Below are positions 1 through 64,000 of a stretch of 64,000 nucleotides of DNA, in pieces (within the stretch, counting starts at the first letter, position 1; each line of letters starts with the position of its first letter). The translations under genes were made by a program, and so were the position numbers. Source of the DNA: Flavobacteriaceae bacterium. Lineage in GTDB: Bacteria > Bacteroidota > Bacteroidia > Flavobacteriales > Flavobacteriaceae. The stretch covers positions 1-64,000 of the forward strand of contig QXZA01000004.1 in assembly GCA_009886625.1 (NCBI GenBank). Direction: 5' to 3'. The notes below the pieces were generated by a model that did not search any database, had not been told where the DNA came from, and saw only the letters and a program-made list of their open reading frames with translations.

Positions 1-55
1 ACCTGCAACCTCTTGAGCCGTAATCAAGTGCACTATTCAGTTATGCTACGAGGCC
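1..55 (-). tRNA. tRNA-Arg(ACG), 3' part cut by the window edge
   Basis: On the minus strand the segment begins with acceptor strand GGCCTCG, followed by a four-pair D stem (GCAT/GTGC) and a perfect five-pair anticodon stem (CTTGA/TCAAG) enclosing the loop TTACGGC, so the anticodon is ACG (arginine). The variable loop and the first half of the T stem (GCAGG) are visible; the rest lies outside the window. The D loop reads AACTGAATA, with GA where most tRNAs have GG. The stem pairing makes the call secure. Confidence 0.88.
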
Positions 56-68
56 ATTTTTGAGATGG

Positions 69-97
69 CAAATATAACCATTTTCTTTTTTTACCAA
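69..97 (-). promoter_or_regulatory. Promoter of tRNA-Arg
   Basis: Read on the minus strand, TTG (95-97) is followed after 18 bases by TATATTTG (69-76), a full match to the Bacteroidota housekeeping sigma consensus TTG-N17-23-TAnnTTTG. It sits about 14 bases before the mature 5' end of the tRNA, the expected distance. Confidence 0.75.
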
Positions 98-173
98 AAC
101 GGATTGAGGCTTCATTTTTTTAATGAATAAAATTCCTTTTTAGAACTATGACGTATCTTGTGCTTCTTTTATT

Positions 174-1106
174 ATGGACTATATAGCAATTGGATTAGGA
201 TTATTTCTTCTCATTAAAGGAGGGGATTGGTTAATGGAAGCAGCTGTTGCTATGTCATTAAAGCTTAATATTCCCAAAATCATCATCGGAATGACAGTAG
301 TTTCTTTTGCTACATCCGCACCCGAGTTGATAGTAAGTATAAAAGCAGCTTTACTGGGACATCCAGATCTGGCTTTGGGTAATGTTTTGGGTTCAAATGT
401 TGCCAACCTTGCTTTTGTTCTAGGTATTGTAATCTTAATAGCCCCCATAGGGGTAGCTAAAAATTTTTATAAATTGGATTGGCCAATGATGTTTTTGTCT
501 TCTCTTATTTTTTATTTTTTTGTTGTCCAAGATGGAATTCTTAGCAGTATAGAAGGGCTGATTTTAGTAATTTTACTTTTTGTTTTTTTAGTGTTTCTAC
601 TTTTCTTTCAAGGAAAAACTATTAATGAGGATGCCGTTGAAGCTTCAATTTCATCCAAAAAAATGATAGGTGCATTACTTGTAGTAGGAGGTTTTTTCCT
701 TTGGTTAGGATCTGAAGTTCTAATAAAAGGAGCCGTTTCCTTGGCTCAAGACTTGGGAGTAAGTGAACGTATTATTAGTATTTCTATCGTATCAGTTGGT
801 ACAAGTATTCCTGAGTTAACGGCCTCTGTAATTGCGATCATAAATAAAGAGAAAGCATTATCTCTAGGAAACCTTATTGGTTCAAATGTGTTTAATGTAC
901 TTGCTGTAATGGGAATAACTTCTTTGATACAGCCTATTGTTGTAGAAGATCAAAATTTACTTGAATTTGATTTTCTATGGATGTTGGGGATCTCTCTTTC
1001 AATTCTTCCCTTAGTCTTTCTTTTTAAACGTTATAAATTAGGACGAATAGAAGGGGTCATTCTTTTGGTTAGTTACGTTTTCTTTATTTTACAAATGATT
1101 TTATAA
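174..1106 (+). CDS. Calcium/sodium antiporter (CaCA family, YrbG-like)
   Basis: A 310-residue inner-membrane protein made of two homologous halves, each with the alpha repeat of Na+/Ca2+ exchangers: TSAPEL near residues 47-52 with GNVLGSNVAN near 69-78, and GTSIPEL near 209-215 with GNLIGSNVFN near 232-241. The acidic residues in these repeats bind the cations. Length and about ten hydrophobic segments fit the bacterial K+-independent exchangers. It probably exports Ca2+ in exchange for Na+; the exact ion pair cannot be read from sequence. It stands alone and ends in a hairpin shared with the convergent glnII gene. Confidence 0.88.
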   Translation: MDYIAIGLGLFLLIKGGDWLMEAAVAMSLKLNIPKIIIGMTVVSFATSAPELIVSIKAALLGHPDLALGNVLGSNVANLAFVLGIVILIAPIGVAKNFYKLDWPMMFLSSLIFYFFVVQDGILSSIEGLILVILLFVFLVFLLFFQGKTINEDAVEASISSKKMIGALLVVGGFFLWLGSEVLIKGAVSLAQDLGVSERIISISIVSVGTSIPELTASVIAIINKEKALSLGNLIGSNVFNVLAVMGITSLIQPIVVEDQNLLEFDFLWMLGISLSILPLVFLFKRYKLGRIEGVILLVSYVFFILQMIL

Positions 1107-1138
1107 AAAAACACCCTAATAAAATTAGAGTGTTTTTT
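1105..1138. terminator. Bidirectional terminator between antiporter and glnII
   Basis: An imperfect hairpin with arms AAAAAACAC.CTAA and TTAG.GTGTTTTTT has A/T runs on both sides. It lies between two convergent genes and can serve both. Confidence 0.7.
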
Positions 1139-1158
1139 AATTAGTGAGAGATTCACTT

Positions 1159-2166
1159 TTATAATTTAGCCGACTTTACAGTTTTGATAATTCGCGCTGC
1201 AATTTTGTATGGATCACCATTAGAAGAAGGTCTTCTATCTTCTAACCATCCATTCCAACCTTTTTCAACGGTCATAATTGGAATTCGGATAGATGCTCCT
1301 CTATCAGAAACTCCAAAACTAAACTCGTGTATGGATTGTGTTTCATGTTTTCCAGTTAAACGTTGTTCGTTGTGAGCTCCATATACATCAATGTGTTCTT
1401 TAACTACAGGTCTAAAGGCTTCGCAAATTTTGCTATATACCTCTTCAGATCCACAGGTTCTAAGCACTTCATTTGAAAAGTTAGCATGCATTCCAGATCC
1501 ATTCCAGTCTGTATCGCCAAGGGGTTTTGGGTGCCAGTCGATAGCAAGACCATATTTTTCACCTAAACGTTCAAGTAAATAACGTGACACCCACATTTCG
1601 TCTCCTGCTTTTTGAGCACCTTGAGCAAAACATTGGTATTCCCATTGACCTGATGCAACCTCTGCATTGATTCCTTCTACATTAATACCAGCTTCAATAC
1701 ATTGATCTAAATGTTCTTCAATCATTTCTCTACCGAAAGCATTTTTAGCGCCTACTGAACAATAAAATTGCCCTTGAGGTGTTTGGTCTTTTGGAAATCC
1801 GAAAGGAAGATTAGTTTCTGGATCCCATAGAAAATATTCTTGTTCAAAGCCAAACCAAAAATCATCATCATCATCATCGATTGTTGCTCTACCATTAGAG
1901 GCGTGAGGAGTTCCATCAGCATTCAAAACTTCAGTCATTACTAACCATCCGTTTTTACGATCAGGATCTTCGTACAAAGCGACTGGCTTAAGGAGGCAAT
2001 CAGAGGCATTTCCTTCTGCTTGTCTGGTTGAAGAACCGTCGAAAGACCACATGGGACAGTCGTCTAATGTTCCTTTGAAATCACTTACAATTTTAGTTTT
2101 GCTTCGAAGATTAGCAGTTGGCTCATAACCGTCCAACCAAATATATTCTAATTTAGCTTTATTCAT
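1159..2166 (-). CDS. glnII: Glutamine synthetase type II (eukaryote-like)
   Basis: A 335-residue enzyme that joins ammonium to glutamate using ATP. The beta-grasp N-domain holds WSFDGSST (near 40-47); the catalytic domain shows the glutamate/metal motif FGFEQEYF (105-112), NGSGMHANFS (222-231), RLTGKHET (269-276) and RGASIRIP (289-296). Length and motifs fit GSII, not the 470-residue GSI. An exact (ATC)6 run in the DNA gives six consecutive Asp just before the FWFGFEQE motif. It diverges from glnN, with a putative CCCC-N10-GGGG operator in the shared intergenic region. Confidence 0.92.
   Translation of the reverse strand: MNKAKLEYIWLDGYEPTANLRSKTKIVSDFKGTLDDCPMWSFDGSSTRQAEGNASDCLLKPVALYEDPDRKNGWLVMTEVLNADGTPHASNGRATIDDDDDDFWFGFEQEYFLWDPETNLPFGFPKDQTPQGQFYCSVGAKNAFGREMIEEHLDQCIEAGINVEGINAEVASGQWEYQCFAQGAQKAGDEMWVSRYLLERLGEKYGLAIDWHPKPLGDTDWNGSGMHANFSNEVLRTCGSEEVYSKICEAFRPVVKEHIDVYGAHNEQRLTGKHETQSIHEFSFGVSDRGASIRIPIMTVEKGWNGWLEDRRPSSNGDPYKIAARIIKTVKSAKL
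1861..1878. repeat. (ATC)6 trinucleotide run in glnII
   Basis: Six perfect ATC units on the plus strand encode Asp97-Asp102 of GSII on the minus strand. The position is just before the catalytic metal-binding motif. Confidence 0.9.
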
Positions 2167-2257
2167 GATTAATTAATTTTTAGCTAAAATAAAATTTTTC
2201 ATACGCCCTCATTAAAAGAATGTTACAAAGAAATTAACAATATTATATTTTTATTAA

Positions 2258-2275
2258 CCCCCCACTTTTTTGGGG
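2258..2275. promoter_or_regulatory. Putative nitrogen operator (CCCC-N10-GGGG) between glnII and glnN
   Basis: CCCC (2258-2261), ten bases, GGGG (2272-2275), in otherwise AT-rich DNA about 100 bp from each start codon. The inner part is also an inverted repeat CCCCA-N6-TGGGG. It matches the architecture of two sites before the porin-PII-Amt operon. A terminator role is unlikely, since both flanking genes diverge from it. The binding protein is unknown. Confidence 0.45.
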
Positions 2276-2332
2276 ATAAAATTTAATATTCTTCATTTTT
2301 TTTGATTTTCGCCATCAAATATTCAAAATGAC

Positions 2333-2340
2333 TATCTTTG
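2333..2340 (+). promoter_or_regulatory. -7 element of glnN
   Basis: TATCTTTG matches TAnnTTTG exactly, 27 bp before the start codon. No TTG lies 17-23 bp upstream, which would fit an activator-dependent promoter; the CCCC-N10-GGGG site is centred 70 bp upstream. Confidence 0.55.
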
Positions 2341-2367
2341 TAGTGTTAATTATATCCACTCTTTTTC

Positions 2368-4551
2368 ATGCAAACCCTACGTAAAAAAAGTCTTTATACG
2401 CTTTCTTCCACTTCTGAAGTGGTTCCGTTATCTTCTTCAAAAGCATTAGATTTTGCTGCACATGTTTTTAATAAGGAAAAGTTAAAGCAATTTTTGAGTG
2501 AAAAGTCATTTAAACAAATGCTCCAATCCATTGAAAAAGGAATTCCTATTAATCTAGTGTTAGCAGATCAAATAGCCGCAGCCATGAAGGCTTGGGCAAT
2601 TTCAAACGGTGCGACGCACTATACACATTGGTTTCAACCTATAACAGGCGCAACAGCAGAAAAGCATGACTCTTTTTTTAACCTTGATGATAGGGGGATG
2701 CAAATTGAGAAATTTGAAGGAGAACAGCTCGTTCAACAACTGCCAGATGCGTCAAGTTTTCCAAGTGGAAGCGTCAGAAATACTTTTGAAGCAAGAGGTT
2801 TTACAACTTGGGACCCAACCTCTCCAGTTTTTATCTATGAAGGTACGCTTTGTATTCCTTCTCTATTTATCTCCTATACAGGAGAGGCGCTTGATTTTAA
2901 GACTCCATTAATTAAATCCCTACAAAAGTTAGATAAGGCTGCTTCAGATGTATGTTATTATTTTGATAAAACGGTTAGTAAAGTAAACGCTACTTTGGGT
3001 TGGGAGCAAGAATTTTTTTTAATTGACAGAAGTTTAGCTGCAAGTCGCCCAGATGTAATGCTTACAGGAAGAACTCTATTGGGGCATTCTCCGTCTAAAA
3101 ATCAAGACTTGAATAACCACTATTTTGGCTCCATTCCTGATCGTGTAAGTCGATATTTAAAAGAATTAGAAAATGAGAGTAATGCTCTAGGAATTCCAGT
3201 CAAAACCTTTCATAATGAAGTTGCGCCAAGCCAATATGAAATTGCGCCTGTTTTTGAGGAAGCTAACTTAGCTGTTGATCACAATGCACTTTTGATGGAT
3301 TTGATGAACAAAATTGCACATAGGCATAACTTTGTAGTCATTTTTCACGAAAAACCATTTGAGAAAATCAATGGATCAGGAAAACATTCAAATTGGTCTC
3401 TAGTAACAAATTCTGGAATTAACTTGTTGAGTCCTGGAAAAACTCCAATGAGTAATTTACAGTTTTTATCATTCTTTGTGAATACTATAGCTGCTGTTTT
3501 AAAACATGAAGCACTTCTTAGGGCCTCGTCTGTTTCTGCAAGTAATGATTTACGAATCGGTTTACAAGAAGCACCATCTGCCATCCTTTCAATTTTTATT
3601 GGAAAACATTTGATGCAAGTTTTAGAAGAATTAGAAAACGTTTCAAAAGGGAAATTATCACCTGAAGAGAAAACAGATATTAAGTTAAATGTGATCGGTA
3701 AAATCCCTGAAATTTTGTTGGACAATACCGATAAAAACAGAACTTCTCCTTTTGCTTTTACGGGGAATAAATTTGAATTTAGAACAGTAGGTTCAAAGGC
3801 AAATTGTGCAAAATCGGTAACTGTTCTTAATGCCATAGTAGCAGAACAGTTGTTGGAGTTTAAACTCGCTGTAGATGAGTTAATAGACGAAAAAAACATG
3901 AAAAAGGACGATGCTATTTTCAATACGCTCAGAGAAACGATTATTTCTATAAAAGATATTTTTTATGCTTCTGAAAATGAAAAAGAAAGCACAGAAACCT
4001 TAGCGAAAAAGAAGGGACTAAGTGACAATAAAACAACTCCAGAAGCATTGCCAGCCTACGTTAAGGAGAGTTCGGTGACCCTATTTGAGCAATTGGGTAT
4101 TTTCACTAAAAATGAATTAGAAACGCGCTACCAGATTGATTTAGATGAATATACCTCAGCTTTACAAATTGAATCTAGAACTCTGGGTGATTTAGCTCAA
4201 AATCACATCATACCCATTGCGATTAAATATCAGAATGTTTTAATCAAGAATGTAAAAGGATTGAAAGAAATTTATGGTGCAGCTCACAAGGAACATGCCC
4301 GTGAGCAAACTCTTATTTTAGAACGAATTTCAAATCATATAGCCGAGATAAATAGTGGGGTGAACGAGATGATAAAATCAAGAAAAAAAGCCAATGTGCT
4401 AGTAGATTCACATAAAAAAGCATTGGAGTATTGCAACACCATTTTACCCTATTTGGAGCACATTCGTTATCATTGTGATAAGTTAGAGTTGACCGTAGAT
4501 GATGAAATTTGGCCATTGGCGAAATATCGTGAATTGTTGTTTATTCGTTAA
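2368..4551 (+). CDS. glnN: Glutamine synthetase type III
   Basis: A 727-residue enzyme of the GSIII family, which forms double-ring dodecamers and is common in Bacteroidota. Diagnostic stretches are THWFQPITGATAEKHDSF near 90-108, the GSIII signature SSFPSGSVRNTFEARG, the glutamate-binding motif WEQEFFLID near 210 and NGSGKHSNWS near 336. The C-terminal part has the long helical region peculiar to GSIII. It makes glutamine from ammonium, and so overlaps in function with the divergent GSII gene. Fed by the Amt system 7 kb away. Confidence 0.95.
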   Translation: MQTLRKKSLYTLSSTSEVVPLSSSKALDFAAHVFNKEKLKQFLSEKSFKQMLQSIEKGIPINLVLADQIAAAMKAWAISNGATHYTHWFQPITGATAEKHDSFFNLDDRGMQIEKFEGEQLVQQLPDASSFPSGSVRNTFEARGFTTWDPTSPVFIYEGTLCIPSLFISYTGEALDFKTPLIKSLQKLDKAASDVCYYFDKTVSKVNATLGWEQEFFLIDRSLAASRPDVMLTGRTLLGHSPSKNQDLNNHYFGSIPDRVSRYLKELENESNALGIPVKTFHNEVAPSQYEIAPVFEEANLAVDHNALLMDLMNKIAHRHNFVVIFHEKPFEKINGSGKHSNWSLVTNSGINLLSPGKTPMSNLQFLSFFVNTIAAVLKHEALLRASSVSASNDLRIGLQEAPSAILSIFIGKHLMQVLEELENVSKGKLSPEEKTDIKLNVIGKIPEILLDNTDKNRTSPFAFTGNKFEFRTVGSKANCAKSVTVLNAIVAEQLLEFKLAVDELIDEKNMKKDDAIFNTLRETIISIKDIFYASENEKESTETLAKKKGLSDNKTTPEALPAYVKESSVTLFEQLGIFTKNELETRYQIDLDEYTSALQIESRTLGDLAQNHIIPIAIKYQNVLIKNVKGLKEIYGAAHKEHAREQTLILERISNHIAEINSGVNEMIKSRKKANVLVDSHKKALEYCNTILPYLEHIRYHCDKLELTVDDEIWPLAKYRELLFIR

Positions 4552-4593
4552 TAACTATATCAAGAATTGAAGCCCGAGTTTTGTTAAAAAAAT

Positions 4594-4601
4594 TAATTTT
4601 G
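4594..4601 (+). promoter_or_regulatory. -7 element of purM
   Basis: TAATTTTG matches TAnnTTTG, 14 bp before the start codon. The nearest TTG (4567-4569) is 24 bp upstream, slightly beyond the usual spacing. Confidence 0.4.
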
Positions 4602-4615
4602 TACAAAACAAATTT

Positions 4616-5785
4616 ATGTCCGATCGATACAGCCGAAGAGGTGTTTCTGCTCAAAAAGAAGATGTCCATAACGCCATAAAAAAAATCGATAAAGGATTAT
4701 ATCCCAAAGCATTTTGTAAAATTATCCCAGATGTTTTAACTGGTAGTTATGCTCATGCCTTAGTAATGCATGCTGACGGTGCTGGAACAAAATCTGCACT
4801 TGCTTATATGTATTGGAAAGAGACGGGTGATCTCTCCGTTTGGAAAGGAATTGCACAGGACGCGCTTATAATGAATATTGATGATATGTTGTGTGTAGGT
4901 GCAACTCAAAATATTTTGCTTTCTTCCACTATAGGGCGAAATAAAAACCATATCCCAGGTGAAGTTATTGCTGCGATCATCGAGGGGACAGAGGAGCTTC
5001 TGGAGACCCTTAGAGAATGGGGAGTTTCTATTCACAGTACCGGAGGAGAAACGGCTGACGTTGGAGATTTAGTTCGGACCATAATAGTAGATTCCACTGT
5101 CACCGCTCGAATTACTAAAGATCAAATTGTTGACAATGCGAATATCCAAGCAGGTGATGTAATTGTTGGATTAGCTTCCTTTGGTCAATCTACTTATGAG
5201 AATTCCTACAATGGAGGGATGGGGAGTAATGGACTCACTTCGGCACGACATGATGTGTTTGCTAAAAATTTGGCTAAAAAATATCCTGAAAGTTTTGATC
5301 CTGGGGTACCAGAAGACCTAGTTTATTCTGGCTCTAGACAACTTACAGAAATTTTGGAAGGTGTTCCGCTGGACATAGGAAAATTGGTGTTATCTCCCAC
5401 GCGAACTTATGCTCCTATTATTCAAAAAATATTTTCTAAGATGGGTACTAACAACATTCATGGTATGATTCATTGTAGTGGTGGAGCACAAACCAAAATT
5501 TTGCATTTTATTGACAATCTCCATGTAATTAAAGATTCACTATTTTCAGTGCCACCATTATTTGATATGATTCAAAAAGAATCTGGAACCTCAGGGAGAG
5601 AGATGTATCAAGTCTTTAATATGGGACACAGAATGGAGTTGTATGTTTCTCCAGAGAAGGCAGAAGAGATAATATCAATCTCTAAGTCTTTTAATGTTGA
5701 TGCACAAATTGTAGGACGAGTTGAAGCTGCTTCCAATAAAAAAGTAACCTTAGACACACCTTATGGTGTTTTTGAATACAACTAA
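4616..5785 (+). CDS. purM: Phosphoribosylformylglycinamidine cyclo-ligase (AIR synthase)
   Basis: A 389-residue cytosolic enzyme that closes the imidazole ring of AIR from FGAM and ATP in purine synthesis. The N-domain carries the YSRRGVSAQKED start typical of Bacteroidota PurM, the ATP/substrate motif HADGAGTKS near 51-59, and the metal/phosphate segment STGGETADVGD near 140. The longer form (about 390 rather than 345 residues) is usual in this phylum. It stands as its own unit between glnN and prfA. Confidence 0.92.
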   Translation: MSDRYSRRGVSAQKEDVHNAIKKIDKGLYPKAFCKIIPDVLTGSYAHALVMHADGAGTKSALAYMYWKETGDLSVWKGIAQDALIMNIDDMLCVGATQNILLSSTIGRNKNHIPGEVIAAIIEGTEELLETLREWGVSIHSTGGETADVGDLVRTIIVDSTVTARITKDQIVDNANIQAGDVIVGLASFGQSTYENSYNGGMGSNGLTSARHDVFAKNLAKKYPESFDPGVPEDLVYSGSRQLTEILEGVPLDIGKLVLSPTRTYAPIIQKIFSKMGTNNIHGMIHCSGGAQTKILHFIDNLHVIKDSLFSVPPLFDMIQKESGTSGREMYQVFNMGHRMELYVSPEKAEEIISISKSFNVDAQIVGRVEAASNKKVTLDTPYGVFEYN

Positions 5786-5838
5786 AGCGTACGATTGTCT
5801 TAACCAAATAATCTAACGGTAATTAGCAAGACAATTTG

Positions 5839-5846
5839 TAAATTTG
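5839..5846 (+). promoter_or_regulatory. -7 element of the prfA operon
   Basis: TAAATTTG matches TAnnTTTG 7 bp before the prfA start, implying a very short leader. No TTG at the expected -33 position is visible. Confidence 0.38.
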
Positions 5847-5853
5847 TACTATC

Positions 5854-6930
5854 ATGATAGAAAAACTTCAAATCATTCAACAGCGTTTCGATGAGGTCTC
5901 TGACCTAATCATCCAACCAGACGTAATCACAGATCAAAAGCGATATATTCAGCTTAATAAAGAATATAAAGATCTTTCGGTCATGGTTGAAAAGATGAAT
6001 CAATACAAAGTTCTTATGTCAAACCTTGAAGAGGCTGAGCTTATTCTTAAGGAGGAACAGGATGAAGAAATGATAGCGATGGCTAAAATGGAAGTTGAAA
6101 CTGCAAAAGAAAAACTGCCCAAGCTAGAAGAAGAAATTAAATTTTTATTGATCCCTAAAGATCCTGAAGACGCCAAAAATGTTGTCGTGGAGATACGAGC
6201 TGGAACGGGAGGGGATGAGGCAAGTATTTTTGCAGGAGATTTATATCGCATGTACACCAAATATTGTCAAGGTCAAAATTGGCAAGTTAGTTTTGTTGAT
6301 TCAAGTGAAGGAACAGCAGGAGGATTCAAGGAGGTGATTTTTGAAGTCTCTGGAGAAGATGTTTATGGCACCTTAAAATATGAATCTGGAGTTCACCGTG
6401 TTCAGCGTGTTCCTCAAACTGAAACTCAGGGACGTGTTCATACATCTGCAGCTACTGTGATGGTTTTGCCAGAAGCAGAAGAGTTTGACGTTGAAATTGA
6501 TATGAATGAAGTTCGTGTAGACTATTTCTGTTCTTCAGGTCCTGGGGGACAATCTGTAAATACAACCTATTCTGCAGTACGTTTGACCCATGAACCCACA
6601 GGAATTGTTGCCCAATGTCAGGATCAGAAGTCTCAACATAAAAATAAAGACAAAGCATTGAAGGTATTACGTTCACGTTTATATGAATTAGAATTATCCA
6701 AAAAACTAGCTTTAGATTCTGAAAAGAGAAATTCTCTGGTTTCTTCCGGAGATAGATCTGCAAAAATAAGAACCTACAATTACCCTCAAGGGAGGGTAAC
6801 AGATCACCGTATTGGATTAACGCTTTACGACCTACCCAATGTAATCAATGGTGATGTGCAAAAGCTAATTGATGAACTTCAGCTCCATCAAAACACGGAA
6901 AAACTTAAAGAAGCTGGAGAAGTGTTATGA
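5854..6930 (+). CDS. prfA: Peptide chain release factor 1
   Basis: 358 residues, the usual RF1 length. RF1 reads UAA and UAG in the ribosomal A site and triggers peptide release. The catalytic loop [11 protein letters not shown] contains the universal GGQ (near residue 230). The codon-recognition tripeptide is PQT in [10 protein letters not shown], fitting the PxT pattern of RF1 and not the SPF of RF2. It overlaps pyrF by four bases, so the two are translationally coupled. Confidence 0.96.
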
Positions 6931-7754
6931 CAAAGGAACAATTAGCTGAACAGATCAAGAAAAAACAGTCATTTCTATGCGTAGGCCTAGATATTGACTT
7001 AGATAAAATTCCAACTCACCTTAAGAAGAAAGATGATCCTATCTTTTCTTTTGCTAAAGCAATAATTGATTCGACACATGAATATGCAGTTGCCTACAAG
7101 CCAAACTTAGCTTTTTTTGAATCATATGGAGTAAAGGGTTGGCAAGCATTTCAAAAAATCATGGAGTATTTGAATTCAAATTTTCCTGATCATTTTACGA
7201 TTGCAGACGCAAAACGTGGAGATATTGGCAATACTGCAAAGCGTTATGCCAAAGCCTTTTTTGAGACTTATGATTCAGACGCTGTAACTGTAGCTCCTTA
7301 TATGGGTAAAGATGCTGTTGAACCGTTTTTAACTTTTGAAGGAAAACACGCTATTCTTTTAGCACTAACTTCTAACTCAGGTGCTGCTGATTTTCAGTTT
7401 ACTAATGAGAACAATGAAAAACTATTTCAGAAAGTTTTAAGAACTAGTTTAACCTGGGATAATGCTGACCGATTAATGTATGTAGTTGGTGCTACTAAAG
7501 CTGAAGCACTTACATCAATTCGGAAACTTGTTCCAGATTCTTTTCTTCTTGTACCAGGAGTGGGAGCTCAAGGAGGTAGCTTAGAGGAAGTGGCAAGAGC
7601 AGGAATGAATTCCCAATGCGGACTTTTGGTCAATTCTTCAAGAGGTATCCTTTACCGTTCTCAGACAAATGATTTTGATAAGGCAGCTGCACAAGAAGCA
7701 GGTCGACTTCAAAAGGAAATGGCATTATATTTAAAAGATAAAGGAATCATATAA
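6927..7754 (+). CDS. pyrF: Orotidine 5'-phosphate decarboxylase, type 2
   Basis: 275 residues. Converts OMP to UMP, the last step of pyrimidine synthesis. The catalytic Lys/Asp motif is [10 protein letters not shown] near residues 93-102, with [12 protein letters not shown] near the N-terminus and VPGVGAQGG near 210 for phosphate binding. This pattern and the extra length mark the type 2 form found in Bacteroidota, actinobacteria and others. The start overlaps prfA (ATGA), and its stop overlaps the next gene's start (TAATG). Confidence 0.94.
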
Positions 7755-8527
7755 TGCTTCATCACTCAATATATAAAGCTGAAAATAGCTCCAAAAAATG
7801 GATTTGTTTTATCCATGGGGCAGGGGGGAACTCCTCGATTTGGTTTAATCAAGTCCGCTTTTTTAAAGCTTATTTTAATATATTATTAATTGATCTCCGT
7901 GGACATGGAAAATCTGCAGTTTCACCTGAGGGTACAGAGTATACTTTTAATATTATTATTGAGGATATTTTAAAGGTTTTGGATGAGAATAAAATAAGAA
8001 AATCACACTTCGTGGGAATTTCCTTGGGGAGCATTCTAATCCAAAAAATGCTACAATTTCATAGTGATCGGGTGGAAAAAATAGGTTTGGGAGGAGCAAT
8101 TTTAAATTTAAATCTGCAATCTAGGATTCTAATGATTTTGGGAAAACTAACACAAAGTATTTTGCCTTTTATTTGGATTTATACCTTCTTTGCTTATGTT
8201 ATTATGCCGTACAAAGCACATAGAAAGTCACGCGCACTTTTTATTAAAGAGGCGAAAAAAATTTCACATAATGAATTTAAGCGTTGGTACAGGCTAACCG
8301 CAAACATTCTCCCTGTGCTTAAAAGAATTAGAAATAAAGAGGTTAGAACTCCCATCTTGTATATTATGGGATCTCAAGATTATATGTTTTTGCCTTTTGT
8401 TAAAAAATTCGTTGCGATGCATCAAACTTCTAGCTTAATTACGGTAGCAAATTCGGGACATGTCGTTAACATTGATCAACCCGACGAGTTTAACACTCTT
8501 TTACTTTCTTTTCTTTTAAGTGATTAA
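7754..8527 (+). CDS. Alpha/beta hydrolase
   Basis: 257 residues with the full alpha/beta-hydrolase set: oxyanion loop HGAGGNSS near 20-27, DLRGHGKS near 46-53, nucleophile elbow GISLGS near 93-98 (Ser), acid at GSQDYMF and His at NSGHVVN near the C-terminus. The substrate is unknown; it resembles small esterases and enol-lactonase-like enzymes. It shares one base with the pyrF stop and is the last gene of the prfA operon. Its end overlaps the convergent purU by four bases, with no terminator visible between them. Confidence 0.8.
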   Translation: MLHHSIYKAENSSKKWICFIHGAGGNSSIWFNQVRFFKAYFNILLIDLRGHGKSAVSPEGTEYTFNIIIEDILKVLDENKIRKSHFVGISLGSILIQKMLQFHSDRVEKIGLGGAILNLNLQSRILMILGKLTQSILPFIWIYTFFAYVIMPYKAHRKSRALFIKEAKKISHNEFKRWYRLTANILPVLKRIRNKEVRTPILYIMGSQDYMFLPFVKKFVAMHQTSSLITVANSGHVVNIDQPDEFNTLLLSFLLSD

Positions 8528-9390
8528 TTGAAAACAACTGTTTTGTTGTTGTAAACCATGATTTTTCGATCACAATGTAGTTTCAAGCCTCTTAATAGTA
8601 CCATACGTTCTAAATCTTGACCTTTATCAATAAGGTCCTTCACATCGTGTTCATGTGAGACTCGTACAATATCTTGTTCAATAATAGGACCAGCATCTAA
8701 CTCTTCTGTCACATAATGGCTGGTAGCTCCAATAATTTTCACCCCCCGATTGAGGGCTGAATGATAGGGTTTAGCCCCTGGAAATGCTGGTAAAAAGGAA
8801 TGATGAATATTGATGATTTTTGAAGAATACAAATCAATTAATTTTGAAGAAACAATTTGCATATAGCGAGCCAAAACAATAAAGTCTACCTGGTATTGTT
8901 TTAAAATTTCCAATTGTTTTTCTTCAGCTTCCTTTTTATTTTCTTTGGATACGGCAATGTGATAAAAGGGGATCTCAAATTGCTTGGCAATTCCTTCCAA
9001 ATCTTTGTGATTACTTATAATAAAGGGTATTTCACAATTTAATTTTCCAGAGCGTTGTTGAGATAAAATATCATAAAGGCAATGATCATATTTGGAGACA
9101 AAAACAGCCATTTTAGGTAGCCTTTCTTCTTGATAAAAATCACATTTTAGTTGAAAAGTGACGCCTAATTCTAGGGCAAAATTATTTTTGAAGGCTATAA
9201 AGTCAATTGTTTTATTGCTGGCTTCAACCACCATTCGCATAAAAAAAGCATCTTGTGATCGATCAACGTACTGGTCAATATATATTATATTTCCGTTCCG
9301 TTGATGAATGAATTCAGTAACTGATGCTATAATTCCTTTCTGATCAGGACAATGCATCAATAAAACTAAACGATTTGGATTAAAATTCAT
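8524..9390 (-). CDS. purU: Formyltetrahydrofolate deformylase
   Basis: 288 residues: an N-terminal ACT domain (about 1-85, CPDQKGIIASVTEFI) and a C-terminal formyl-transferase fold. The catalytic Asn-His pair is in INIHHSFLPAFPGAKPYH near 190-206, and the Asp in SHYVTEELDAGPIIEQD near 225. It hydrolyses 10-formyl-THF to formate and THF, balancing one-carbon units and supplying formate for purine synthesis. It is six bases downstream of the amidohydrolase gene, so probably co-transcribed with it. Confidence 0.93.
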   Translation of the reverse strand: MNFNPNRLVLLMHCPDQKGIIASVTEFIHQRNGNIIYIDQYVDRSQDAFFMRMVVEASNKTIDFIAFKNNFALELGVTFQLKCDFYQEERLPKMAVFVSKYDHCLYDILSQQRSGKLNCEIPFIISNHKDLEGIAKQFEIPFYHIAVSKENKKEAEEKQLEILKQYQVDFIVLARYMQIVSSKLIDLYSSKIINIHHSFLPAFPGAKPYHSALNRGVKIIGATSHYVTEELDAGPIIEQDIVRVSHEHDVKDLIDKGQDLERMVLLRGLKLHCDRKIMVYNNKTVVFN

Positions 9391-9396
9391 TCGGTA

Positions 9397-10959
9397 TTAA
9401 TTTCCTGGTTGTGTTATAGTAAAGTTCTCTTTGACTTTGGCTTCATCTACCATTTCTTTAACTTCTTTGAGAAGTTGTTTCGCATCATAAATCACCCCTT
9501 GACGTATGGTGTATTTTACTCCGCCAACACGAACAACCTCATTATCTTCGGTTAGTTTAATGGCTCCTGTACCATAAAGTACTTTTAAGTTTTGAAGTGG
9601 ATTTTCTTCAACAATGACAAAGTCTGCACTTTTTCCAATTTCTATAGATCCTGTTTCATCAGATATTCCAAGAGCTTCTGCACCATTTAGAGTTGCAGAT
9701 CGAATGATTTCAAGCGGATGAAACCCTGCTTCTCTGAGCAATTCCATTTCACGGATGTAAGCAAATCCATATAATTGAAAGATAAATCCTGAATCTGAAC
9801 CGGTTGCAATTCGTCCGCCTCTATTTTTATATTCGTTGATAAAGGTCATCCAAAGATTGAAGTTTTCTTTCCAAGCAACTTCTTCTTCAGTTCCCCAATA
9901 ATGCCAATACGAGCCGTGAGAAATTTTACTTGGCTGATAAAAACGCCAAAGTGAGGGGAGGGTGTAATCTTCATGCCATTCTGCCCTTCTTGCTCGGTGT
10001 AAATCTCTGCTTGCTTCATATATATTGAAGGTAGGAACCATCGTGAAATCAAGAGATATCAGTTCGTTCATCACATCATTCCAGTGATCGGAATAGGGTT
10101 TTGCTGCTTGCTTCCAAAGTTTTCCTGCTTCTCCAAATCGGTGTTGTTCATTTTGATAATTATAATCAAGAGGATAGTCTTGAACGGTTCGATCATCAAA
10201 AAGAGCCTCGGGAAGCCCATACCAGTGTTCCATTGAAGTTAGACCAGCTCTTGCAGAATGTAAGACATTCCATCGAGCTACACTCAACTGCGCATGATGG
10301 GCAGCAGAACGTAATCCCAATTTTTTATTTTCATCCAAAGCAGCAGACATGATTTCTGGTTCAGCACCAAAAAATTTAATGCCATCAGCACCATTTTTTG
10401 TATTTTGTTTTACCCATTCTCGAGCTTGCTCAGGAGAACTTATTGGGGATTTGCTTCCTTGACCAAAACCTGTATAAGCTAGGATTCTGGGAGCAATAAT
10501 TTCATTTTTAGCACTTCGCTTTTTTAAATCCACAGCATACTGTATCCCTCTTCCACTGGGTTCTCTTACTGTAGTTACTCCGTGAGCCAACCAAAGTCTA
10601 AATACATATTCCCAATCTGCTCCTTGTGAAATTCCACCAATATGACCATGCATATCAATAAAACCCGGAAGAATAAACATACTAGCCGCATCTAACTCTT
10701 TTCCTCCATTTTTTAGTTTGGGACGTTTCTTGTCATGTATTGCTACCCCGGGATAACCCACCACGTCAATAGCCGTTATTTTGTCATTTTCTACTGTAAT
10801 GTCTACAGGTCCTATTGGAGGCGCACCATTTCCATTGATAAGTGTTACCCCTCTTATTATTAGTTGAGAGAAAGGGCCTTCAGATGGGCTTTGATTTTGA
10901 GCTACTGAAAAATTGAAAGAAACGATAAGGAATAAGAAAAAAGTGTGAAATGCTTTCAT
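9397..10959 (-). CDS. Secreted metal-dependent amidohydrolase
   Basis: 520 residues with a clear signal peptide (MKAFHTFFLFLIVSFNFSVA, cleavage before QNQ), so exported to periplasm or beyond. The amidohydrolase TIM barrel shows the metal motif HGHIGG near residue 104, a possible carbamylated Lys in GIKFFG, His ligands in AAHHAQ and MEHWYG, and the Asp in GSDSG near 392. The C-terminal sheet returns (SADFVIVEENPL). Substrate not deducible; imidazolonepropionase- and dipeptidase-like relatives exist. purU follows directly. Confidence 0.82.
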   Translation of the reverse strand: MKAFHTFFLFLIVSFNFSVAQNQSPSEGPFSQLIIRGVTLINGNGAPPIGPVDITVENDKITAIDVVGYPGVAIHDKKRPKLKNGGKELDAASMFILPGFIDMHGHIGGISQGADWEYVFRLWLAHGVTTVREPSGRGIQYAVDLKKRSAKNEIIAPRILAYTGFGQGSKSPISSPEQAREWVKQNTKNGADGIKFFGAEPEIMSAALDENKKLGLRSAAHHAQLSVARWNVLHSARAGLTSMEHWYGLPEALFDDRTVQDYPLDYNYQNEQHRFGEAGKLWKQAAKPYSDHWNDVMNELISLDFTMVPTFNIYEASRDLHRARRAEWHEDYTLPSLWRFYQPSKISHGSYWHYWGTEEEVAWKENFNLWMTFINEYKNRGGRIATGSDSGFIFQLYGFAYIREMELLREAGFHPLEIIRSATLNGAEALGISDETGSIEIGKSADFVIVEENPLQNLKVLYGTGAIKLTEDNEVVRVGGVKYTIRQGVIYDAKQLLKEVKEMVDEAKVKENFTITQPGN

Positions 10960-10980
10960 GAATATATTTTGTTCTAATAT

Positions 10981-11012
10981 AAAAAAAAACCTCCTGAATG
11001 AACAGGAGGTTT
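10981..11012 (-). terminator. Terminator of the porin-PII-amt operon
   Basis: On the minus strand a perfect ten-pair stem AAACCTCCTG/CAGGAGGTTT with a six-base loop is followed by a run of at least eight T. It lies 28 bases after the amt stop. Confidence 0.88.
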
Positions 11013-11039
11013 TAGGTAATATAAATTCAATTTTTACTC

Positions 11040-12281
11040 TTAGTGCTGGTTTAATCTGAAATCTGCGTATGCATCCATTCCATGTTCTGCTAAATCAAGC
11101 CCTTTGGTTTCTTCTTCAGCATCAACTCTAAGTCCTATAGTGTATTTAATTGCCACTAGGATAATAAAAGATGTAGTTACAGAAAATGCTCCTACAATTC
11201 CTACTCCTGCTAATTGAATCAAAAACTGATCAACACTAGCCATGGCTCCAAATACACCTACTGCAAGTGTTCCCCAAATGCCACAGATTAGGTGAACAGC
11301 AACAGCTCCCACTGGATCATCAAGTTTTAATTTATCAATTAAAGCAACTCCTAATACTATAATTACTCCCGCTACAATTCCAATAAGAATGGCATCGGTC
11401 GGACTCATTTGATCTGCGCCAGCTGTAATACCTACAAGTCCTCCCAATATACCATTCATAAACATTGTTAAGTCAAAGTTTTTGTACATTATGTTTGAGA
11501 AAATTGCAGCTGAAACACCACCCGCAGCTGCCGCTAAACAAGTAGTTACTAAAGTTAAGGAGGTCAATTCTGGGTCTGCAGAGAGAACAGACCCTCCGTT
11601 AAATCCAAACCATCCTAACCATAGGATTAATACACCTGCAGCAGCCAAAGGAATATTGTGTCCCGGTATAGCATTTGGCTTACCATCTTTTCTAAACTTT
11701 CCAATTCTAGCTCCTAATAAATAAATTGCAACCAGTGCAGCCCATCCCCCTACAGAGTGAACTAATGTGGAGCCTGCAAAGTCATAAAAACCCCAAGAAT
11801 CTAGGAATCCACCACCCCATTTCCATGAGCCGATAATAGGATATACTAGTCCTACATATACAATCGAAAATATCATAAATGCGTTTAGTTTGATACGTTC
11901 AGCTACTGCTCCAGATACGATGGTTGCCGCAGTAGCTGCGAACATTCCTTGAAATAAGAAGTCAGTCCACCAAGTGTATCCACCACTTGCATATTCAGCT
12001 GTCATGCCTCCTTCTGGGGCAGCAATACCAAACCCAGCAAATTTTAAAATTCCAAGCGAACCTTCTTCAAAACCTGGATACATTAAGTTGAATCCTCCTA
12101 GGCAGTAGAGAAGTAATCCAACAGAGATCACAAAAAAGTTTTTAAATAAAATATTGATTGTGTTTTTTTGGCGTGTCAATCCTATTTCAAGAAATGAGAA
12201 GCCGAGGTGCATAAAAAAGACTAGGGCTGTACAGATCATCATCCATACGTTATTGGCAGTAAAAAGTGCAATACTTTCCAT
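11040..12281 (-). CDS. amt: Ammonium transporter
   Basis: 413 residues with eleven predicted membrane segments. It carries the Amt/Rh pore: the twin histidines at HSVGGW (near H175) and AVHLICGIWG (near H330), and the family stretch GFNGGSVLS near 227-235. It conducts ammonium across the inner membrane, gated by a PII protein, and its gene directly follows that of the PII protein (24 bases apart). No C-terminal fusion is seen. Together with the barrel gene it forms an ammonium operon that feeds the glutamine synthetases at 1159-4551. Confidence 0.96.
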   Translation of the reverse strand: MESIALFTANNVWMMICTALVFFMHLGFSFLEIGLTRQKNTINILFKNFFVISVGLLLYCLGGFNLMYPGFEEGSLGILKFAGFGIAAPEGGMTAEYASGGYTWWTDFLFQGMFAATAATIVSGAVAERIKLNAFMIFSIVYVGLVYPIIGSWKWGGGFLDSWGFYDFAGSTLVHSVGGWAALVAIYLLGARIGKFRKDGKPNAIPGHNIPLAAAGVLILWLGWFGFNGGSVLSADPELTSLTLVTTCLAAAAGGVSAAIFSNIMYKNFDLTMFMNGILGGLVGITAGADQMSPTDAILIGIVAGVIIVLGVALIDKLKLDDPVGAVAVHLICGIWGTLAVGVFGAMASVDQFLIQLAGVGIVGAFSVTTSFIILVAIKYTIGLRVDAEEETKGLDLAEHGMDAYADFRLNQH

Positions 12282-12305
12282 AAAATTATTTTTAAAGTTT
12301 ATTTT

Positions 12306-12644
12306 TTAGTTTAAAGATTTACCTCCTTTTTCCCCAGTACGAATTCTATAAGCTTCGTCTACAGAAAGGATGAATATTTTTCCGTCTCCCACGTTATCAG
12401 TTGCTGCAGATTTAAGGATTGCATCAATGGTTGGTTGTACAAAATCATCGTTAACTACAATAGATATATAGCGTCTTTGGATTTCAGAAGTACTGTAACT
12501 AATTCCACGATATACGTGTCCTTCTTTTTCGTTTCCAACACCAGTTACATCCCAATAGCTAAAGAAGTTAACTTCAACATTGTGAAGGGATTCTTTGACT
12601 TGATCAAATTTTGATTTACGGATAATTGCTTCAATTTTTTTCAT
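12306..12644 (-). CDS. Nitrogen regulatory protein PII
   Basis: 112 residues, the standard PII length. It senses ATP/ADP and 2-oxoglutarate as a trimer and blocks Amt through its T-loop. Conserved parts are the N-terminus MKKIEAIIRKSKFDQV, the B-loop region GDGKIF near 87-92 and the C-loop RIRTGE near 101-106. The T-loop tyrosine corresponding to Tyr51 of E. coli is Tyr50 (RGISYSTSE); the residues after it differ from the enterobacterial MVDFLPK, as in other Bacteroidota. GlnK-like by position next to amt. Confidence 0.93.
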   Translation of the reverse strand: MKKIEAIIRKSKFDQVKESLHNVEVNFFSYWDVTGVGNEKEGHVYRGISYSTSEIQRRYISIVVNDDFVQPTIDAILKSAATDNVGDGKIFILSVDEAYRIRTGEKGGKSLN

Positions 12645-12687
12645 GAGTTATTATTTTTAATGTGATAAAATTTTAATGAATATACAT

Positions 12688-13710
12688 TTAAAAAGAATAT
12701 ATAGCAGCAACTACAAACGAAGACAAGCTATCTGCAGTTTCTGTTGGTGAGATTGCAAAGATCTCTGAAGAAGCAGAATCAATTCTAAATTCAGGCTTGA
12801 ATGTAAAATTTCCAGAAGTATAGCTTCCAGTTAACGTGAGTGAGAAATTGTCTGCATCCCCCTCGCTAACTAAAGCTCCAAAACCATCAGTTTCTGAGAA
12901 AAATTCTCCTCTTAATCCAATAGCAAAAGAATCAGAGGTAGTAAGTTGTGGGTATAAAGCAACTCCAGCAAAACCTGTATCGCCCGCAATTGAAGCAGTT
13001 GTAGCGTTTATTCCTAAGAAAAAGCTATCGGCAAGATCAAATCCACCTGTGTAGTCCAATTGAAAATAATCTTCTCCTGCCAATAAGTTGATATATTGAC
13101 CATAAAGACCCAATTGAGCACCGAATGCGGTGTAACGATCATAATTTGCTTCTGTTTGATCTGTTTGGTTGAAAACACCCAACATTAATGAGATGTTATC
13201 GGCTAAAGCGAAATCAGCTTTAACTCCTGTGTGAGAAAAGGGACCATATGAAAACATGTATGATGTAGAATAGTTGAAGTTAGCTGCTGGTGAGATTACT
13301 TCATAGCCTAAAAAAGTATTGAAATTTCCTAAAGTTATTCTAACACCCTCTGCTATATTGTAATAAGCATAGAGTTGGTTGACAAGTTCAGATGAATTTC
13401 CTACAGAACCAAATACTGCATCAGAACCTCTTGGCCCAAAAACAACATCTGCAACAAATCCTGATTTTTCTCCTTCATAAGAGACAATAAAATTTGCCAT
13501 GCCTAATGCAAAACCGTTTAGGTTAGCAAAAGAAGTTCCAGGAGCAACAGGATTTTCTGAAAAACTAGTTCTAAAATAAGTGTCTACAGTTCCACTAAAA
13601 TTAAAGCTTGGCGCAGCTTCAGATTCTTCTGTTTCTTGAGCCACTACCCCTGAGATATTAAACAAGGTTACAATAAAGCTTAGAATTAGTAAGTGTTTTA
13701 AATTTTTCAT
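12688..13710 (-). CDS. Outer-membrane beta-barrel porin-like protein
   Basis: About 340 residues from the Met at 13710: signal peptide MKNLKHLLILSFIVTLF..., cleaved before QETEE, an acidic linker, then alternating beta strands ending in the aromatic residue F of VVAAIYSF, a typical outer-membrane C-terminus. An in-frame codon at 13737 is not the start, because the -7 element TATTTTTG overlaps it. The protein resembles the putative porins (OprB/BBP2-like) of flavobacteria. First gene of the operon with PII and amt, so it may help nitrogen compounds cross the outer membrane; that role is inferred from position only. Confidence 0.72.
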   Translation of the reverse strand: MKNLKHLLILSFIVTLFNISGVVAQETEESEAAPSFNFSGTVDTYFRTSFSENPVAPGTSFANLNGFALGMANFIVSYEGEKSGFVADVVFGPRGSDAVFGSVGNSSELVNQLYAYYNIAEGVRITLGNFNTFLGYEVISPAANFNYSTSYMFSYGPFSHTGVKADFALADNISLMLGVFNQTDQTEANYDRYTAFGAQLGLYGQYINLLAGEDYFQLDYTGGFDLADSFFLGINATTASIAGDTGFAGVALYPQLTTSDSFAIGLRGEFFSETDGFGALVSEGDADNFSLTLTGSYTSGNFTFKPEFRIDSASSEIFAISPTETADSLSSFVVAAIYSF

Positions 13711-13734
13711 AAATATTATATTAAAGATTTTTGA

Positions 13735-13742
13735 CAAAAATA
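13735..13742 (-). promoter_or_regulatory. -7 element of the porin-PII-amt operon
   Basis: Minus-strand TATTTTTG matches TAnnTTTG, 25 bp before the start at 13710. No TTG occurs 17-23 bp upstream; a CCCC-N10-GGGG site centred 31 bp upstream of this element takes that place, as at an activator-dependent (class II) promoter. Confidence 0.55.
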
Positions 13743-13760
13743 AATTTTAAAGTACGTTGC

Positions 13761-13778
13761 CCCCTAAATTGATAGGGG
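13761..13778. promoter_or_regulatory. Putative nitrogen operator, proximal site
   Basis: CCCC (13761-13764), ten bases, GGGG (13775-13778); the inner bases extend the palindrome to CCCCTA-N6-TAGGGG. It is adjacent to the -7 element of the porin-PII-amt operon and has the same layout as the site between the glutamine synthetases. Confidence 0.48.
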
Positions 13779-13811
13779 TATAATTATATTTTTATTTATT
13801 TAAAAAATATA

Positions 13812-13829
13812 TCCCACATAAAATAGGGG
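13812..13829. promoter_or_regulatory. Putative nitrogen operator, distal site
   Basis: TCCC-N10-GGGG, seven of eight outer bases matching the proximal site. The two centres are 51 bp apart, close to five helical turns, so proteins bound there would lie on the same DNA face. Confidence 0.38.
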
Positions 13830-13883
13830 TATTGTAAAAATATAATAGAGAAATTGTTAAAATGACAGAAAAAGTGAGTTTAC

Positions 13884-14261
13884 TTAAGAATTTATAATCC
13901 GAACTAATGAAAAACCAGAAGCAACCATAATAAATCCACCAATCAGACTGATTGATACATAAGAGAGAAAAAGACTGTAGTTTCCTGACTTAAGAAACTC
14001 TAGTCCTTCATAACTAAAGGTAGAGAAAGTAGTTAACCCTCCACAAAACCCAATAACAGTAAAAAGATATAGTTCTGAACGTAATAAGTTTGACTTAAAA
14101 GCCCATCCTACTAATATTCCAATGATAAGACAACCAATAAGATTTGCAATTAATGTGGGCCAAGGAAAAGCACCCTTGGTAACAGGTATTAATTTTGAAA
14201 TCAGAAAACGAAACACACTTCCTACACCTCCTCCTAAAAAAATAAATAATAGTGTTTTCAC
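13884..14261 (-). CDS. crcB: Fluoride channel Fluc/CrcB
   Basis: 125 residues with four membrane helices, the length of a single Fluc subunit (a dual-topology dimer). Diagnostic motifs are GGGVGSVFRF near 10-19, the conserved Asn in LIANLIGC near 38-45 and the fluoride-lining GGLTTFSTFSYE near 74-85. It exports fluoride. The start overlaps the stop of the upstream small gene (ATGA). I see no fluoride riboswitch upstream. Confidence 0.92.
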   Translation of the reverse strand: MKTLLFIFLGGGVGSVFRFLISKLIPVTKGAFPWPTLIANLIGCLIIGILVGWAFKSNLLRSELYLFTVIGFCGGLTTFSTFSYEGLEFLKSGNYSLFLSYVSISLIGGFIMVASGFSLVRIINS

Positions 14262-14446
14262 TTTTGCGTTAAATATTTGATCAACAATAAAAGACTGAAT
14301 GCGATCATGAATCCTACTAGAACTTTATAACTCCCTTTAAAGTAATTGGGTTGATTTTTTTTATCCGTTTTGTAAGACAAATAAATGATTAATACAAAAG
14401 CGATGAAAAAACAAAGCCCAAAAATCAATTGACCAAAAGAAAACAT
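14258..14446 (-). CDS. Small two-helix membrane protein, unknown
   Basis: 62 residues with hydrophobic segments near 4-22 and 42-58 joined by a basic, hydrophilic loop (YKTDKKNQPNYFKGSYK). I do not recognise a characterised family. It overlaps crcB by four bases and is probably translated with it, which supports that it is a real gene. Confidence 0.6.
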   Translation of the reverse strand: MFSFGQLIFGLCFFIAFVLIIYLSYKTDKKNQPNYFKGSYKVLVGFMIAFSLLLLIKYLTQK

Positions 14447-14503
14447 GTTTTTAAATTTTGTCTAAATTTAGAAATAAATAATCCATTAACATCCAATATC
14501 ATT

Positions 14504-14896
14504 ATGATTAAAAAACCAATTGAGGCAGTAACTAAATTTCATGAAGCCTACGGACTAGGAATTGAAAATAAGCCGCAAGCAAATTTATCTGATAAAATAG
14601 TTGAATTACGCTATAATTTAATGAAAGAGGAAAATGAAGAATATTTACAGGCAGCTCAGGATAATGATCTTATAGAAATTGGTGACGCATTGGGTGATAT
14701 GTTTTACATATTATGTGGCACCATAATCGCTCATGGGTTTCAAGAAAAGATGGAGGCTATCTTTGAAGAAATACAACGGAGTAATATGAGTAAATTAGAT
14801 ACCGACGGGAAACCGATCTATAGAGAAGACGGAAAAGTGATGAAAGGACCGAATTATTTCAAGCCTGATTTAGAAAAGATCATAACAGCCGACTAG
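14504..14896 (+). CDS. MazG-like nucleoside triphosphate pyrophosphohydrolase
   Basis: 130 residues from the Met at 14504; the open frame extends 25 codons upstream but that part overlaps the divergent gene and is not conserved-looking. The all-alpha NTP-PPase fold shows the metal-binding set KEENEEYLQA and EIGDALGDMFYI, as in the PRA-PH/MazG superfamily. It probably cleaves a nucleotide to the monophosphate and PPi, as a house-cleaning or histidine-like function; substrate unknown. The C-terminus (KLDTDGKPIYREDGKVMKG) is typical of the variant that acts on modified nucleotides. It converges with ilvE, overlapping by four bases. Confidence 0.78.
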   Translation: MIKKPIEAVTKFHEAYGLGIENKPQANLSDKIVELRYNLMKEENEEYLQAAQDNDLIEIGDALGDMFYILCGTIIAHGFQEKMEAIFEEIQRSNMSKLDTDGKPIYREDGKVMKGPNYFKPDLEKIITAD

Positions 14897-15939
14897 TTTA
14901 CAGCTTGTCTCCAGCCAAAGGGATCTTCAGAGGCATTATACTGAATATTCACTAATTTTTCCTTCAATTTAAGAGCCAAAGGAGTTTGTTTAGGAAGGGT
15001 GTATGAAGTTTCTTGATGTGAAAAACTATGAATTGGAAGTACAACTACTGCGGTTCCTGTTCCAAAAACTTCTTCTAAACTTTCATTTTTATGAGCTTCT
15101 TTGAGTTCACTTATTTTGATAGGGCGTTCTTCTACAGGAATGCCTTCATGTTTGGCTATAGTAATAATACTTTTTCGAGTGATTCCATCCAATATTCTGT
15201 CATTGGTTGGTGACGTAATAAGAGTTCCGTCAATCTTGAAAAAGATATTCATGGTTCCTGCTTCTTCAAGATACTCATGTGTGCTTGCGTCGGTCCAAAT
15301 GATTTGCTGAAATCCTTTTTTAAGCGCTTCTGAAGTTGGATAAAATTGGGCTGCATAATTTCCTGCAGCTTTAGCATATCCCACGCCACCATTGGCAGCA
15401 CGACTATATTCTTCAGCAATTAAAACGTTTATTTCTCCCCCTGAATAGTATGACTTCACTGGTGCGCAAATGATCATGAAAGTATATTCCATTGAAGCAG
15501 ATGCTTGTACACTTGGTTGACTAGCAAAAACAAAAGGCCGAACGTATAATGAGTTTCCACTACCAGGGCGAACCCATTCTTGGTCAAGTTGTAAAATCGT
15601 ATTTAATCCTTCAAAAAAGTAAGACTCTGAAAATTCTGGAATCTGAAGACGCTTTGCAGAGAGATTAATTCGTTTAAAGTTTTCTTGTGGACGAAACAAC
15701 CACACTTTTTCGTTATCGTCTTTATATGCTTTCATTCCCTCAAATACTGCTTGACCATAGTGAAATACACTTGCTGAAGGATCTAGAGTTAGGGCTTGGT
15801 AAGGCTTTATCTCAGGAGTTTGCCATTTTCCATCACGAAAGTGACACAGAAACATGTGATCTGTAAATGTCTTTCCGAAAACTAGATTTTCGAAATCTAC
15901 CGAATTTATTTTAGTCTCTTGAACTCGTTTTACTTTCAT
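14893..15939 (-). CDS. ilvE: Branched-chain amino acid aminotransferase
   Basis: 348 residues, PLP fold type IV. It transfers the amino group of glutamate to the 2-oxoacids of valine, leucine and isoleucine. The PLP lysine lies in GVGYAKAAGNYA near 196-207; the phosphate and substrate residues are in FHYGQAVFEGMKAY (60-73), YVRPFVFAS and EAGTMNIFF. Length fits the eukaryote-like BCAT class used in flavobacteria. It completes the leucine pathway encoded at 30103-35874. Confidence 0.94.
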   Translation of the reverse strand: MKVKRVQETKINSVDFENLVFGKTFTDHMFLCHFRDGKWQTPEIKPYQALTLDPSASVFHYGQAVFEGMKAYKDDNEKVWLFRPQENFKRINLSAKRLQIPEFSESYFFEGLNTILQLDQEWVRPGSGNSLYVRPFVFASQPSVQASASMEYTFMIICAPVKSYYSGGEINVLIAEEYSRAANGGVGYAKAAGNYAAQFYPTSEALKKGFQQIIWTDASTHEYLEEAGTMNIFFKIDGTLITSPTNDRILDGITRKSIITIAKHEGIPVEERPIKISELKEAHKNESLEEVFGTGTAVVVLPIHSFSHQETSYTLPKQTPLALKLKEKLVNIQYNASEDPFGWRQAVN

Positions 15940-16063
15940 TACCTTCCATAAAGATTTAGGGTAAAATTAGTTTTTTTCTACATTTAAAAAAGGATAGAGA
16001 TTAATAAATGTAATTTTTTTTAAAAGCTTTACAAAATTCTCAATAAACTAGGGATTCAATCTT

Positions 16064-16071
16064 TATTTTTG
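16064..16071 (+). promoter_or_regulatory. -7 element of the mnmD-like gene
   Basis: TATTTTTG, an exact TAnnTTTG match 31 bp before the start codon. No good -33 TTG is seen. Confidence 0.35.
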
Positions 16072-16102
16072 ATTAATTAAGTTAAATTTAGATTAGTTTT
16101 CA

Positions 16103-16783
16103 ATGGGACATAAAAGGCATCAAATTATTACTGAAGACGGATCTTCTACTTTGCGAATAGATGATTTGAAAGAGACCTATCATTCCAGGCATGGGGCTGT
16201 TTTGGAATCTGATTTTGTTTATTTAAAAGAAGGTTTAGAATTTTGGTTAGATCAACATCCAAATCAATCTTGTCGAATTTTAGAATTAGGATATGGTACA
16301 GGTCTAATGACCTACCTGACCTATTTAAAATCACAAAAAGAAAAACTTGAAATTGAGTATGTAAGTTTGGAGGCATTTCCTTTGTCAAGTGCTGAAATTC
16401 AAACGTTAAACTACGAACAGTTTTTTCAAAATGATGTGGTTTCTCATCTTTTTAGTACGTTTAATCAACTTCCATGGGAGCAAAAAGAAGCGCTTACTTC
16501 ACATTTCAATTTGACAAAAAAGGAAATTAAATTTGAGGACTTTACTTTTGAATTTTCCTTTGATCTTATTTTTTACGATGCTTTTGGTTTTCATGCACAA
16601 CCCGAATTATGGTCAGAACAATGTATGTCAAGGTGCTATGAGTTATTAAATCCAAAGGGAGTTTGGGTGAGTTATTGCGCAAAAGGGAGTGTACGTAGAG
16701 GTTTGGAAAAAGCAGGATTTGAAACTTTTAGACTTCCGGGGCCCCCTGGAAAGCGTGAAATGTTAAGAGCTGTAAAGCATTAA
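16103..16783 (+). CDS. mnmD: tRNA 5-methylaminomethyl-2-thiouridine methyltransferase (stand-alone MnmC2-like)
   Basis: 226 residues. The SAM-binding loop is ILELGYGTGLM near 59-69; the C-terminal signature of this family is DAFGFHAQPELWSEQC followed by SYCAKGSVRRGLEKAGF and PGPPGKREMLRA. In enterobacteria this methyltransferase is fused to an FAD oxidase (MnmC); here it is a single domain, as is usual in Bacteroidota. It would methylate the wobble uridine of tRNAs for Lys, Glu and Gln. The next gene begins just after its stop. Confidence 0.85.
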   Translation: MGHKRHQIITEDGSSTLRIDDLKETYHSRHGAVLESDFVYLKEGLEFWLDQHPNQSCRILELGYGTGLMTYLTYLKSQKEKLEIEYVSLEAFPLSSAEIQTLNYEQFFQNDVVSHLFSTFNQLPWEQKEALTSHFNLTKKEIKFEDFTFEFSFDLIFYDAFGFHAQPELWSEQCMSRCYELLNPKGVWVSYCAKGSVRRGLEKAGFETFRLPGPPGKREMLRAVKH

Positions 16784-16788
16784 ATGTG

Positions 16789-16796
16789 TACTTTTG
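16789..16796 (+). promoter_or_regulatory. -7 element before the epimerase gene
   Basis: TACTTTTG matches TAnnTTTG and lies just upstream of the Met at 16807, inside an upstream extension of the frame; it supports the later start. Confidence 0.35.
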
Positions 16797-16806
16797 CAAA
16801 AAAAAG

Positions 16807-17724
16807 ATGAAGCTACTCATCACTGGGGCTACGGGTCTTGTAGGGAAAGAATTGGTGAAAAAAGCTCAAGCTAGTGGCTTGGAAATACACTTTTTGACAA
16901 CTCAACAATCTAAAATAAATAGTATCGATGATGCCAAAGGATTTTATTGGAATCCTGAATGCCAACAAATAGACACTTCATGTTTTGAAGGGGTAAGTAC
17001 GATTGTCCATTTGGCTGGAGCAACCATCTCAAAAAGATGGACTACTGCTTATAAAAAGACGATCTTATCCAGTAGGATTCAAACCACTCAGTTGCTATTC
17101 AACAGATTGAATAATTTGGAAGGAGATCATAACGTTACACAGTTAGTTACAGCTTCTGCAATTGGAGTATATCCCTCTGACTTCGATCAAACTGTGGATG
17201 AGAAAACTCAAGTGGCTCCGAATAGTTTTATGGAAAAGGTCGTAATTGATTGGGAGCAAGAATCTGACAGTTTTAAGACCTTAGGAGTTAAAGTAAATAA
17301 GCTTCGTATCGGTTTGGTATTGGCAGCTCACGGCGGAGTAGTGGCTAGCCTAAAAGTGCCTACTTTATTTGGCTTGGGTGCTGCTTTTGGAAATGGAAAG
17401 CAAGGGCAGTCATGGATTCATCTCTCTGATTTAGTCTCTCTGTTTTTGTATGCAATTGATAAACAATGGGAGGGGACTTTTAATGCGGTGGCTCCCAATC
17501 CTGTATCTCAATCTCGCTTTATATCTGCATTGGCAAAGTCACTTAAAAGACCTCATATTTTTCCTCCGCTACCAAAATTTTTAATTCAACTTTTAGTTGG
17601 AGAAATGAGTAGTTTAGTATTGGACAGTCACTGGGTAAGTGCACAAAAAGTGTTGGATAATGGCTTTGTTTTTGAACATGAAAAAATCAATTCTGCATTG
17701 GAATCTATTTTTAATGAAAAGTAG
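16807..17724 (+). CDS. NAD(P)-dependent epimerase, TIGR01777 family
   Basis: 305 residues from the Met at 16807, where the nucleotide-binding loop MKLLITGATGLVGKEL begins at once; an upstream in-frame Met would add seven residues over a -7 element. The short-chain dehydrogenase fold is followed by the C-terminal DUF1731 segment (RPHIFPPLPKFLIQLLVGEMSSLVLDS), as in YfcH and SulA-like proteins. The reaction is unknown for this family; a sugar-nucleotide epimerase fold is all that can be stated. Confidence 0.85.
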   Translation: MKLLITGATGLVGKELVKKAQASGLEIHFLTTQQSKINSIDDAKGFYWNPECQQIDTSCFEGVSTIVHLAGATISKRWTTAYKKTILSSRIQTTQLLFNRLNNLEGDHNVTQLVTASAIGVYPSDFDQTVDEKTQVAPNSFMEKVVIDWEQESDSFKTLGVKVNKLRIGLVLAAHGGVVASLKVPTLFGLGAAFGNGKQGQSWIHLSDLVSLFLYAIDKQWEGTFNAVAPNPVSQSRFISALAKSLKRPHIFPPLPKFLIQLLVGEMSSLVLDSHWVSAQKVLDNGFVFEHEKINSALESIFNEK

Positions 17725-17734
17725 TAGTGACAAT

Positions 17735-17765
17735 TTGACAATTTTTTATTGTGGCAGTACTTTTG
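17735..17765 (+). promoter_or_regulatory. Promoter of the grpE-dnaJ operon
   Basis: TTG (17735-17737, within TTTGACA), 20 bases, then TACTTTTG (17758-17765): a complete TTG/TAnnTTTG promoter 27 bp before grpE. The -33 element overlaps the second half of a TGACA-N3-TGACA repeat (17728-17740) that also occurs upstream of dnaK. Confidence 0.75.
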
Positions 17766-17791
17766 TACTACTACAAAACTTCTAAATTAGA

Positions 17792-18337
17792 ATGAAAATG
17801 GCAAAAAAAGAAGATCAAGCTACTGAAAAGAAAATAACCTCAAAAAAGCAATCCTCCAAGAAAGTAAAGTCCGAGGATAAGTTGAATACACAACTTCAGG
17901 AGGCAAATGATGCCTTAGCGCAAGAAAAAGATAAATATTTACGTCTTTTTGCTGAATTTGAAAACTTTAAAAAGCGGACTGCAAAAGAACGTATTGAACT
18001 TTTTAAAACAGCAAATCAAGAAGTGATCTCAGCAATGATACCAGTTTTGGATGACTTTAACAGAGCTCAGCAACTAATTGAAAAAGGTGAAAATGCGATA
18101 GATGTTGAAGGCTTTAAATTAATTTTCAATAAGTTTCATGATATTTTAAAAAATAATGGACTCACACAAACTGAAGCCAAAGCAGGTGATTCTTTTGATG
18201 CTGAAATTCATGAAGCAATAACTCAAATTCCTGCACCCTCTGAAAAGGAGAAAGGAAAGATTATTGACATTGTAGAAACAGGTTACCAGTTGGGTGACCG
18301 AATTATTCGTTATCCAAAAGTGGTCGTAGGCCAATAG
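17792..18337 (+). CDS. grpE: GrpE, nucleotide exchange factor of DnaK
   Basis: About 181 residues: a Lys-rich disordered N-terminus, a long coiled coil (LNTQLQEANDALAQEKDKYLR, then RLFAEFENFKKRTAKER) and the C-terminal beta domain ending with GYQLGDRIIRYPKVVVGQ, close to the family signature. It releases ADP from DnaK. A second Met two codons in could be the true start. dnaJ follows after two bases; dnaK itself is 21 kb away. Confidence 0.95.
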   Translation: MKMAKKEDQATEKKITSKKQSSKKVKSEDKLNTQLQEANDALAQEKDKYLRLFAEFENFKKRTAKERIELFKTANQEVISAMIPVLDDFNRAQQLIEKGENAIDVEGFKLIFNKFHDILKNNGLTQTEAKAGDSFDAEIHEAITQIPAPSEKEKGKIIDIVETGYQLGDRIIRYPKVVVGQ

Positions 18338-18339
18338 AT

Positions 18340-19449
18340 ATGAAAGAAGATTATTACGAAATATTAGGAATTTCAAAATCTGCATCAGCAGCTGAAATAA
18401 AAAAAGCATATCGTAAAAAGGCTATAGAGTTCCACCCTGATAAAAACCCAGGTGACACTTCTGCAGAAGCAAAATTTAAGAAAGCCGCAGAGGCCTATGA
18501 AATTTTGGGAAATGATGAAAAACGTTCTCGTTATGACCAGCATGGTCATGCAGCTTTTGAAGGAGGTCAAGGTTTTGGCGGAGGAATGAATATGGATGAC
18601 ATCTTCAGCCAGTTTGGTGATATTTTTGGAAGCGCTTTTGGTGGAGGTGGATTTGGAGGTGGTTTTTCCGGTGGTCAAAGACGTGCCAAGGGATCAGATA
18701 TGAGAATACGTGTTAAACTTACATTGGAAGAAATTGCTTTTGGAGTTGAAAAGAAAATTAAAGTTCCCAGAAAAGTTCAAGCCCCTGGAGTAAAGTATGG
18801 TACTTGTTCCAGTTGTAATGGTAGAGGTCAAGTAATGAAAATTACCAATACGATTTTAGGAAGAATGCAAACTTCAGCCACCTGTAGTGTGTGTGGAGGT
18901 AGTGGTCAATCATTGCTAAATAGACCTTCCGGAACTGATGCGCATGGAATGATTAAAAAAGAGGAAACAGTTTCCATAAAAATACCAGCAGGTGTTGAAG
19001 AAGGAATGCAATTGAAAGTTTCAGGAAAAGGAAATGAAGCTCCTGCAAATGGGATTTCAGGAGATCTTTTAGTCCTAATTGAGGAAATAGCACACAAAAC
19101 ATTTGTTCGAGAAGGTAATCATTTGCATTTTGATTTATATGTAAGTATTTCAGAAGCTACTTTGGGTGTCACCAAAGATTTGACACTTTTAGAAGGGAAA
19201 GCTAGAATCAAATTAGAATCTGGAATTCAATCCGGTAAGACACTTAGACTGAAAGGCAAAGGACTTCCTAGCGTTAACGGATATGGTACAGGAGATCTGT
19301 TGGTTCACATTAATGTTTGGACCCCAAAAACTTTAAACAAAGAACAACGAGTGTTTTTTGAAAGTATGCTTGAAGACCCAAATTTTATTCCTAGTCCTGA
19401 AAAATCAGATAAATCATTTTTTGAGAAAGTAAAGGATATGTTTGCCTAA
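18340..19449 (+). CDS. dnaJ: Chaperone DnaJ (Hsp40) with a reduced zinc domain
   Basis: 369 residues: J domain with HPDK at 32-35, a Gly/Phe region (75-112), then the zinc region and the C-terminal substrate-binding domains. Only two CxxCxGxG motifs are present, CSSCNGRG (156-163) and CSVCGGSG (182-189), in place of the usual four. They correspond to motifs 2 and 3, which form zinc site II, the one needed for DnaK action; site I (motifs 1 and 4) is absent. To my knowledge this is common in flavobacteria. DnaJ delivers clients to DnaK and stimulates its ATPase. Confidence 0.95.
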   Translation: MKEDYYEILGISKSASAAEIKKAYRKKAIEFHPDKNPGDTSAEAKFKKAAEAYEILGNDEKRSRYDQHGHAAFEGGQGFGGGMNMDDIFSQFGDIFGSAFGGGGFGGGFSGGQRRAKGSDMRIRVKLTLEEIAFGVEKKIKVPRKVQAPGVKYGTCSSCNGRGQVMKITNTILGRMQTSATCSVCGGSGQSLLNRPSGTDAHGMIKKEETVSIKIPAGVEEGMQLKVSGKGNEAPANGISGDLLVLIEEIAHKTFVREGNHLHFDLYVSISEATLGVTKDLTLLEGKARIKLESGIQSGKTLRLKGKGLPSVNGYGTGDLLVHINVWTPKTLNKEQRVFFESMLEDPNFIPSPEKSDKSFFEKVKDMFA

Positions 19450-19534
19450 AGTATTCAATATTAAAAAAAAGTAATATATTTGAGATAATATCGATATTTG
19501 TGTTGATATTATTTTCTTTTTCATAGCAATTTTT

Positions 19535-19566
19535 CCCATCCTTTCACAAGGGTGGGTTTTGTTTTT
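19535..19566 (+). terminator. Terminator of grpE-dnaJ
   Basis: CCCATCCTT/AAGGGTGGG with a four-base loop (one G-T pair) followed by TTTTGTTTTT. It lies 86 bases after the dnaJ stop and just before mscS. Confidence 0.75.
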
Positions 19567-19586
19567 ATTATCTTACCCTAGATATC

Positions 19587-20435
19587 ATGAATGCACTTAG
19601 GAATTTTTTAGAACTGCTTAATTACAAGTTTACTATAGGTGATAGTATTTCTTTTACACCAAAGTCAATCTTCATCGTGATTTTGGTTTTTATATTGACC
19701 TTCTTTTTTTTAAAACTATGTAGAAAGATTATTTACAGAACGCTTTCTAGTGACGCAAAAGTTAAGTTCAAAAGTATCTTCTCTTTCTTTAACTATTTTG
19801 TTTACACCATAGTTATACTCCTAACCTTTCAGAATATTGGAATAAATTTAACTGCGGTATTTGCAGCCTCTGCAGCGCTATTGGTAGGTGTTGGTCTTGC
19901 GTTGCAAACCTTTATCCAAGATATCATTTCTGGTGTATTTATAATCGTTGATCAATCCGTACATGTCAATGATATTATAGAGGTAGATGGTCAAATAGGA
20001 AAAGTTGAAAACATTAAACTTCGAACAACTCGAGCAGTGACAAGAGAGAATAAAGTTTTGATCATTCCTAACCATAAATTTTTGACTTCAATTTTGTTCA
20101 ATTGGACTGAAAATGGAGTAATTACAAAAGAGTATGTCGAAGTAGGAGTGGGCTATCAAAGTGATGCTAGACAAGTAACCGAGATTTTACTTAAGATTGC
20201 AAGTGAGCATGATGCTATTTTAGAAAACCCAAAACCTAGCGTAATTTTTAATGATTTTGGTGATAGCGCACTCGTTTTTCAATTATATTTTGCCTTAAAC
20301 AGTAGTTTTATCTCCAATATTGTAAAAAGTGATTTACGATATGAAATTATGGAAGAGTTTAAAAAACAAAACATTGAAATTCCTTTTCCTCAACGCACCC
20401 TTTCTTTTGTTAACCCACCAAAATCCTTACAATGA
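19587..20435 (+). CDS. mscS: Small-conductance mechanosensitive channel (MscS family)
   Basis: 282 residues with three membrane helices (about 28-45, 68-85 and 93-115). The pore-lining third helix is rich in Ala/Gly (AAALLVGVGLALQTFIQDIISG) and leads into the MscS beta domain with DIIEVDGQIGKVENIKLRTT. It opens under membrane tension to release osmolytes. The stop overlaps the start of the sigma54-type regulator gene by four bases (ATGA), an unexpected pairing of unknown meaning. Confidence 0.9.
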   Translation: MNALRNFLELLNYKFTIGDSISFTPKSIFIVILVFILTFFFLKLCRKIIYRTLSSDAKVKFKSIFSFFNYFVYTIVILLTFQNIGINLTAVFAASAALLVGVGLALQTFIQDIISGVFIIVDQSVHVNDIIEVDGQIGKVENIKLRTTRAVTRENKVLIIPNHKFLTSILFNWTENGVITKEYVEVGVGYQSDARQVTEILLKIASEHDAILENPKPSVIFNDFGDSALVFQLYFALNSSFISNIVKSDLRYEIMEEFKKQNIEIPFPQRTLSFVNPPKSLQ

Positions 20436-21595
20436 TTCAGGTTTTATTGATTGAAGATGAAGAACCGATTAGACGGGTCTTATTTCGTATTTTATCGGAA
20501 GAGAATGAAAATTATCAGGTGACCGAGGCTGTAGATGGAAAAGAAGGGCTTAAGATTTTGGGAAGTAAACAATTTGATTTGGTCTTATGCGATATTAAAA
20601 TGCCAAAGATGGACGGAATCGAAGTGCTTAAAAAGTCCAATGAAAAAAATATGCATGTTCCCTTTATCATGTTGACGGGTCATGGAAATGTTAAAACAGC
20701 AGTAGAGGCAATGAAACTTGGGGCTTATGATTTTATATCAAAACCACCGGACCTTAATCGTTTGCTTACATCAATGCGAAATGCGTTAGAAAATAAATCC
20801 CTTCGAACTGAAAACATCAAGCTGAAAAATAAAGTTGCTCAAAAGTATGTCATTATTGGAGAAAGTCCTCAAATTCAATCGGTTAGAGAGATGATTTCTA
20901 AAGTAGCTCCTACCGATGCTCGAGTCTTGATCACTGGAGAAAATGGAACAGGAAAAGAGCTGGTTGCCCATCAGTTACATGAACAGAGCGACCGTAGCAA
21001 AGAAAATTTCATAGAGGTGAATTGTGCTGCAATTCCTTCTGAACTTATTGAAAGTGAGCTTTTTGGTCATGTTAAAGGTGCTTTTACTTCTGCCGTCAAA
21101 GATCGGTCTGGTAAATTTGAAGCCGCTCACAATGGAACTTTATTTTTGGACGAAATCGCTGATATGAGTTTGGCTGCTCAAGCTAAAGTTTTGAGAGCCC
21201 TTCAAGAAAGAAAAATTCAGCGTGTTGGAAATGAAAAAGATATTTTAGTAAATGTTCGTGTCATTGCCGCGACTAATAAAAATCTGAAAGTTGAAATTGA
21301 GGAAGGAAGATTTCGTGAGGATTTATACCACCGTTTAGCTGTGATACTTATACATGTTCCAGCACTTCAAGAGCGTCTTACTGATATTGCTTTGTTGATC
21401 AATCACTTTACAACACTTCTTACCAATGAGCAAGGTTTGGAGCCTAAAGAATTTTCTGAGGAAGCGTTAGCCAAGTTATACGATTACCCTTGGACTGGTA
21501 ATGTAAGAGAACTTCGTAATGTTATTGAGCGCCTTATGATTTTGGGAGAAAATCCTATCAGTTATCAAAATATCAATCAATTTGCACCAAAATAA
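20432..21595 (+). CDS. NtrC-family response regulator lacking a DNA-binding domain
   Basis: 387 residues: receiver domain (1-120) with phospho-acceptor Asp54, Thr82 and Lys104; AAA+ sigma54-interaction domain (about 143-380) with Walker A GENGTGKE (169-176), Walker B GTLFLDEI and the arginine-finger region REDLYHRL. The sigma54 loop reads GAFTSA (216-221) instead of GAFTGA. The protein stops right after the conserved NVRELRNVIERL segment, so no Fis-type helix-turn-helix is present and none is encoded next to it. Such forms act from solution or through partners (H. pylori FlgR is an example). No histidine kinase is adjacent. Confidence 0.9.
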   Translation: MIQVLLIEDEEPIRRVLFRILSEENENYQVTEAVDGKEGLKILGSKQFDLVLCDIKMPKMDGIEVLKKSNEKNMHVPFIMLTGHGNVKTAVEAMKLGAYDFISKPPDLNRLLTSMRNALENKSLRTENIKLKNKVAQKYVIIGESPQIQSVREMISKVAPTDARVLITGENGTGKELVAHQLHEQSDRSKENFIEVNCAAIPSELIESELFGHVKGAFTSAVKDRSGKFEAAHNGTLFLDEIADMSLAAQAKVLRALQERKIQRVGNEKDILVNVRVIAATNKNLKVEIEEGRFREDLYHRLAVILIHVPALQERLTDIALLINHFTTLLTNEQGLEPKEFSEEALAKLYDYPWTGNVRELRNVIERLMILGENPISYQNINQFAPK

Positions 21596-21602
21596 TTGTA
21601 TT

Positions 21603-22982
21603 ATGAAAAACCAAATCCTGGGAATAGTATTTCTATTCTCCCTTGTTTATACCAATGCTCAAGAAGCGATTCATTCAGAAACAATAGAAACGATCTATTC
21701 AGAAGCTCTCACCAAAGGAAAAGCTTATGATTGGCTTGATCATCTCTCCAACAATATTGGGGGAAGGCTATCTGGATCATTAAATGCAGAACGTGCAGTC
21801 CAATGGGGTAAAGATGAATTAAATGAAATTTCTTTGGATCGTGTATTTCTACAAGATGTAATGGTTCCCAAATGGGTTCGCGGTACATTTGAATATGCAA
21901 GCATTATAACAGGTCCAGGAAGAAGTATGAATGTACCCGTGTGTTCTCTAGGTGGATCTATAGCAACACCCTCTGCTGGTTTATTGGCAAAGGTGGTTGA
22001 AGTAAAAGACTTTGATGAATTGGATGCACTAGGAGAGGAGAAGGTAAAAGGAAAGTTTGTTTTTTACAATAGAGCGATGCCAGTAGGCTTAATTAATACG
22101 TTTGAAGCTTACTCAAAGACAGTTAATCAACGCTCAAGAGGGGCTGCTATGGCAGCACGATTAGGCGCAGTGGGAGTAATTGTTAGGTCCATGAATTTAA
22201 GGCTGGATGATTTTCCACATACCGGAGCCATGAATTATGGTGATCTCCCGAATAAACTCAGAATTCCAGCTGCTGCAATCAGTACCAATGGAGCTCAGTT
22301 ATTAAGTTCAATGCTTTCATTAAATGATAATTTAGATTTTTATTTGAAACAAGATTGTAAGAATTTTCCTGATGTTCCTTCACATAACGTAGTGGGTGAA
22401 ATTAAAGGAAGTGATTTTCCAGAGGAGATCATTGTGGTTGGAGGACATTTAGACTCTTGGGATTTAGGAGACGGTGCGCATGATGATGGTGCAGGTATTG
22501 TCCAATCCATGGAAGTATTACGACTATTTAAATCGATGAATTACCAACCTAACCGTACTATTCGAGTGGTATTATATATGAACGAAGAGAACGGTTTGCG
22601 TGGTGGAAAAGCCTATGCTAATTATGCCAAAAGCAACAAAGAAAACCACATTTTTGCATTAGAGTCTGATTCAGGAGGGTTTAGCCCAAGGGGATTTGTT
22701 TTTGAAGCAAACACTTCTCAATTTGAACAAATTTCCTCATGGAAATCTTATTTTGAACCTTATTTGGCAAACCATTTCCAACTAGGTGGAAGCGGAGCCG
22801 ATATTGGCCCATTACGTAATGGAAAAACAGTGCTTTCTGGATTGCGACCAGATTCACAGCGTTATTTTGACTATCATCATGCTGCAAATGATACCTTTGA
22901 CGCCATTAATAAACGCGAGCTTGAATTAGGTGCTGCTGCTATGGCAAGCTTGGTTTATCTTGTTGACCAATATGGTTTTTAA
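21603..22982 (+). CDS. Secreted M28-family zinc peptidase with PA domain
   Basis: About 459 residues from the Met at 21603: signal peptide MKNQILGIVFLFSLVYTNA, cleaved before QEA. A PA (protease-associated) segment occupies the middle (GKFVFYNRAM..., GAVGVIVRS), and the metal sites are VVGGHLDSWDLGDGAHDDGAG, MNEENGLRGG, ESDSGG and YHHAANDTFD, giving the two-zinc aminopeptidase/carboxypeptidase core. Related to plasma glutamate carboxypeptidase-like enzymes, so likely exports amino-acid release from peptides. Seven bases after the regulator gene; probably same transcript. Confidence 0.88.
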   Translation: MKNQILGIVFLFSLVYTNAQEAIHSETIETIYSEALTKGKAYDWLDHLSNNIGGRLSGSLNAERAVQWGKDELNEISLDRVFLQDVMVPKWVRGTFEYASIITGPGRSMNVPVCSLGGSIATPSAGLLAKVVEVKDFDELDALGEEKVKGKFVFYNRAMPVGLINTFEAYSKTVNQRSRGAAMAARLGAVGVIVRSMNLRLDDFPHTGAMNYGDLPNKLRIPAAAISTNGAQLLSSMLSLNDNLDFYLKQDCKNFPDVPSHNVVGEIKGSDFPEEIIVVGGHLDSWDLGDGAHDDGAGIVQSMEVLRLFKSMNYQPNRTIRVVLYMNEENGLRGGKAYANYAKSNKENHIFALESDSGGFSPRGFVFEANTSQFEQISSWKSYFEPYLANHFQLGGSGADIGPLRNGKTVLSGLRPDSQRYFDYHHAANDTFDAINKRELELGAAAMASLVYLVDQYGF

Positions 22983-22995
22983 TTTTTTCACCTAA

Positions 22996-24372
22996 ATGAT
23001 TGCGGCTTTAGATCAATACACCAGAGAGTTTAAATACAATTTAAAGCTGGCTTTTCCCGTCATTGTGGGCCTCTTGGGGCATACTTTTGTACAATTGGTA
23101 GACAATATTATGGTAGGGCAATTGGGTACTGCAGAACTTGCTGCTGTCTCATTAGGAAATAGTTTCTTTTTTGTAGCCATGTCACTTGGTATTGGGTTTT
23201 CCACAGCGATTACTCCTCTTGTTGCAGAAACGGACGGAGCAAAAAATATTCAAGCGGGTAGAAATGTTTTTATACACGGCTTGTTGCTATGTATTTTTAT
23301 AGGTGTCTTTTTAAGTTTAGCAGTACTAATATGTAAGCCTTTATTATATCGCATGGGACAACCTGAAGAAGTGGTTGTTTTGGCTTTTCCATATTTGAAG
23401 TGGGTCGCAATCTCACTCATTCCTTTAATTACTTTTCAAGGATTTAAACAGTTTTCTGAAGGACTCTCCCATACTCGTCCAGCCATGTATGCTACCCTAA
23501 TGGGAAACCTTATTAATGTAATTCTGAATTATGTATTGATTTTTGGTTTTTGGATTTTTCCTAAAATGGGAGTAGAAGGAGCAGCCTTGGGAACATTAAT
23601 TTCTCGATGTTCTATGCTGTTATTCATGGCTCTTTATGTTCGATACAACAAACGTTTTACTGAATTTGCTCAAGGGATTGTGTTAAAAAAATCAGATTGG
23701 AATTTATTTAAAAAAATTATTCGTTTGGGTCTTCCTTCAGCCTTACAAATGTTTTTTGAAGTAATTTTCTTTACTGCAGCCATTTGGCTCTCTGGGTTTT
23801 TGGGAAAAAATCCTCAAGCAGCAAATCAAATCGCTCTCAACTTGTCATCAATGACTTTTATGTTTGCTATGGGATTAGGGGTCACCGCAATGATCCGCGT
23901 AGGGAATCAAAAAGGGAAGGGTGATTTTATTGCTTTGAAACGAATAGCGTATTCAATCTTTTTGCTAATCTTTTTATTTGATGTTCTTTTCTGTTTGTTC
24001 TTTTTGCTAATGAATACCTATCTCCCTTGGATATATTTGGATGGAACAAACCCACTTCAAATTTCTGATGTTAATGAGGTAGTTCGTATCGCTTCGAGTT
24101 TATTGATTGTTTCAGCATTTTTTCAAATTTCGGATGGATTGCAAGCGGTGGTACTTGGAGCACTTAGAGGGCTTCAAGATGTAAATATTCCTGCTTGGAT
24201 CACTTTTTTTTCCTATGGAATTTTTGGACTTCCAATATCCTATTATCTTGGACTTCATACCACCATGGGTGCTACCGGAATTTGGATAGGATTACTGTCT
24301 GGGTTAACTGCTTCTGCCATACTTTTGTACTTACGATTTAATTATATGACTAAAAAATTAATAGAAAATTGA
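22996..24372 (+). CDS. MATE-family multidrug efflux transporter
   Basis: 458 residues, twelve membrane segments in two homologous halves, with the MATE hallmark GLLGHTFVQLVDNIMVGQLGT near the N-terminus, NLINVILNYVLIFG near 165-180 and a matching second half. It pumps organic cations out of the cell in exchange for Na+ or H+. It lies 13 bases after the peptidase gene in the mscS operon. Confidence 0.9.
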   Translation: MIAALDQYTREFKYNLKLAFPVIVGLLGHTFVQLVDNIMVGQLGTAELAAVSLGNSFFFVAMSLGIGFSTAITPLVAETDGAKNIQAGRNVFIHGLLLCIFIGVFLSLAVLICKPLLYRMGQPEEVVVLAFPYLKWVAISLIPLITFQGFKQFSEGLSHTRPAMYATLMGNLINVILNYVLIFGFWIFPKMGVEGAALGTLISRCSMLLFMALYVRYNKRFTEFAQGIVLKKSDWNLFKKIIRLGLPSALQMFFEVIFFTAAIWLSGFLGKNPQAANQIALNLSSMTFMFAMGLGVTAMIRVGNQKGKGDFIALKRIAYSIFLLIFLFDVLFCLFFLLMNTYLPWIYLDGTNPLQISDVNEVVRIASSLLIVSAFFQISDGLQAVVLGALRGLQDVNIPAWITFFSYGIFGLPISYYLGLHTTMGATGIWIGLLSGLTASAILLYLRFNYMTKKLIEN

Positions 24373-24376
24373 AACT

Positions 24377-24601
24377 ATGGAATTACCAAAATTTCTAATT
24401 GCCGACAACTCTACTCTTGAAAATGATCTTTTTATCCTTCATACAGAGTATCCTCGTTTTATTCTTAATGTTTCCAATGATGAGGTTCATTGGTTTGAAG
24501 AATTTGAAAAAGAGGATGAGGCTACTTTAAAGGCAGAATCTCATTTTTTGATCGAAGCTGCATTTGATTTTTATGATAAAGAAATGGAATCTCTGGAATA
24601 A
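24377..24601 (+). CDS. Small acidic cytosolic protein, unknown
   Basis: 74 residues, strongly acidic, with the pattern PKFLIADN and PRFILNVSNDEVHWFEEF. It has no signal, membrane helix or known domain. I recognise it only as a conserved type of flavobacterial small protein. It sits four bases after the MATE gene and two before PAP2, so it is clearly part of the operon. Confidence 0.6.
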   Translation: MELPKFLIADNSTLENDLFILHTEYPRFILNVSNDEVHWFEEFEKEDEATLKAESHFLIEAAFDFYDKEMESLE

Positions 24602-24603
24602 AA

Positions 24604-25176
24604 ATGGATACACTTATAGCTTGGGACAGGGCCTTATTTCTTTTGCTTAATGGTTCAGGAACTCCGACCTTTGACGGTTTTTGGATGCTGATGACTCATC
24701 GTGCTTCCAATGTGGTGGTATATTTATTTTTGTGGCTTTTTATTTCTTTTAAAACAAATTGGAAAAATGGCTTGTATCTATTATTATTTACGGGCCTGTT
24801 GATTTTAGTGACCGATCAGGTTACAAACTTATTCAAGGTCAATGTGGGAAGATTACGACCCTGCTATGATGAAGAAATCAACTCTTTAGTGCGTTTGGTG
24901 AAACCAACTTGTGGAGGACGTTTTAGCTTCTTTTCTGGCCATGCTTCAAATTCATTTGCTTTGGCTGTTTTTTTTGGAACTATTTTGAAAAGCTATTCAC
25001 GTTTGCTTCCATATATCTTACTAATCATTGCTGCTTTAATTGCCTATAGTCGAGTGTACATTGGTGTACATTTTCCACTTGATATCTTCTGCGGTACTCT
25101 GTTTGGTAGCTTTGTTGGATATGTGTTTCACAGATTGTGGAAACGTTTTACTATTAAGTTCTTAGACGAAACTTAA
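24604..25176 (+). CDS. PAP2-type membrane phosphatase
   Basis: 190 residues, with about five membrane segments. The three phosphatase motifs are KVNVGRLRPCY near 78-88, FFSGHASNS near 111-119 and SRVYIGVHFPLDI near 141-153 (catalytic His in the latter two). Members dephosphorylate phosphatidate, undecaprenyl pyrophosphate or similar lipids; undecaprenyl-PP recycling is plausible but not proven. Its end overlaps the convergent galM by 23 bases. Confidence 0.87.
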   Translation: MDTLIAWDRALFLLLNGSGTPTFDGFWMLMTHRASNVVVYLFLWLFISFKTNWKNGLYLLLFTGLLILVTDQVTNLFKVNVGRLRPCYDEEINSLVRLVKPTCGGRFSFFSGHASNSFALAVFFGTILKSYSRLLPYILLIIAALIAYSRVYIGVHFPLDIFCGTLFGSFVGYVFHRLWKRFTIKFLDET

Positions 25177-26050
25177 ACACCGTATTGTGTCTATAGGTTT
25201 CTTCTTTTTTCACTAAGGTAGTGGGAAAACTTTTGATGTTGGGAGTGTTCGAAAATTTTTGTGTTTCAAAACAAATTGCTTCAAAATGTGGGGGAGTAAA
25301 AACAACAACTCCTGGTTGGTCTGTATGCGTAATCATTTCTATTCCTGTCTCTGATGAAAACAATACTGCAGCTTCATTTGATTTATTAGACAGCACAAAA
25401 TATTCGTCCATGCGGGTTTCTCCAATTTGTTTTTGTGTCCTAAAATCAAAACAAGTTTGACATACAGCTTTCTTCAGACCAGTTGGAACCAAAGAAGGTT
25501 TCAGTTCCAGAACTTCATCGGCATGAATGCGAAGGTATTGAGTGTTAATCTTCCCTTCTGGGTTGAGGTTAAAATAGGCATGGTTGGTTAGGTTGATATG
25601 TGTATCTGTGTTTGTTTGGGCATGATATTCAAGCAATAGGCTGTCTTTTTCAAGACGATAATGAATATTCGCTACAACTTGACCGGGAAAACCGCTAGCA
25701 CCCTCTGTACAAATATATCGGAATGAAACCTGATTCGGCTTTTGAGTTACGATGTCCCATATTTTTTTACCCCATCCACTGCTGCCACTGTGTAACAAAA
25801 CCCCTTCTGAATGTTCAATAGTAATTGGTTTTGAATCTATTTGAATAGGATTCTCTAGGCGTCCTGCAAACCGACCAATTACGGCACCTCTTGACCAACT
25901 ATCATTTTGATAGTCCTCAGGGGATTCTAATCCCATGACTACATTGACAGGAATACTGTTTTTGTCTTTAACCCAAAGTTGGTGTAAGACAGCACCATAA
26001 TCTAAAAAAACAGCTTTTAAATTTTCATTCTCTAATGTTATGGTTTGCAC
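25154..26050 (-). CDS. galM: Aldose 1-epimerase-like protein
   Basis: 298 residues with the mutarotase fold: GRFAGRLENP near 61-70, NLTNHAYFNLN (catalytic His) near 156-166 and a Glu at QPGVVVFTPPHFEAICFETQ near the C-terminus. It interconverts alpha and beta anomers of galactose or glucose. No signal peptide, so cytosolic. It follows msrA by four bases, on the same transcript. Other hexose-6-phosphate epimerase relatives are possible. Confidence 0.8.
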   Translation of the reverse strand: MQTITLENENLKAVFLDYGAVLHQLWVKDKNSIPVNVVMGLESPEDYQNDSWSRGAVIGRFAGRLENPIQIDSKPITIEHSEGVLLHSGSSGWGKKIWDIVTQKPNQVSFRYICTEGASGFPGQVVANIHYRLEKDSLLLEYHAQTNTDTHINLTNHAYFNLNPEGKINTQYLRIHADEVLELKPSLVPTGLKKAVCQTCFDFRTQKQIGETRMDEYFVLSNKSNEAAVLFSSETGIEMITHTDQPGVVVFTPPHFEAICFETQKFSNTPNIKSFPTTLVKKEETYRHNTVFKFRLRT

Positions 26051-26054
26051 CGGT

Positions 26055-26708
26055 TTAATGATTCTCTTTTAAAAGTTCGGGGTAGGCATTTTGAAATTTG
26101 CGAAGACGGGGGATTGATACTTGTCTTACGTACAGATTATTAGGGTTGTTTTTTTCGTAATTCTGGTGATATTCTTCCGCATAATAAAATTTTTCTAACG
26201 GTTTAATTTCGGTCACGATTTCATTGCTAAAGATTTCTTTTTCTTTAAGGAGTTCAATGTATTTGATAATGATTTCTTGTTCCTTAGGCGAAGTATAGAA
26301 AGCGATGGATCTATATTGTGATCCTCGGTCTGGCCCTTGACGATTGGGTGTTGTAGGATCATGTGAACCAAAAAACACTTGTACAAGGGTACTAAAGCTC
26401 ACTACATTGGGATCATAAATCACTTCTACGGCTTCTGCATGACCCGTCTTTCCAGTTCCAATTTGATTGTAATTTGGATTTTTAGTAAAACCTCCAGCGT
26501 AGCCAGAGTAAGCCTCTGAGACTCCTTTTACACTTTCGTATACAGCTTCAACACACCAAAAACAACCTGAGGCGAAATACGCTTTTTTCAATCCTTGAGG
26601 AACTGCCACTTGGGGCTCCCAAACAGCTTCTGGATAATTGATAGGAGGTGTACTGGAAATGCATGTTTGTAAAGTAATAACAGCAAGAATAGATAGAACA
26701 GTTTTCAT
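26055..26708 (-). CDS. msrA: Peptide methionine-S-sulfoxide reductase (lipoprotein)
   Basis: 217 residues. A lipoprotein signal ends in LQTC, so Cys16 would be lipidated and the enzyme anchored in the periplasm. The catalytic cysteine is in GCFWCVEAVY near 50-59, followed by GYAGG, HAEAVEV and DPTTPNRQGPDRGSQYRS. It reduces the S-epimer of methionine sulfoxide. No MsrB domain is fused. Confidence 0.94.
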   Translation of the reverse strand: MKTVLSILAVITLQTCISSTPPINYPEAVWEPQVAVPQGLKKAYFASGCFWCVEAVYESVKGVSEAYSGYAGGFTKNPNYNQIGTGKTGHAEAVEVIYDPNVVSFSTLVQVFFGSHDPTTPNRQGPDRGSQYRSIAFYTSPKEQEIIIKYIELLKEKEIFSNEIVTEIKPLEKFYYAEEYHQNYEKNNPNNLYVRQVSIPRLRKFQNAYPELLKENH

Positions 26709-26715
26709 AATTTAT

Positions 26716-27078
26716 TTATTTTCTTTTTTTACTTGAATTAGCTTTTGAGTTATAGGCCAGACAAAGATTGATCCAAAATAGTAAATCTTCCTCTAAATCA
26801 AAGCCATTTGCGTAAACAAAGACAAATCCTTTCATTGGCTTTCCTGTGAAGTCCATGGGAAGACAACCCGGCCTGTTTTTATGTATCTCTTCTTACACAG
26901 TACTAATACGGACCATGAGTAAGTCAAGTTGCTTTTTCTTGTCAAAATGAATACCACAACACATTTTTTCATTGACCATAAAACACAAACCTCCCATCAT
27001 CTTTTTTTGATAAAAGACCACTTTTTTTTGGATTAAAACATGTTCAATACGTTCTGCTAAATGGGAGTCGAATGCCAT
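26716..27078 (-). pseudogene. TfoX N-domain-like gene broken by an internal stop
   Basis: A 120-codon frame is interrupted by a TAA at codon 62 (26893-26895); downstream the same frame continues with EEIHKNRPGCLPMDFTGKPM and GFVFVYANGFDLEEDLLFW, the normal C-terminal half of small TfoX-N proteins, ending at 26716. The upstream half reads MAFDSHLAERIEH... MMGGLCFMVNEKMCCG. A single change in a tyrosine-like codon (TAT/TAC to TAA) would explain it. The gene is otherwise intact, so the loss is recent, or stop readthrough occurs. It is two bases downstream of a second decayed gene. Confidence 0.82.
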
Positions 27079-27080
27079 CT

Positions 27081-27481
27081 TTATTGGTCATGATTATAAT
27101 TCATCATCCAGCGAACACCAAACCGATCTTTAAGTTGTCCATAGGTCGCATTCCAAAACTGTTTCTCTAGTGGAAGAATGATATTGCCCTTTTCTGCTAG
27201 TTTCAAAAAATCATTTCCCATTTTTTTAAGTCTATATAATTCAGATTCATTTTAATTTGAGTCCCGGGACTACTATCGGTTGCATCTGCAACCATGGCTA
27301 CCGTTTTTCCTTAGTGGATTAATTAACAATGAACTGCCCAATTTTTTTGGTGCTCTTCATGAGGCATGGGACTGTCTTTGTATCGCTTTATTTCGCTATG
27401 TTCCCAACCGAAAGCTGAACAATATAATAAGATTGCTTTATCCGCAGCTCCATTAAAAATAAAATAAGGGTCAAGTTTCAT
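27081..27481 (-). pseudogene. Decayed VOC/PhnB-like gene
   Basis: The start MKLDPYFIFNGAADKAILLY resembles PhnB/VOC dimer proteins. The frame stops near 27325 and homologous pieces resume in other frames: KTVAMVADATDSSPGTQIKM, then RLKKMGNDFLKLAEKGNIILPL, then KQFWNATYGQLKDRFGVRWMMNYNHD to a stop at 27081. At least two frameshifts or small deletions are needed to explain this, so it is a non-functional remnant. Directly upstream of the broken TfoX-like gene. Confidence 0.8.
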
Positions 27482-27492
27482 AGGGATGGGGT

Positions 27493-28140
27493 TTAAGTTT
27501 TGTGAATCAATTTTAACACACTGGGTGAGGGTTCCTTTATCATTGGATTCAATAAGCTATCAGGTAAAGGGGTCTCATATTCTTCTTTTATGGGAACTAC
27601 TCCAGCCCATACGGGAAGGTGGTAATCGTTTTTATCATCTTTGGGATCACCTGTTCTAATTTTTGCGGTTACTTCATCTAGGTATATCGCAATCACTTTG
27701 GTCGCCTTTAATTCTTTGGCAGAGGGTTTTCGTACTTCTTCCCATCGATCTGGGATCAAATGATCTGATACTACTTTTAGGGCTTCTTCTTTATCTTCCT
27801 CTGCTACCAATGTGCCTTTTCCAAAGAGAACAACCGATTCATAATTTAAAGAATGATGAAAAGCAGAGCGTGCCAATACCAGCCCCGTTGTTTTTGCAAC
27901 AGAAATACTCAAATCAATTTCTTGTTCTAAGGAAGTTATTAGGCGACTGACCGAAGCCCCGTGTGCGTATAATGTATTGTCTTTTCTACCATATAAGGTA
28001 GGAATGACCAATGGAGCTCCTTCATAGACAAGTGCTACATGACATAGATGGTTGTTATCCAATATTTTGTGAATGGTTTCCGCATCATAATGACCTCTAC
28101 TTGGGGCGCGTTTTACGGTGGAGCGTTTTGTTTTTTTCAA
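27493..28140 (-). CDS. Pyridoxamine 5'-phosphate oxidase-like flavin protein
   Basis: 215 residues. A basic N-terminus (KKTKRSTVKRAPSRGHYD) leads into the split-barrel FMN fold with HLCHVALVYEGAPLVIPTLYGR near 31-52 and HGASVSRLI; this is the pyridox_ox_2 group, not the true PdxH. Members bind FMN or F420-like cofactors, and the substrate is unknown. It follows the DUF2306-like membrane gene after 39 bases. Confidence 0.75.
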   Translation of the reverse strand: MKKTKRSTVKRAPSRGHYDAETIHKILDNNHLCHVALVYEGAPLVIPTLYGRKDNTLYAHGASVSRLITSLEQEIDLSISVAKTTGLVLARSAFHHSLNYESVVLFGKGTLVAEEDKEEALKVVSDHLIPDRWEEVRKPSAKELKATKVIAIYLDEVTAKIRTGDPKDDKNDYHLPVWAGVVPIKEEYETPLPDSLLNPMIKEPSPSVLKLIHKT

Positions 28141-28179
28141 GGAATAGTATTATTTAGAAAGTGAAAATACTAAATGCGA

Positions 28180-28824
28180 TCAATTTTTGGCAAATTTTCT
28201 GATCCATTTAATAATCAATGGAGTCAGAATGACGGTAGGGAGCATCCAATAAACTACCGAAGGAATAACGGAAGGAAAGGTTTCTTGGTTTACAACTAAA
28301 AAAGCAGTGACTGAGGCAATATAGGCTCCTGTAATTCTTGCAATATGAGCGGCAAGCCAATACATTTTCTTGCGCGCCTTTCCGCGATAATTCTGAAAGT
28401 CTTTTCGGACACTGAATAATCCAATCAAACCAAAAGTGACCAAAGCCATACCCATGCTGTCACCATTTATCATCATATTAATTCCCCAAAACATGAAACC
28501 GATTCCTATAACCATCATGCTTATGGTCAAGAGCCAATCGATCCACTTAGGAACTTGCCCTTTATCAATTTTCTTCAAATGAATATAACGTTGTCCTGTA
28601 CCGACTAGATAGACAGTAAATATCCCAATGATAAAAAGGAATACATTGGGCTTAAGGATTGCTAAAACAAAAGCAGTGAATCCTGTAATGAGCATTCCCC
28701 AGACAAAAATAAGCCCTACTTTTTTATGGCTTATATTCCCTTTTTTTTGCAGGAGGTTCCAAGTACCCAGTAGTAAGCTTAATCCACCGGAGAAGATGTG
28801 AATAGTTAAGAATAAAATATACAT
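28180..28824 (-). CDS. DUF2306-like membrane protein
   Basis: 214 residues with about six or seven membrane helices. The start FLTIHIFSGGLSLLLGTWNLLQKKG and the conserved His in ISHKKVGLIFVWGM resemble the DUF2306 group of membrane proteins. No function is known. It is three bases downstream of the DUF1272-like gene. Confidence 0.62.
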   Translation of the reverse strand: MYILFLTIHIFSGGLSLLLGTWNLLQKKGNISHKKVGLIFVWGMLITGFTAFVLAILKPNVFLFIIGIFTVYLVGTGQRYIHLKKIDKGQVPKWIDWLLTISMMVIGIGFMFWGINMMINGDSMGMALVTFGLIGLFSVRKDFQNYRGKARKKMYWLAAHIARITGAYIASVTAFLVVNQETFPSVIPSVVYWMLPTVILTPLIIKWIRKFAKN

Positions 28825-28827
28825 AGA

Positions 28828-28998
28828 TTAATTATTTCTGGAAGGTCTTTTTTCAAAGCTTCCATCACATTTGGGGCAAATGTTTTTAAGTACATTTTCA
28901 ACGCAATCAATGCAATAAGTACATTCGTAGGAGCAGATCATAGCTTCAATACTTCGCAGAGGGAGCGGTCTTGAGCAATTTTCACATTTAGATTTCAT
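28828..28998 (-). CDS. DUF1272-like zinc-finger protein
   Basis: A 56-residue protein starting at 28998, too short for most gene callers. It has eight cysteines in the pattern CxxC (5, 8), C (22), CxxC (26, 29), C (32), CxxC (41, 44) and the stretch MICSYECTYCIDC, close to DUF1272 proteins of proteobacteria. Two zinc sites are likely. It lies three bases upstream of the DUF2306-like gene, which supports translation. Confidence 0.75.
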   Translation of the reverse strand: MKSKCENCSRPLPLRSIEAMICSYECTYCIDCVENVLKNICPKCDGSFEKRPSRNN

Positions 28999-29151
28999 TT
29001 GTAACACGAGAAAATGGGTAAAGTTTGGGTTTCATGTTTCTAAATTAAGGCTACCAGTCTTTTTTACTTGTCTTAAATTTAGGCTTTATTTGCGTCTTTT
29101 TTTTGGATGAGGGATGTTTTAAAACATGGCTTTACTAAAGTATTGTTTTTA

Positions 29152-29448
29152 TCAGTCTATTTTGTGCATTTCAAATATTTCAACCTTTTCAATCATTCCT
29201 TCAGTAGCTTGTTGGAAGGCCTTTATGTGAAACGAGACATTATGATCTTCCCAGTGCGAACGACTCTCCCAGTTTTCATAAAAAAGGAAGCTGTTTTCGT
29301 TGTTATGATCTTGATGTAAATCATAATTGATACAGCCATTTTCGGCTAAAGTTGGTATTATTAATCTAATTAATCCTTTTCTTAGTGCTTCCAGATGATT
29401 AGTCTTAGCTTCAATTTTAGCCACCACGGTGAGGGTTTGATTGCTCAT
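29152..29448 (-). CDS. Antibiotic biosynthesis monooxygenase-like protein (ABM)
   Basis: 98 residues of the dimeric ferredoxin-like ABM fold. It has TVVAKIEAKTNHLEALRKGL at the start, NGCINYDLHQD near 38-48 and FLFYENWESRSHWEDH near 55-70. Members include quinol monooxygenases (YgiN) and others whose role is undefined. It stands alone. Confidence 0.78.
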   Translation of the reverse strand: MSNQTLTVVAKIEAKTNHLEALRKGLIRLIIPTLAENGCINYDLHQDHNNENSFLFYENWESRSHWEDHNVSFHIKAFQQATEGMIEKVEIFEMHKID

Positions 29449-29546
29449 ACTTGTTTTTTGAATTATAAATCTAGTGATTGTTGGCTTATTTACAATATAT
29501 GATGAATGCTGTTTTAATTCTAAACTGATTTATCATATTCAAAGAG

Positions 29547-30059
29547 CTATTCATTTTTAATTTCTATATCCAACATTTTCAGCTCTTTGTTGTATTTTTC
29601 AATTCTTGCATGTGCAGTTCCATCAACTAATAGAATGATGATTAACATAGCAATTGCAGTAATACTACTTGCTCTCCAAGTTGGAGTATCAATGAAAAGT
29701 ATTAGTAAAGCTGCAATAATGATGAGTATTGGAATGACCTTAAAGACAACAGTATATTCCTTTAGTGTGCTTTCAGTACGTTCAATTTCGGACTGATAAA
29801 AAGAAGTTGAATCTGTACGAAACTCTTTTTTAAATTGAATTATTCTGGATTTGTTGGTATAAAATAAACCCAGTCCTATTGCCAAAAGTAATAAACCTGA
29901 TACCAAGCTGGGATAAATGTATGCCTTTGCTAAGTCTGTTTTTCCAAATCGCCAAAATAAAAAACCTGCAATGTCAAACCCAATTGCAAAAAAGATAAAA
30001 AAACGTGTTGAAAATACTTCCGATTTCGCCCAAATTGTAGCTAATTTTAAAAGTTCCAT
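29547..30059 (-). CDS. Membrane protein of unknown function
   Basis: 170 residues with four hydrophobic segments, near 18-36, 47-67, 104-123 and 131-148, separated by a charged central stretch (residues 69-103). No known domain is recognised. Forty-three bases after leuB; it may be the last gene of that transcript, but no functional link is evident. Confidence 0.6.
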   Translation of the reverse strand: MELLKLATIWAKSEVFSTRFFIFFAIGFDIAGFLFWRFGKTDLAKAYIYPSLVSGLLLLAIGLGLFYTNKSRIIQFKKEFRTDSTSFYQSEIERTESTLKEYTVVFKVIPILIIIAALLILFIDTPTWRASSITAIAMLIIILLVDGTAHARIEKYNKELKMLDIEIKNE

Positions 30060-30102
30060 ATTTCAATTTGTTTTGTGTTTTACTCTGAAATCAGTTGGAC
30101 TG

Positions 30103-31170
30103 TTATGCTAAAATTTGTTTTACCAAATAATCGCCTACCTCTGTCGTAGAATTTCCCTTGGCACCTCCTTCTTTCAAATCTTCGGTGACCATACCATCTG
30201 CAAGGGATTGATCTACAACACGGCGTATTTCAGCACCTTCTTCTGTGAGGCCAAAACTCATTTCAAAAAGCATAGCTGCAGAGAGTATGGTTGCTAATGG
30301 GTTCGCGATTCCTAATCCAGTGGCTTGAGGGAAAGATCCGTGTATGGGTTCGTAAAGTGAATTATCAGTCCCTACAGAAGCCGAGGGCATCAAGCCCATA
30401 GATCCAGAAATAACGGAAGCTTCATCGGTAAGGATATCTCCAAAGAGGTTTTCTGTGATCAATACATCATAGCTGTTAGGCCATTGTACCAATCGCATGG
30501 CTACAGCATCTACAAATTCGTAAGCCACTTCTACTTCTGGATAGTCTTTTTCCATGGCTTGTACCGTTTCTCTCCATAAACGAGAACTTTCCAAGACATT
30601 GGCTTTGTCCACACAGCACAATTTTTTTGAACGCGTCATGGCTAATTCAAACCCTTTTTTTGCCAAACGTTGTATTTCTTCACGATGGTAGGTACAGGTA
30701 TCAAAGGCAGTATCGCCATTGTTTTTTCGTCCGCGTTCCCCAAAATAAATCCCTCCAGTTAATTCACGTAGGAAAACCAAGTCGGTTCCTTCAATGCGTT
30801 CTCTTTTTAAGGGGGATTTATCCAATAACGAAGGAAAAGTAAAGGTGGGACGTACATTGGCAAATAAGCCTAGTTTTTGACGCATTTTTAATAAACCTTG
30901 TTCAGGACGAACTTTTGCAGAAGGATCATTGTCAAATCGAGGGTGTCCAATCGCACCAAATAAAATAGCATCGGCATCCAAACACACTTGGTGGGTTTCT
31001 TCTGGATAGGGATCGCCAACGGCATCAATGGCTGCGGCCCCTGTTAGGGCTGGAGTCCACTCAATGCTGTGGTTGTATTTTTGTGCAATGGCGTCAGAAA
31101 CCTTTACAGCTTGATCAATTACTTCGGGTCCAATACCGTCTCCGGCTAAAAGGGCAATTTTTAAATGCAT
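30103..31170 (-). CDS. leuB: 3-isopropylmalate dehydrogenase
   Basis: 355 residues. It oxidises and decarboxylates 3-isopropylmalate to 4-methyl-2-oxopentanoate with NAD+. Seen motifs are LLAGDGIGPEV at the start, LRELTGGIYFGERG near 130-143, the catalytic Lys/Tyr, DAVAMRLVQWPNSYDVLITENLFGDILTDEAS with the metal aspartates, and the NAD motif EPIHGSFPQATG. Six bases after the second synthase gene; last clear gene of the leucine operon. Confidence 0.96.
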   Translation of the reverse strand: MHLKIALLAGDGIGPEVIDQAVKVSDAIAQKYNHSIEWTPALTGAAAIDAVGDPYPEETHQVCLDADAILFGAIGHPRFDNDPSAKVRPEQGLLKMRQKLGLFANVRPTFTFPSLLDKSPLKRERIEGTDLVFLRELTGGIYFGERGRKNNGDTAFDTCTYHREEIQRLAKKGFELAMTRSKKLCCVDKANVLESSRLWRETVQAMEKDYPEVEVAYEFVDAVAMRLVQWPNSYDVLITENLFGDILTDEASVISGSMGLMPSASVGTDNSLYEPIHGSFPQATGLGIANPLATILSAAMLFEMSFGLTEEGAEIRRVVDQSLADGMVTEDLKEGGAKGNSTTEVGDYLVKQILA

Positions 31171-31176
31171 ATAGCT

Positions 31177-32697
31177 TTAGTTTTGAATAATATTCAACAT
31201 TTTTTCTGTGGCTTTAATGGCAGCAACCGTTTGGTCGGAGTCCAAACCACGAGTAGTAAATTCTTTTGCATCACTTTTCCAAGTAATGGTGGTTTCACAC
31301 AAGGCATCCGAGTTGCTACCTGGAGGAATTCGGACGGCATAATCAATCAATTTAGGTAAATTAATATGCTGTGGGTGATATATTTTTTGAAGTGCATTCC
31401 AAAAGGCATCGTATTGTCCATCTCCTGGAGCATTTTGCTCATAGCTTTTTCCATCAATTTCTACAGAGACACTGGTGGTAGGATTTAATCCCTTAGAGTG
31501 TGTTAGCACGTAGGATTTTATTTTCACTCGACTTGCCACATTATTACCTAACACATCTGAAATGATGAAGGGTAGGTCCTCTGCGGTCATTCGTTCTTTC
31601 TTATCTCCTAGTTCAATGATTCGTTGAGTCACTTTTTTAAGTTCATCATCATTGAGAGTTAAACCGAGTTCTTGCAAATTCTTTTGGATATTGGCTTTTC
31701 CTGAAGTTTTCCCTAAGGCATATTTTCTTTTTCGTCCAAAACGCTCGGGTAGAAGATCATTAAAGTATAAATTCTTTTTTGAGTCTCCATCGGCGTGTAT
31801 CCCAGCTGTTTGTGTAAATACATTTTCCCCTACTATAGGCTTATTGGCTGGAATTCTAAATCCAGTAAGAGTGGCTACCAACTGACTCACTTTAAACAGC
31901 GAGTCTTCATTGATATTAATTTTTATTTCAGGCAAGAAATCATTGATAACCGCAACCACACTTGCTAAAGGTGCATTTCCTGCGCGTTCTCCCATTCCAT
32001 TGACGGTAAGGTGTAAACCGCTTACACCTGCCATTACCGCTTCCATGGTATTGGCTACACTCAAATCATAATCATTGTGACCATGGAAATCAAAGTGCAG
32101 TGAGGGATAGCGTTCAACAATGGCAGTGAGATAATTTTTGGTGTGTTGAGGCGTTAATACTCCTAAGGTATCGGGAAGTAAAACACGCTCTATAGGTTGT
32201 GCGGATAGAAATTCTAAATAATCAAACACATAGGCTTCCGAATTTCGCATCCCATTACTCCAATCTTCTAGGTAGACATTGGTCTTGAATCCATGATCTA
32301 CCGCTTGGTTGATTGCGTGTTCAATATTATTAAAGTGTTCCTCAGGTTTCTGTTTGAGTTGGTATTTCAAATGGTTTAATGACCCTTTGGTCAACAGATT
32401 TTGAACCACCGCACCAGCGTCCTCCATCCACTTGATAGAGGTTCCTCCATCTACAAAGGTGAGGACTTCTACTTTTTCAATCAGACCATTGTTTTGTGCC
32501 CAAGAAGTAATCTCTTTCACTGCTTTGAATTCCCCATCGGAAACTCGAGCAGAAGCGATTTCAATGCGATCTACTTTAAGCTCTTGCAACAAGAGTTTGG
32601 CAAGCGTTAGTTTTTCAGAAGCTGAAAAGGAGACACCAGAGGTTTGTTCACCATCTCTTAGTGTAGTATCCATTATTTCAAGCGTTCTTCTTTTCAT
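31177..32697 (-). CDS. Second 2-isopropylmalate/citramalate synthase-like enzyme
   Basis: 506 residues: DRE-TIM barrel with [14 protein letters not shown] near 11-24, the metal motif HGHNDYDLSVANTM and NGMGERAGNAPL, then a linker and a C-terminal LeuA-type regulatory domain (about 375-500). The region after the DRE motif (RIEIASARVSDGE) differs from LeuA's [12 protein letters not shown], so the acceptor 2-oxoacid may differ. Because leuA lies in the same operon, this enzyme may make citramalate from pyruvate for isoleucine or be a feedback-controlled isopropylmalate synthase. I cannot decide from sequence. Confidence 0.8.
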   Translation of the reverse strand: MKRRTLEIMDTTLRDGEQTSGVSFSASEKLTLAKLLLQELKVDRIEIASARVSDGEFKAVKEITSWAQNNGLIEKVEVLTFVDGGTSIKWMEDAGAVVQNLLTKGSLNHLKYQLKQKPEEHFNNIEHAINQAVDHGFKTNVYLEDWSNGMRNSEAYVFDYLEFLSAQPIERVLLPDTLGVLTPQHTKNYLTAIVERYPSLHFDFHGHNDYDLSVANTMEAVMAGVSGLHLTVNGMGERAGNAPLASVVAVINDFLPEIKININEDSLFKVSQLVATLTGFRIPANKPIVGENVFTQTAGIHADGDSKKNLYFNDLLPERFGRKRKYALGKTSGKANIQKNLQELGLTLNDDELKKVTQRIIELGDKKERMTAEDLPFIISDVLGNNVASRVKIKSYVLTHSKGLNPTTSVSVEIDGKSYEQNAPGDGQYDAFWNALQKIYHPQHINLPKLIDYAVRIPPGSNSDALCETTITWKSDAKEFTTRGLDSDQTVAAIKATEKMLNIIQN

Positions 32698-32711
32698 CTA
32701 TAATAGCGGGT

Positions 32712-33308
32712 CTAAAGCGGAGTGTTTTCAGCAAATCCCTCAATTTCTGATTTGATATTACTTAAATAGTCAATATCATCATAGCCATTAAGCATATTGT
32801 CTTTTTTGTATTCATTGATTTCAAAAGACTCTGACTTTCCTGAGAAGGAAAGCGTAATGCTTTGTTGATTTAAATCCACAGTCAACTCTGCGGAGGGATT
32901 TTTTTGTATGGCTTCAAAAATTTCGGCTAAAAATTCAGCAGAAACTTGAACAGGAAGGACTCCAATGTTTAAGCAATTATTTCTAAAAATATCAGCAAAA
33001 AAGCTAGAAACAACACAACGAAAACCATAATCATAAACTGCCCAAGCCGCATGTTCACGCGATGATCCTGAACCAAAATTATGTCCACCTACGAGGATTT
33101 TTCCGCTAAAGGTTGTATCGTTTAATACAAAATCTGCCTTGGGACTATCATCCTGGTTGTAACGCCAATCGCGAAATAAATTGTCTCCAAAACCTACGCG
33201 TTCCGTTGCTTTCAAAAAACGGGCAGGAATGATTTGATCGGTATCTACATTTTCTATAGGTAGAGGTACCGCTGTACTGGTTAAAATACTAAATGAATCG
33301 TATGCCAT
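32712..33308 (-). CDS. leuD: 3-isopropylmalate dehydratase small subunit
   Basis: 198 residues, the length of bacterial LeuD. The swivelling domain shows VDTDQIIPARFLK near 20-32 and the substrate loop GHNFGSGSSREHAAWA near 74-89. It pairs with LeuC to isomerise 2- to 3-isopropylmalate, and would also act in a citramalate route. It is two bases after leuC. Confidence 0.96.
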   Translation of the reverse strand: MAYDSFSILTSTAVPLPIENVDTDQIIPARFLKATERVGFGDNLFRDWRYNQDDSPKADFVLNDTTFSGKILVGGHNFGSGSSREHAAWAVYDYGFRCVVSSFFADIFRNNCLNIGVLPVQVSAEFLAEIFEAIQKNPSAELTVDLNQQSITLSFSGKSESFEINEYKKDNMLNGYDDIDYLSNIKSEIEGFAENTPL

Positions 33309-33310
33309 GT

Positions 33311-34708
33311 TTATTGTATTAATGTTCTTGGATCAGTTATCTTCCCTGTAATTGCTGCTGCTGCGGCAACAAGGGGACTTGCAAGTAAGGTTCTAGAACC
33401 CGGTCCTTGACGGCCTTCAAAGTTTCTATTGGAAGTACTCACTGCATATTTTCCTGCTGGAATTTTGTCATCGTTCATAGCCAAACATGCGGAACATCCG
33501 GGCTCTCGAAGCTCAAATTTTGCCGCTTCAAAAATATCTAATAATCCTTCCTCTTTTATAGAGGCCAAAACTTTATGCGACCCAGGCACTAACCATGCTG
33601 TAACATTTTCTGCACGTTCTTTTCCTTTAACAATACTGGCAAAAGCTCTAAAGTCTTCAATTCTCCCATTAGTACAACTTCCGATAAAAACAAAATCAAT
33701 TGGTTTCCCAATCATGCTTTCCCCTTCTGAATACCCCATATAGTCCAAAGACTTTTTGTAAGTGGCTGCACCTCCTTCTACGCTAGCTGCTGTAGGGATG
33801 ACTTTGGTTATACTCATTCCCATACCAGGGTTTGTACCAAAGGTGATCATTGGATCGATTTCTGAACCATCAAAAACAAGTTCTTTATCGAAAATAGCTC
33901 CTTCGTCAGTGTATAAAGTTTCCCAGTATTTCATCGCTTTATCCCAATCAGCACCTTGAGGAGTAAATTCTCTTCCTTTGATGTAGTTAAATGTTTTTTG
34001 GTCTGGAGCGATCATTCCACCACGGGCTCCCATCTCAATACTCAAATTACAAACCGTCATCCGACCTTCCATACTAAGTTGCTCAAAAACTTCTCCAGCA
34101 TATTCAACAAAGTATCCTGTGGCTCCTGAGGTAGTAAGTTTAGCGATGATAAACAAAGCAACATCTTTTGGAGTTACGCCAAAATTAAGGGTTCCATTTA
34201 TCGTGATACGCATTTTCTTTGGCTTGGGTTGCATGATACATTGCGTTGCCAAAACCATTTCAACCTCTGAAGTTCCTATTCCGAAAGCAATGGCTCCAAA
34301 GGCTCCATGAGTTGAAGTGTGGGAGTCACCACATACTATAGTAGCTCCTGGTTGGGTGATTCCATACTCCGGCCCCACTACATGGACAATCCCATTTTTT
34401 TTATGTCCTAATCCCCAGTAAGAAATTCCGTGCTCATTGGCATTTTTTTCCAATGCCTTTAATTGATTTCGTGATAATGGATCAACTACAGGTAGATGCT
34501 GATTTAAAGTTGGTGTATTGTGGTCTGCAGTAGCAAAAGTACGCTCTGGATACAATACAGGTAATTTTCTGTTTTTTAATCCAAGAAAAGCAACAGGACT
34601 TGTCACTTCATGAATCATATGACGGTCAATGAAAAGTACATCTGGACCATTGTTGATACTTCGAACAACATGGGAATCCCAAACTTTATCAAATAGGGTT
34701 TGTTTCAT
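33311..34708 (-). CDS. leuC: 3-isopropylmalate dehydratase large subunit
   Basis: 465 residues, aconitase family. The [4Fe-4S] cysteines are in [13 protein letters not shown] near 347-359 and GCSACLAMN near 407-415; [24 protein letters not shown] near 130-153 is the active-site helix. With LeuD it converts 2-isopropylmalate to 3-isopropylmalate. It lies 17 bases downstream of leuA. Confidence 0.96.
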
Positions 34709-34725
34709 TTAATTAGAAATTCAAA

Positions 34726-35874
34726 TTATATATTACTGGCTTCAATGATTTTTGGTAAATCATCATCATTAATCTCTTTCTTTTTATCGGCTTCAATCAA
34801 AAATTGACTGTACACTTTATCAAGTGACAGTTTATCTAATTCATACCCAATGTTTTTTGCACGGTAGGCCAACGCAGCTCTTCCGCTACGTGCGGTAAGG
34901 ATGATAGACGATTCCGTTACCCCAACATCTTTAGGGTCTATGATTTCGTAAGTTTCACGTTTTTTGATCACACCGTCTTGGTGAATTCCAGAAGAGTGAG
35001 CAAATGCATTTGCACCCACAATTGCTTTATTGGGTTGGACTGGCATAGCCATGCTTTCTGAAACCAACTGGCTTAATCCATTGAGCATTTGTGATTTAAT
35101 GCGGGTATCTAAATTGAGCCCGGGATGTTGTCTAAGGATCATTACTACTTCTTCCAAAGAGGTGTTTCCGGCACGTTCGCCTATACCATTGATGGTACAT
35201 TCAATTTGACGTGCTCCATATTGAACCCCTGCAATGGAATTCGCTGTTGCCAAACCTAAGTCATTGTGACAATGACATGAAAGACGCGCTTTGTGAATAC
35301 CACTTACGTTTTCCATTAAATATTTCATCTTGGCACCATACTCCTCTGGCAAACAATATCCAGTGGTATCAGGAATATTTAGAACCGTTGCACCTGCCTT
35401 GATCACAGCCTCGCAAACTCTTGCTAAAAATTCATTATCAGTTCGTCCTGCATCCTCTGCATAAAACTCAATATCTTCAATATAAGTTTTGGCATGGGCT
35501 ACTGCAGCTACAGCTCGCTCAATAATTTGATCAGGGGTAGCATTAAATTTGTAGCGCATGTGGCTTTCTGAAGTACCTATTCCAGTATGAATACGTGAAC
35601 GCTTAGCATACTTTAAAGCTTCGGCGGCTACATCAATATCTTTTTGCACAGCGCGGGTCAAACCACACACACGTGCGTTTTTAACTAGTTTGGAAATATC
35701 TTCAACTGCTTTGAAGTCACCAGGACTTGAAATAGGGAATCCCGCCTCTAAAACATCCACTCCAAGCAAGTCTAGTTGCTCAGCAATGATTAACTTTGTT
35801 TTGGAGTCTAATTTACAACCAGGAACTTGTTCCCCGTCTCGTAAAGTAGTATCAAAAATTTCTACAAATTCCAT
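34726..35874 (-). CDS. leuA: 2-isopropylmalate synthase, short form
   Basis: 382 residues from the Met at 35874 ([19 protein letters not shown]); an upstream in-frame Met at 35916 adds fourteen residues that do not look conserved. It contains the complete TIM barrel with [27 protein letters not shown] and NGIGERAGN, and the SGIHQDGV helix, but ends before the LeuA allosteric domain. It condenses acetyl-CoA with 3-methyl-2-oxobutanoate. Without its own regulatory domain, leucine feedback would have to come from another protein, perhaps the long paralogue downstream. Confidence 0.88.
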
Positions 35875-35943
35875 ATGGAAAACAGATAAAGATTTAATTA
35901 CTCTACTAAAGTACATTTTAGGTGATAAGTAAGATAAAATCCC

Positions 35944-35951
35944 TATTTTTG
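35944..35951 (+). promoter_or_regulatory. -7 element before the unknown 526-residue gene
   Basis: TATTTTTG matches TAnnTTTG in the leuA/36026 divergent gap, with a leader of about 70 bases. No -33 TTG is visible. Confidence 0.3.
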
Positions 35952-36025
35952 TATTACAACATCCTACGAGTGAAACAACATCTTAAAATGCTAACAATTA
36001 ACACTTTGCATCAAAAAACTTTACA

Positions 36026-37606
36026 ATGACAAATGAGCAGAAAGATAATTTATTTGTACTTGTAAAATCACTTACTAAGTCAGAAAAAAGACAATTTAGA
36101 TTGTATGTGGGACGAATGGGTTCCAATCAAGACTCTAAATTTCTTAATCTTTTTCAGCAATTGGATCGCATGAGTCGTTATGATGAAAAGGTGATTTTAA
36201 GTAAAGGAATTGTCACCAAACAACAATTGTCGAATTTAAAAGCACATTTATACAAACAGATTTTAATCAGTTTGCGCATGAATCCCGTGCATAAAAACAT
36301 TCGAATCTCAATTAGAGAACAGCTAGACTTTGCCACTATTTTATACCAAAAAGGTTTGTATAAGCAAAGTCTAAAAGTGCTGGAAAAGGTAAAATTATTG
36401 GCATTGAAAAATGAAGAAAAGTATAGTGCTTATGATATAGTAGAATTAGAAAAAGTGATTGAATCTCAGTATATTACTAGGAGTTTAAGTAATCGAACAG
36501 AAACGCTTATCGCCGAGTCTAATTTGTTGCGAACTCAAAATGATTTAGCAACCAAGTTGTCCAATTTATCTCTCCAGCTTTACGAGCGTTTAATAAAAGC
36601 AGGATATGCCAAAAGCGATCAAGAATTTCGTGAAATCACTCAGTTTTTTTACGAGAACCTACCTAAGCTAGATTATGACACTTTGGGCTTTAGAGAAAAA
36701 CTTTGGTATTATAAAGCGCACGTTTGGTATAGTTTTTTGACCCATGATTTTTTATCAACCTATCGATATGCAGCAAAATGGGTAGAGATGTTTGAAGAGA
36801 ACCCTGCTATGATTTCAATCCATCCAGTATTCTATTTAAAAGGGAACAACTATTTGATGGAAAGTTTAGCATTAATCAAATATCCTTCTAAGTTCAAAGG
36901 CACACTTCAACAAATGATCAAAGGAACATCACATGAAGATTTTCCTGTTAATGATAACCTTAAAGCACTTAATTTTCTTTTTTACTACAGTAATAGATTA
37001 AATTTACATTTTTTAGAAGGAAGTTTTGAAGATGGGGTAACCGTGATCCCAGAAATTAAAAAGGGAATCCAAGAGTTTAGTAACCAAATTGATCCCCATC
37101 ACATCATGATGTTCTATTACAAGATCGCCTGTGTGTATTTTGGAGCCGCAGATTATGAAAATTGTATTGTCTTTTTGGATAATATTATCAGTAACAAAAG
37201 ATTGAAAATGCGAGAAGACTTACTTTGTTTTTCTCGTGTGCTTAATATTTTCGCGCATTACGAAGCAGGCTTTGATTACCATTTGGAAACCCATTTGCGT
37301 GAGACCTATAAATTTTTAATTAAGATGAATGATTTGCATGCTGTCCAAAAAGCCATGATTCGTTTTGTTAGAAATTTAGGAGATATCTATCCTCATGAGA
37401 TCAAATCTGCGTTTAAGAAATTATATAGCGAATTGAAGCAGTATGAAAACGATCCTTATGAACGACGCTCGTTTTTGTATTTGGATATTCTTTCTTGGTT
37501 AGAAAGTAAAATAGACAACGTACCGATTGCACAAATAATTCAACAAAAAGCAACACAACTCAATCGGAAAGAACGGCCTTCCATATCCCCGTTTTCTGCG
37601 GGTTAG
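36026..37606 (+). CDS. Large helical protein of unknown function
   Basis: 526 residues, cytosolic, no signal or membrane helix. The N-terminus NLFVLVKSLTKSEKRQFRLYV and the helical, Leu- and Lys-rich body (for example YKQSLKVLEKVKLLALKNEEKYS) suggest TPR-like helical repeats, as in flavobacterial proteins of this type. Enzyme motifs are not seen. The last 47 bases overlap the end of the convergent pseudouridine synthase gene. Confidence 0.65.
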   Translation: MTNEQKDNLFVLVKSLTKSEKRQFRLYVGRMGSNQDSKFLNLFQQLDRMSRYDEKVILSKGIVTKQQLSNLKAHLYKQILISLRMNPVHKNIRISIREQLDFATILYQKGLYKQSLKVLEKVKLLALKNEEKYSAYDIVELEKVIESQYITRSLSNRTETLIAESNLLRTQNDLATKLSNLSLQLYERLIKAGYAKSDQEFREITQFFYENLPKLDYDTLGFREKLWYYKAHVWYSFLTHDFLSTYRYAAKWVEMFEENPAMISIHPVFYLKGNNYLMESLALIKYPSKFKGTLQQMIKGTSHEDFPVNDNLKALNFLFYYSNRLNLHFLEGSFEDGVTVIPEIKKGIQEFSNQIDPHHIMMFYYKIACVYFGAADYENCIVFLDNIISNKRLKMREDLLCFSRVLNIFAHYEAGFDYHLETHLRETYKFLIKMNDLHAVQKAMIRFVRNLGDIYPHEIKSAFKKLYSELKQYENDPYERRSFLYLDILSWLESKIDNVPIAQIIQQKATQLNRKERPSISPFSAG

Positions 37607-38243
37607 CTACAAAACTAATTTTTTCTGTTGTTACAGGATGTTCAATTTCTAGCTTGCGAGCATGAAGACTAATACTTTTATCTTTGTTACTCCTGTTTGC
37701 ACCGTATTTTAAATCTCCTTGGATAGGAAATCCTAAGGTACTCAACTGCGCTCTAATTTGATGATGTCTTCCCGTTTCTAAGCTTATTTCTAGCAAACAG
37801 TAATGTTCAAATTCTTGAATGCGTTTGTAATTTAATTTTGCAATTTTACTGTTGGGAACCTCGTTTATATGCGCTTTAGATTTATTTTGTTTTTGATTAC
37901 GAGTCATCCAATGTGTAAGTTTTCCTTCTGTATTTGGAAAAGTTTTATCTACTACAGCCCAATAGGTTTTTTTAGGAATTCGTTTTTCAAATTGAGCATT
38001 GAGGCGTGTTAAGGCTTTAGATGTTTTTGTAAAAACAACAACCCCACTAGTGGGGCGATCAATGCGATGCACGATTCCTAAATAGACCTCTCCTGGCTTG
38101 TTATATTTAACTTTAATGTATTCCTTCAAATGGTCGGCTAGCGAAGGGTCTCCTGTCTTGTCACCTTGAACAAGCTCTTTAGCTTCCTTGTTTACAATAA
38201 GTAAGTGATTGTCCTCAAAAAGGATGCGATTTTTTACGTCCAT
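37560..38243 (-). CDS. RluA-family pseudouridine synthase
   Basis: 227 residues, no S4 domain. The catalytic segment is GIVHRIDRPTSGVVVFTKT near 58-76 (Asp in HRID), with LETGRHHQIRAQL near 151-163 and the typical C-terminal HARKLEIEHP. It isomerises uridine in tRNA or rRNA; the short form without S4 resembles enzymes acting on single sites. It is followed on the same strand by nothing; panB lies upstream by five bases and is probably co-transcribed. Confidence 0.86.
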   Translation of the reverse strand: MDVKNRILFEDNHLLIVNKEAKELVQGDKTGDPSLADHLKEYIKVKYNKPGEVYLGIVHRIDRPTSGVVVFTKTSKALTRLNAQFEKRIPKKTYWAVVDKTFPNTEGKLTHWMTRNQKQNKSKAHINEVPNSKIAKLNYKRIQEFEHYCLLEISLETGRHHQIRAQLSTLGFPIQGDLKYGANRSNKDKSISLHARKLEIEHPVTTEKISFVANPQKTGIWKAVLSD

Positions 38244-38248
38244 TGAAC

Positions 38249-39067
38249 TTAGTATTGTTCTTTTTCATTAGGAAAATCACCTTTTTTCACATCTTTAGTA
38301 TAGGATTGAACCGCTTGACTGATACTGGTATTTAAGTCCAAATAGCGTCGAAGAAAACGAGGACTGAACTCTTTACTCATTCCCAGCATGTCGTGAAGCA
38401 CTAATACCTGTCCATCTACATGATTTCCTGCTCCAATTCCGATTACAGGAATGGAAATTTCTTGAGCTACTTTTCCAGCCAAAGCAGCGGGAATTTTTTC
38501 TAAAACAATTCCAAAACAACCTATTTGTTGCAGCATTTTTGCATCGGTGATTAACTGTTTTGCCTCTTCTTCTTCTTTAGCACGAACGGTGTACGTTCCA
38601 AATTTATAGATTGACTGAGGCGTCAAACCTAAATGTCCCATGACAGGAATTCCTGCTTTAAGAATCCGCTCTATGGATTCTTTTACTTCTTTTCCACCTT
38701 CAAGTTTCACAGCATGTGCGCCAGATTCTTTCATAATTCGAATGGCTGAACGAAGGGCTTCTTTGGAATCAGCTTGATAGGTCCCAAAGGGTAAGTCCAC
38801 CACTACAAGGGCACGATCTACGGCCCGAACAACACTGCTTGCGTGATAAATCATCTGATCTAATGTAATAGGAAGTGTTGTTTCATGACCCGCCATGACA
38901 TTTGAGGCAGAGTCTCCCACCAAAATGATATCAATTCCTGCATGATCTACAATACCAGCAAGCGTGAAGTCATAAGCAGTAAGCATTGCTATTTTCTCAC
39001 CATTTGCCTTCATTTCTGAAAGACTCTTTGTGGTGATTCGTGTATAACTTTTCTTAGCTACTGACAT
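38249..39067 (-). CDS. panB: 3-methyl-2-oxobutanoate hydroxymethyltransferase
   Basis: 272 residues. It transfers a hydroxymethyl group from methylene-THF to 2-oxoisovalerate to give ketopantoate, the first step of pantothenate synthesis. Motifs: [14 protein letters not shown] near 28-41, the metal-binding [19 protein letters not shown] near 51-69, VKLEGG near 119-124 and HLGLTPQSI near 145-153. The substrate is shared with valine/leucine synthesis. Confidence 0.95.
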
Positions 39068-39080
39068 GTTTACTTTTTTT

Positions 39081-39088
39081 CAAAAATA
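39081..39088 (-). promoter_or_regulatory. -7 element of panB
   Basis: Minus-strand TATTTTTG, an exact TAnnTTTG match 13 bp before the panB start. No matching -33 TTG. Confidence 0.38.
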
Positions 39089-39200
39089 GTATTTCTTTTT
39101 ATACCCGCTCTGAAGATTGTGAAATAGTCTACCTCTGAACTTTCCTGATCTATATAAAAGAAATTTAAAAGCTCAAGGGAAAATGATTTACATCAAGCGG

Positions 39201-39238
39201 ATTAGATCTAATTTCAGTGAACTGTCAAGCTGTCAGTT
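39201..39238. promoter_or_regulatory. dnaK upstream control region
   Basis: It holds a perfect 12-bp palindrome ATTAGATCTAAT (39201-39212) and the repeat CTGTCA-AG-CTGTCA (39222-39235), flanked as AACTG...CAGTT. The minus strand of that repeat reads TGACA-N3-TGACA and matches the grpE promoter repeat at 13 of 16 positions. A clear TAnnTTTG element for dnaK was not found. Confidence 0.45.
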
Positions 39239-39293
39239 ATTGCGTTATGGCATAATGCTTGAAATGGTTGAATTGAAATATTAATAAACTATC

Positions 39294-41201
39294 ATGAGTA
39301 AAATAATTGGAATTGATTTAGGAACCACCAACTCTTGTGTTTCTGTAATGGAAGGAAATGAGCCTGTTGTAATCCCCAACGCTGAGGGTAAAAGAACTAC
39401 TCCGTCTGTAATCGCTTTTGTAGAAGGAGGCGAAATTAAAGTGGGAGACCCAGCCAAAAGACAAGCAGTTACCAATCCTACCAAGACAATTGCTTCGATC
39501 AAGCGCTTTATGGGAAATAAATTTTCCGAATCAAGTAAAGAATTAAAAAATGTAGCCTACAAAGTTGTTAAAGGAGATAACGATACTCCTCGTGTTGATA
39601 TTGATGGCAGATTGTATACCCCACAAGAATTATCAGCAATGACACTTCAGAAAATGAAGAAAACAGCTGAAGATTATTTGGGTCATGATGTTACTGAAGC
39701 TGTAATTACAGTTCCTGCTTATTTTAATGATGCCCAGCGTCAAGCAACTAAGGAAGCAGGCGAAATTTCAGGACTTAAAGTTCAACGAATTATTAACGAG
39801 CCAACAGCTGCTGCTCTGGCTTATGGTATGGACAAAGGTGGATCTGATAAAAAGATTGCTGTTTATGACCTTGGTGGTGGAACATTTGATATCTCAATAC
39901 TAGAATTAGGAGATGGTGTTTTTGAGGTACTTTCCACCAATGGAGATACCCATTTAGGAGGAGATGACTTTGACCAAGTAATCATTGATTTTTTAGCAGA
40001 GAAATTTTTAAAAGATGAGTCAATTGATTTACGTAAAGATCCAATGGCATTACAACGTCTTAAAGAAGCAGCAGAAAAAGCGAAGATTGAATTATCTTCT
40101 TCTGCTCAAACGGAAATTAATCTACCTTATGTTACCGCAACCGAGAGTGGACCTAAGCACTTGGTTACATCGCTAACACGTGCAAATTTCGAACAATTGG
40201 CTGATGACCTAGTAAAGCGCTCAATGACTCCTGTAAAAAAGGCGTTGGATGATGCTGGACTTTCAACCTCAGACATAAATGAAATTATTTTAGTAGGAGG
40301 ATCAACACGTATTCCTATTATACAAGAAGTTGTAGAAAAGTTTTTTGGTAAAAAGCCATCCAAAGGGGTGAATCCTGATGAGGTTGTAGCCGTTGGAGCT
40401 GCCATTCAAGGAGGAGTATTGACAGGAGATGTTAAAGATGTTCTCTTGCTTGATGTTACACCGCTTTCACTTGGGATTGAAACAATGGGAGGGGTAATGA
40501 CTAAGTTAATCGAGTCGAACACTACCATTCCTACAAAAAAATCACAAGTTTTCTCCACGGCAGCCGATAATCAGCCCTCTGTTGAAATTCATGTACTACA
40601 AGGAGAGCGCTCTATGGCGTCAGACAATAATACGATTGGACGTTTTCATTTAGATGGACTTCCACCTGCTCAAAGAGGAACACCTCAGATTGAGGTAACC
40701 TTTGATATTGATGCCAATGGTATCATCAAAGTAAGCGCACAAGATAAAGCTACTGGAAAGTCACAAGACATTCGTATTGAAGCTTCTTCAGGACTTACAG
40801 AGGAAGAAATCGAGAAAATGCGTAAAGAGGCTGAAGCCAATGCTGATGCCGATAAAAAAGCAAAAGAAGAAGTTGATAAGCTAAACAGTGCGGATCAAAT
40901 GATTTTCCAAACGGAAAAACAATTGAAGGAATTTGGAGATAAGCTTTCTGATGATAAAAAAGCGCCTATTGAAGCCGCTTTTGAAGAATTGAAAACAGCC
41001 TATGCTGCAAAAGATTTGGAAGCGATTGACAAGGCGTTAGAAACCATCAATGAAGCTTGGAAGAATGCCTCTGAAGAAATGTACAAAGCTCAAGCGGAAG
41101 CAGGAGGGGATGCAGCACAACCTCAAGGAGAATCTCCCGGACCCGATGCTGCCTCTGATGGTGACGATGTCCAAGATGTAGATTTTGAAGAAGTTAAATA
41201 A
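39294..41201 (+). CDS. dnaK: Chaperone DnaK (Hsp70)
   Basis: 635 residues. The ATPase domain begins [16 protein letters not shown], with the phosphate loop [13 protein letters not shown] near 191-203 and [17 protein letters not shown] near 333-349. The substrate domain follows ([18 protein letters not shown]), then a helical lid and a disordered Gly/Gln/Asp tail ending DVDFEEVK. Works with DnaJ and GrpE, whose genes are 21 kb upstream. A strong terminator follows. Confidence 0.97.
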
Positions 41202-41222
41202 AATTAGATTTTAAATGTAAAT

Positions 41223-41262
41223 GAAAACCTTCTGTGGAATTACACAGGAGGTTTTCTTATTT
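41223..41262 (+). terminator. Terminator of dnaK
   Basis: A fourteen-pair stem (GAAAACCT.CTGTG with CACAG.AGGTTTTC, one G-T pair), six-base loop, then TTATTTT. The core AAACCTyCTG/CAGGAGGTTT is close to that of the amt terminator. Confidence 0.82.
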
Positions 41263-41277
41263 TAGCAAAAAGGGAAA

Positions 41278-41691
41278 ATGGATAAAAAACAAATTTTGGT
41301 GATGAGCAATGCGATATGCAAGAACACGCTCATGGAAACCCTTGAAATTAAATATGTGGATGTTGGAGAAGATTTTTTGACAGCAAGAATGCCAGTAACC
41401 AAAAAAGTACACCAACCCGATGGCGTCCTCCACGGAGGAGCTACTGCTGCTCTTGCTGAGAGCGTAGGAAGTGCTGCAGTTTTTGTTCTTAATCAAGACC
41501 CAAGTATACATGTGCGAGGAATTGAAATTACTGCGAACCATGTTAAAAGCATTTCCTCTGGATATGTGTTCGCTAAAGCAAAAGTAATCCACAAGGGAAG
41601 AACCATCCAGTTGTGGGAAATAAAAGTTACCGATGAAGAGGATCAATTGATTTCTTTGTGCAAGTTAACGACCTATTCACGCAAGAGATAA
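41278..41691 (+). CDS. menI: Hotdog-fold thioesterase, probable DHNA-CoA hydrolase
   Basis: 137 residues of the PaaI/MenI hotdog group. The motif QPDGVLHGGATAALAESVGS near 46-65 holds the catalytic Glu and the HGG loop; the protein continues with RGIEITANHVKS and KVIHKGRTIQLWEI. Position as first gene of the menaquinone cluster, three bases before menF, suggests it releases 1,4-dihydroxy-2-naphthoate from its CoA ester. The function is inferred from context, the fold from motifs. Confidence 0.82.
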   Translation: MDKKQILVMSNAICKNTLMETLEIKYVDVGEDFLTARMPVTKKVHQPDGVLHGGATAALAESVGSAAVFVLNQDPSIHVRGIEITANHVKSISSGYVFAKAKVIHKGRTIQLWEIKVTDEEDQLISLCKLTTYSRKR

Positions 41692-41694
41692 TAT

Positions 41695-42732
41695 ATGATC
41701 GAACTTGAAAAGCGATTAGAGGTCTTATGGAAAAACCAATATCCCTTTGTTGTCTATCGGCTCCCTAAATCTAAAGAAATTCATATTTTTTTTCAAGAAG
41801 AGAATCAACTTCATAAGACGGATGACTTTTCTGAATCGGGTTTTGTGATGACTTCTTTTGAAAGTTTATCATCCTATCCTTTCATTCCAAATTCAAAGTC
41901 AGAACAGTTCCCAAAACCAGAAGTACAAGATTTTAAATCAGATCCTGTTGTTTTTCCAGAAGACGAGACTCGTAAATCAAGATTTATTGAGCTTGTAAAA
42001 AAAGCACAAAGTGAAATTGCTCAAGGCCATTTAAAAAAGGTAGTACTCTCTAGATCAATTGATTTGAAAACGGAAGAGAATCCAAGCACTCTTTTTTTAG
42101 CCTTAGAAAATAAATATCAGGATGCATTGACTTATTTATGGCATCATCCTCTTGTTGGGACTTGGTTTGGTGCAACCCCAGAACAATTTATTGAGGCTTC
42201 TTCAAAAAGCACATTTACCATGGCACTGGCAGGGACACAAATTTACACACCCAATAAAAATCCCCATTGGTCAAGTAAAGAAAAAGAAGAACAGGCTTTG
42301 GTGACCCAACAAGTACTTTCCGATTTAAAAACTCTTTTTAAAGAAGAGGAAATTAAATATGGGGAACCCCAAAACAAGCGAGCGGGAAATCTAGTGCATC
42401 TTTGTACGCATTTTACCTTACCTCAATTGACCATAAGTCTAAAAAAGTTAATCACAGCTTTGCATCCAACGCCCGCTGTTGGAGGTGTTCCAAAGAAGGA
42501 AGCGGTGGATTTTATAATTAATAATGAGGGCTATAATCGTACATTTTATACTGGTTTTTTAGGACCGATAGGAAATGAGAAAACAGGCCTTTTTGTAAAT
42601 TTAAGATGCGCAGAATGGACAGTAGAAAGGGTGCGATTATTTGTGGGTGCTGGAATCACTTCGTTTAGTGATCCAGAGAGTGAATGGCTGGAGACCCAAC
42701 GTAAGTCAGAAACTTTAGCACGTATCTTATAA
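41695..42732 (+). CDS. menF: Isochorismate synthase
   Basis: 345 residues, shorter than the 430 of E. coli MenF, mainly at the N-terminus. The chorismate-binding domain shows KKVVLSRSIDL near 110-120, GTWFGATPEQF, MALAGT, HPTPAVGGVPK near 260-270, RTFYTGFLGP and GAGITSFSDPESEWLET. It converts chorismate to isochorismate; in a cluster with menD-E this is the entry to menaquinone rather than to siderophores. Confidence 0.93.
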   Translation: MIELEKRLEVLWKNQYPFVVYRLPKSKEIHIFFQEENQLHKTDDFSESGFVMTSFESLSSYPFIPNSKSEQFPKPEVQDFKSDPVVFPEDETRKSRFIELVKKAQSEIAQGHLKKVVLSRSIDLKTEENPSTLFLALENKYQDALTYLWHHPLVGTWFGATPEQFIEASSKSTFTMALAGTQIYTPNKNPHWSSKEKEEQALVTQQVLSDLKTLFKEEEIKYGEPQNKRAGNLVHLCTHFTLPQLTISLKKLITALHPTPAVGGVPKKEAVDFIINNEGYNRTFYTGFLGPIGNEKTGLFVNLRCAEWTVERVRLFVGAGITSFSDPESEWLETQRKSETLARIL

Positions 42733-42769
42733 ACTCTTTTTTACGCTTTCTGAAGTGCCTTCGGTTTTG

Positions 42770-42777
42770 TACTTTTG
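42770..42777 (+). promoter_or_regulatory. -7 element before menD
   Basis: TACTTTTG matches TAnnTTTG, 25 bp before menD, in the 70-base gap after menF. It could give menD-menE a promoter of their own. Confidence 0.38.
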
Positions 42778-42802
42778 TTACAAATGAAGTAGACTCTGAC
42801 GA

Positions 42803-44593
42803 ATGAATAAGTACCCATCGATTCCCCTTGCCCAAACAGTAGTCCGCCTTTGTGCGAGCACTAAAATTGAGCGAATTGTCATTTGTGCAGGTTCTAGAAA
42901 TGCCCCTTTAACTAACGGCTTTGCTTCCGATTCTTATTTCAAAACCTACAGTGTAGTAGACGAACGAGCTGCTGCCTTTTTTGCTTTAGGAATGGCACAA
43001 CAATTGAATGAACCTGTGGCACTACTATGCACTTCAGGGTCTGCATTATTAAATTTTTATCCAGCAGTTGCAGAAGCGTACTATAGCGATATTCCTCTTG
43101 TCATTTTATCCGCTGATAGAATGCCACATCGAATTGATATAGGAGATGGTCAGACTATCCGACAGGTGGGCGTTTTTGAACCCCATCTTGAGGGGGCTGC
43201 CGTTTTAAAACCTGACGTAAGTCACGCTACAAAAACACTCTTGCAAAACCCCATGCAAAAGCTGGTTCCCTTTGATGCAACTGAATCTGAGATTACAGAA
43301 TTACAAACTTCAATTCAATCCTATAACACTAAAGAGATTGCACGAGTATTGGATCTTTCAATTCAGCGTAAAGGTCCTGTTCATTTAAACATTCCATTAG
43401 AAGAACCTTTGTATGGGATGACTTCAATTGCACTTCCGCTTGAAGGAATTGACTCAAAAAAGACCAAGCAATCACAAGAAAAGAAGAATCTTAATGATAT
43501 TAAAAAGACTTGGAATCAGTCTAAGAAGAAATGGGTTGTTATAGGGGTTTTAGCTCCTGATTCAATTCATAAGGAATGTGTTGATGCACTTTGTGAAGAC
43601 CCTTCGGTAGTCGTTTTCACTGAAACAACTTCTAATATTAATCATTCAAAGGCGATCCATTCTATTGACACGCTTATGGCTTCATTAGAATTAACAGAAA
43701 ATCAAGAGAAAGAGTCCCTACGTCCTGAGATATTACTAACTTATGGGGGGATGGTAGTATCAAAAAAAATCAAATCGTTTTTAAGAAACCATCCACCGTC
43801 TCATCATTGGCATGTTGACGAAAAGAAGGCATACAATACCTACTATCATTTGGACCAACATTTTGTTCAAAGTCCAAATTCTTTTCTCAAAGATTTGTAC
43901 GACAACTCAAGTGAAAATCAAAAAAGTGACTTTCATATTTCGGTTTTTTCATTGTTTCAAAAATTTAAGAATAAAGGTAAATCCTATTTAGATCAGCTTC
44001 CTTTTTCGGATTTAAATGTCTTTATACAGCTTGCGAAACAATTGCCTGAAGGGATACAATTACAAATAGCAAATAGCTCTTCGATTCGTTACGCACAATT
44101 AATGGATTGGCCACAAAACACTACTTTTTTCTGTAATCGAGGTACAAGTGGAATAGATGGGAGCACGGCAACAGCAGTGGGTGCTTCTCAAATCAAAATG
44201 GGGCCAACCGTCTTGCTTACGGGTGATCTTAGTTTTTTCTATGATATCAATGGTTTGTGGAATAACTATATTCCAAAAAACTTTAAAATCATTTTAATTA
44301 ATAATCAAGGTGGAGGTATTTTTAGAATTTTGCCCGGTGCAAAAGATAGTCCCACTTATGATCGCTATTTTGAGACTATACACAATCGCAACGCTAAGTA
44401 TGTAGCCAAGACTTTCGGGTTTGGTTATCAAAAAGCAACATCTAAGTGGCAACTAAAACGAAAATTAGCATCTTTGTTTAAATCAAATGATTGTCCAAGA
44501 ATATTAGAAATACAAACCCCTAGAAAAGTGAATGATGAGGTTTTATTGAATTACTTTAAAGCCATGTCATCAAATAGTGTAAATACCAAATAA
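42803..44593 (+). CDS. menD: SEPHCHC synthase (2-oxoglutarate decarboxylase/SEPHCHC synthase)
   Basis: 596 residues, thiamine-diphosphate family. It joins isochorismate and 2-oxoglutarate. The N-domain has [14 protein letters not shown] near 27-40 and [13 protein letters not shown] near 52-64 with the catalytic Glu region; the ThDP/Mg motif is [15 protein letters not shown] near 473-487, after [17 protein letters not shown]. Flavobacterial MenD often has the Asn in place of the more common Ser in the N-terminal motif. Confidence 0.94.
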
Positions 44594-44601
44594 AAATAGA
44601 A

Positions 44602-45417
44602 ATGAGAACATGGAAATCTTTAGCAACGTATAGCGACATTCTTTTTGAATTTTGCGATGGAGTTGCGAAAATTACAATTAGTAGACCCGAAGTATATAAT
44701 GCTTTTCGTCCAGAAACAAACATCCAAATGCTTGAGGCTATTGAGGTGTGTCGTGAAAACAATGAAATAGATGTTGTGGTTTTTACAGGTATAGGCGACA
44801 AAGCTTTTTGTAGTGGAGGAGATCAAAATGTTAAAGGTGTGGGCGGCTACTTGGGAGAAGACGGCGTCCCTAGGCTAAATGTTTTGGATCTTCACAAACG
44901 GATAAGAGAATTGCCTAAACCTGTAATCGCTATGGTTAATGGCTACGCTATAGGTGGAGGTCATGTTTTGCATGTCGTTTGTGACCTTACCATTGCAAGT
45001 GAAAATGCAATATTTGGCCAAACAGGTCCTAAAGTAGGAAGTTTTGACGGAGGATTTGGGTCCTCCTATTTAGCGCGTCATGTTGGACAGAAGAAAGCCC
45101 GTGAGATTTGGTTTTTATGTCAACAGTATTCTGCAAAAGAAGCCCATGACATGGGAATGGTAAATAAAGTAGTTCCTTTGGATCAATTGGAAGATACGGT
45201 TATGGAATGGTGTAGCATAATGCAGCAAAGAAGTCCTTTAGCACTTCGTATGATCAAACGTTCTTTAAATGCTGAATTAGATGGACAACATGGATTGATG
45301 CAATTAGCAGGAGATGCAACTTTAATGTATTATTTAATGGAAGAAGCTCAAGAAGGTAAGAAAGCCTTTTTAGAGAAACGCGCGCCCAACTTTAAAAAAT
45401 ATCCTAAATTTCCATAA
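44602..45417 (+). CDS. menB: 1,4-Dihydroxy-2-naphthoyl-CoA synthase
   Basis: 271 residues of the crotonase fold. The oxyanion and active-site parts are [10 protein letters not shown] (near 72-80), [20 protein letters not shown] near 114-133 and [17 protein letters not shown] near 151-167; the MenB-typical end is [13 protein letters not shown]. It closes the second ring of the naphthoquinone. Follows menD by eight bases. Confidence 0.96.
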
Positions 45418-45425
45418 TCCACAAT

Positions 45426-46328
45426 ATGCAGCAAATTAAAGTTTGGCTAAGTGCAGCCCGTTTAAGAACTCTTCCTTTGTCCATTTCTGGGATATTGGTA
45501 GGGAATGCACTTTCATTAAACCAGCCTGACTTTTCTTGGTCTTTATTTGTGTTAATGTTGTTGACCGCTATTTCTTTCCAAATCATTTCCAATTTTGCAA
45601 ATGATTATGGCGATGGAGTTAAAGGAACAGATAATGAAAACCGGATTGGACCCAAGCGGGTATTACAGCAGGGACTTCTAAGTAAACAAGTTTTGAAAAA
45701 TGGGATTATTGTTATGTCCCTTGTGGCCTTACTTTTGGCATGTATTTTAATTTTCATAGCATTTGGGGCGCAATCTTTGGTTTATGGAGCTATATTTTTT
45801 GTACTTGCTCTTTTAAGCGTTTGGGCTGCAATATCCTATACAGTTGGAGTCAAAGCCTATGGTTACAGGGGTCTGGGTGATTTTTTTGTGTTATTGTTTT
45901 TTGGAGGGGTAGGTGTTCTTGGTTCTTATTTCATTCAATTGAAAGCATTTTCTTGGCCCGTTTTGCTTTTGGGATTGGCCATAGGACTTTTTTCAGCTGC
46001 TGTTTTGAATTTAAATAATATGCGGGATCGAATAAATGATGGGGTAGTGGGTAAGAAAACACTGGTTGTACTTTTAGGAGCTAAAGCAGCAAAACGCTAT
46101 CATTTTATATTGATTGGTAGCGCAATGCTTTTAATAACTATCGTTTTTCTAATAACATCTTGCACTTTTTTTTGGATCCCATTCATTGCTTTAATTCCGT
46201 TAATTATGCATTTAATTAGGATCATTAAAATTTCTGATCCAAAACAATTTGATCCTGAATTAAAGAAGGTTGCTTTATCTACTTTCTTTCTTTCTGTTTT
46301 GATATTTATTACACTTTTGATAGGATAA
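45426..46328 (+). CDS. menA: 1,4-Dihydroxy-2-naphthoate polyprenyltransferase
   Basis: 300 residues, about nine membrane helices of the UbiA family. The first Asp motif is NFANDYGDGVKGTDN near 57-71 and the second is NLNNMRDRINDGVVGKKTL near 197-215. It attaches the polyprenyl chain and decarboxylates the ring, yielding demethylmenaquinone. It overlaps menC by one base (TAATG). Confidence 0.94.
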   Translation: MQQIKVWLSAARLRTLPLSISGILVGNALSLNQPDFSWSLFVLMLLTAISFQIISNFANDYGDGVKGTDNENRIGPKRVLQQGLLSKQVLKNGIIVMSLVALLLACILIFIAFGAQSLVYGAIFFVLALLSVWAAISYTVGVKAYGYRGLGDFFVLLFFGGVGVLGSYFIQLKAFSWPVLLLGLAIGLFSAAVLNLNNMRDRINDGVVGKKTLVVLLGAKAAKRYHFILIGSAMLLITIVFLITSCTFFWIPFIALIPLIMHLIRIIKISDPKQFDPELKKVALSTFFLSVLIFITLLIG

Positions 46329-47356
46329 TGCAAGCTAAATTTGTCAAGCATACCTTAAATTTTAAACGTCCAAGTGGTACTTCAAGAGGAATCTTAACCA
46401 CCAAAGACAGTTGGTTTTTAATTTTGACAGATCAAGAAAAGAAGGGTATTGGGGAATGCAGTATTTTAGAAGGATTGAGTTATGACGATCATCCTGAATT
46501 TGAAGTTAGCTTGAAAACTCTTTGTGACCAGATCAATAGAGGTGAACCCTTACTTGATTTAAATCCATGGCCTGCGATTAAAATGGGATATGAAACTGCA
46601 CTTTTGTCATTGAAAAGTTCTGATCCATATTCTTTGTTTCCATCACATTTTACAGACACAAAAGAGAGTATTCCGATCAATGGCTTGGTATGGATGGGTA
46701 CTTTTGACTTCATGAAAGCGCAAATCGACAGCCTCTTGGAAAGAGAATTTAACTGTATTAAAATAAAAATTGGAGCAATAGATTTTGAAGAGGAATTACG
46801 ATTGCTAGCACAGCTTAGAAACCGATATGATGCCAACACTATCACGATACGAGTTGATGCCAATGGAGCTTTCAAACCTCAGGAGGCACTCAAGAAATTG
46901 GATCAATTAAGCAAGTATCAAATTCATTCTATCGAGCAACCAATTGCAGTATATCAGTGGGAGCTCATGTCTAATTTATGTCAAAAAAGTTCAATTCCTA
47001 TTGCATTAGATGAGGAGTTGATTGGTATTTTTGATGCAGAAACAAAATCAAGGATGCTTACCCAAATACAACCACAATACCTCATATTTAAGCCTAGTTT
47101 ATTAGGAGGTTTTTCAAATACTCAAAACTGGATTGATTTGGCTGAGAAGTATTCGATTAAGTGGTGGGTCACAAGTGCATTGGAAAGCAATGTTGGCTTG
47201 AATGCGATAGCACAATGGACTTATTCAAAAAAGGTAAGCTTACCTCAGGGACTTGGAACAGGTTCTTTATTTTTAAATAATATTGATTCTTCTCTAGTGA
47301 TTAAAAAAGGTTGCTTGTGGAATGATAAATCAATACCTTGGAAAGAAATTTTTTGA
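46328..47356 (+). CDS. menC: o-Succinylbenzoate synthase
   Basis: 342 residues of the enolase superfamily. The catalytic lysine is in CIKIKIGAIDFEEEL near 139-153; metal ligands are in RVDANGAF (Asp), IEQPI (Glu) and ALDEEL (Asp), and the second lysine in LIFKPSLLGGF near 255-265. It dehydrates SHCHC to o-succinylbenzoate. The upstream enzyme SHCHC synthase (MenH) is not encoded in this cluster. Confidence 0.93.
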   Translation: MQAKFVKHTLNFKRPSGTSRGILTTKDSWFLILTDQEKKGIGECSILEGLSYDDHPEFEVSLKTLCDQINRGEPLLDLNPWPAIKMGYETALLSLKSSDPYSLFPSHFTDTKESIPINGLVWMGTFDFMKAQIDSLLEREFNCIKIKIGAIDFEEELRLLAQLRNRYDANTITIRVDANGAFKPQEALKKLDQLSKYQIHSIEQPIAVYQWELMSNLCQKSSIPIALDEELIGIFDAETKSRMLTQIQPQYLIFKPSLLGGFSNTQNWIDLAEKYSIKWWVTSALESNVGLNAIAQWTYSKKVSLPQGLGTGSLFLNNIDSSLVIKKGCLWNDKSIPWKEIF

Positions 47357-47359
47357 TTT

Positions 47360-48262
47360 ATGTTTTTGGAACAAGTTGATCTAAGCAAAAATCCCTTCTG
47401 GAAGTACATACTGGGTTCATTTGTAATTATCATTTTTAGTGTAATTGGTCAGTTACCCCTTACTTATGTCCTTATCGAGTCTGGACCTTTAAGTCCTGGC
47501 GCTGATCCCATGGATATGCTTCGCAATTTAGATAAGAATTTGCAGTTATTTTTACTTTTGATTCCCTTTGGTGTTGGACTTCTGGGGTTTTGGCTAGTAA
47601 TTAAAAAATTAAATGAGCGTTCATTATTAAGTGTTACCACTAGCCGTTCAAAAATTGATTGGTCTCGCGTTTTTTATGCATTTGCAATATGGGGAATGTT
47701 CAGTATTGTATTAATAGTAGGGGATTATTTTATTGCTCCAGATTCTTATGAGTGGAATTTTAATGCTAAATCTTTTGTAATTCTTTTTGTCATCGCTGTT
47801 GCATTGATTCCAATTCAGACCAGCCTTGAGGAATATATATTTAGGGGATATTTAATGCAGGGTTTTGCAGGCATATTCAAAAATAGATGGGTTCCTTTAG
47901 TAATGACTTCCATTATCTTTGGTTGCCTACACTTATTTAATCCTGAGGTTGAAAAACTAGGTTATGGAATTATGGTTTACTACATAGGTACTGGCCTCTT
48001 TTTAGGAATTCTTACCCTGATGGATGAGGGGATTGAATTAGCGCTAGGGTTTCATGCTGCCAATAATTTATTTACAGCTTTATTGGTTACTTCCTCTTGG
48101 ACCGCTTTTCAAACAGAATCCATCCTAATTGATATTTCTGAACCCTCTTTAGGTATAGAACTAGTACTTTCATTAGTGGTACTTTATCCTATTCTCTTAT
48201 TTATCATGAGTAAAAAATACGGTTGGACACAATGGAAAACTAAATTAACTTCTAAAATATAA
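47360..48262 (+). CDS. CPBP-family intramembrane protease
   Basis: 300 residues, seven or eight membrane helices. The CAAX-protease/bacteriocin-processing motifs are SLEEYIFRGYLMQG (EExxxR) near 155-168, FGCLHLFNP (FxxxH) near 187-195 and GFHAANNLF near 231-239, which supply Glu, Arg and His of the metal-dependent intramembrane protease site. No substrate is known. It is inserted between menC and menE with gaps of three and two bases, so it is transcribed with quinone synthesis. Confidence 0.85.
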   Translation: MFLEQVDLSKNPFWKYILGSFVIIIFSVIGQLPLTYVLIESGPLSPGADPMDMLRNLDKNLQLFLLLIPFGVGLLGFWLVIKKLNERSLLSVTTSRSKIDWSRVFYAFAIWGMFSIVLIVGDYFIAPDSYEWNFNAKSFVILFVIAVALIPIQTSLEEYIFRGYLMQGFAGIFKNRWVPLVMTSIIFGCLHLFNPEVEKLGYGIMVYYIGTGLFLGILTLMDEGIELALGFHAANNLFTALLVTSSWTAFQTESILIDISEPSLGIELVLSLVVLYPILLFIMSKKYGWTQWKTKLTSKI

Positions 48263-48264
48263 AC

Positions 48265-49356
48265 ATGCATACACCGCATTATACAAAAATTCATAATCGA
48301 TTTTTACTTAACGGATTTTTTTACGATTACCAGGGATTAAAAGAGGTTGCCTATAGTTTCATCAAAGAAGGGGACTTGTTTGAGCGGTATATGGGAGATT
48401 TTTTAATGGATTGGTTAGATCAATCTGAAACAATTTATTTAGAGACTTCAGGCACCACAACTTCCCCAAAGCGAATGCTTTACAAGAAACAAGCCTTAGT
48501 TAATAGTGCGATTGCAACAGGTGATTTTTTTAATGTAAGTGTGGGTGATAAGGCCTTACATTGTCTTCCGGCCAATTTTATTGCTGGAAAAATGATGCTG
48601 ATTCGCGCTATGATTTTAGGGTTTTCTTTAGACTTGGTTTCTCCTTCAAAAAACCCTTTTCACAAGAATGAAAAAGTATATGATTTTGTGGCTATGACAC
48701 CTATGCAAGCGTTCCATTCTCTACCTAATTTAAATCAAGTTAAAACATTAATAATAGGAGGTGCCTATGTTTCCGTGGCTCTACAAAATGAGTTGATTAA
48801 ACGAAATGTTAATGCATTTGAAACTTACGGAATGACCGAGACACTTTCCCATATTGCAGTTCGTTCCATGCAAGATCCACCTTCTGAATTCACCTGTCTT
48901 TCACATGTTTCAATTTCACAAGATGCGAGAAAGTGTTTGATAATTGATTCTCCACAATTGGATGTTGAAAATCTAATCACTAATGACGAGGTTGAATTTC
49001 TTGATAAAAACCGCTTTCGATTAATTGGGAGAGTTGATTATGTGATCAACTCTGGTGGAGTGAAACTCCATCCTGAACAGATTGAACGAAAATTATCTGA
49101 ACTACTTTCATTGCATTATTTTATAACGAGTTTACCCGATGCAATTTTGGGTCAGAAAGTAGTTTTGGTTTTGGTAGAAAATGAAGATTTGCATACCAAT
49201 GGTTTAATTAATCAGCTCAAGGAAGCCGATAATTTGTCTCCTTATGAAATCCCAAAAACAATTATCTTTCACCAAGATTTTGTACAAACCCATAGTGGTA
49301 AAATTAAACGAGAAAAAACATTGGATCAAAAGCCAACACGGATTTTAGACCTGTAA
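48265..49356 (+). CDS. menE: o-Succinylbenzoate-CoA ligase
   Basis: 363 residues, an AMP-forming ligase, shorter than the 450-480 of most MenE and so a compact form. The P-loop is LETSGTTTSPKRMLYKK near 59-75; the adenylation core has FETYGMTETLSHIA near 191-204 and LIGRVDYVINSGGVKLHPEQIE near 250-270; it ends with the catalytic-lysine loop HSGKIKREKTL. It activates o-succinylbenzoate to its CoA ester, for MenB. Converges with the carboxyltransferase gene, overlapping by 12 bases. Confidence 0.9.
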   Translation: MHTPHYTKIHNRFLLNGFFYDYQGLKEVAYSFIKEGDLFERYMGDFLMDWLDQSETIYLETSGTTTSPKRMLYKKQALVNSAIATGDFFNVSVGDKALHCLPANFIAGKMMLIRAMILGFSLDLVSPSKNPFHKNEKVYDFVAMTPMQAFHSLPNLNQVKTLIIGGAYVSVALQNELIKRNVNAFETYGMTETLSHIAVRSMQDPPSEFTCLSHVSISQDARKCLIIDSPQLDVENLITNDEVEFLDKNRFRLIGRVDYVINSGGVKLHPEQIERKLSELLSLHYFITSLPDAILGQKVVLVLVENEDLHTNGLINQLKEADNLSPYEIPKTIIFHQDFVQTHSGKIKREKTLDQKPTRILDL

Positions 49357-50973
49357 AACTCCCATGTTAAATTTGTCTTGACTGGGAGTGTTATTGGCAA
49401 TTTCTATTCCCATACTTATCCAAGAGCGAGTTTCTTCGGGTTGAATTATTGCATCAACCCAAAGTTGTGAAGCCGCATGAAGAATGTCTGTTTTTTCATC
49501 ATAACGCTTTTGAATTTTTTCTCTAAGTATGGCTTCTTTCTTATCATCAATTGGAGTTTCAGATTTTTTAACAGAAGCTTTTTCGATTTGAAATAAAACA
49601 TTAGCCGCTTGTGATCCTCCCATCACTGCCAGTTTTGCTGTCGGCCAAGCCAACATAAATCGTGGGTCATAGGCTTTTCCGCACATGGCGTAGTTTCCAG
49701 CACCGAAGGAATTTCCAATGATAATTGTAAATTTTGGTACAACAGAGTTTGCAACGGCATTGACCATTTTGGCTCCGTCTTTTATAATTCCACCATGTTC
49801 TGCTTTACTTCCTACCATGAATCCAGTGACATCTTGAAGAAAAACTAAAGGGATGTTTTTTTGGTTGCAATTGGCTATGAATCGGGTGGCTTTGTCTGCT
49901 GCATCCCCATAAATGACACCCCCAAATTGCATTTCCCCTGTTTTGCTTTTTACAACTTTACGTTGGTTTGCAATAATTCCTACAGACCAACCCTCAATTT
50001 TTGCATAGGTTGTAATTAAGGTTTGACCGTACTCTTTTTTGTATTCATCCATAGAGTTCTCATCAGTAATTCGATCAAGAACCTCGTAGGTGTTATAAGG
50101 TTGTGCTCTGGACTTTGGAAGCACATTATAAAGAGAGAGTGAATCAAATTTAGGTGCTTTGGTAGGTGTGCGTTGAAAACCTGCTTTAGGCCGATCACCG
50201 ATTTTTTCTATTAAACTTCTAATCTTTTTTAAGGCTGCTGGATCATCTTTAACTTTATAGTCTGTGACACCACTGATTCCACTATGTGTATCGGCTCCTC
50301 CAAGAAGTTCATTTTCCACATCTTCTCCAATGGCAGCTTTCACTAAATAACTTCCAGCAAGAAATATACTTCCTGTTTTTTCTACGATAATGGCTTCATC
50401 AGACATAATGGGTAAATAGGCTCCTCCAGCTACACAACTTCCCATGATGGCAGCAATTTGAACAATACCCATACTACTCATTTTGGCGTTATTTCTGAAA
50501 ATACGGCCAAAGTCATCTTTATCTGCAAAAATCTGATCTTGAAGAGGAAGATAAATCCCGGCGCTGTCTACCAAATAAATTATTGGAATCTTGTTCTCCA
50601 TTGCAATTTCTTGTGCACGTAAGTTCTTTTTTGCAGTCATAGGAAACCATGCCCCAGCTTTTACTGTTGGATCATTAGCAACAATAACACATCGTTTTTT
50701 GGAGACATGAGCAATCACAACAATTACTCCGGCGGCAGGACAACCTCCGTGTTCTTCATACATTTTTTCTCCAGCCAAAATACCTACCTCAAAAACTTCG
50801 TCTGGATTATCTACTAATTGATTTACGCGTTCACGTGCAGAGAGTTTTCCTTTTTCATTCAACTTTTTTAGGCGTGCTTTTCCTCCACCCAACTTTATTT
50901 TACGTATTCGCTGTTGAATTTCGGCCCAGGCCATCTTCAAAGCATCTTTATTAATTTCTTCTTCCAGATTCAT
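49345..50973 (-). CDS. Acyl-CoA carboxylase carboxyltransferase (beta) subunit
   Basis: 542 residues of the carboxyltransferase family with both N and C halves. It shows GKLSARERVNQLVDNPDEVFEVG near 40-62, the acyl-CoA oxyanion parts YLVDSAGIYLPLQDQ and AAIMGSCVAGGAYLPIMSDE, and the biotin site GAGNYAMCGKAYDPRFMLAWPTAKLAVMGG near 430-460. This fits methylcrotonyl- or propionyl-type subunits. No biotin-carboxylase alpha subunit lies next to it, so the substrate is uncertain. Bacteroidota often split these genes. Confidence 0.85.
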   Translation of the reverse strand: MNLEEEINKDALKMAWAEIQQRIRKIKLGGGKARLKKLNEKGKLSARERVNQLVDNPDEVFEVGILAGEKMYEEHGGCPAAGVIVVIAHVSKKRCVIVANDPTVKAGAWFPMTAKKNLRAQEIAMENKIPIIYLVDSAGIYLPLQDQIFADKDDFGRIFRNNAKMSSMGIVQIAAIMGSCVAGGAYLPIMSDEAIIVEKTGSIFLAGSYLVKAAIGEDVENELLGGADTHSGISGVTDYKVKDDPAALKKIRSLIEKIGDRPKAGFQRTPTKAPKFDSLSLYNVLPKSRAQPYNTYEVLDRITDENSMDEYKKEYGQTLITTYAKIEGWSVGIIANQRKVVKSKTGEMQFGGVIYGDAADKATRFIANCNQKNIPLVFLQDVTGFMVGSKAEHGGIIKDGAKMVNAVANSVVPKFTIIIGNSFGAGNYAMCGKAYDPRFMLAWPTAKLAVMGGSQAANVLFQIEKASVKKSETPIDDKKEAILREKIQKRYDEKTDILHAASQLWVDAIIQPEETRSWISMGIEIANNTPSQDKFNMGVLQV

Positions 50974-51060
50974 ATTTTCTCAATGAGTTACGAAAGTACT
51001 AAAATTCTATAGGTAACTTTTTAAAATTTTATTCGATATTTGTTGCTTACAAATAATCAA

Positions 51061-51240
51061 ATGGGATTAAACAAGAATAAGATAATGGGATATGTTGCAT
51101 TGATAATGGCCGTTCTAGGTAGTGCACTTATCTTGGTGGGAGTATTGAAGTACCCTGAGTATGCCATAGGGTTTTCAATTGCAGGAGTTGGATTTTATGC
51201 ACTGGCATGGGCTTTTAACGCATTAAGAGGACGCATTTAG
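51061..51240 (+). CDS. Small membrane protein, CAL67264-like
   Basis: 59 residues from the ATG at 51061; a TTG start 21 bases earlier is less likely. Two hydrophobic helices (near 9-27 and 35-52) flank a short polar turn, and the sequence GLNKNKIMGYVALI... FNALRGRI resembles the small CAL67264 membrane family of flavobacteria. It lies two bases before ettA. Confidence 0.68.
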   Translation: MGLNKNKIMGYVALIMAVLGSALILVGVLKYPEYAIGFSIAGVGFYALAWAFNALRGRI

Positions 51241-51242
51241 TT

Positions 51243-52937
51243 ATGTCAGACGATAAGAAAGTAATTTTCTCAATGTCGGGGGTAAGTAAAACTTACACAA
51301 ACGCCAATCAACCTGTTTTAAAAAATATTTATCTCAGTTTTTTTTACGGAGCAAAAATTGGGATACTTGGACTTAATGGTTCTGGGAAATCAACCTTGCT
51401 AAAGATTATTGCAGGGATTGATAAGAGTTTCCAAGGAGATGTGGTTTTCTCTCAAGATTATAGTGTTGGATATTTGGAGCAAGAACCCCAAATGGATGAA
51501 GAGAAAACTGTTTTAGAAATTGTAAAAGAAGGCGCTGCTACAACTGTAACAATTCTAGATGAATACAACAGTATCAATGATCAATTTAGTTTGCCAGAAG
51601 TCTATGAAGATGCAGATAAGATGCAAAAACTTATGGATCGTCAGGCTGTTTTACAAGATCAAATTGATGCTTCTAATGCCTGGGAGTTGGATACTCAGTT
51701 GGAAATTGCAATGGATGCATTACGAACACCTCCTGGAGATCAAAAGATTAGTGTTCTTTCTGGGGGAGAGCGAAGACGTGTAGCTTTGTGTAGATTGTTA
51801 TTAAAAAAACCTGATGTCTTATTGTTGGATGAGCCTACCAACCACTTGGATGCAGAATCGGTTCATTGGTTAGAGCACCATTTAGCACAGTATCAAGGAA
51901 CTGTTATTGCGGTGACGCATGATCGTTATTTTTTAGATAATGTAGCAGGTTGGATTTTAGAATTAGACAGGGGAGAAGGAATCCCATGGAAAGGAAATTA
52001 TTCATCCTGGTTGGATCAAAAGTCAAAACGTTTAGCACAAGAACAAAAGCAAGCTTCTAAGAGACAGAAAACATTGGAGCGCGAGTTAGATTGGGTTCGA
52101 ATGGCTCCAAAGGGACGCCAATCAAAACAAAAAGCACGTTTGTCTAATTACGATAAGCTAATGAGTCAAGATCAAAAGCAAGTCGATGAAAAATTAGAAA
52201 TATTTATTCCTAATGGACCTCGTTTAGGGACTAATGTTATTGAAGCTTCACATGTTGCAAAGTCTTTTGGAGACAAATTACTTTATGATGATCTCAATTT
52301 CATGTTGCCTCAAGCAGGTATAGTTGGTGTTATAGGTCCCAACGGAGCTGGAAAATCTACGGTTTTTAGGATGATCATGGGAGAACAATCTCCTGATGGC
52401 GGAAGTTTTAAAGTAGGGGAAACCGTAAAACTAGCTTATGTAGATCAATCACATTCTAACATTGATCCTGAGAAAAGTATTTGGCAAAACTTTAGTGATG
52501 AACAAGAACTTATTATGTTGGGAGGAAGACAGGTGAATTCTAGAGCTTTTTTGAGTCGATTTAACTTTAGCGGTAGGGAGCAAAACAAAAAAGTAGCTTC
52601 ACTTTCTGGGGGAGAACGAAATCGTTTGCATTTAGCAATGACCCTAAAAGAAGAGGGAAATGTTCTTCTTTTAGATGAGCCTACCAACGATTTGGATGTA
52701 AATACTCTCCGCGCCTTAGAAGAAGGACTTGAGAATTTTGCAGGTTGTGCCGTTGTTATCTCTCACGATCGTTGGTTTTTAGACCGAATATGCACTCATA
52801 TATTAGCTTTTGAAGGGGATTCACAGGTTTACTTTTTTGAAGGTTCTTATTCTGATTACGAAGAAAATAAAAAGAAACGATTAGGTCAAGATTTGATGCC
52901 AAAGCGAATTCAATATCGAAAATTGACTCGAGACTAA
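51243..52937 (+). CDS. ettA: Energy-dependent translational throttle protein EttA (ABC-F)
   Basis: 564 residues with two ABC ATPase domains and no membrane part. Walker A sites are GLNGSGKST near 39-47 and GPNGAGKST near 359-367; signatures are LSGGERRRVALCRLL and LSGGERNRLHLAMTL; Walker B sites are LLLDEPTNHLDAES and LLLDEPTNDLDVNT. Linker residues (APKGRQSKQKARL) fit EttA. It binds the ribosomal E site and gates elongation by the ATP/ADP ratio. Confidence 0.94.
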   Translation: MSDDKKVIFSMSGVSKTYTNANQPVLKNIYLSFFYGAKIGILGLNGSGKSTLLKIIAGIDKSFQGDVVFSQDYSVGYLEQEPQMDEEKTVLEIVKEGAATTVTILDEYNSINDQFSLPEVYEDADKMQKLMDRQAVLQDQIDASNAWELDTQLEIAMDALRTPPGDQKISVLSGGERRRVALCRLLLKKPDVLLLDEPTNHLDAESVHWLEHHLAQYQGTVIAVTHDRYFLDNVAGWILELDRGEGIPWKGNYSSWLDQKSKRLAQEQKQASKRQKTLERELDWVRMAPKGRQSKQKARLSNYDKLMSQDQKQVDEKLEIFIPNGPRLGTNVIEASHVAKSFGDKLLYDDLNFMLPQAGIVGVIGPNGAGKSTVFRMIMGEQSPDGGSFKVGETVKLAYVDQSHSNIDPEKSIWQNFSDEQELIMLGGRQVNSRAFLSRFNFSGREQNKKVASLSGGERNRLHLAMTLKEEGNVLLLDEPTNDLDVNTLRALEEGLENFAGCAVVISHDRWFLDRICTHILAFEGDSQVYFFEGSYSDYEENKKKRLGQDLMPKRIQYRKLTRD

Positions 52938-52955
52938 GTCTACTAATTTTTATTA

Positions 52956-54203
52956 TCAGTTCCAATCAAGTGTTTTTTTTCTAAACAATAGGGTTGCAAT
53001 TAGCCCGATAATTGGAAAAAGAGTAAATAAAGAAAATAATTGCTTGTATTGGCTTACACCTGGATTTTCACCTAAAATATGTCCTGTAAAAAGCGACATG
53101 AAAATATCGGGAGTAAAACCAATGACAGAAATAATTCCCACCAAGGTTCCAGTAAGTTGTAGCGGTGTTTTAATTTCTTCCAACAAAGCAAAATAAAGAC
53201 CTCTCATCGAATAGGTTGCTAATGCCATTAGGATAAAAATGCAAAAAGAAAGTACAAAATAGCTGTCTTCAAAATTCCCCATTCCAATTGAAAAAGAAGC
53301 AATAGCCATACAAAAAAAGCAAGGTAAAATAACTTTCGAGGGTAGAAATTGATCTGCAATCCAGCCAATAAGCACAACAGTGATTGGGCGTGTGAATTGG
53401 ATTAAAACAGCAAAATAAGTCGCGTTTTCAATACTGAATCCCCCTACATCCTTTGCATAAATCCCAAATACCCCGGTAAGTTTATAACCGCTATATGCAG
53501 AAAGAATTAGTAACGAGTGAAAGATTATCTTTGGTTTTCTTAACAATACGAAAGCTTGCTTAAAGCTAAAATTAGTTTTAACACTATTTGTCTCTTTGTC
53601 TTTGTTGGATAATGCAAGCCAAACAAAGATTCCAATACATAATACAATGGAGGTAATGGTTATGAGGATATATTGAAGTGTATTTTTTTTATTTTCATAG
53701 GTTATACTTGCAGCTTCTTCAGGGAAAAAATAACTCAAAATTGCAGCTCCAGTAAGGGCAATGCATGCTGCAAATAATCCTCTACCACCGTCAAGTAGAC
53801 CAAACGAAAGCCCCTGATTATTTTGTGTACCCCATTGTCTCGTTGCTTTAATTAATGCGGCCCAAAACAGAAAAATTGTTGATACTCCCCAAAGGGCATA
53901 TACTATTTTAAAGATTGTAACGGAAGGAATTGACGCCATCGCAACACCTCCTAAACTTGTTAAAATTAGCGATATGGACAATAACTTTCTAGCTTCCCAT
54001 TTATCAGCGATGAATCCTCCAAAAAAATAGGAAAGTAAGGCAGTAATCCCATAAAGTGCTTGAGCCTCACCGATTTCAAAATCTGAAATTCGAAAAACAT
54101 CACGTATAATGGGTTTAAAAACACGCATCACGATAAAAGGCAATAAAAAAATAGCTTCCCCTGCAATAATCAATGCAGCCATGGAAGTGAATTTAGATTT
54201 CAC
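52956..54203 (-). CDS. Major facilitator superfamily transporter
   Basis: 415 residues, twelve membrane helices. An A-loop-like stretch, FFGGFIADKWEARKLLSISLIL, follows helix 2, and a counterpart (LIGWIADQFLPSKVILPCFF) follows helix 8. No domain marks the substrate; anion:cation symporter- and phosphate-ester-type relatives are possible. Upstream is the GNAT gene, 52 bases away on the same strand. Confidence 0.8.
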   Translation of the reverse strand: MKSKFTSMAALIIAGEAIFLLPFIVMRVFKPIIRDVFRISDFEIGEAQALYGITALLSYFFGGFIADKWEARKLLSISLILTSLGGVAMASIPSVTIFKIVYALWGVSTIFLFWAALIKATRQWGTQNNQGLSFGLLDGGRGLFAACIALTGAAILSYFFPEEAASITYENKKNTLQYILITITSIVLCIGIFVWLALSNKDKETNSVKTNFSFKQAFVLLRKPKIIFHSLLILSAYSGYKLTGVFGIYAKDVGGFSIENATYFAVLIQFTRPITVVLIGWIADQFLPSKVILPCFFCMAIASFSIGMGNFEDSYFVLSFCIFILMALATYSMRGLYFALLEEIKTPLQLTGTLVGIISVIGFTPDIFMSLFTGHILGENPGVSQYKQLFSLFTLFPIIGLIATLLFRKKTLDWN

Positions 54204-54255
54204 TTTATCAAGATAGTGTTTTTAAAAGTAAAGGCTTGAAAAGCTTTTAACTAAA

Positions 54256-54723
54256 TTAGAAACGAATTTCCATTTTAATATTCCCTCTGGCATATTTAAT
54301 ATAAGGATCTATAGGGACCTCAATAAAACCATATTTGCGGTACAAGTGAATAGAATTTTCGAGTTTGGTGCTAGAATATAGAATGAGTTTTTTCCAATGG
54401 TGTTGTTCTGCAAAACGAATTACAAAACGAACGATTTGATTCCCAAAACCCACTCCGCGTTGTTTAGGCGTAACGGCCATTTTACTAAACTCATAAACAC
54501 CTTCTTCTTTTTTGATAAACGCAAATGTTCCAATGATTTCACTATTGAGTGAGGCCATAAATATGAAACCTCCTGGGGTAATAATTTGATCTATTGGATT
54601 GCTTAGGACTAATTCGTCATAAGGCTCTACAACAAAAAATGATTCTAACCATTCTATATTGAGTGCTTTAAACTCTTTAGAATGTTCAGTTTCAAAAGGA
54701 ATAAAATGAAGTAAATTATCCAT
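54256..54723 (-). CDS. GNAT-family N-acetyltransferase
   Basis: 155 residues of the GNAT fold: the acetyl-CoA motif is [21 protein letters not shown] near 82-102, with the preceding strand [21 protein letters not shown]. The acceptor substrate is unknown. It overlaps the end of fumC by eight bases, so probably shares its transcript. Confidence 0.85.
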
Positions 54724-56110
54724 TACCTGTCATTTTTTCAGGACGGACCCACTCCTCAAATTCTTCTGCGGTCAAATAACCCAACGCTAGACTAGCTTCT
54801 TTTAGGGTTGTCCCTTCTTCATGGGCTTTATTTGCAATTTCTGCAGCTTTGTAATAACCTATTTTAGTATTTAAAGCCGTAACTAACATTAGGGAGTTTT
54901 GAACCAATTCATCAATGCGTTTGTGGTTGGGCTCAATTCCTTTCGCACAATTTTCTGTAAAGCTTACACAAGCATCTCCAAGCAATTCTGCAGATTGAAG
55001 GCAATTGGTAGCCATAACGGGCTTGAATACATTCAATTCATAATGTCCTTGAGTTCCAGCTACTGTAATAGCTACATCATTACCCATTACTTGTGCACAG
55101 ACCATGGTTAGGGCTTCACACTGAGTAGGATTTACTTTTCCTGGCATAATAGAACTTCCAGGTTCATTTGCTGGAATGATAATTTCTCCAATTCCAGAGC
55201 GAGGTCCAGAGGCCATCATTCGGATGTCATTCCCAATTTTATTTAATGAAACAGCCAATTGTTTTAATGCGCCATGAGTCTCAACTATAGCGTCATGTGC
55301 AGCCAAGGCTTCAAATTTATTTGGGGCAGTAATGAAGGGCAGTCCAGTGAATTCAGCTATATATTGAGCAACCTTTTCGGAATAGCCTTTTGGAGTATTT
55401 ATCCCTGTTCCTACTGCTGTTCCTCCCAAAGCCATTTCAGATAGATGCGCTAGGGTGTTCTTTAAAGCTTTAATTCCGTGATCTAGCTGAGACACATAAC
55501 CCGAAAATTCTTGCCCTAAAGTGAGGGGAGTAGCATCCATTAAGTGGGTACGTCCAATTTTAACCACCGATTGAAAGGCTTTAGCTTTTTGATCTAAAGT
55601 ATCACGTAATTGACTGATACCAGGAAGGGTAGTTTCTATGATTTTTTTATATACAGCAATATGCATTCCAGTTGGGAAGGTGTCATTTGAAGATTGTGAT
55701 TTGTTGACATCATCATTTGGTGTTAATGTTTTACCTCCATCTCCTAATTGATTTCCTGCCAATACATGAGCTCTATTCGCAATGACTTCATTGACATTCA
55801 TATTACTTTGAGTTCCAGACCCCGTTTGCCAGATAACCAGTGGGAACTGATCAGCGAGAGCATCTGTAAGAATTTCATCACACACTTGTGCAATTTGATC
55901 TCTCTTTTCAATACTCAATACTCCTAAGTCGTGATTCGTGTATGCAGCTGCTTTTTTTAAATAGGCAAAACCATGAATTATTTCCATGGGCATAGAAGCC
56001 GGAGTTCCAATTTTAAAGTTACTTCGAGAGCGCTCCGTTTGAGGGCCCCAGTATACATTCTTGGGTACTTTTACTTCTCCTATAGTATCTTTTTCAATGC
56101 GGTATTCCAT
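54716..56110 (-). CDS. fumC: Fumarate hydratase class II
   Basis: 464 residues of the aspartase/fumarase family. It interconverts fumarate and malate in the TCA cycle, without an iron-sulphur cluster. Motifs: [18 protein letters not shown] near 97-114, [19 protein letters not shown] near 183-201 and the signature [18 protein letters not shown] near 318-335 (catalytic Ser). Confidence 0.96.
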
Positions 56111-56234
56111 GACTTTTATTTTGAACCGTAAAAATACTCGATTTAGAAGAAAACGTTTTTATAAGTTTCAATTATTTTGAAAATAAGCTTTATGAAATAT
56201 CTTAAACCGAGGTGATGGCATTCAAAAAAATATG

Positions 56235-56242
56235 TATTTTTG
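56235..56242 (+). promoter_or_regulatory. -7 element of the small membrane gene
   Basis: TATTTTTG matches TAnnTTTG, 18 bp before the start at 56261 and overlapping an upstream in-frame Met, so it favours the later start. Confidence 0.4.
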
Positions 56243-56260
56243 TACTTCAAAACAGAAATT

Positions 56261-56434
56261 ATGTTTGAATTTGACCAATACTTAGGTTTTCTAGCTTTTC
56301 TTTCCATACTAACCATTGGATTTTGGTTATTGATATTTTTATTGACGTTTGTTATTCCTTACTGGTTAGTAGGAGCTATAATGGAACATCTTAAATACGG
56401 AAAGAATAAAAAGAAGATTGAGAAAAGAAAATAA
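56261..56434 (+). CDS. Small membrane protein, unknown
   Basis: 57 residues from the Met at 56261. One long hydrophobic stretch (about 9-40) ends with a basic tail (KYGKNKKKIEKRK), suggesting an inner-membrane anchor with a cytosolic positive end. I do not recognise its family. It has its own -7 element and is followed by a strong terminator, which supports that it is expressed. Confidence 0.55.
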   Translation: MFEFDQYLGFLAFLSILTIGFWLLIFLLTFVIPYWLVGAIMEHLKYGKNKKKIEKRK

Positions 56435-56463
56435 AAAAAGGGGCTAATAAGCCCCTTTTTTTA
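56434..56463. terminator. Bidirectional terminator
   Basis: GGGGCT/AGCCCC stem, four-base loop AATA, with A7 before and T7 after it. It sits between the small membrane gene and the convergent TonB-type receptor gene and can stop both transcripts. Confidence 0.88.
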
Positions 56464-56466
56464 TGT

Positions 56467-58917
56467 TTAGAATCCAAATTCCTCACCACCGCCATCACCA
56501 TAACTTTGATTTCTTCTTCTGCGGTCGTTTTTACGTTCGTTTATTTTATATGTGAATGTCATTACATATGAAGGACGTCTCCATTGGAACTCACTATAAT
56601 TTTTAAAGCGTTCTGTGGTGGTTGTATTTTTGAATCGTCTTGAATTTAACAAGTCACTTGCATTGAATGAAAGTGTACCTTTTTTCTTTAATACGTCTTT
56701 GTTTATAGCTCCTGAGAGTACAAAAAAGCCTTTAGATCGATTTTGTGCAGTAGCATTTGGTCCTCTATAAAATCCTCTAAGTTGGGCTGTCCATCCTTTG
56801 GGTAAGGTAATATTTCCATTGATTCGAGCAAACCAGCTTACAATTTCAGCATCAAAAACTTGATTGTTGTAGTTTCCAATAGTTTCGGAATTAAAAATAT
56901 TAAAGTTACCACTCAAACGAAATTTTCTACTAGGAACATAGGTTAAAGTGAATTCTGTACCAATTCGGTTATTTTCTGCTAGGTTGATAGATGTTGCTCT
57001 CAATGAGGGTATTTCTATCAATGGATTCTCACTAACTCGAACCACTTCACCGGTAGCTTCAGTGATTCGGGTAATCACTTGAGTTGCTTTTTGAAAATAA
57101 GCAGATCCATTAAAGGTGAATTTTTCCCAACGTTTTAAATATCCAAAATCAAATGTGCTTGAGTATGAGGGGTCTAAATCCGGATTTCCTTGTCTAAAAA
57201 AGGTAATACTAGACCTTGAAGGGAATGGGTTTAACGACCAGCTTCTGGGGCGTCTTATTCTTCTGCTAAACCCTAAAGTGATATTTTCTTCTTCACTAAA
57301 CTCGTAGGACAAGTTTAAGGTTGGAAAAAAGTTGGTGTACTTTTTTTCTTTATAATCGTTAGTGGTTTTTTGATCAATAACAATGTTTGTGTTCTCCATT
57401 CTGAGACCCACTAGGTAGGAAAATTTATTTACTTTCTTACCAAATTGGGTATAGAGCGCATTTATATTTTGTTCAAAAAGCAATACGTTTGATAAGTTTG
57501 TATCACGAACAAATTCATCATTTTCAAAAATAGCGATTTCATAATCATTTTCTTGTGAGCTAAAGTCTCCACGGTAACCAAATTCAAACTGAGTGTTTTT
57601 ATCAATAGGCCAAACATAATCCAATTGAAATAAGTTTCGTGTTTGTGACTCTAAAGTTCCTGCAGTTTCACTTGGAGAATCTGAGTTTGTTATATCTGCA
57701 AATTCATCTTCTGCGCTTTTTTGTAATTGAATTTCAGCGACTAGTTCATGTCCCTTATCATTGAATTTTTTTGTAAAATTGGCAGTTAACTGACTTGAAT
57801 TGTCTTCTTCTGCTTCTTCCTGTAAACGAGATACTGTAGAAAGAATATCTCCATTTGCATTTAAGTCGTCTATTTCAGTACTGGCATCACTGGTGTTGTT
57901 ACTATCTCGTACAAACCCACTAATGGTAAGAGATGTTTTATCATTGAAATAGTATTCTGCACCCAGGTTGATAAAGTAATTTTTTCTTACTCTGTCGTAA
58001 TCACGAGTTTCGTTAGCAAAAGTACTTGGTAGATCCCCATTAAAATATTCGCTGTTGAAGATCCCTCCTCCAAGAGATTTTTGATCTCTGTAGGTTGTAG
58101 TAGAGAAAATGTTTAGTTTTTTTGTTCTCCAATTTAGTGTTGCTGTACCTCCTAAATTTTCTGGAACTCCAGCATTTACAATAAAAGTTGCATTGAATCC
58201 AATTAACTCGTCTTTCTTTAAAATAATATTTAAAATACCTGCTGTTCCTGAGGCTTCGTATCGAGCAGAGGGAGAAGTAACCACTTCCACTTTTTCTATC
58301 GATTCAGCTGGGAGTTGTCGTAAAGCAGCGGGTCCAGAAAGACCGACTAAGCCTGAAGGTTTTCCGTTTATTAGAATTCTAACATTGTCATTTCCTCTTA
58401 GCGAGATATTCCCTTCTACATCCACAGATACGGCTGGGATATTATCCATTACATCAGTGACACTTCCTCCACGCACTGTAATGTCTCTTCCCACATTGTA
58501 TACTCTTTTGTCCAGTCTTATTTCAACTTCAGTTCGTTCGCCGATTAGTTCTACTTCTTCAAGTGATTCCGAATTAATAGTTAGCGCAAAATTTCCTAAA
58601 CTGGTTGTTTCTATAATTTCTTTATTTTCCAGAGTTATTTTTTTAAACCCGATATACTCTATGGTAATATTATATTTCCCAGGAAAGATTTCGATATCGA
58701 AATTTCCTTTTGCATCTGTGATGCCTCCCTGAATTCTGTATGGGAATCGCTCATTCACCAAGGATATAGTTGCATATTCTAGTGGTTGTGACGTTTCTGA
58801 ATCATTAACATTTCCAGTTATTTTTATCTTGGCAACTCTAGTAGCGTTATTTGGTAGTTGTGCAAAGAGGGTATTGGATATACCAATAAGTAATAGTGTA
58901 AGAATTATTCTTTTCAT
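56467..58917 (-). CDS. TonB-dependent receptor family outer-membrane protein
   Basis: 816 residues: signal peptide MKRIILTLLLIGISNTLFA, then a carboxypeptidase-regulatory-like domain (about 30-110, ITGNVNDSETSQPLEYATISL), a plug domain (VTDVMDNIPAVSVDVEGNISLRG, with NVRILINGKPSG and YEASGTAGILNIILKK), and a C-terminal beta barrel with the OMP_b-brl_3 style. The C-terminus is basic and Gly-rich (RRRRNQSYGDGGGEEFGF). The transported substrate is unknown. No susD-like gene is adjacent, so it is not an obvious polysaccharide locus. Confidence 0.85.
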   Translation of the reverse strand: MKRIILTLLLIGISNTLFAQLPNNATRVAKIKITGNVNDSETSQPLEYATISLVNERFPYRIQGGITDAKGNFDIEIFPGKYNITIEYIGFKKITLENKEIIETTSLGNFALTINSESLEEVELIGERTEVEIRLDKRVYNVGRDITVRGGSVTDVMDNIPAVSVDVEGNISLRGNDNVRILINGKPSGLVGLSGPAALRQLPAESIEKVEVVTSPSARYEASGTAGILNIILKKDELIGFNATFIVNAGVPENLGGTATLNWRTKKLNIFSTTTYRDQKSLGGGIFNSEYFNGDLPSTFANETRDYDRVRKNYFINLGAEYYFNDKTSLTISGFVRDSNNTSDASTEIDDLNANGDILSTVSRLQEEAEEDNSSQLTANFTKKFNDKGHELVAEIQLQKSAEDEFADITNSDSPSETAGTLESQTRNLFQLDYVWPIDKNTQFEFGYRGDFSSQENDYEIAIFENDEFVRDTNLSNVLLFEQNINALYTQFGKKVNKFSYLVGLRMENTNIVIDQKTTNDYKEKKYTNFFPTLNLSYEFSEEENITLGFSRRIRRPRSWSLNPFPSRSSITFFRQGNPDLDPSYSSTFDFGYLKRWEKFTFNGSAYFQKATQVITRITEATGEVVRVSENPLIEIPSLRATSINLAENNRIGTEFTLTYVPSRKFRLSGNFNIFNSETIGNYNNQVFDAEIVSWFARINGNITLPKGWTAQLRGFYRGPNATAQNRSKGFFVLSGAINKDVLKKKGTLSFNASDLLNSRRFKNTTTTERFKNYSEFQWRRPSYVMTFTYKINERKNDRRRRNQSYGDGGGEEFGF

Positions 58918-58965
58918 GTGTTTTTTTGAAGTAATGCTACTTTGACCTAAATAGTTTGTTGGGGT

Positions 58966-59322
58966 TTAATTTGCTTTAAGAAATAAAGCTAAATTTTCTA
59001 AGGGTCTTACCAAAACTCCTTTCTGATTTAAGGTAACTATCGGCCTTTCAATAAGTTTGGGATAGATTGAGAGTTGTTCTAAAATTTCATTTTCAGACAA
59101 TGAATTTCGGTTAGGAATGCTTTTCCATTCCGCTTCATTCTTCCTGAGTATTTCACTGGGTTTAAGCTTGATTTTATTAAGCACATCTTGAAGCTCATTT
59201 TTTGAAAGTGGAGCATCGAGATAACGGATTATTTCGATTTCATGCCCTGATTCTTCAAGAAATTGTAACGCCTCTCTCGACTTTCTACATCTGGGGTTAT
59301 GATAAATGGTATATTTATTCAT
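58966..59322 (-). CDS. ArsC-family protein, probable arsenate reductase
   Basis: 118 residues. The active-site cysteine lies in YHNPRCRKSREAL near 8-20, with the ArsC pattern of an Arg in IERPIVTL near 92-99 and VRPLEN near 107. It would reduce arsenate to arsenite with glutaredoxin. Spx-like relatives share this fold, but the ERPI segment favours arsenate reductase. No arsenite exporter is adjacent. Confidence 0.78.
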   Translation of the reverse strand: MNKYTIYHNPRCRKSREALQFLEESGHEIEIIRYLDAPLSKNELQDVLNKIKLKPSEILRKNEAEWKSIPNRNSLSENEILEQLSIYPKLIERPIVTLNQKGVLVRPLENLALFLKAN

Positions 59323-59325
59323 AGC

Positions 59326-59353
59326 AAAAAAAAACTACCCGAAGGTAGTTTTG
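59326..59353 (-). terminator. Terminator of the thrS-infC-rpmI-rplT operon
   Basis: Minus-strand ACTACC-TTCG-GGTAGT, a stem capped by a C(UUCG)G tetraloop, followed by nine T. It lies just after rplT. Confidence 0.88.
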
Positions 59354-59356
59354 AAT

Positions 59357-59701
59357 TTATTTGATTTTATCAGCGATCGCTTTGAAAGCGTCGGGATGGT
59401 TCATCGCGAGATCGGCGAGAACTTTTCGATTCAATTCAATGTTGTTGGCTTTTATTTTACCCATGAACTGGCTGTATGACATTCCGTTAATACGAGCTCC
59501 AGCATTGATACGGGTAATCCAAAGGGCTCTGAAGTTACGCTTGTTCACCTTACGGTCACGATACGCGTACAACATTGCTTTGTCTACTGCATTTTTTGCA
59601 ACTGTCCAAACGTTTTTACGACGACCAAAAAATCCTTTGGCTTGTTTTAAAATTTTTTTTCTACGTGCTCTTGAAGCAACTGAGTTTACTGATCTTGGCA
59701 T
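59357..59701 (-). CDS. rplT: 50S ribosomal protein L20
   Basis: 114 residues, with the Arg/Lys-rich helical N-domain ([21 protein letters not shown]) and the globular C-part ([21 protein letters not shown]). It binds 23S rRNA early in 50S assembly and commonly represses its own operon. Last gene of thrS-infC-rpmI-rplT. Confidence 0.98.
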
Positions 59702-59785
59702 TGTTTTATTTTTTGAAGGAGGCGGTATTTCTACACTTTTAGAGCCTTACTTCGGGTTTATAATTAACGTTTAACCTTGTTTGAC

Positions 59786-59983
59786 TTAGTTAAGTCTTAG
59801 TTGTTGTTTGATGTTTTTTTCATCGCTTTCGTGCACTAGACCAGAGTGTGTCAATGCAAGCTTACGCTTTTTTGACTTTTTGGTCAAGATGTGACTTTTA
59901 AAAGCATGCTTGCGCTTAATTTTACCACTTCCGGTCAATTTAAAACGCTTTTTAGCACTAGATTTTGTTTTCATTTTTGGCAT
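59786..59983 (-). CDS. rpmI: 50S ribosomal protein L35
   Basis: 65 residues, very basic ([33 protein letters not shown]), typical of L35. Fourteen bases after infC and 84 before rplT, the conserved infC-rpmI-rplT order. Confidence 0.97.
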
Positions 59984-59997
59984 GACGATTCCTTTTT

Positions 59998-60552
59998 TTA
60001 TTTTTTCTTAGGAGAAATCAAGATACTCATCTTTTTTCCTTCCAATATTGGCATTTGTTCTACTTTTCCTAACTCTTCCAAATCCTGTGCTAAACGTAAC
60101 AAAAGAATTTGTCCTTGTTCCTTAAACACAATTGAACGTCCTTTAAAAAACACAAACGCTTTCAATTTTGCTCCCTCTTTAAGGAATTTTTCAGCGTGTT
60201 TCTTTTTGAATTCATAATCGTGTTCATCTGTTTGTGGTCCAAAACGAATTTCTTTAAGAATAATCTTGCTTGTTTTCGCTTTGAGTGCCTTTTCCCGCTT
60301 TTTTTGTTCGTACAGAAACTTTTTGTATTCTAAAATTTTACATACTGGAGGAGACGCATTAGGCGAAATTTCAACCAAGTCCAATTCTAAAGATTCTGCT
60401 AAGGCAAGTGCTTTGTTAAGAGAGTAAACTCCTATTTCTACATTATCACCAACCAAACGAATCTCCTGGGCCGTAATTTTTAAGTTAATACGGTGTGGAT
60501 CTTCTTTGAATACCCTTCCAGGGCGGTTCGTTCTGCGTCTACGTATTGCTAT
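59998..60552 (-). CDS. infC: Translation initiation factor IF-3, non-AUG start
   Basis: About 184 residues when begun at ATA (60550-60552). IF3 binds 30S and rejects wrong start codons. The N-domain [22 protein letters not shown] and C-domain [22 protein letters not shown] are typical. In this frame there is a stop (60565-60567) only four codons upstream, and no ATG, GTG or TTG before the TTG at 60454, which would cut off the N-terminal conserved part. The likely start is thus AUA (60552 or 60546), fitting IF3 self-regulation as for AUU in E. coli. A purine-rich stretch AGAGAGAAG precedes it. Confidence 0.88.
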
Positions 60553-60569
60553 GTCTTCTCTCTTTTAAA

Positions 60570-62516
60570 TTAAACTTCAAAGCTAGCTAAGCTGCTTTTT
60601 ATTTCTGTATTAATCAAATTTACCACATTTTCAGTCGTAAAGCTTCCTAAATCACCTTCAGAATGCTTTCGTAATGAAACGGTTTCATTTTCTGCTTCTT
60701 TCTCTCCTATGATAATCATATAAGGGACTTTGGAGATTTCGGACTCGCGAATCTTTTTCCCAATGGTCTCATTTCGATCATCTAAGAGGGCGCGAATTTC
60801 GTGATTTTCCAAGAATTTTGAAACTTTTAGAGCGTAATTTTTATATTTTTCGCTCACACACAAAATATTCACTTGATTTGGCATCAGCCAAAGAGGGAAA
60901 TTTCCGCCAGTATGTTCCAATAAGATTGCAACAAAACGTTCCAAACTTCCAAAAGGAGCTCTGTGAATCATTACAGGTCTATGTAATTCATTATCACTTC
61001 CTTTATAATTCAAATCAAAGCGCTCAGGGAGATTGTAATCTACCTGGATGGTTCCTAATTGCCATTTGCGACCCAAGGCATCTTTGACCATAAAATCAAG
61101 CTTAGGACCATAAAAGGCAGCTTCACCAGTTTCAATTACATACTCTAAGTTTTTCTCTTTAGCTGCATTAATAATCGCTTGTTCTGCTAATTCCCAATTA
61201 TGGGTTGAACCAATATATTTTTCGGGCTTTTCTGGATCTCTAAGCGATACTTGAGCTGTAAAGTTTTCAAAACCTAAGGAACCAAAAACATATAATACTA
61301 AGTCAATCACTTTCTTGAATTCCTCATCAAGTTGATCGGGCATACAAAAGATATGTGCATCATCTTGAGTAAATCCTCTCACACGAGTTAATCCATGCAA
61401 TTCACCACTTTGCTCATAACGATAAACGGTTCCAAATTCTGCATAACGCTTGGGTAAATCTCTGTAACTCCATGGTTTTGCATTGTATATTTCACAGTGA
61501 TGTGGACAATTCATGGGTTTGAGTAAAAACTCTTCTCCGTCTGCAGGAGTTGTGATGGGCTGGAAACTATCAGCGCCATATTTTTCATAATGCCCCGAAG
61601 TCATATAGAGTTCTTTGCTACCAATATGGGGAGATATCACTTGTTCGTAACCTGCTTTATTTTGCGCTTCTTTGAGAAAATTTTCTAGACGCTCACGAAG
61701 TGCAGCACCTTTAGGCAACCATAAAGGTAGGCCTTGTCCCACTTTTTGTGAAAAAGTAAATAATTCTAGTTCTTTTCCTAGTTTTCTGTGGTCGCGTTTT
61801 TTTGCTTCTTCAACGAGTGCCAAATATTCCGTCAATTCTTTTTGTTTAGGAAACGAAATTCCATAGACTCGAGTAAGTTGTGGTTTGGTTTCGTTTCCTC
61901 TCCAGTATGCTCCAGCAATGTTGGTTAGCTTGATTGCTTTTATAAATCCTGTATTTGGAATGTGCCCACCACGACAAAGATCTGTGAAGTCAGCGTGATC
62001 ACAGAAGGTAATGGTACCATCTTCAAGGTTTTCGATTAACTCCGTCTTGAAGGGGTTGTTTTCTTTTTTGTAAAAACTTAGGGCTTCTTCTTTGGAAGCA
62101 CTACGCATTTTAAATTCAAATTTTTGTCTTGCAAATTCCAAAAATTTCTTTTCTATATCTACTAGGTCTTTTTCGGTAAGACTATGGTCTCCAAAATCAG
62201 CATCATAATAAAATCCATTTTCTATGGCTGGACCAATTGTTAATTTACAATCTGGATAGAGTGCTAAAAGAGCTTGTGCTAGGACATGCGCAGAAGAATG
62301 CCAAAAGGCTGTTTTTCCTTCTTGATCATTCCAAGTGAAAAGTTGAATTTTTCCATTTTCATGAAGTGGGGTAACACTCTCTACAATTTGCTCATTAAAC
62401 TTTACAGACAACACATTACGTGCCAATCCCTCACTGATACTTGAAGCGATCTCAAAAGGCGTTGTTCCTTTTGGATAGGTTCGTACACTCTGGTCTGGAA
62501 ATTGAATTTCAATCAT
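60570..62516 (-). CDS. thrS: Threonyl-tRNA synthetase
   Basis: 648 residues: N-terminal TGS domain (1-60), the editing domain with [12 protein letters not shown] near 74-85, and the class II catalytic core with [11 protein letters not shown] near 335-345 (zinc Cys), [27 protein letters not shown] and [14 protein letters not shown], followed by the anticodon domain. First gene of the operon with infC, 17 bases away. Confidence 0.98.
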
Positions 62517-62530
62517 AGTAATATAAAATG

Positions 62531-62566
62531 CCCCGCAAAGATAAGGGGTCTATGTGTATCAAGCAA
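62531..62566 (-). promoter_or_regulatory. Promoter of the thrS operon, flanked by CCCC-N10-GGGG
   Basis: Minus-strand TTG (62564-62566), 20 bases, TATCTTTG (62536-62543), 20 bp before thrS: a full TTG/TAnnTTTG promoter. The -7 element is enclosed exactly by CCCC (62531-62534) and GGGG (62545-62548), the same spacing as the sites in front of the nitrogen genes. Confidence 0.68.
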
Positions 62567-62583
62567 TGGATAATGAAAAGTTT

Positions 62584-62817
62584 CTATGACTGCTTTTTTC
62601 TTTTTTCTCCCAAAAGCGCATCTACAAGGGTTCTAATTCCTTTAAATCCAAAATAAAAAGCAAAGCCCAGTAGGAGCAAACCAATTATTAGGACCGGATA
62701 ATACAAAGAATGTGTTTTGTTTTGAAACGCTTGATGAACAACAAAGGGGCCGAAAAAACAAAGAAGGATAAAGTAGCTCATCAATTTAAACCCTTTTTGC
62801 AGTAAAATTTTATTCAT
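62584..62817 (-). CDS. Small membrane protein (DUF6095-like)
   Basis: 77 residues with two helices (about 12-31 and 41-62) and a charged C-terminus (LLGEKRKKQS). It resembles the small DUF6095 proteins placed next to murQ in flavobacteria. Function unknown. It overlaps murQ by four bases (ATGA), so translation is coupled. Confidence 0.6.
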   Translation of the reverse strand: MNKILLQKGFKLMSYFILLCFFGPFVVHQAFQNKTHSLYYPVLIIGLLLLGFAFYFGFKGIRTLVDALLGEKRKKQS

Positions 62818-63626
62818 GATTTTGCGGCATTAATCGTGTTTCTGACATTTCCGTGAATTTCAAGTAATTGTTTAGCTTCATCAAGAGAAACATTTAATTC
62901 CTCCATAATCATTGATTCTGCTCTTCCCACAAGCTTTTTGTTGGATAATTTCATATCCACCATTTTGTTGCCTTTGACATGACCTAACTGGATCATGGTT
63001 GCAGTTGTGATCATGTTCAGGATTAATTTTTGTGCTGTACCCGCTTTCATTCTTGAACTACCTGTCACGAATTCTGGGCCTACGATTACTTCTATAGGAA
63101 AATCACTAACCTCTGAGAGAGGGCTGTTTTGATTACAACTGACGCTTCCTGTTTTAATTCCATTTGCTTGGCAGTCATGTAACCCTGCCACAACATAAGG
63201 TGTGGTTCCAGAGGCGGCAATTCCAACAACAATATCTTTTGGAGTAATCGTATAAACACTTAAGTCTTCCCAAGCTTGATGCGGATCATCCTCTGCATTT
63301 TCTACAGCGTTTCTTAATGCATGATCTCCTCCAGCAATTAGGCCAATTACTCGATCTTGATCAGTGCCAAAAGTAGGAGGACATTCAGATGCATCCAAAA
63401 CACCTAGACGACCACTGGTTCCTGCTCCGATATAAAAAAGACGTCCACCCAGTTTCTGTTGTGTTACAACGACATCAATTAGGGCTTCGATTTTGTCCAA
63501 TACTTTGCCAACGGCTTTAACTGCATTTTGATCTTCTTGATGAATACCACTGAGTAGTTGAGCAATATTTTTTTGCTCTAAGTCAATGTGATTGGAATCC
63601 TTTTCAGTGGTTTTTACAAAACCCAT
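62814..63626 (-). CDS. murQ: N-acetylmuramic acid 6-phosphate etherase
   Basis: 270 residues of the SIS fold. It cleaves the lactyl ether from MurNAc-6-P to give GlcNAc-6-P, in peptidoglycan recycling. The sugar-phosphate loop is YIGAGTSGRLGVLDASECPPTFG near 69-91 (catalytic Glu in SECP), with VGIAASGTTPYV near 133-144 and GSSRMKAGTAQKLILN near 191-206. Slightly shorter than the usual 300, at the C-terminus. Confidence 0.95.
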   Translation of the reverse strand: MGFVKTTEKDSNHIDLEQKNIAQLLSGIHQEDQNAVKAVGKVLDKIEALIDVVVTQQKLGGRLFYIGAGTSGRLGVLDASECPPTFGTDQDRVIGLIAGGDHALRNAVENAEDDPHQAWEDLSVYTITPKDIVVGIAASGTTPYVVAGLHDCQANGIKTGSVSCNQNSPLSEVSDFPIEVIVGPEFVTGSSRMKAGTAQKLILNMITTATMIQLGHVKGNKMVDMKLSNKKLVGRAESMIMEELNVSLDEAKQLLEIHGNVRNTINAAKS

Positions 63627-63652
63627 AGAATCTTGGTTTTTAACGAATTTAA

Positions 63653-63686
63653 AAAAATAAACCTCACAATAAAGTATTGTGAGGTT
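63653..63686 (-). terminator. Terminator of icd
   Basis: Minus-strand perfect twelve-pair stem AACCTCACAATA/TATTGTGAGGTT with a three-base loop, followed by TATTTTTTT. It lies between icd and murQ. Confidence 0.88.
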
Positions 63687-63711
63687 AAAGTTTACGGATT
63701 AAAAGAGAATA

Positions 63712-64000
63712 TTATGCGTTCCTTTTTGATTCTAAATTTTCTTTTAACGCAGCTAGAAATTGTTGCGTTGTAAGATAATGTGAACTGTTAAGTTCTTTTC
63801 CATGAATCAAAATCGCAAGATCTTTTGTCATTTTTCCACTTTCAACGGTCTCCACACAAACATTTTCGAGAGTAGTACAAAAATCAATTAGCTCTTGATT
63901 GTTGTCTAATTTCCCTCTGTGTGCTAAACCTCGAGTCCATGCAAAAATAGATGCAATAGGATTAGTTGAAGTTTCTTTTCCTTGTTGGTGTTGACGGTAA
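63712..64000 (-). CDS. icd: NADP-dependent isocitrate dehydrogenase, C-terminal fragment
   Basis: The last 95 codons are present: [48 protein letters not shown] and a basic end (LESKRNA). This is the C-terminal part of the eukaryote-like, dimeric NADP-IDH, which oxidises isocitrate to 2-oxoglutarate; the N-terminal part lies beyond the window. The 2-oxoglutarate made is the carbon substrate of nitrogen assimilation and the signal read by PII. Confidence 0.9.

Follow-up and report, generated by a model that had tools for sequence, protein, structure and literature searches.

A paired palindromic operator at a fixed distance from the -7 box probably marks a nitrogen-assimilation regulon in Flavobacteriaceae

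The window, by which we mean the whole stretch of 64,000 nucleotides analysed here (contig QXZA01000004.1, assembly GCA_009886625.1), comes from a marine lineage of the Flavobacteriaceae and carries an operon in which a porin gene is followed by the genes for a P-II protein (PII) and an ammonium transporter (Table 1). The closest named porin, with 94% identity over the best segment, belongs to a bin labelled MS024-2A (L171), and the ammonium transporter scores 433.3 bits against the marine-subtype model, below that model's cut-off of 514. Two palindromic operators stand before the porin gene, the distal one 54 bp below the end of crcB. The window also encodes, at 20432-21595, an NtrC-like response regulator which, judged by eye, apparently stops after its AAA+ domain without a DNA-binding domain; a homologue lies near the porin gene in 35 of 80 loci.

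Table 1. Genes and promoter features of the window (PWM, position weight matrix; ranks are among all positions of the window).
Feature	Coordinates	Strand	Remarks
Proximal operator ACCCCTATCAATTTAGGGGG	13760..13779	-	Centre 13769.5, about -39.5 from the predicted start; PWM 22.4 bits, rank 1
Distal operator ACCCCTATTTTATGTGGGAT	13811..13830	-	Centre 13820.5, 51 bp above the proximal operator; PWM 19.1 bits, rank 2
A-tract ATAAAAAT	13788..13795	-	Midway between proximal and distal operators
-7 box TATTTTTG (TAnnTTTG)	13735..13742	-	Offset 27 from the proximal operator centre, inside the family range
OmpL-like beta-barrel porin (BBP2)	12688..13710	-	First operon gene; start codon read at 13710; scanned as 12688-13713
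P-II nitrogen regulatory protein	12306..12644	-	Pfam check
Ammonium transporter	11040..12281	-	TIGR00836 404.6 bits, above cut-off
glnII, glutamine synthetase II	1159..2166	-	364.6 bits, below model cut-off of 500
glnN, glutamine synthetase III	2368..4551	+	GSIII_N 237.7 bits
Third operator, between divergent glnII and glnN	2255..2280		PWM 13.6 bits, rank 3

An initial annotation of this DNA had described an exact CCCC-N10-GGGG site at 13761-13778 and a second one, matching at 7/8 positions, at 13812-13829; both are present there, with centres 51 bp apart. The downstream half of the proximal operator occupies the position at which a -33 element would be expected, and a transcription start is predicted near 13730. 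Another exact CCCC-N10-GGGG, at 2258-2275, forms part of the third operator, for which no partner site exists in the glnII-glnN intergenic region.

Taken by itself, CCCC-N10-GGGG is hardly distinguishable from chance. With at most one mismatch it occurs 10 times in the window against an expectation of 5.4 (sd 2.9), a count reached in 11 of 100 shuffles and so not significant; exact copies number four in the 1.91-Mb genome, compared with three of the reversed pattern. Even ACCCCTA-N6-TAGGGGT, which reads as the operator consensus, is noise in the window's own genome if up to three mismatches are allowed (43 matches, 55 reversed). Simple motif counts are inflated because of AAAACCCCTTATTTATAAGGGGTTTT-type palindromes, which stand without nitrogen genes at L063, L066, L080, L137 and L162 and are probably terminators. 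Enrichment is restricted to the fuller motif. When the window was scored with a palindromic matrix built from 31 sites before the glnN, GSII (glutamine synthetase II) and ald (alanine dehydrogenase) genes of other genomes, the two porin operators ranked first and second of all positions in the 64 kb, and the best score in the reversed window was 12.4 bits.

We then consider scans made without regard to genes, using the pattern WACCCCT-W9-GGGGTWW with at most one mismatch. A match was found in 115 of 239 genomes, compared with 25 of 239 for the reversed control (the control being counted by hand), and a smaller scan of 60 genomes gave 32 sites against seven. Among the matches listed, 79 of the 115 distinct hits examined stand before nitrogen-assimilation genes, where "before" means an ATG within 420 bp: glutamine synthetase III in 28 cases, P-II in 24, glutamate synthase in 23, the porin in 20, glutamine synthetase II in 16, the ammonium transporter in eight and alanine dehydrogenase in three, many of the sites being shared by two genes. 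The gltB gene mostly begins 280-380 bp from the site and diverges from the porin or PII gene. The other 36 hits include terminator-like palindromes and intragenic sites. These hits are the listed loci of the two scans together with 60 further stretches; five rows (G079, G170, G194, G221 and G227) were not examined separately, and the partner sites in G145, G163 and G169 lie in promoters already counted. Gene names were taken from the best BLAST match to seven references and checked by Pfam, with nadE and dnaG (considered below) assigned by eye.

One operator is therefore common to unlinked genes: glnN, GSII, gltB, PII-amt, the porin, ald and a second amt. The last encodes a distant type of ammonium transporter (27-28% identity to that of the window), seen with the operator at L119 and L142. 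The initial annotation had proposed looking for its sites in relatives, and across the Flavobacteriaceae they do recur before porin/PII/amt, glnN, glnII, gltB and ald. Palindromes of a different kind were also seen in the course of this work. Where the porin gene follows amt, a conserved hairpin near ACGGAGCGTTTTGCAGAACGCTCCGT precedes it (L024, L025, L027, L033, L035, L036, L040, L041); it is possibly a terminator or attenuator, and no Rfam family reached its gathering score there in the two loci scored, L027 and L036. In another family, contig G431:C105 (L284) holds four near-identical CACCCCTATTATTTTAGGGGTT palindromes at 17968, 27621, 30331 and 34131, the first of them beside a gene for a small Cys-containing peptide resembling a peptide-product precursor.

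In a sample of the phylum, the pattern matched in 10 of 30 Flavobacteriaceae genomes and its control in two of 30 (counted by hand). Outside the family there was no excess, with matches in 12 of 266 genomes and control matches in 43 (again by hand), only six of these 266 being from other families of the same order; the excess is therefore seen in Flavobacteriaceae, with the rest of the order hardly sampled. The porin itself is present in 33 of 60 Flavobacteriaceae genomes searched. Loss of the sites with retention of the -7 box, which the initial annotation had named as evidence against its reading, is not what most close relatives display. At least one site above 8 bits still precedes the porin in 12 of 15 such relatives (G137 and 14 named loci, leaving out L170 and L177, where the contig starts with the porin). 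Two sites are retained in nine of them, and three relatives (L173, L175 and L178) have lost the porin operators. G137, the one other genome examined of the window's genus, has both. Column-wise conservation among nine near sequences was 0.54 for the proximal operator, 0.76 for the distal, 0.66 for the -7 box and 0.55 for the flank, values that small shifts in spacing make unreliable and on which we place no weight.

With a matrix trained without porin or PII sites, 136 of 161 porin/PII/amt operons prove to have a site scoring 10 bits or more in the 330 bp before them; the reversed strings gave two of 161, and the DNA upstream of other ORFs 20 of 814. At least one such site precedes 63 of 68 operons that start with the porin (two or more in 46) and 71 of 89 that start with PII (two or more in 52). 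Merging only those promoters whose 150-bp ends are identical left 145 as distinct, a set in which promoters from related genomes are not independent; a site is present in 123 of them, 98 also have a partner, and 22 have no site. A few of the promoters scored as lacking a site belong to second copies of PII or to genes called too long (e.g. L289, L304 and L461). Two close PII genes occur in each of G178, G061 and G110, and in G178 the operator pair stands before one copy with none before the other.

The spacing of the pair is narrow. Among the 98 partners found in a search of 40-65 bp, distances of 51, 52, 53, 54 and 55 bp occur 4, 33, 42, 17 and 2 times, close to five helical turns. Widening the search to 25-120 bp leaves all partners at glnN (11, of 27 promoters), GSII (four, of 16) and ald (two, of three) at 51-54 bp; at PII promoters it yields 18 partners at 52-54 bp and two at 105-106 bp, the latter being a third site one further step up. 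Some promoters have three operators in a row, for example the PII promoters at L290 and L408, where neighbouring operators are separated by about 51-54 bp.

The core promoter is placed just as regularly. In 93 of 121 promoters TAnnTTT starts 24-28 bp downstream of the proximal centre, compared with eight and three in two other five-base ranges, and the longer TAnnTTTG does so in 63 of 121, with none in either of the other ranges. Midway between the paired sites, 75 of the 98 tandem promoters have an AAAA that starts 23-25 bp upstream of the proximal centre, other three-base ranges tested reaching at most 26 of 98. Tandem promoters of the porin/PII/amt group therefore combine two operators on the same helix face with a fixed distance to the -7 box. 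At glnN the operator is present, some promoters having the pair, yet only the first of these two properties applies, with TAnnTTTG at varied offsets; therefore not all targets share the class II distance, and members of the regulon may differ in how they are controlled. According to the available part of PMC9723704, the -7 box of Flavobacterium psychrophilum occupies positions -12 to -5. On that basis the operator centres would lie near -38.5 and -91.5 across the family, and near -39.5 and -90.5 in the window.

The initial annotation had also remarked that the promoter lacks TTG at -33. This is true of the window promoter; as a rule across regulon promoters it is weakly supported, since TTG starts 25 nt above the -7 box in none of 63 regulon promoters and in 13 of 193 other TAnnTTTG matches, and starts 20-24 nt above it in 10 of 63 and 20 of 193, respectively. 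Those 10 matches are probably in part the operator's own ...TTGGGG.

We regard the operator pair as sites of a dimeric activator of a nitrogen-assimilation regulon of the Flavobacteriaceae, arranged in a class III-like layout, with a probability of roughly 0.78. A putative dimeric regulator would bind the proximal site, centred near -38.5, and a second dimer would bind five helical turns upstream, near -91.5. When nitrogen is short, the two dimers would jointly recruit polymerase to a promoter dependent on its -7 box, with the alpha-CTDs sitting between the two activators on AT-rich DNA that includes the A-tract. From this arrangement we infer the binding and the activation, as well as the part played by the A-tract and the nitrogen signal. 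With its distance to the -7 box fixed, a dimer centred at about -38.5 would suit contact with polymerase in a class II-like manner. The dimeric class II activator proposed in the initial annotation agrees with the conserved sites, the five-turn spacing and the fixed -7 distance of porin/PII/amt promoters, but the layout as a whole would be better described as class II with a distal partner, that is, class III-like, than as class II alone.

The main rival is a repressor acting through the proximal site: the operator and regulon would be the same, and the protein would cover the promoter under nitrogen excess, as do Bacillus GlnR or Corynebacterium AmtR. Overlap of the proximal site with the -33 region, where a repressor would block polymerase, suits such a protein, and the absence of a single -7 box distance at glnN promoters is also in its favour. 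Yet a repressor has no need of a -7 box held 24-28 bp away, of a partner five turns up or of a conserved A-tract. We favour an activator because contact with polymerase needs the fixed -7 distance and repression does not, and on balance we think a repressor unlikely. That the palindromes are instead transcription terminators or RNA hairpins, for instance of the upstream crcB, is highly improbable. A 6-bp stem could form in RNA, crcB ends a short way above the distal site, and AAAACCCC...GGGGTTTT palindromes elsewhere do resemble terminators; but transcription is predicted to start downstream of both sites, the same pair occurs between divergent gltB and porin genes, where there is nothing to terminate, and the spacing to the -7 box is fixed. 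The folding z-score is just -1.72, and no Rfam family reaches its gathering score at the operators. A TAnnTTT(G) -7 box at a fixed distance likewise speaks against a sigma-54/NtrC promoter. In F. psychrophilum, the accessible part of PMC9723704 associates sigma-54 promoters mainly with protein quality control, envelope stress, gliding motility and exported proteins.

Which protein would bind the dimeric activator's sites was approached through several regulator families. The operator resembles both NarL heptamers (TACYYMT) and lux boxes (7-6-7), as would suit an atypical response regulator of the NarL/FixJ type, whose gene lies between nadE and dnaG and which occurs in many site-bearing genomes. 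We nevertheless reject it as hardly credible: in a search of 120 genomes, no orthologue above 190 bits was found in six site-bearing ones (G025, G047, G119, G099, G057 and G052, of which G052, 90% complete, and G057, with contamination 8, are the weaker cases of absence), and the gene is broken by frameshifts and stops, between open neighbours, in the window's genome and in G178, both of which bear sites. This orphan regulator was seen between nadE and dnaG in 13 of 13 loci viewed, the neighbours being judged by eye (L351 in G000, L350 in G178; range L340-L358), and an alignment of nine of its proteins has E at the phospho-acceptor position in eight and S in the ninth. A CRP/FNR protein is disfavoured in a search of 22 genomes: site-bearing genomes have PF13545 proteins from different clusters (G137, G043), and G052 has none, bearing in mind that G052 is 90% complete and that the search would overlook a protein whose sequence had drifted beyond the reach of PF13545.

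Palindromes with a W-rich centre and nitrogen targets fit Lrp-type proteins, and both features are found here. One of the widespread Lrp/AsnC-family proteins (e.g. G000:C26:62746) is accordingly a candidate for the regulator, if an unlikely one: the family has a member in all 22 genomes searched, and sequence comparison placed group A proteins in eight of 10 site-bearing genomes searched. Group A is found as well, however, in G064, G004 and G020, whose PII or porin promoter is without sites; no operator precedes any of 30 members viewed, a single 15.8-bit match lying inside the gene in G043, and no positive link emerged. More generally, we found no regulator gene that carries a convincing operator or tracks the sites across genomes. 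Clustering of the neighbourhoods of 80 porin and 20 glnN loci returned only BlaI-, Lrp- and NtrC-like regulators among the recurring clusters inspected, none of them linked to the sites, and the best 70 of 74 unassigned sites included no convincing regulator gene with a site. An OmpR-type regulator with one site was seen in G172 (L121) and looks isolated.

Little seems to have been described of the way in which nitrogen assimilation is switched on in Bacteroidota. Nitrogen regulation is strong in Prevotella ruminicola, with no transcription factor named in the available part of PMC5552732. The initial annotation knew of no Bacteroidota nitrogen activator with this operator, and we can add that none of the literature searched on nitrogen regulators of the phylum (subscription papers and preprints aside, and including the accessible portions of PMC9723704, PMC5957442, PMC5552732 and PMC12316311) describes a regulator with it. 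The presence of the operator and its layout before so many nitrogen genes points to a putative nitrogen regulator. The operator, its targets and the fixed geometry offer a DNA bait and clear mutants with which that regulator could be sought in flavobacteria in culture, a group abundant in the sea. A family-wide tandem promoter with an A-tract would also lend itself naturally to testing class III activation beyond the Proteobacteria. We further suggest, tentatively and as a possibility that falls short of probable, that the activator belongs to a family not known for nitrogen control, and that a rigid two-dimer scaffold with a central landing strip for polymerase alpha has been reused at unlinked genes. 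If true, a single architecture would serve the uptake and assimilation of ammonium in a major group of marine bacteria.

The system resembles both the nitrogen regulons of other phyla and tandem CRP promoters, and fits no regulator family that was tested to a result. The amt, PII, glutamine synthetase and glutamate synthase genes are regulated by GlnR and TnrA in Bacilli, by GlnR and AmtR in Actinobacteria and by NtrC with sigma-54 in Proteobacteria; the kinds of gene are the same as here, whereas the operators and protein families are others. The NtcA regulon of cyanobacteria likewise joins ammonium uptake, PII and glutamine synthetases under a class II-type palindrome; NtcA is, however, a member of the CRP family with the site GTA-N8-TAC, and here the site is different and no CRP-family protein was found to fit. 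In tandem CRP promoters the two activators act in synergy, with the alpha-CTD placed between them. Crp motifs of E. coli cluster at -41.5, -61.5 and -93.5, as given in the part of PMC5957442 available. Compared with E. coli class III promoters (-41.5 and -93.5), the flavobacterial ones have another operator sequence, centres that would lie near -38.5 and -91.5, a -7/-33 promoter and no CRP/FNR protein found to track the sites. What the two share is the layout: a pair of palindromes about 52 bp apart, of which the nearer covers the -35/-33 region and keeps a constant distance to the core promoter, with AT-rich DNA between them at which the alpha-CTD can bind.
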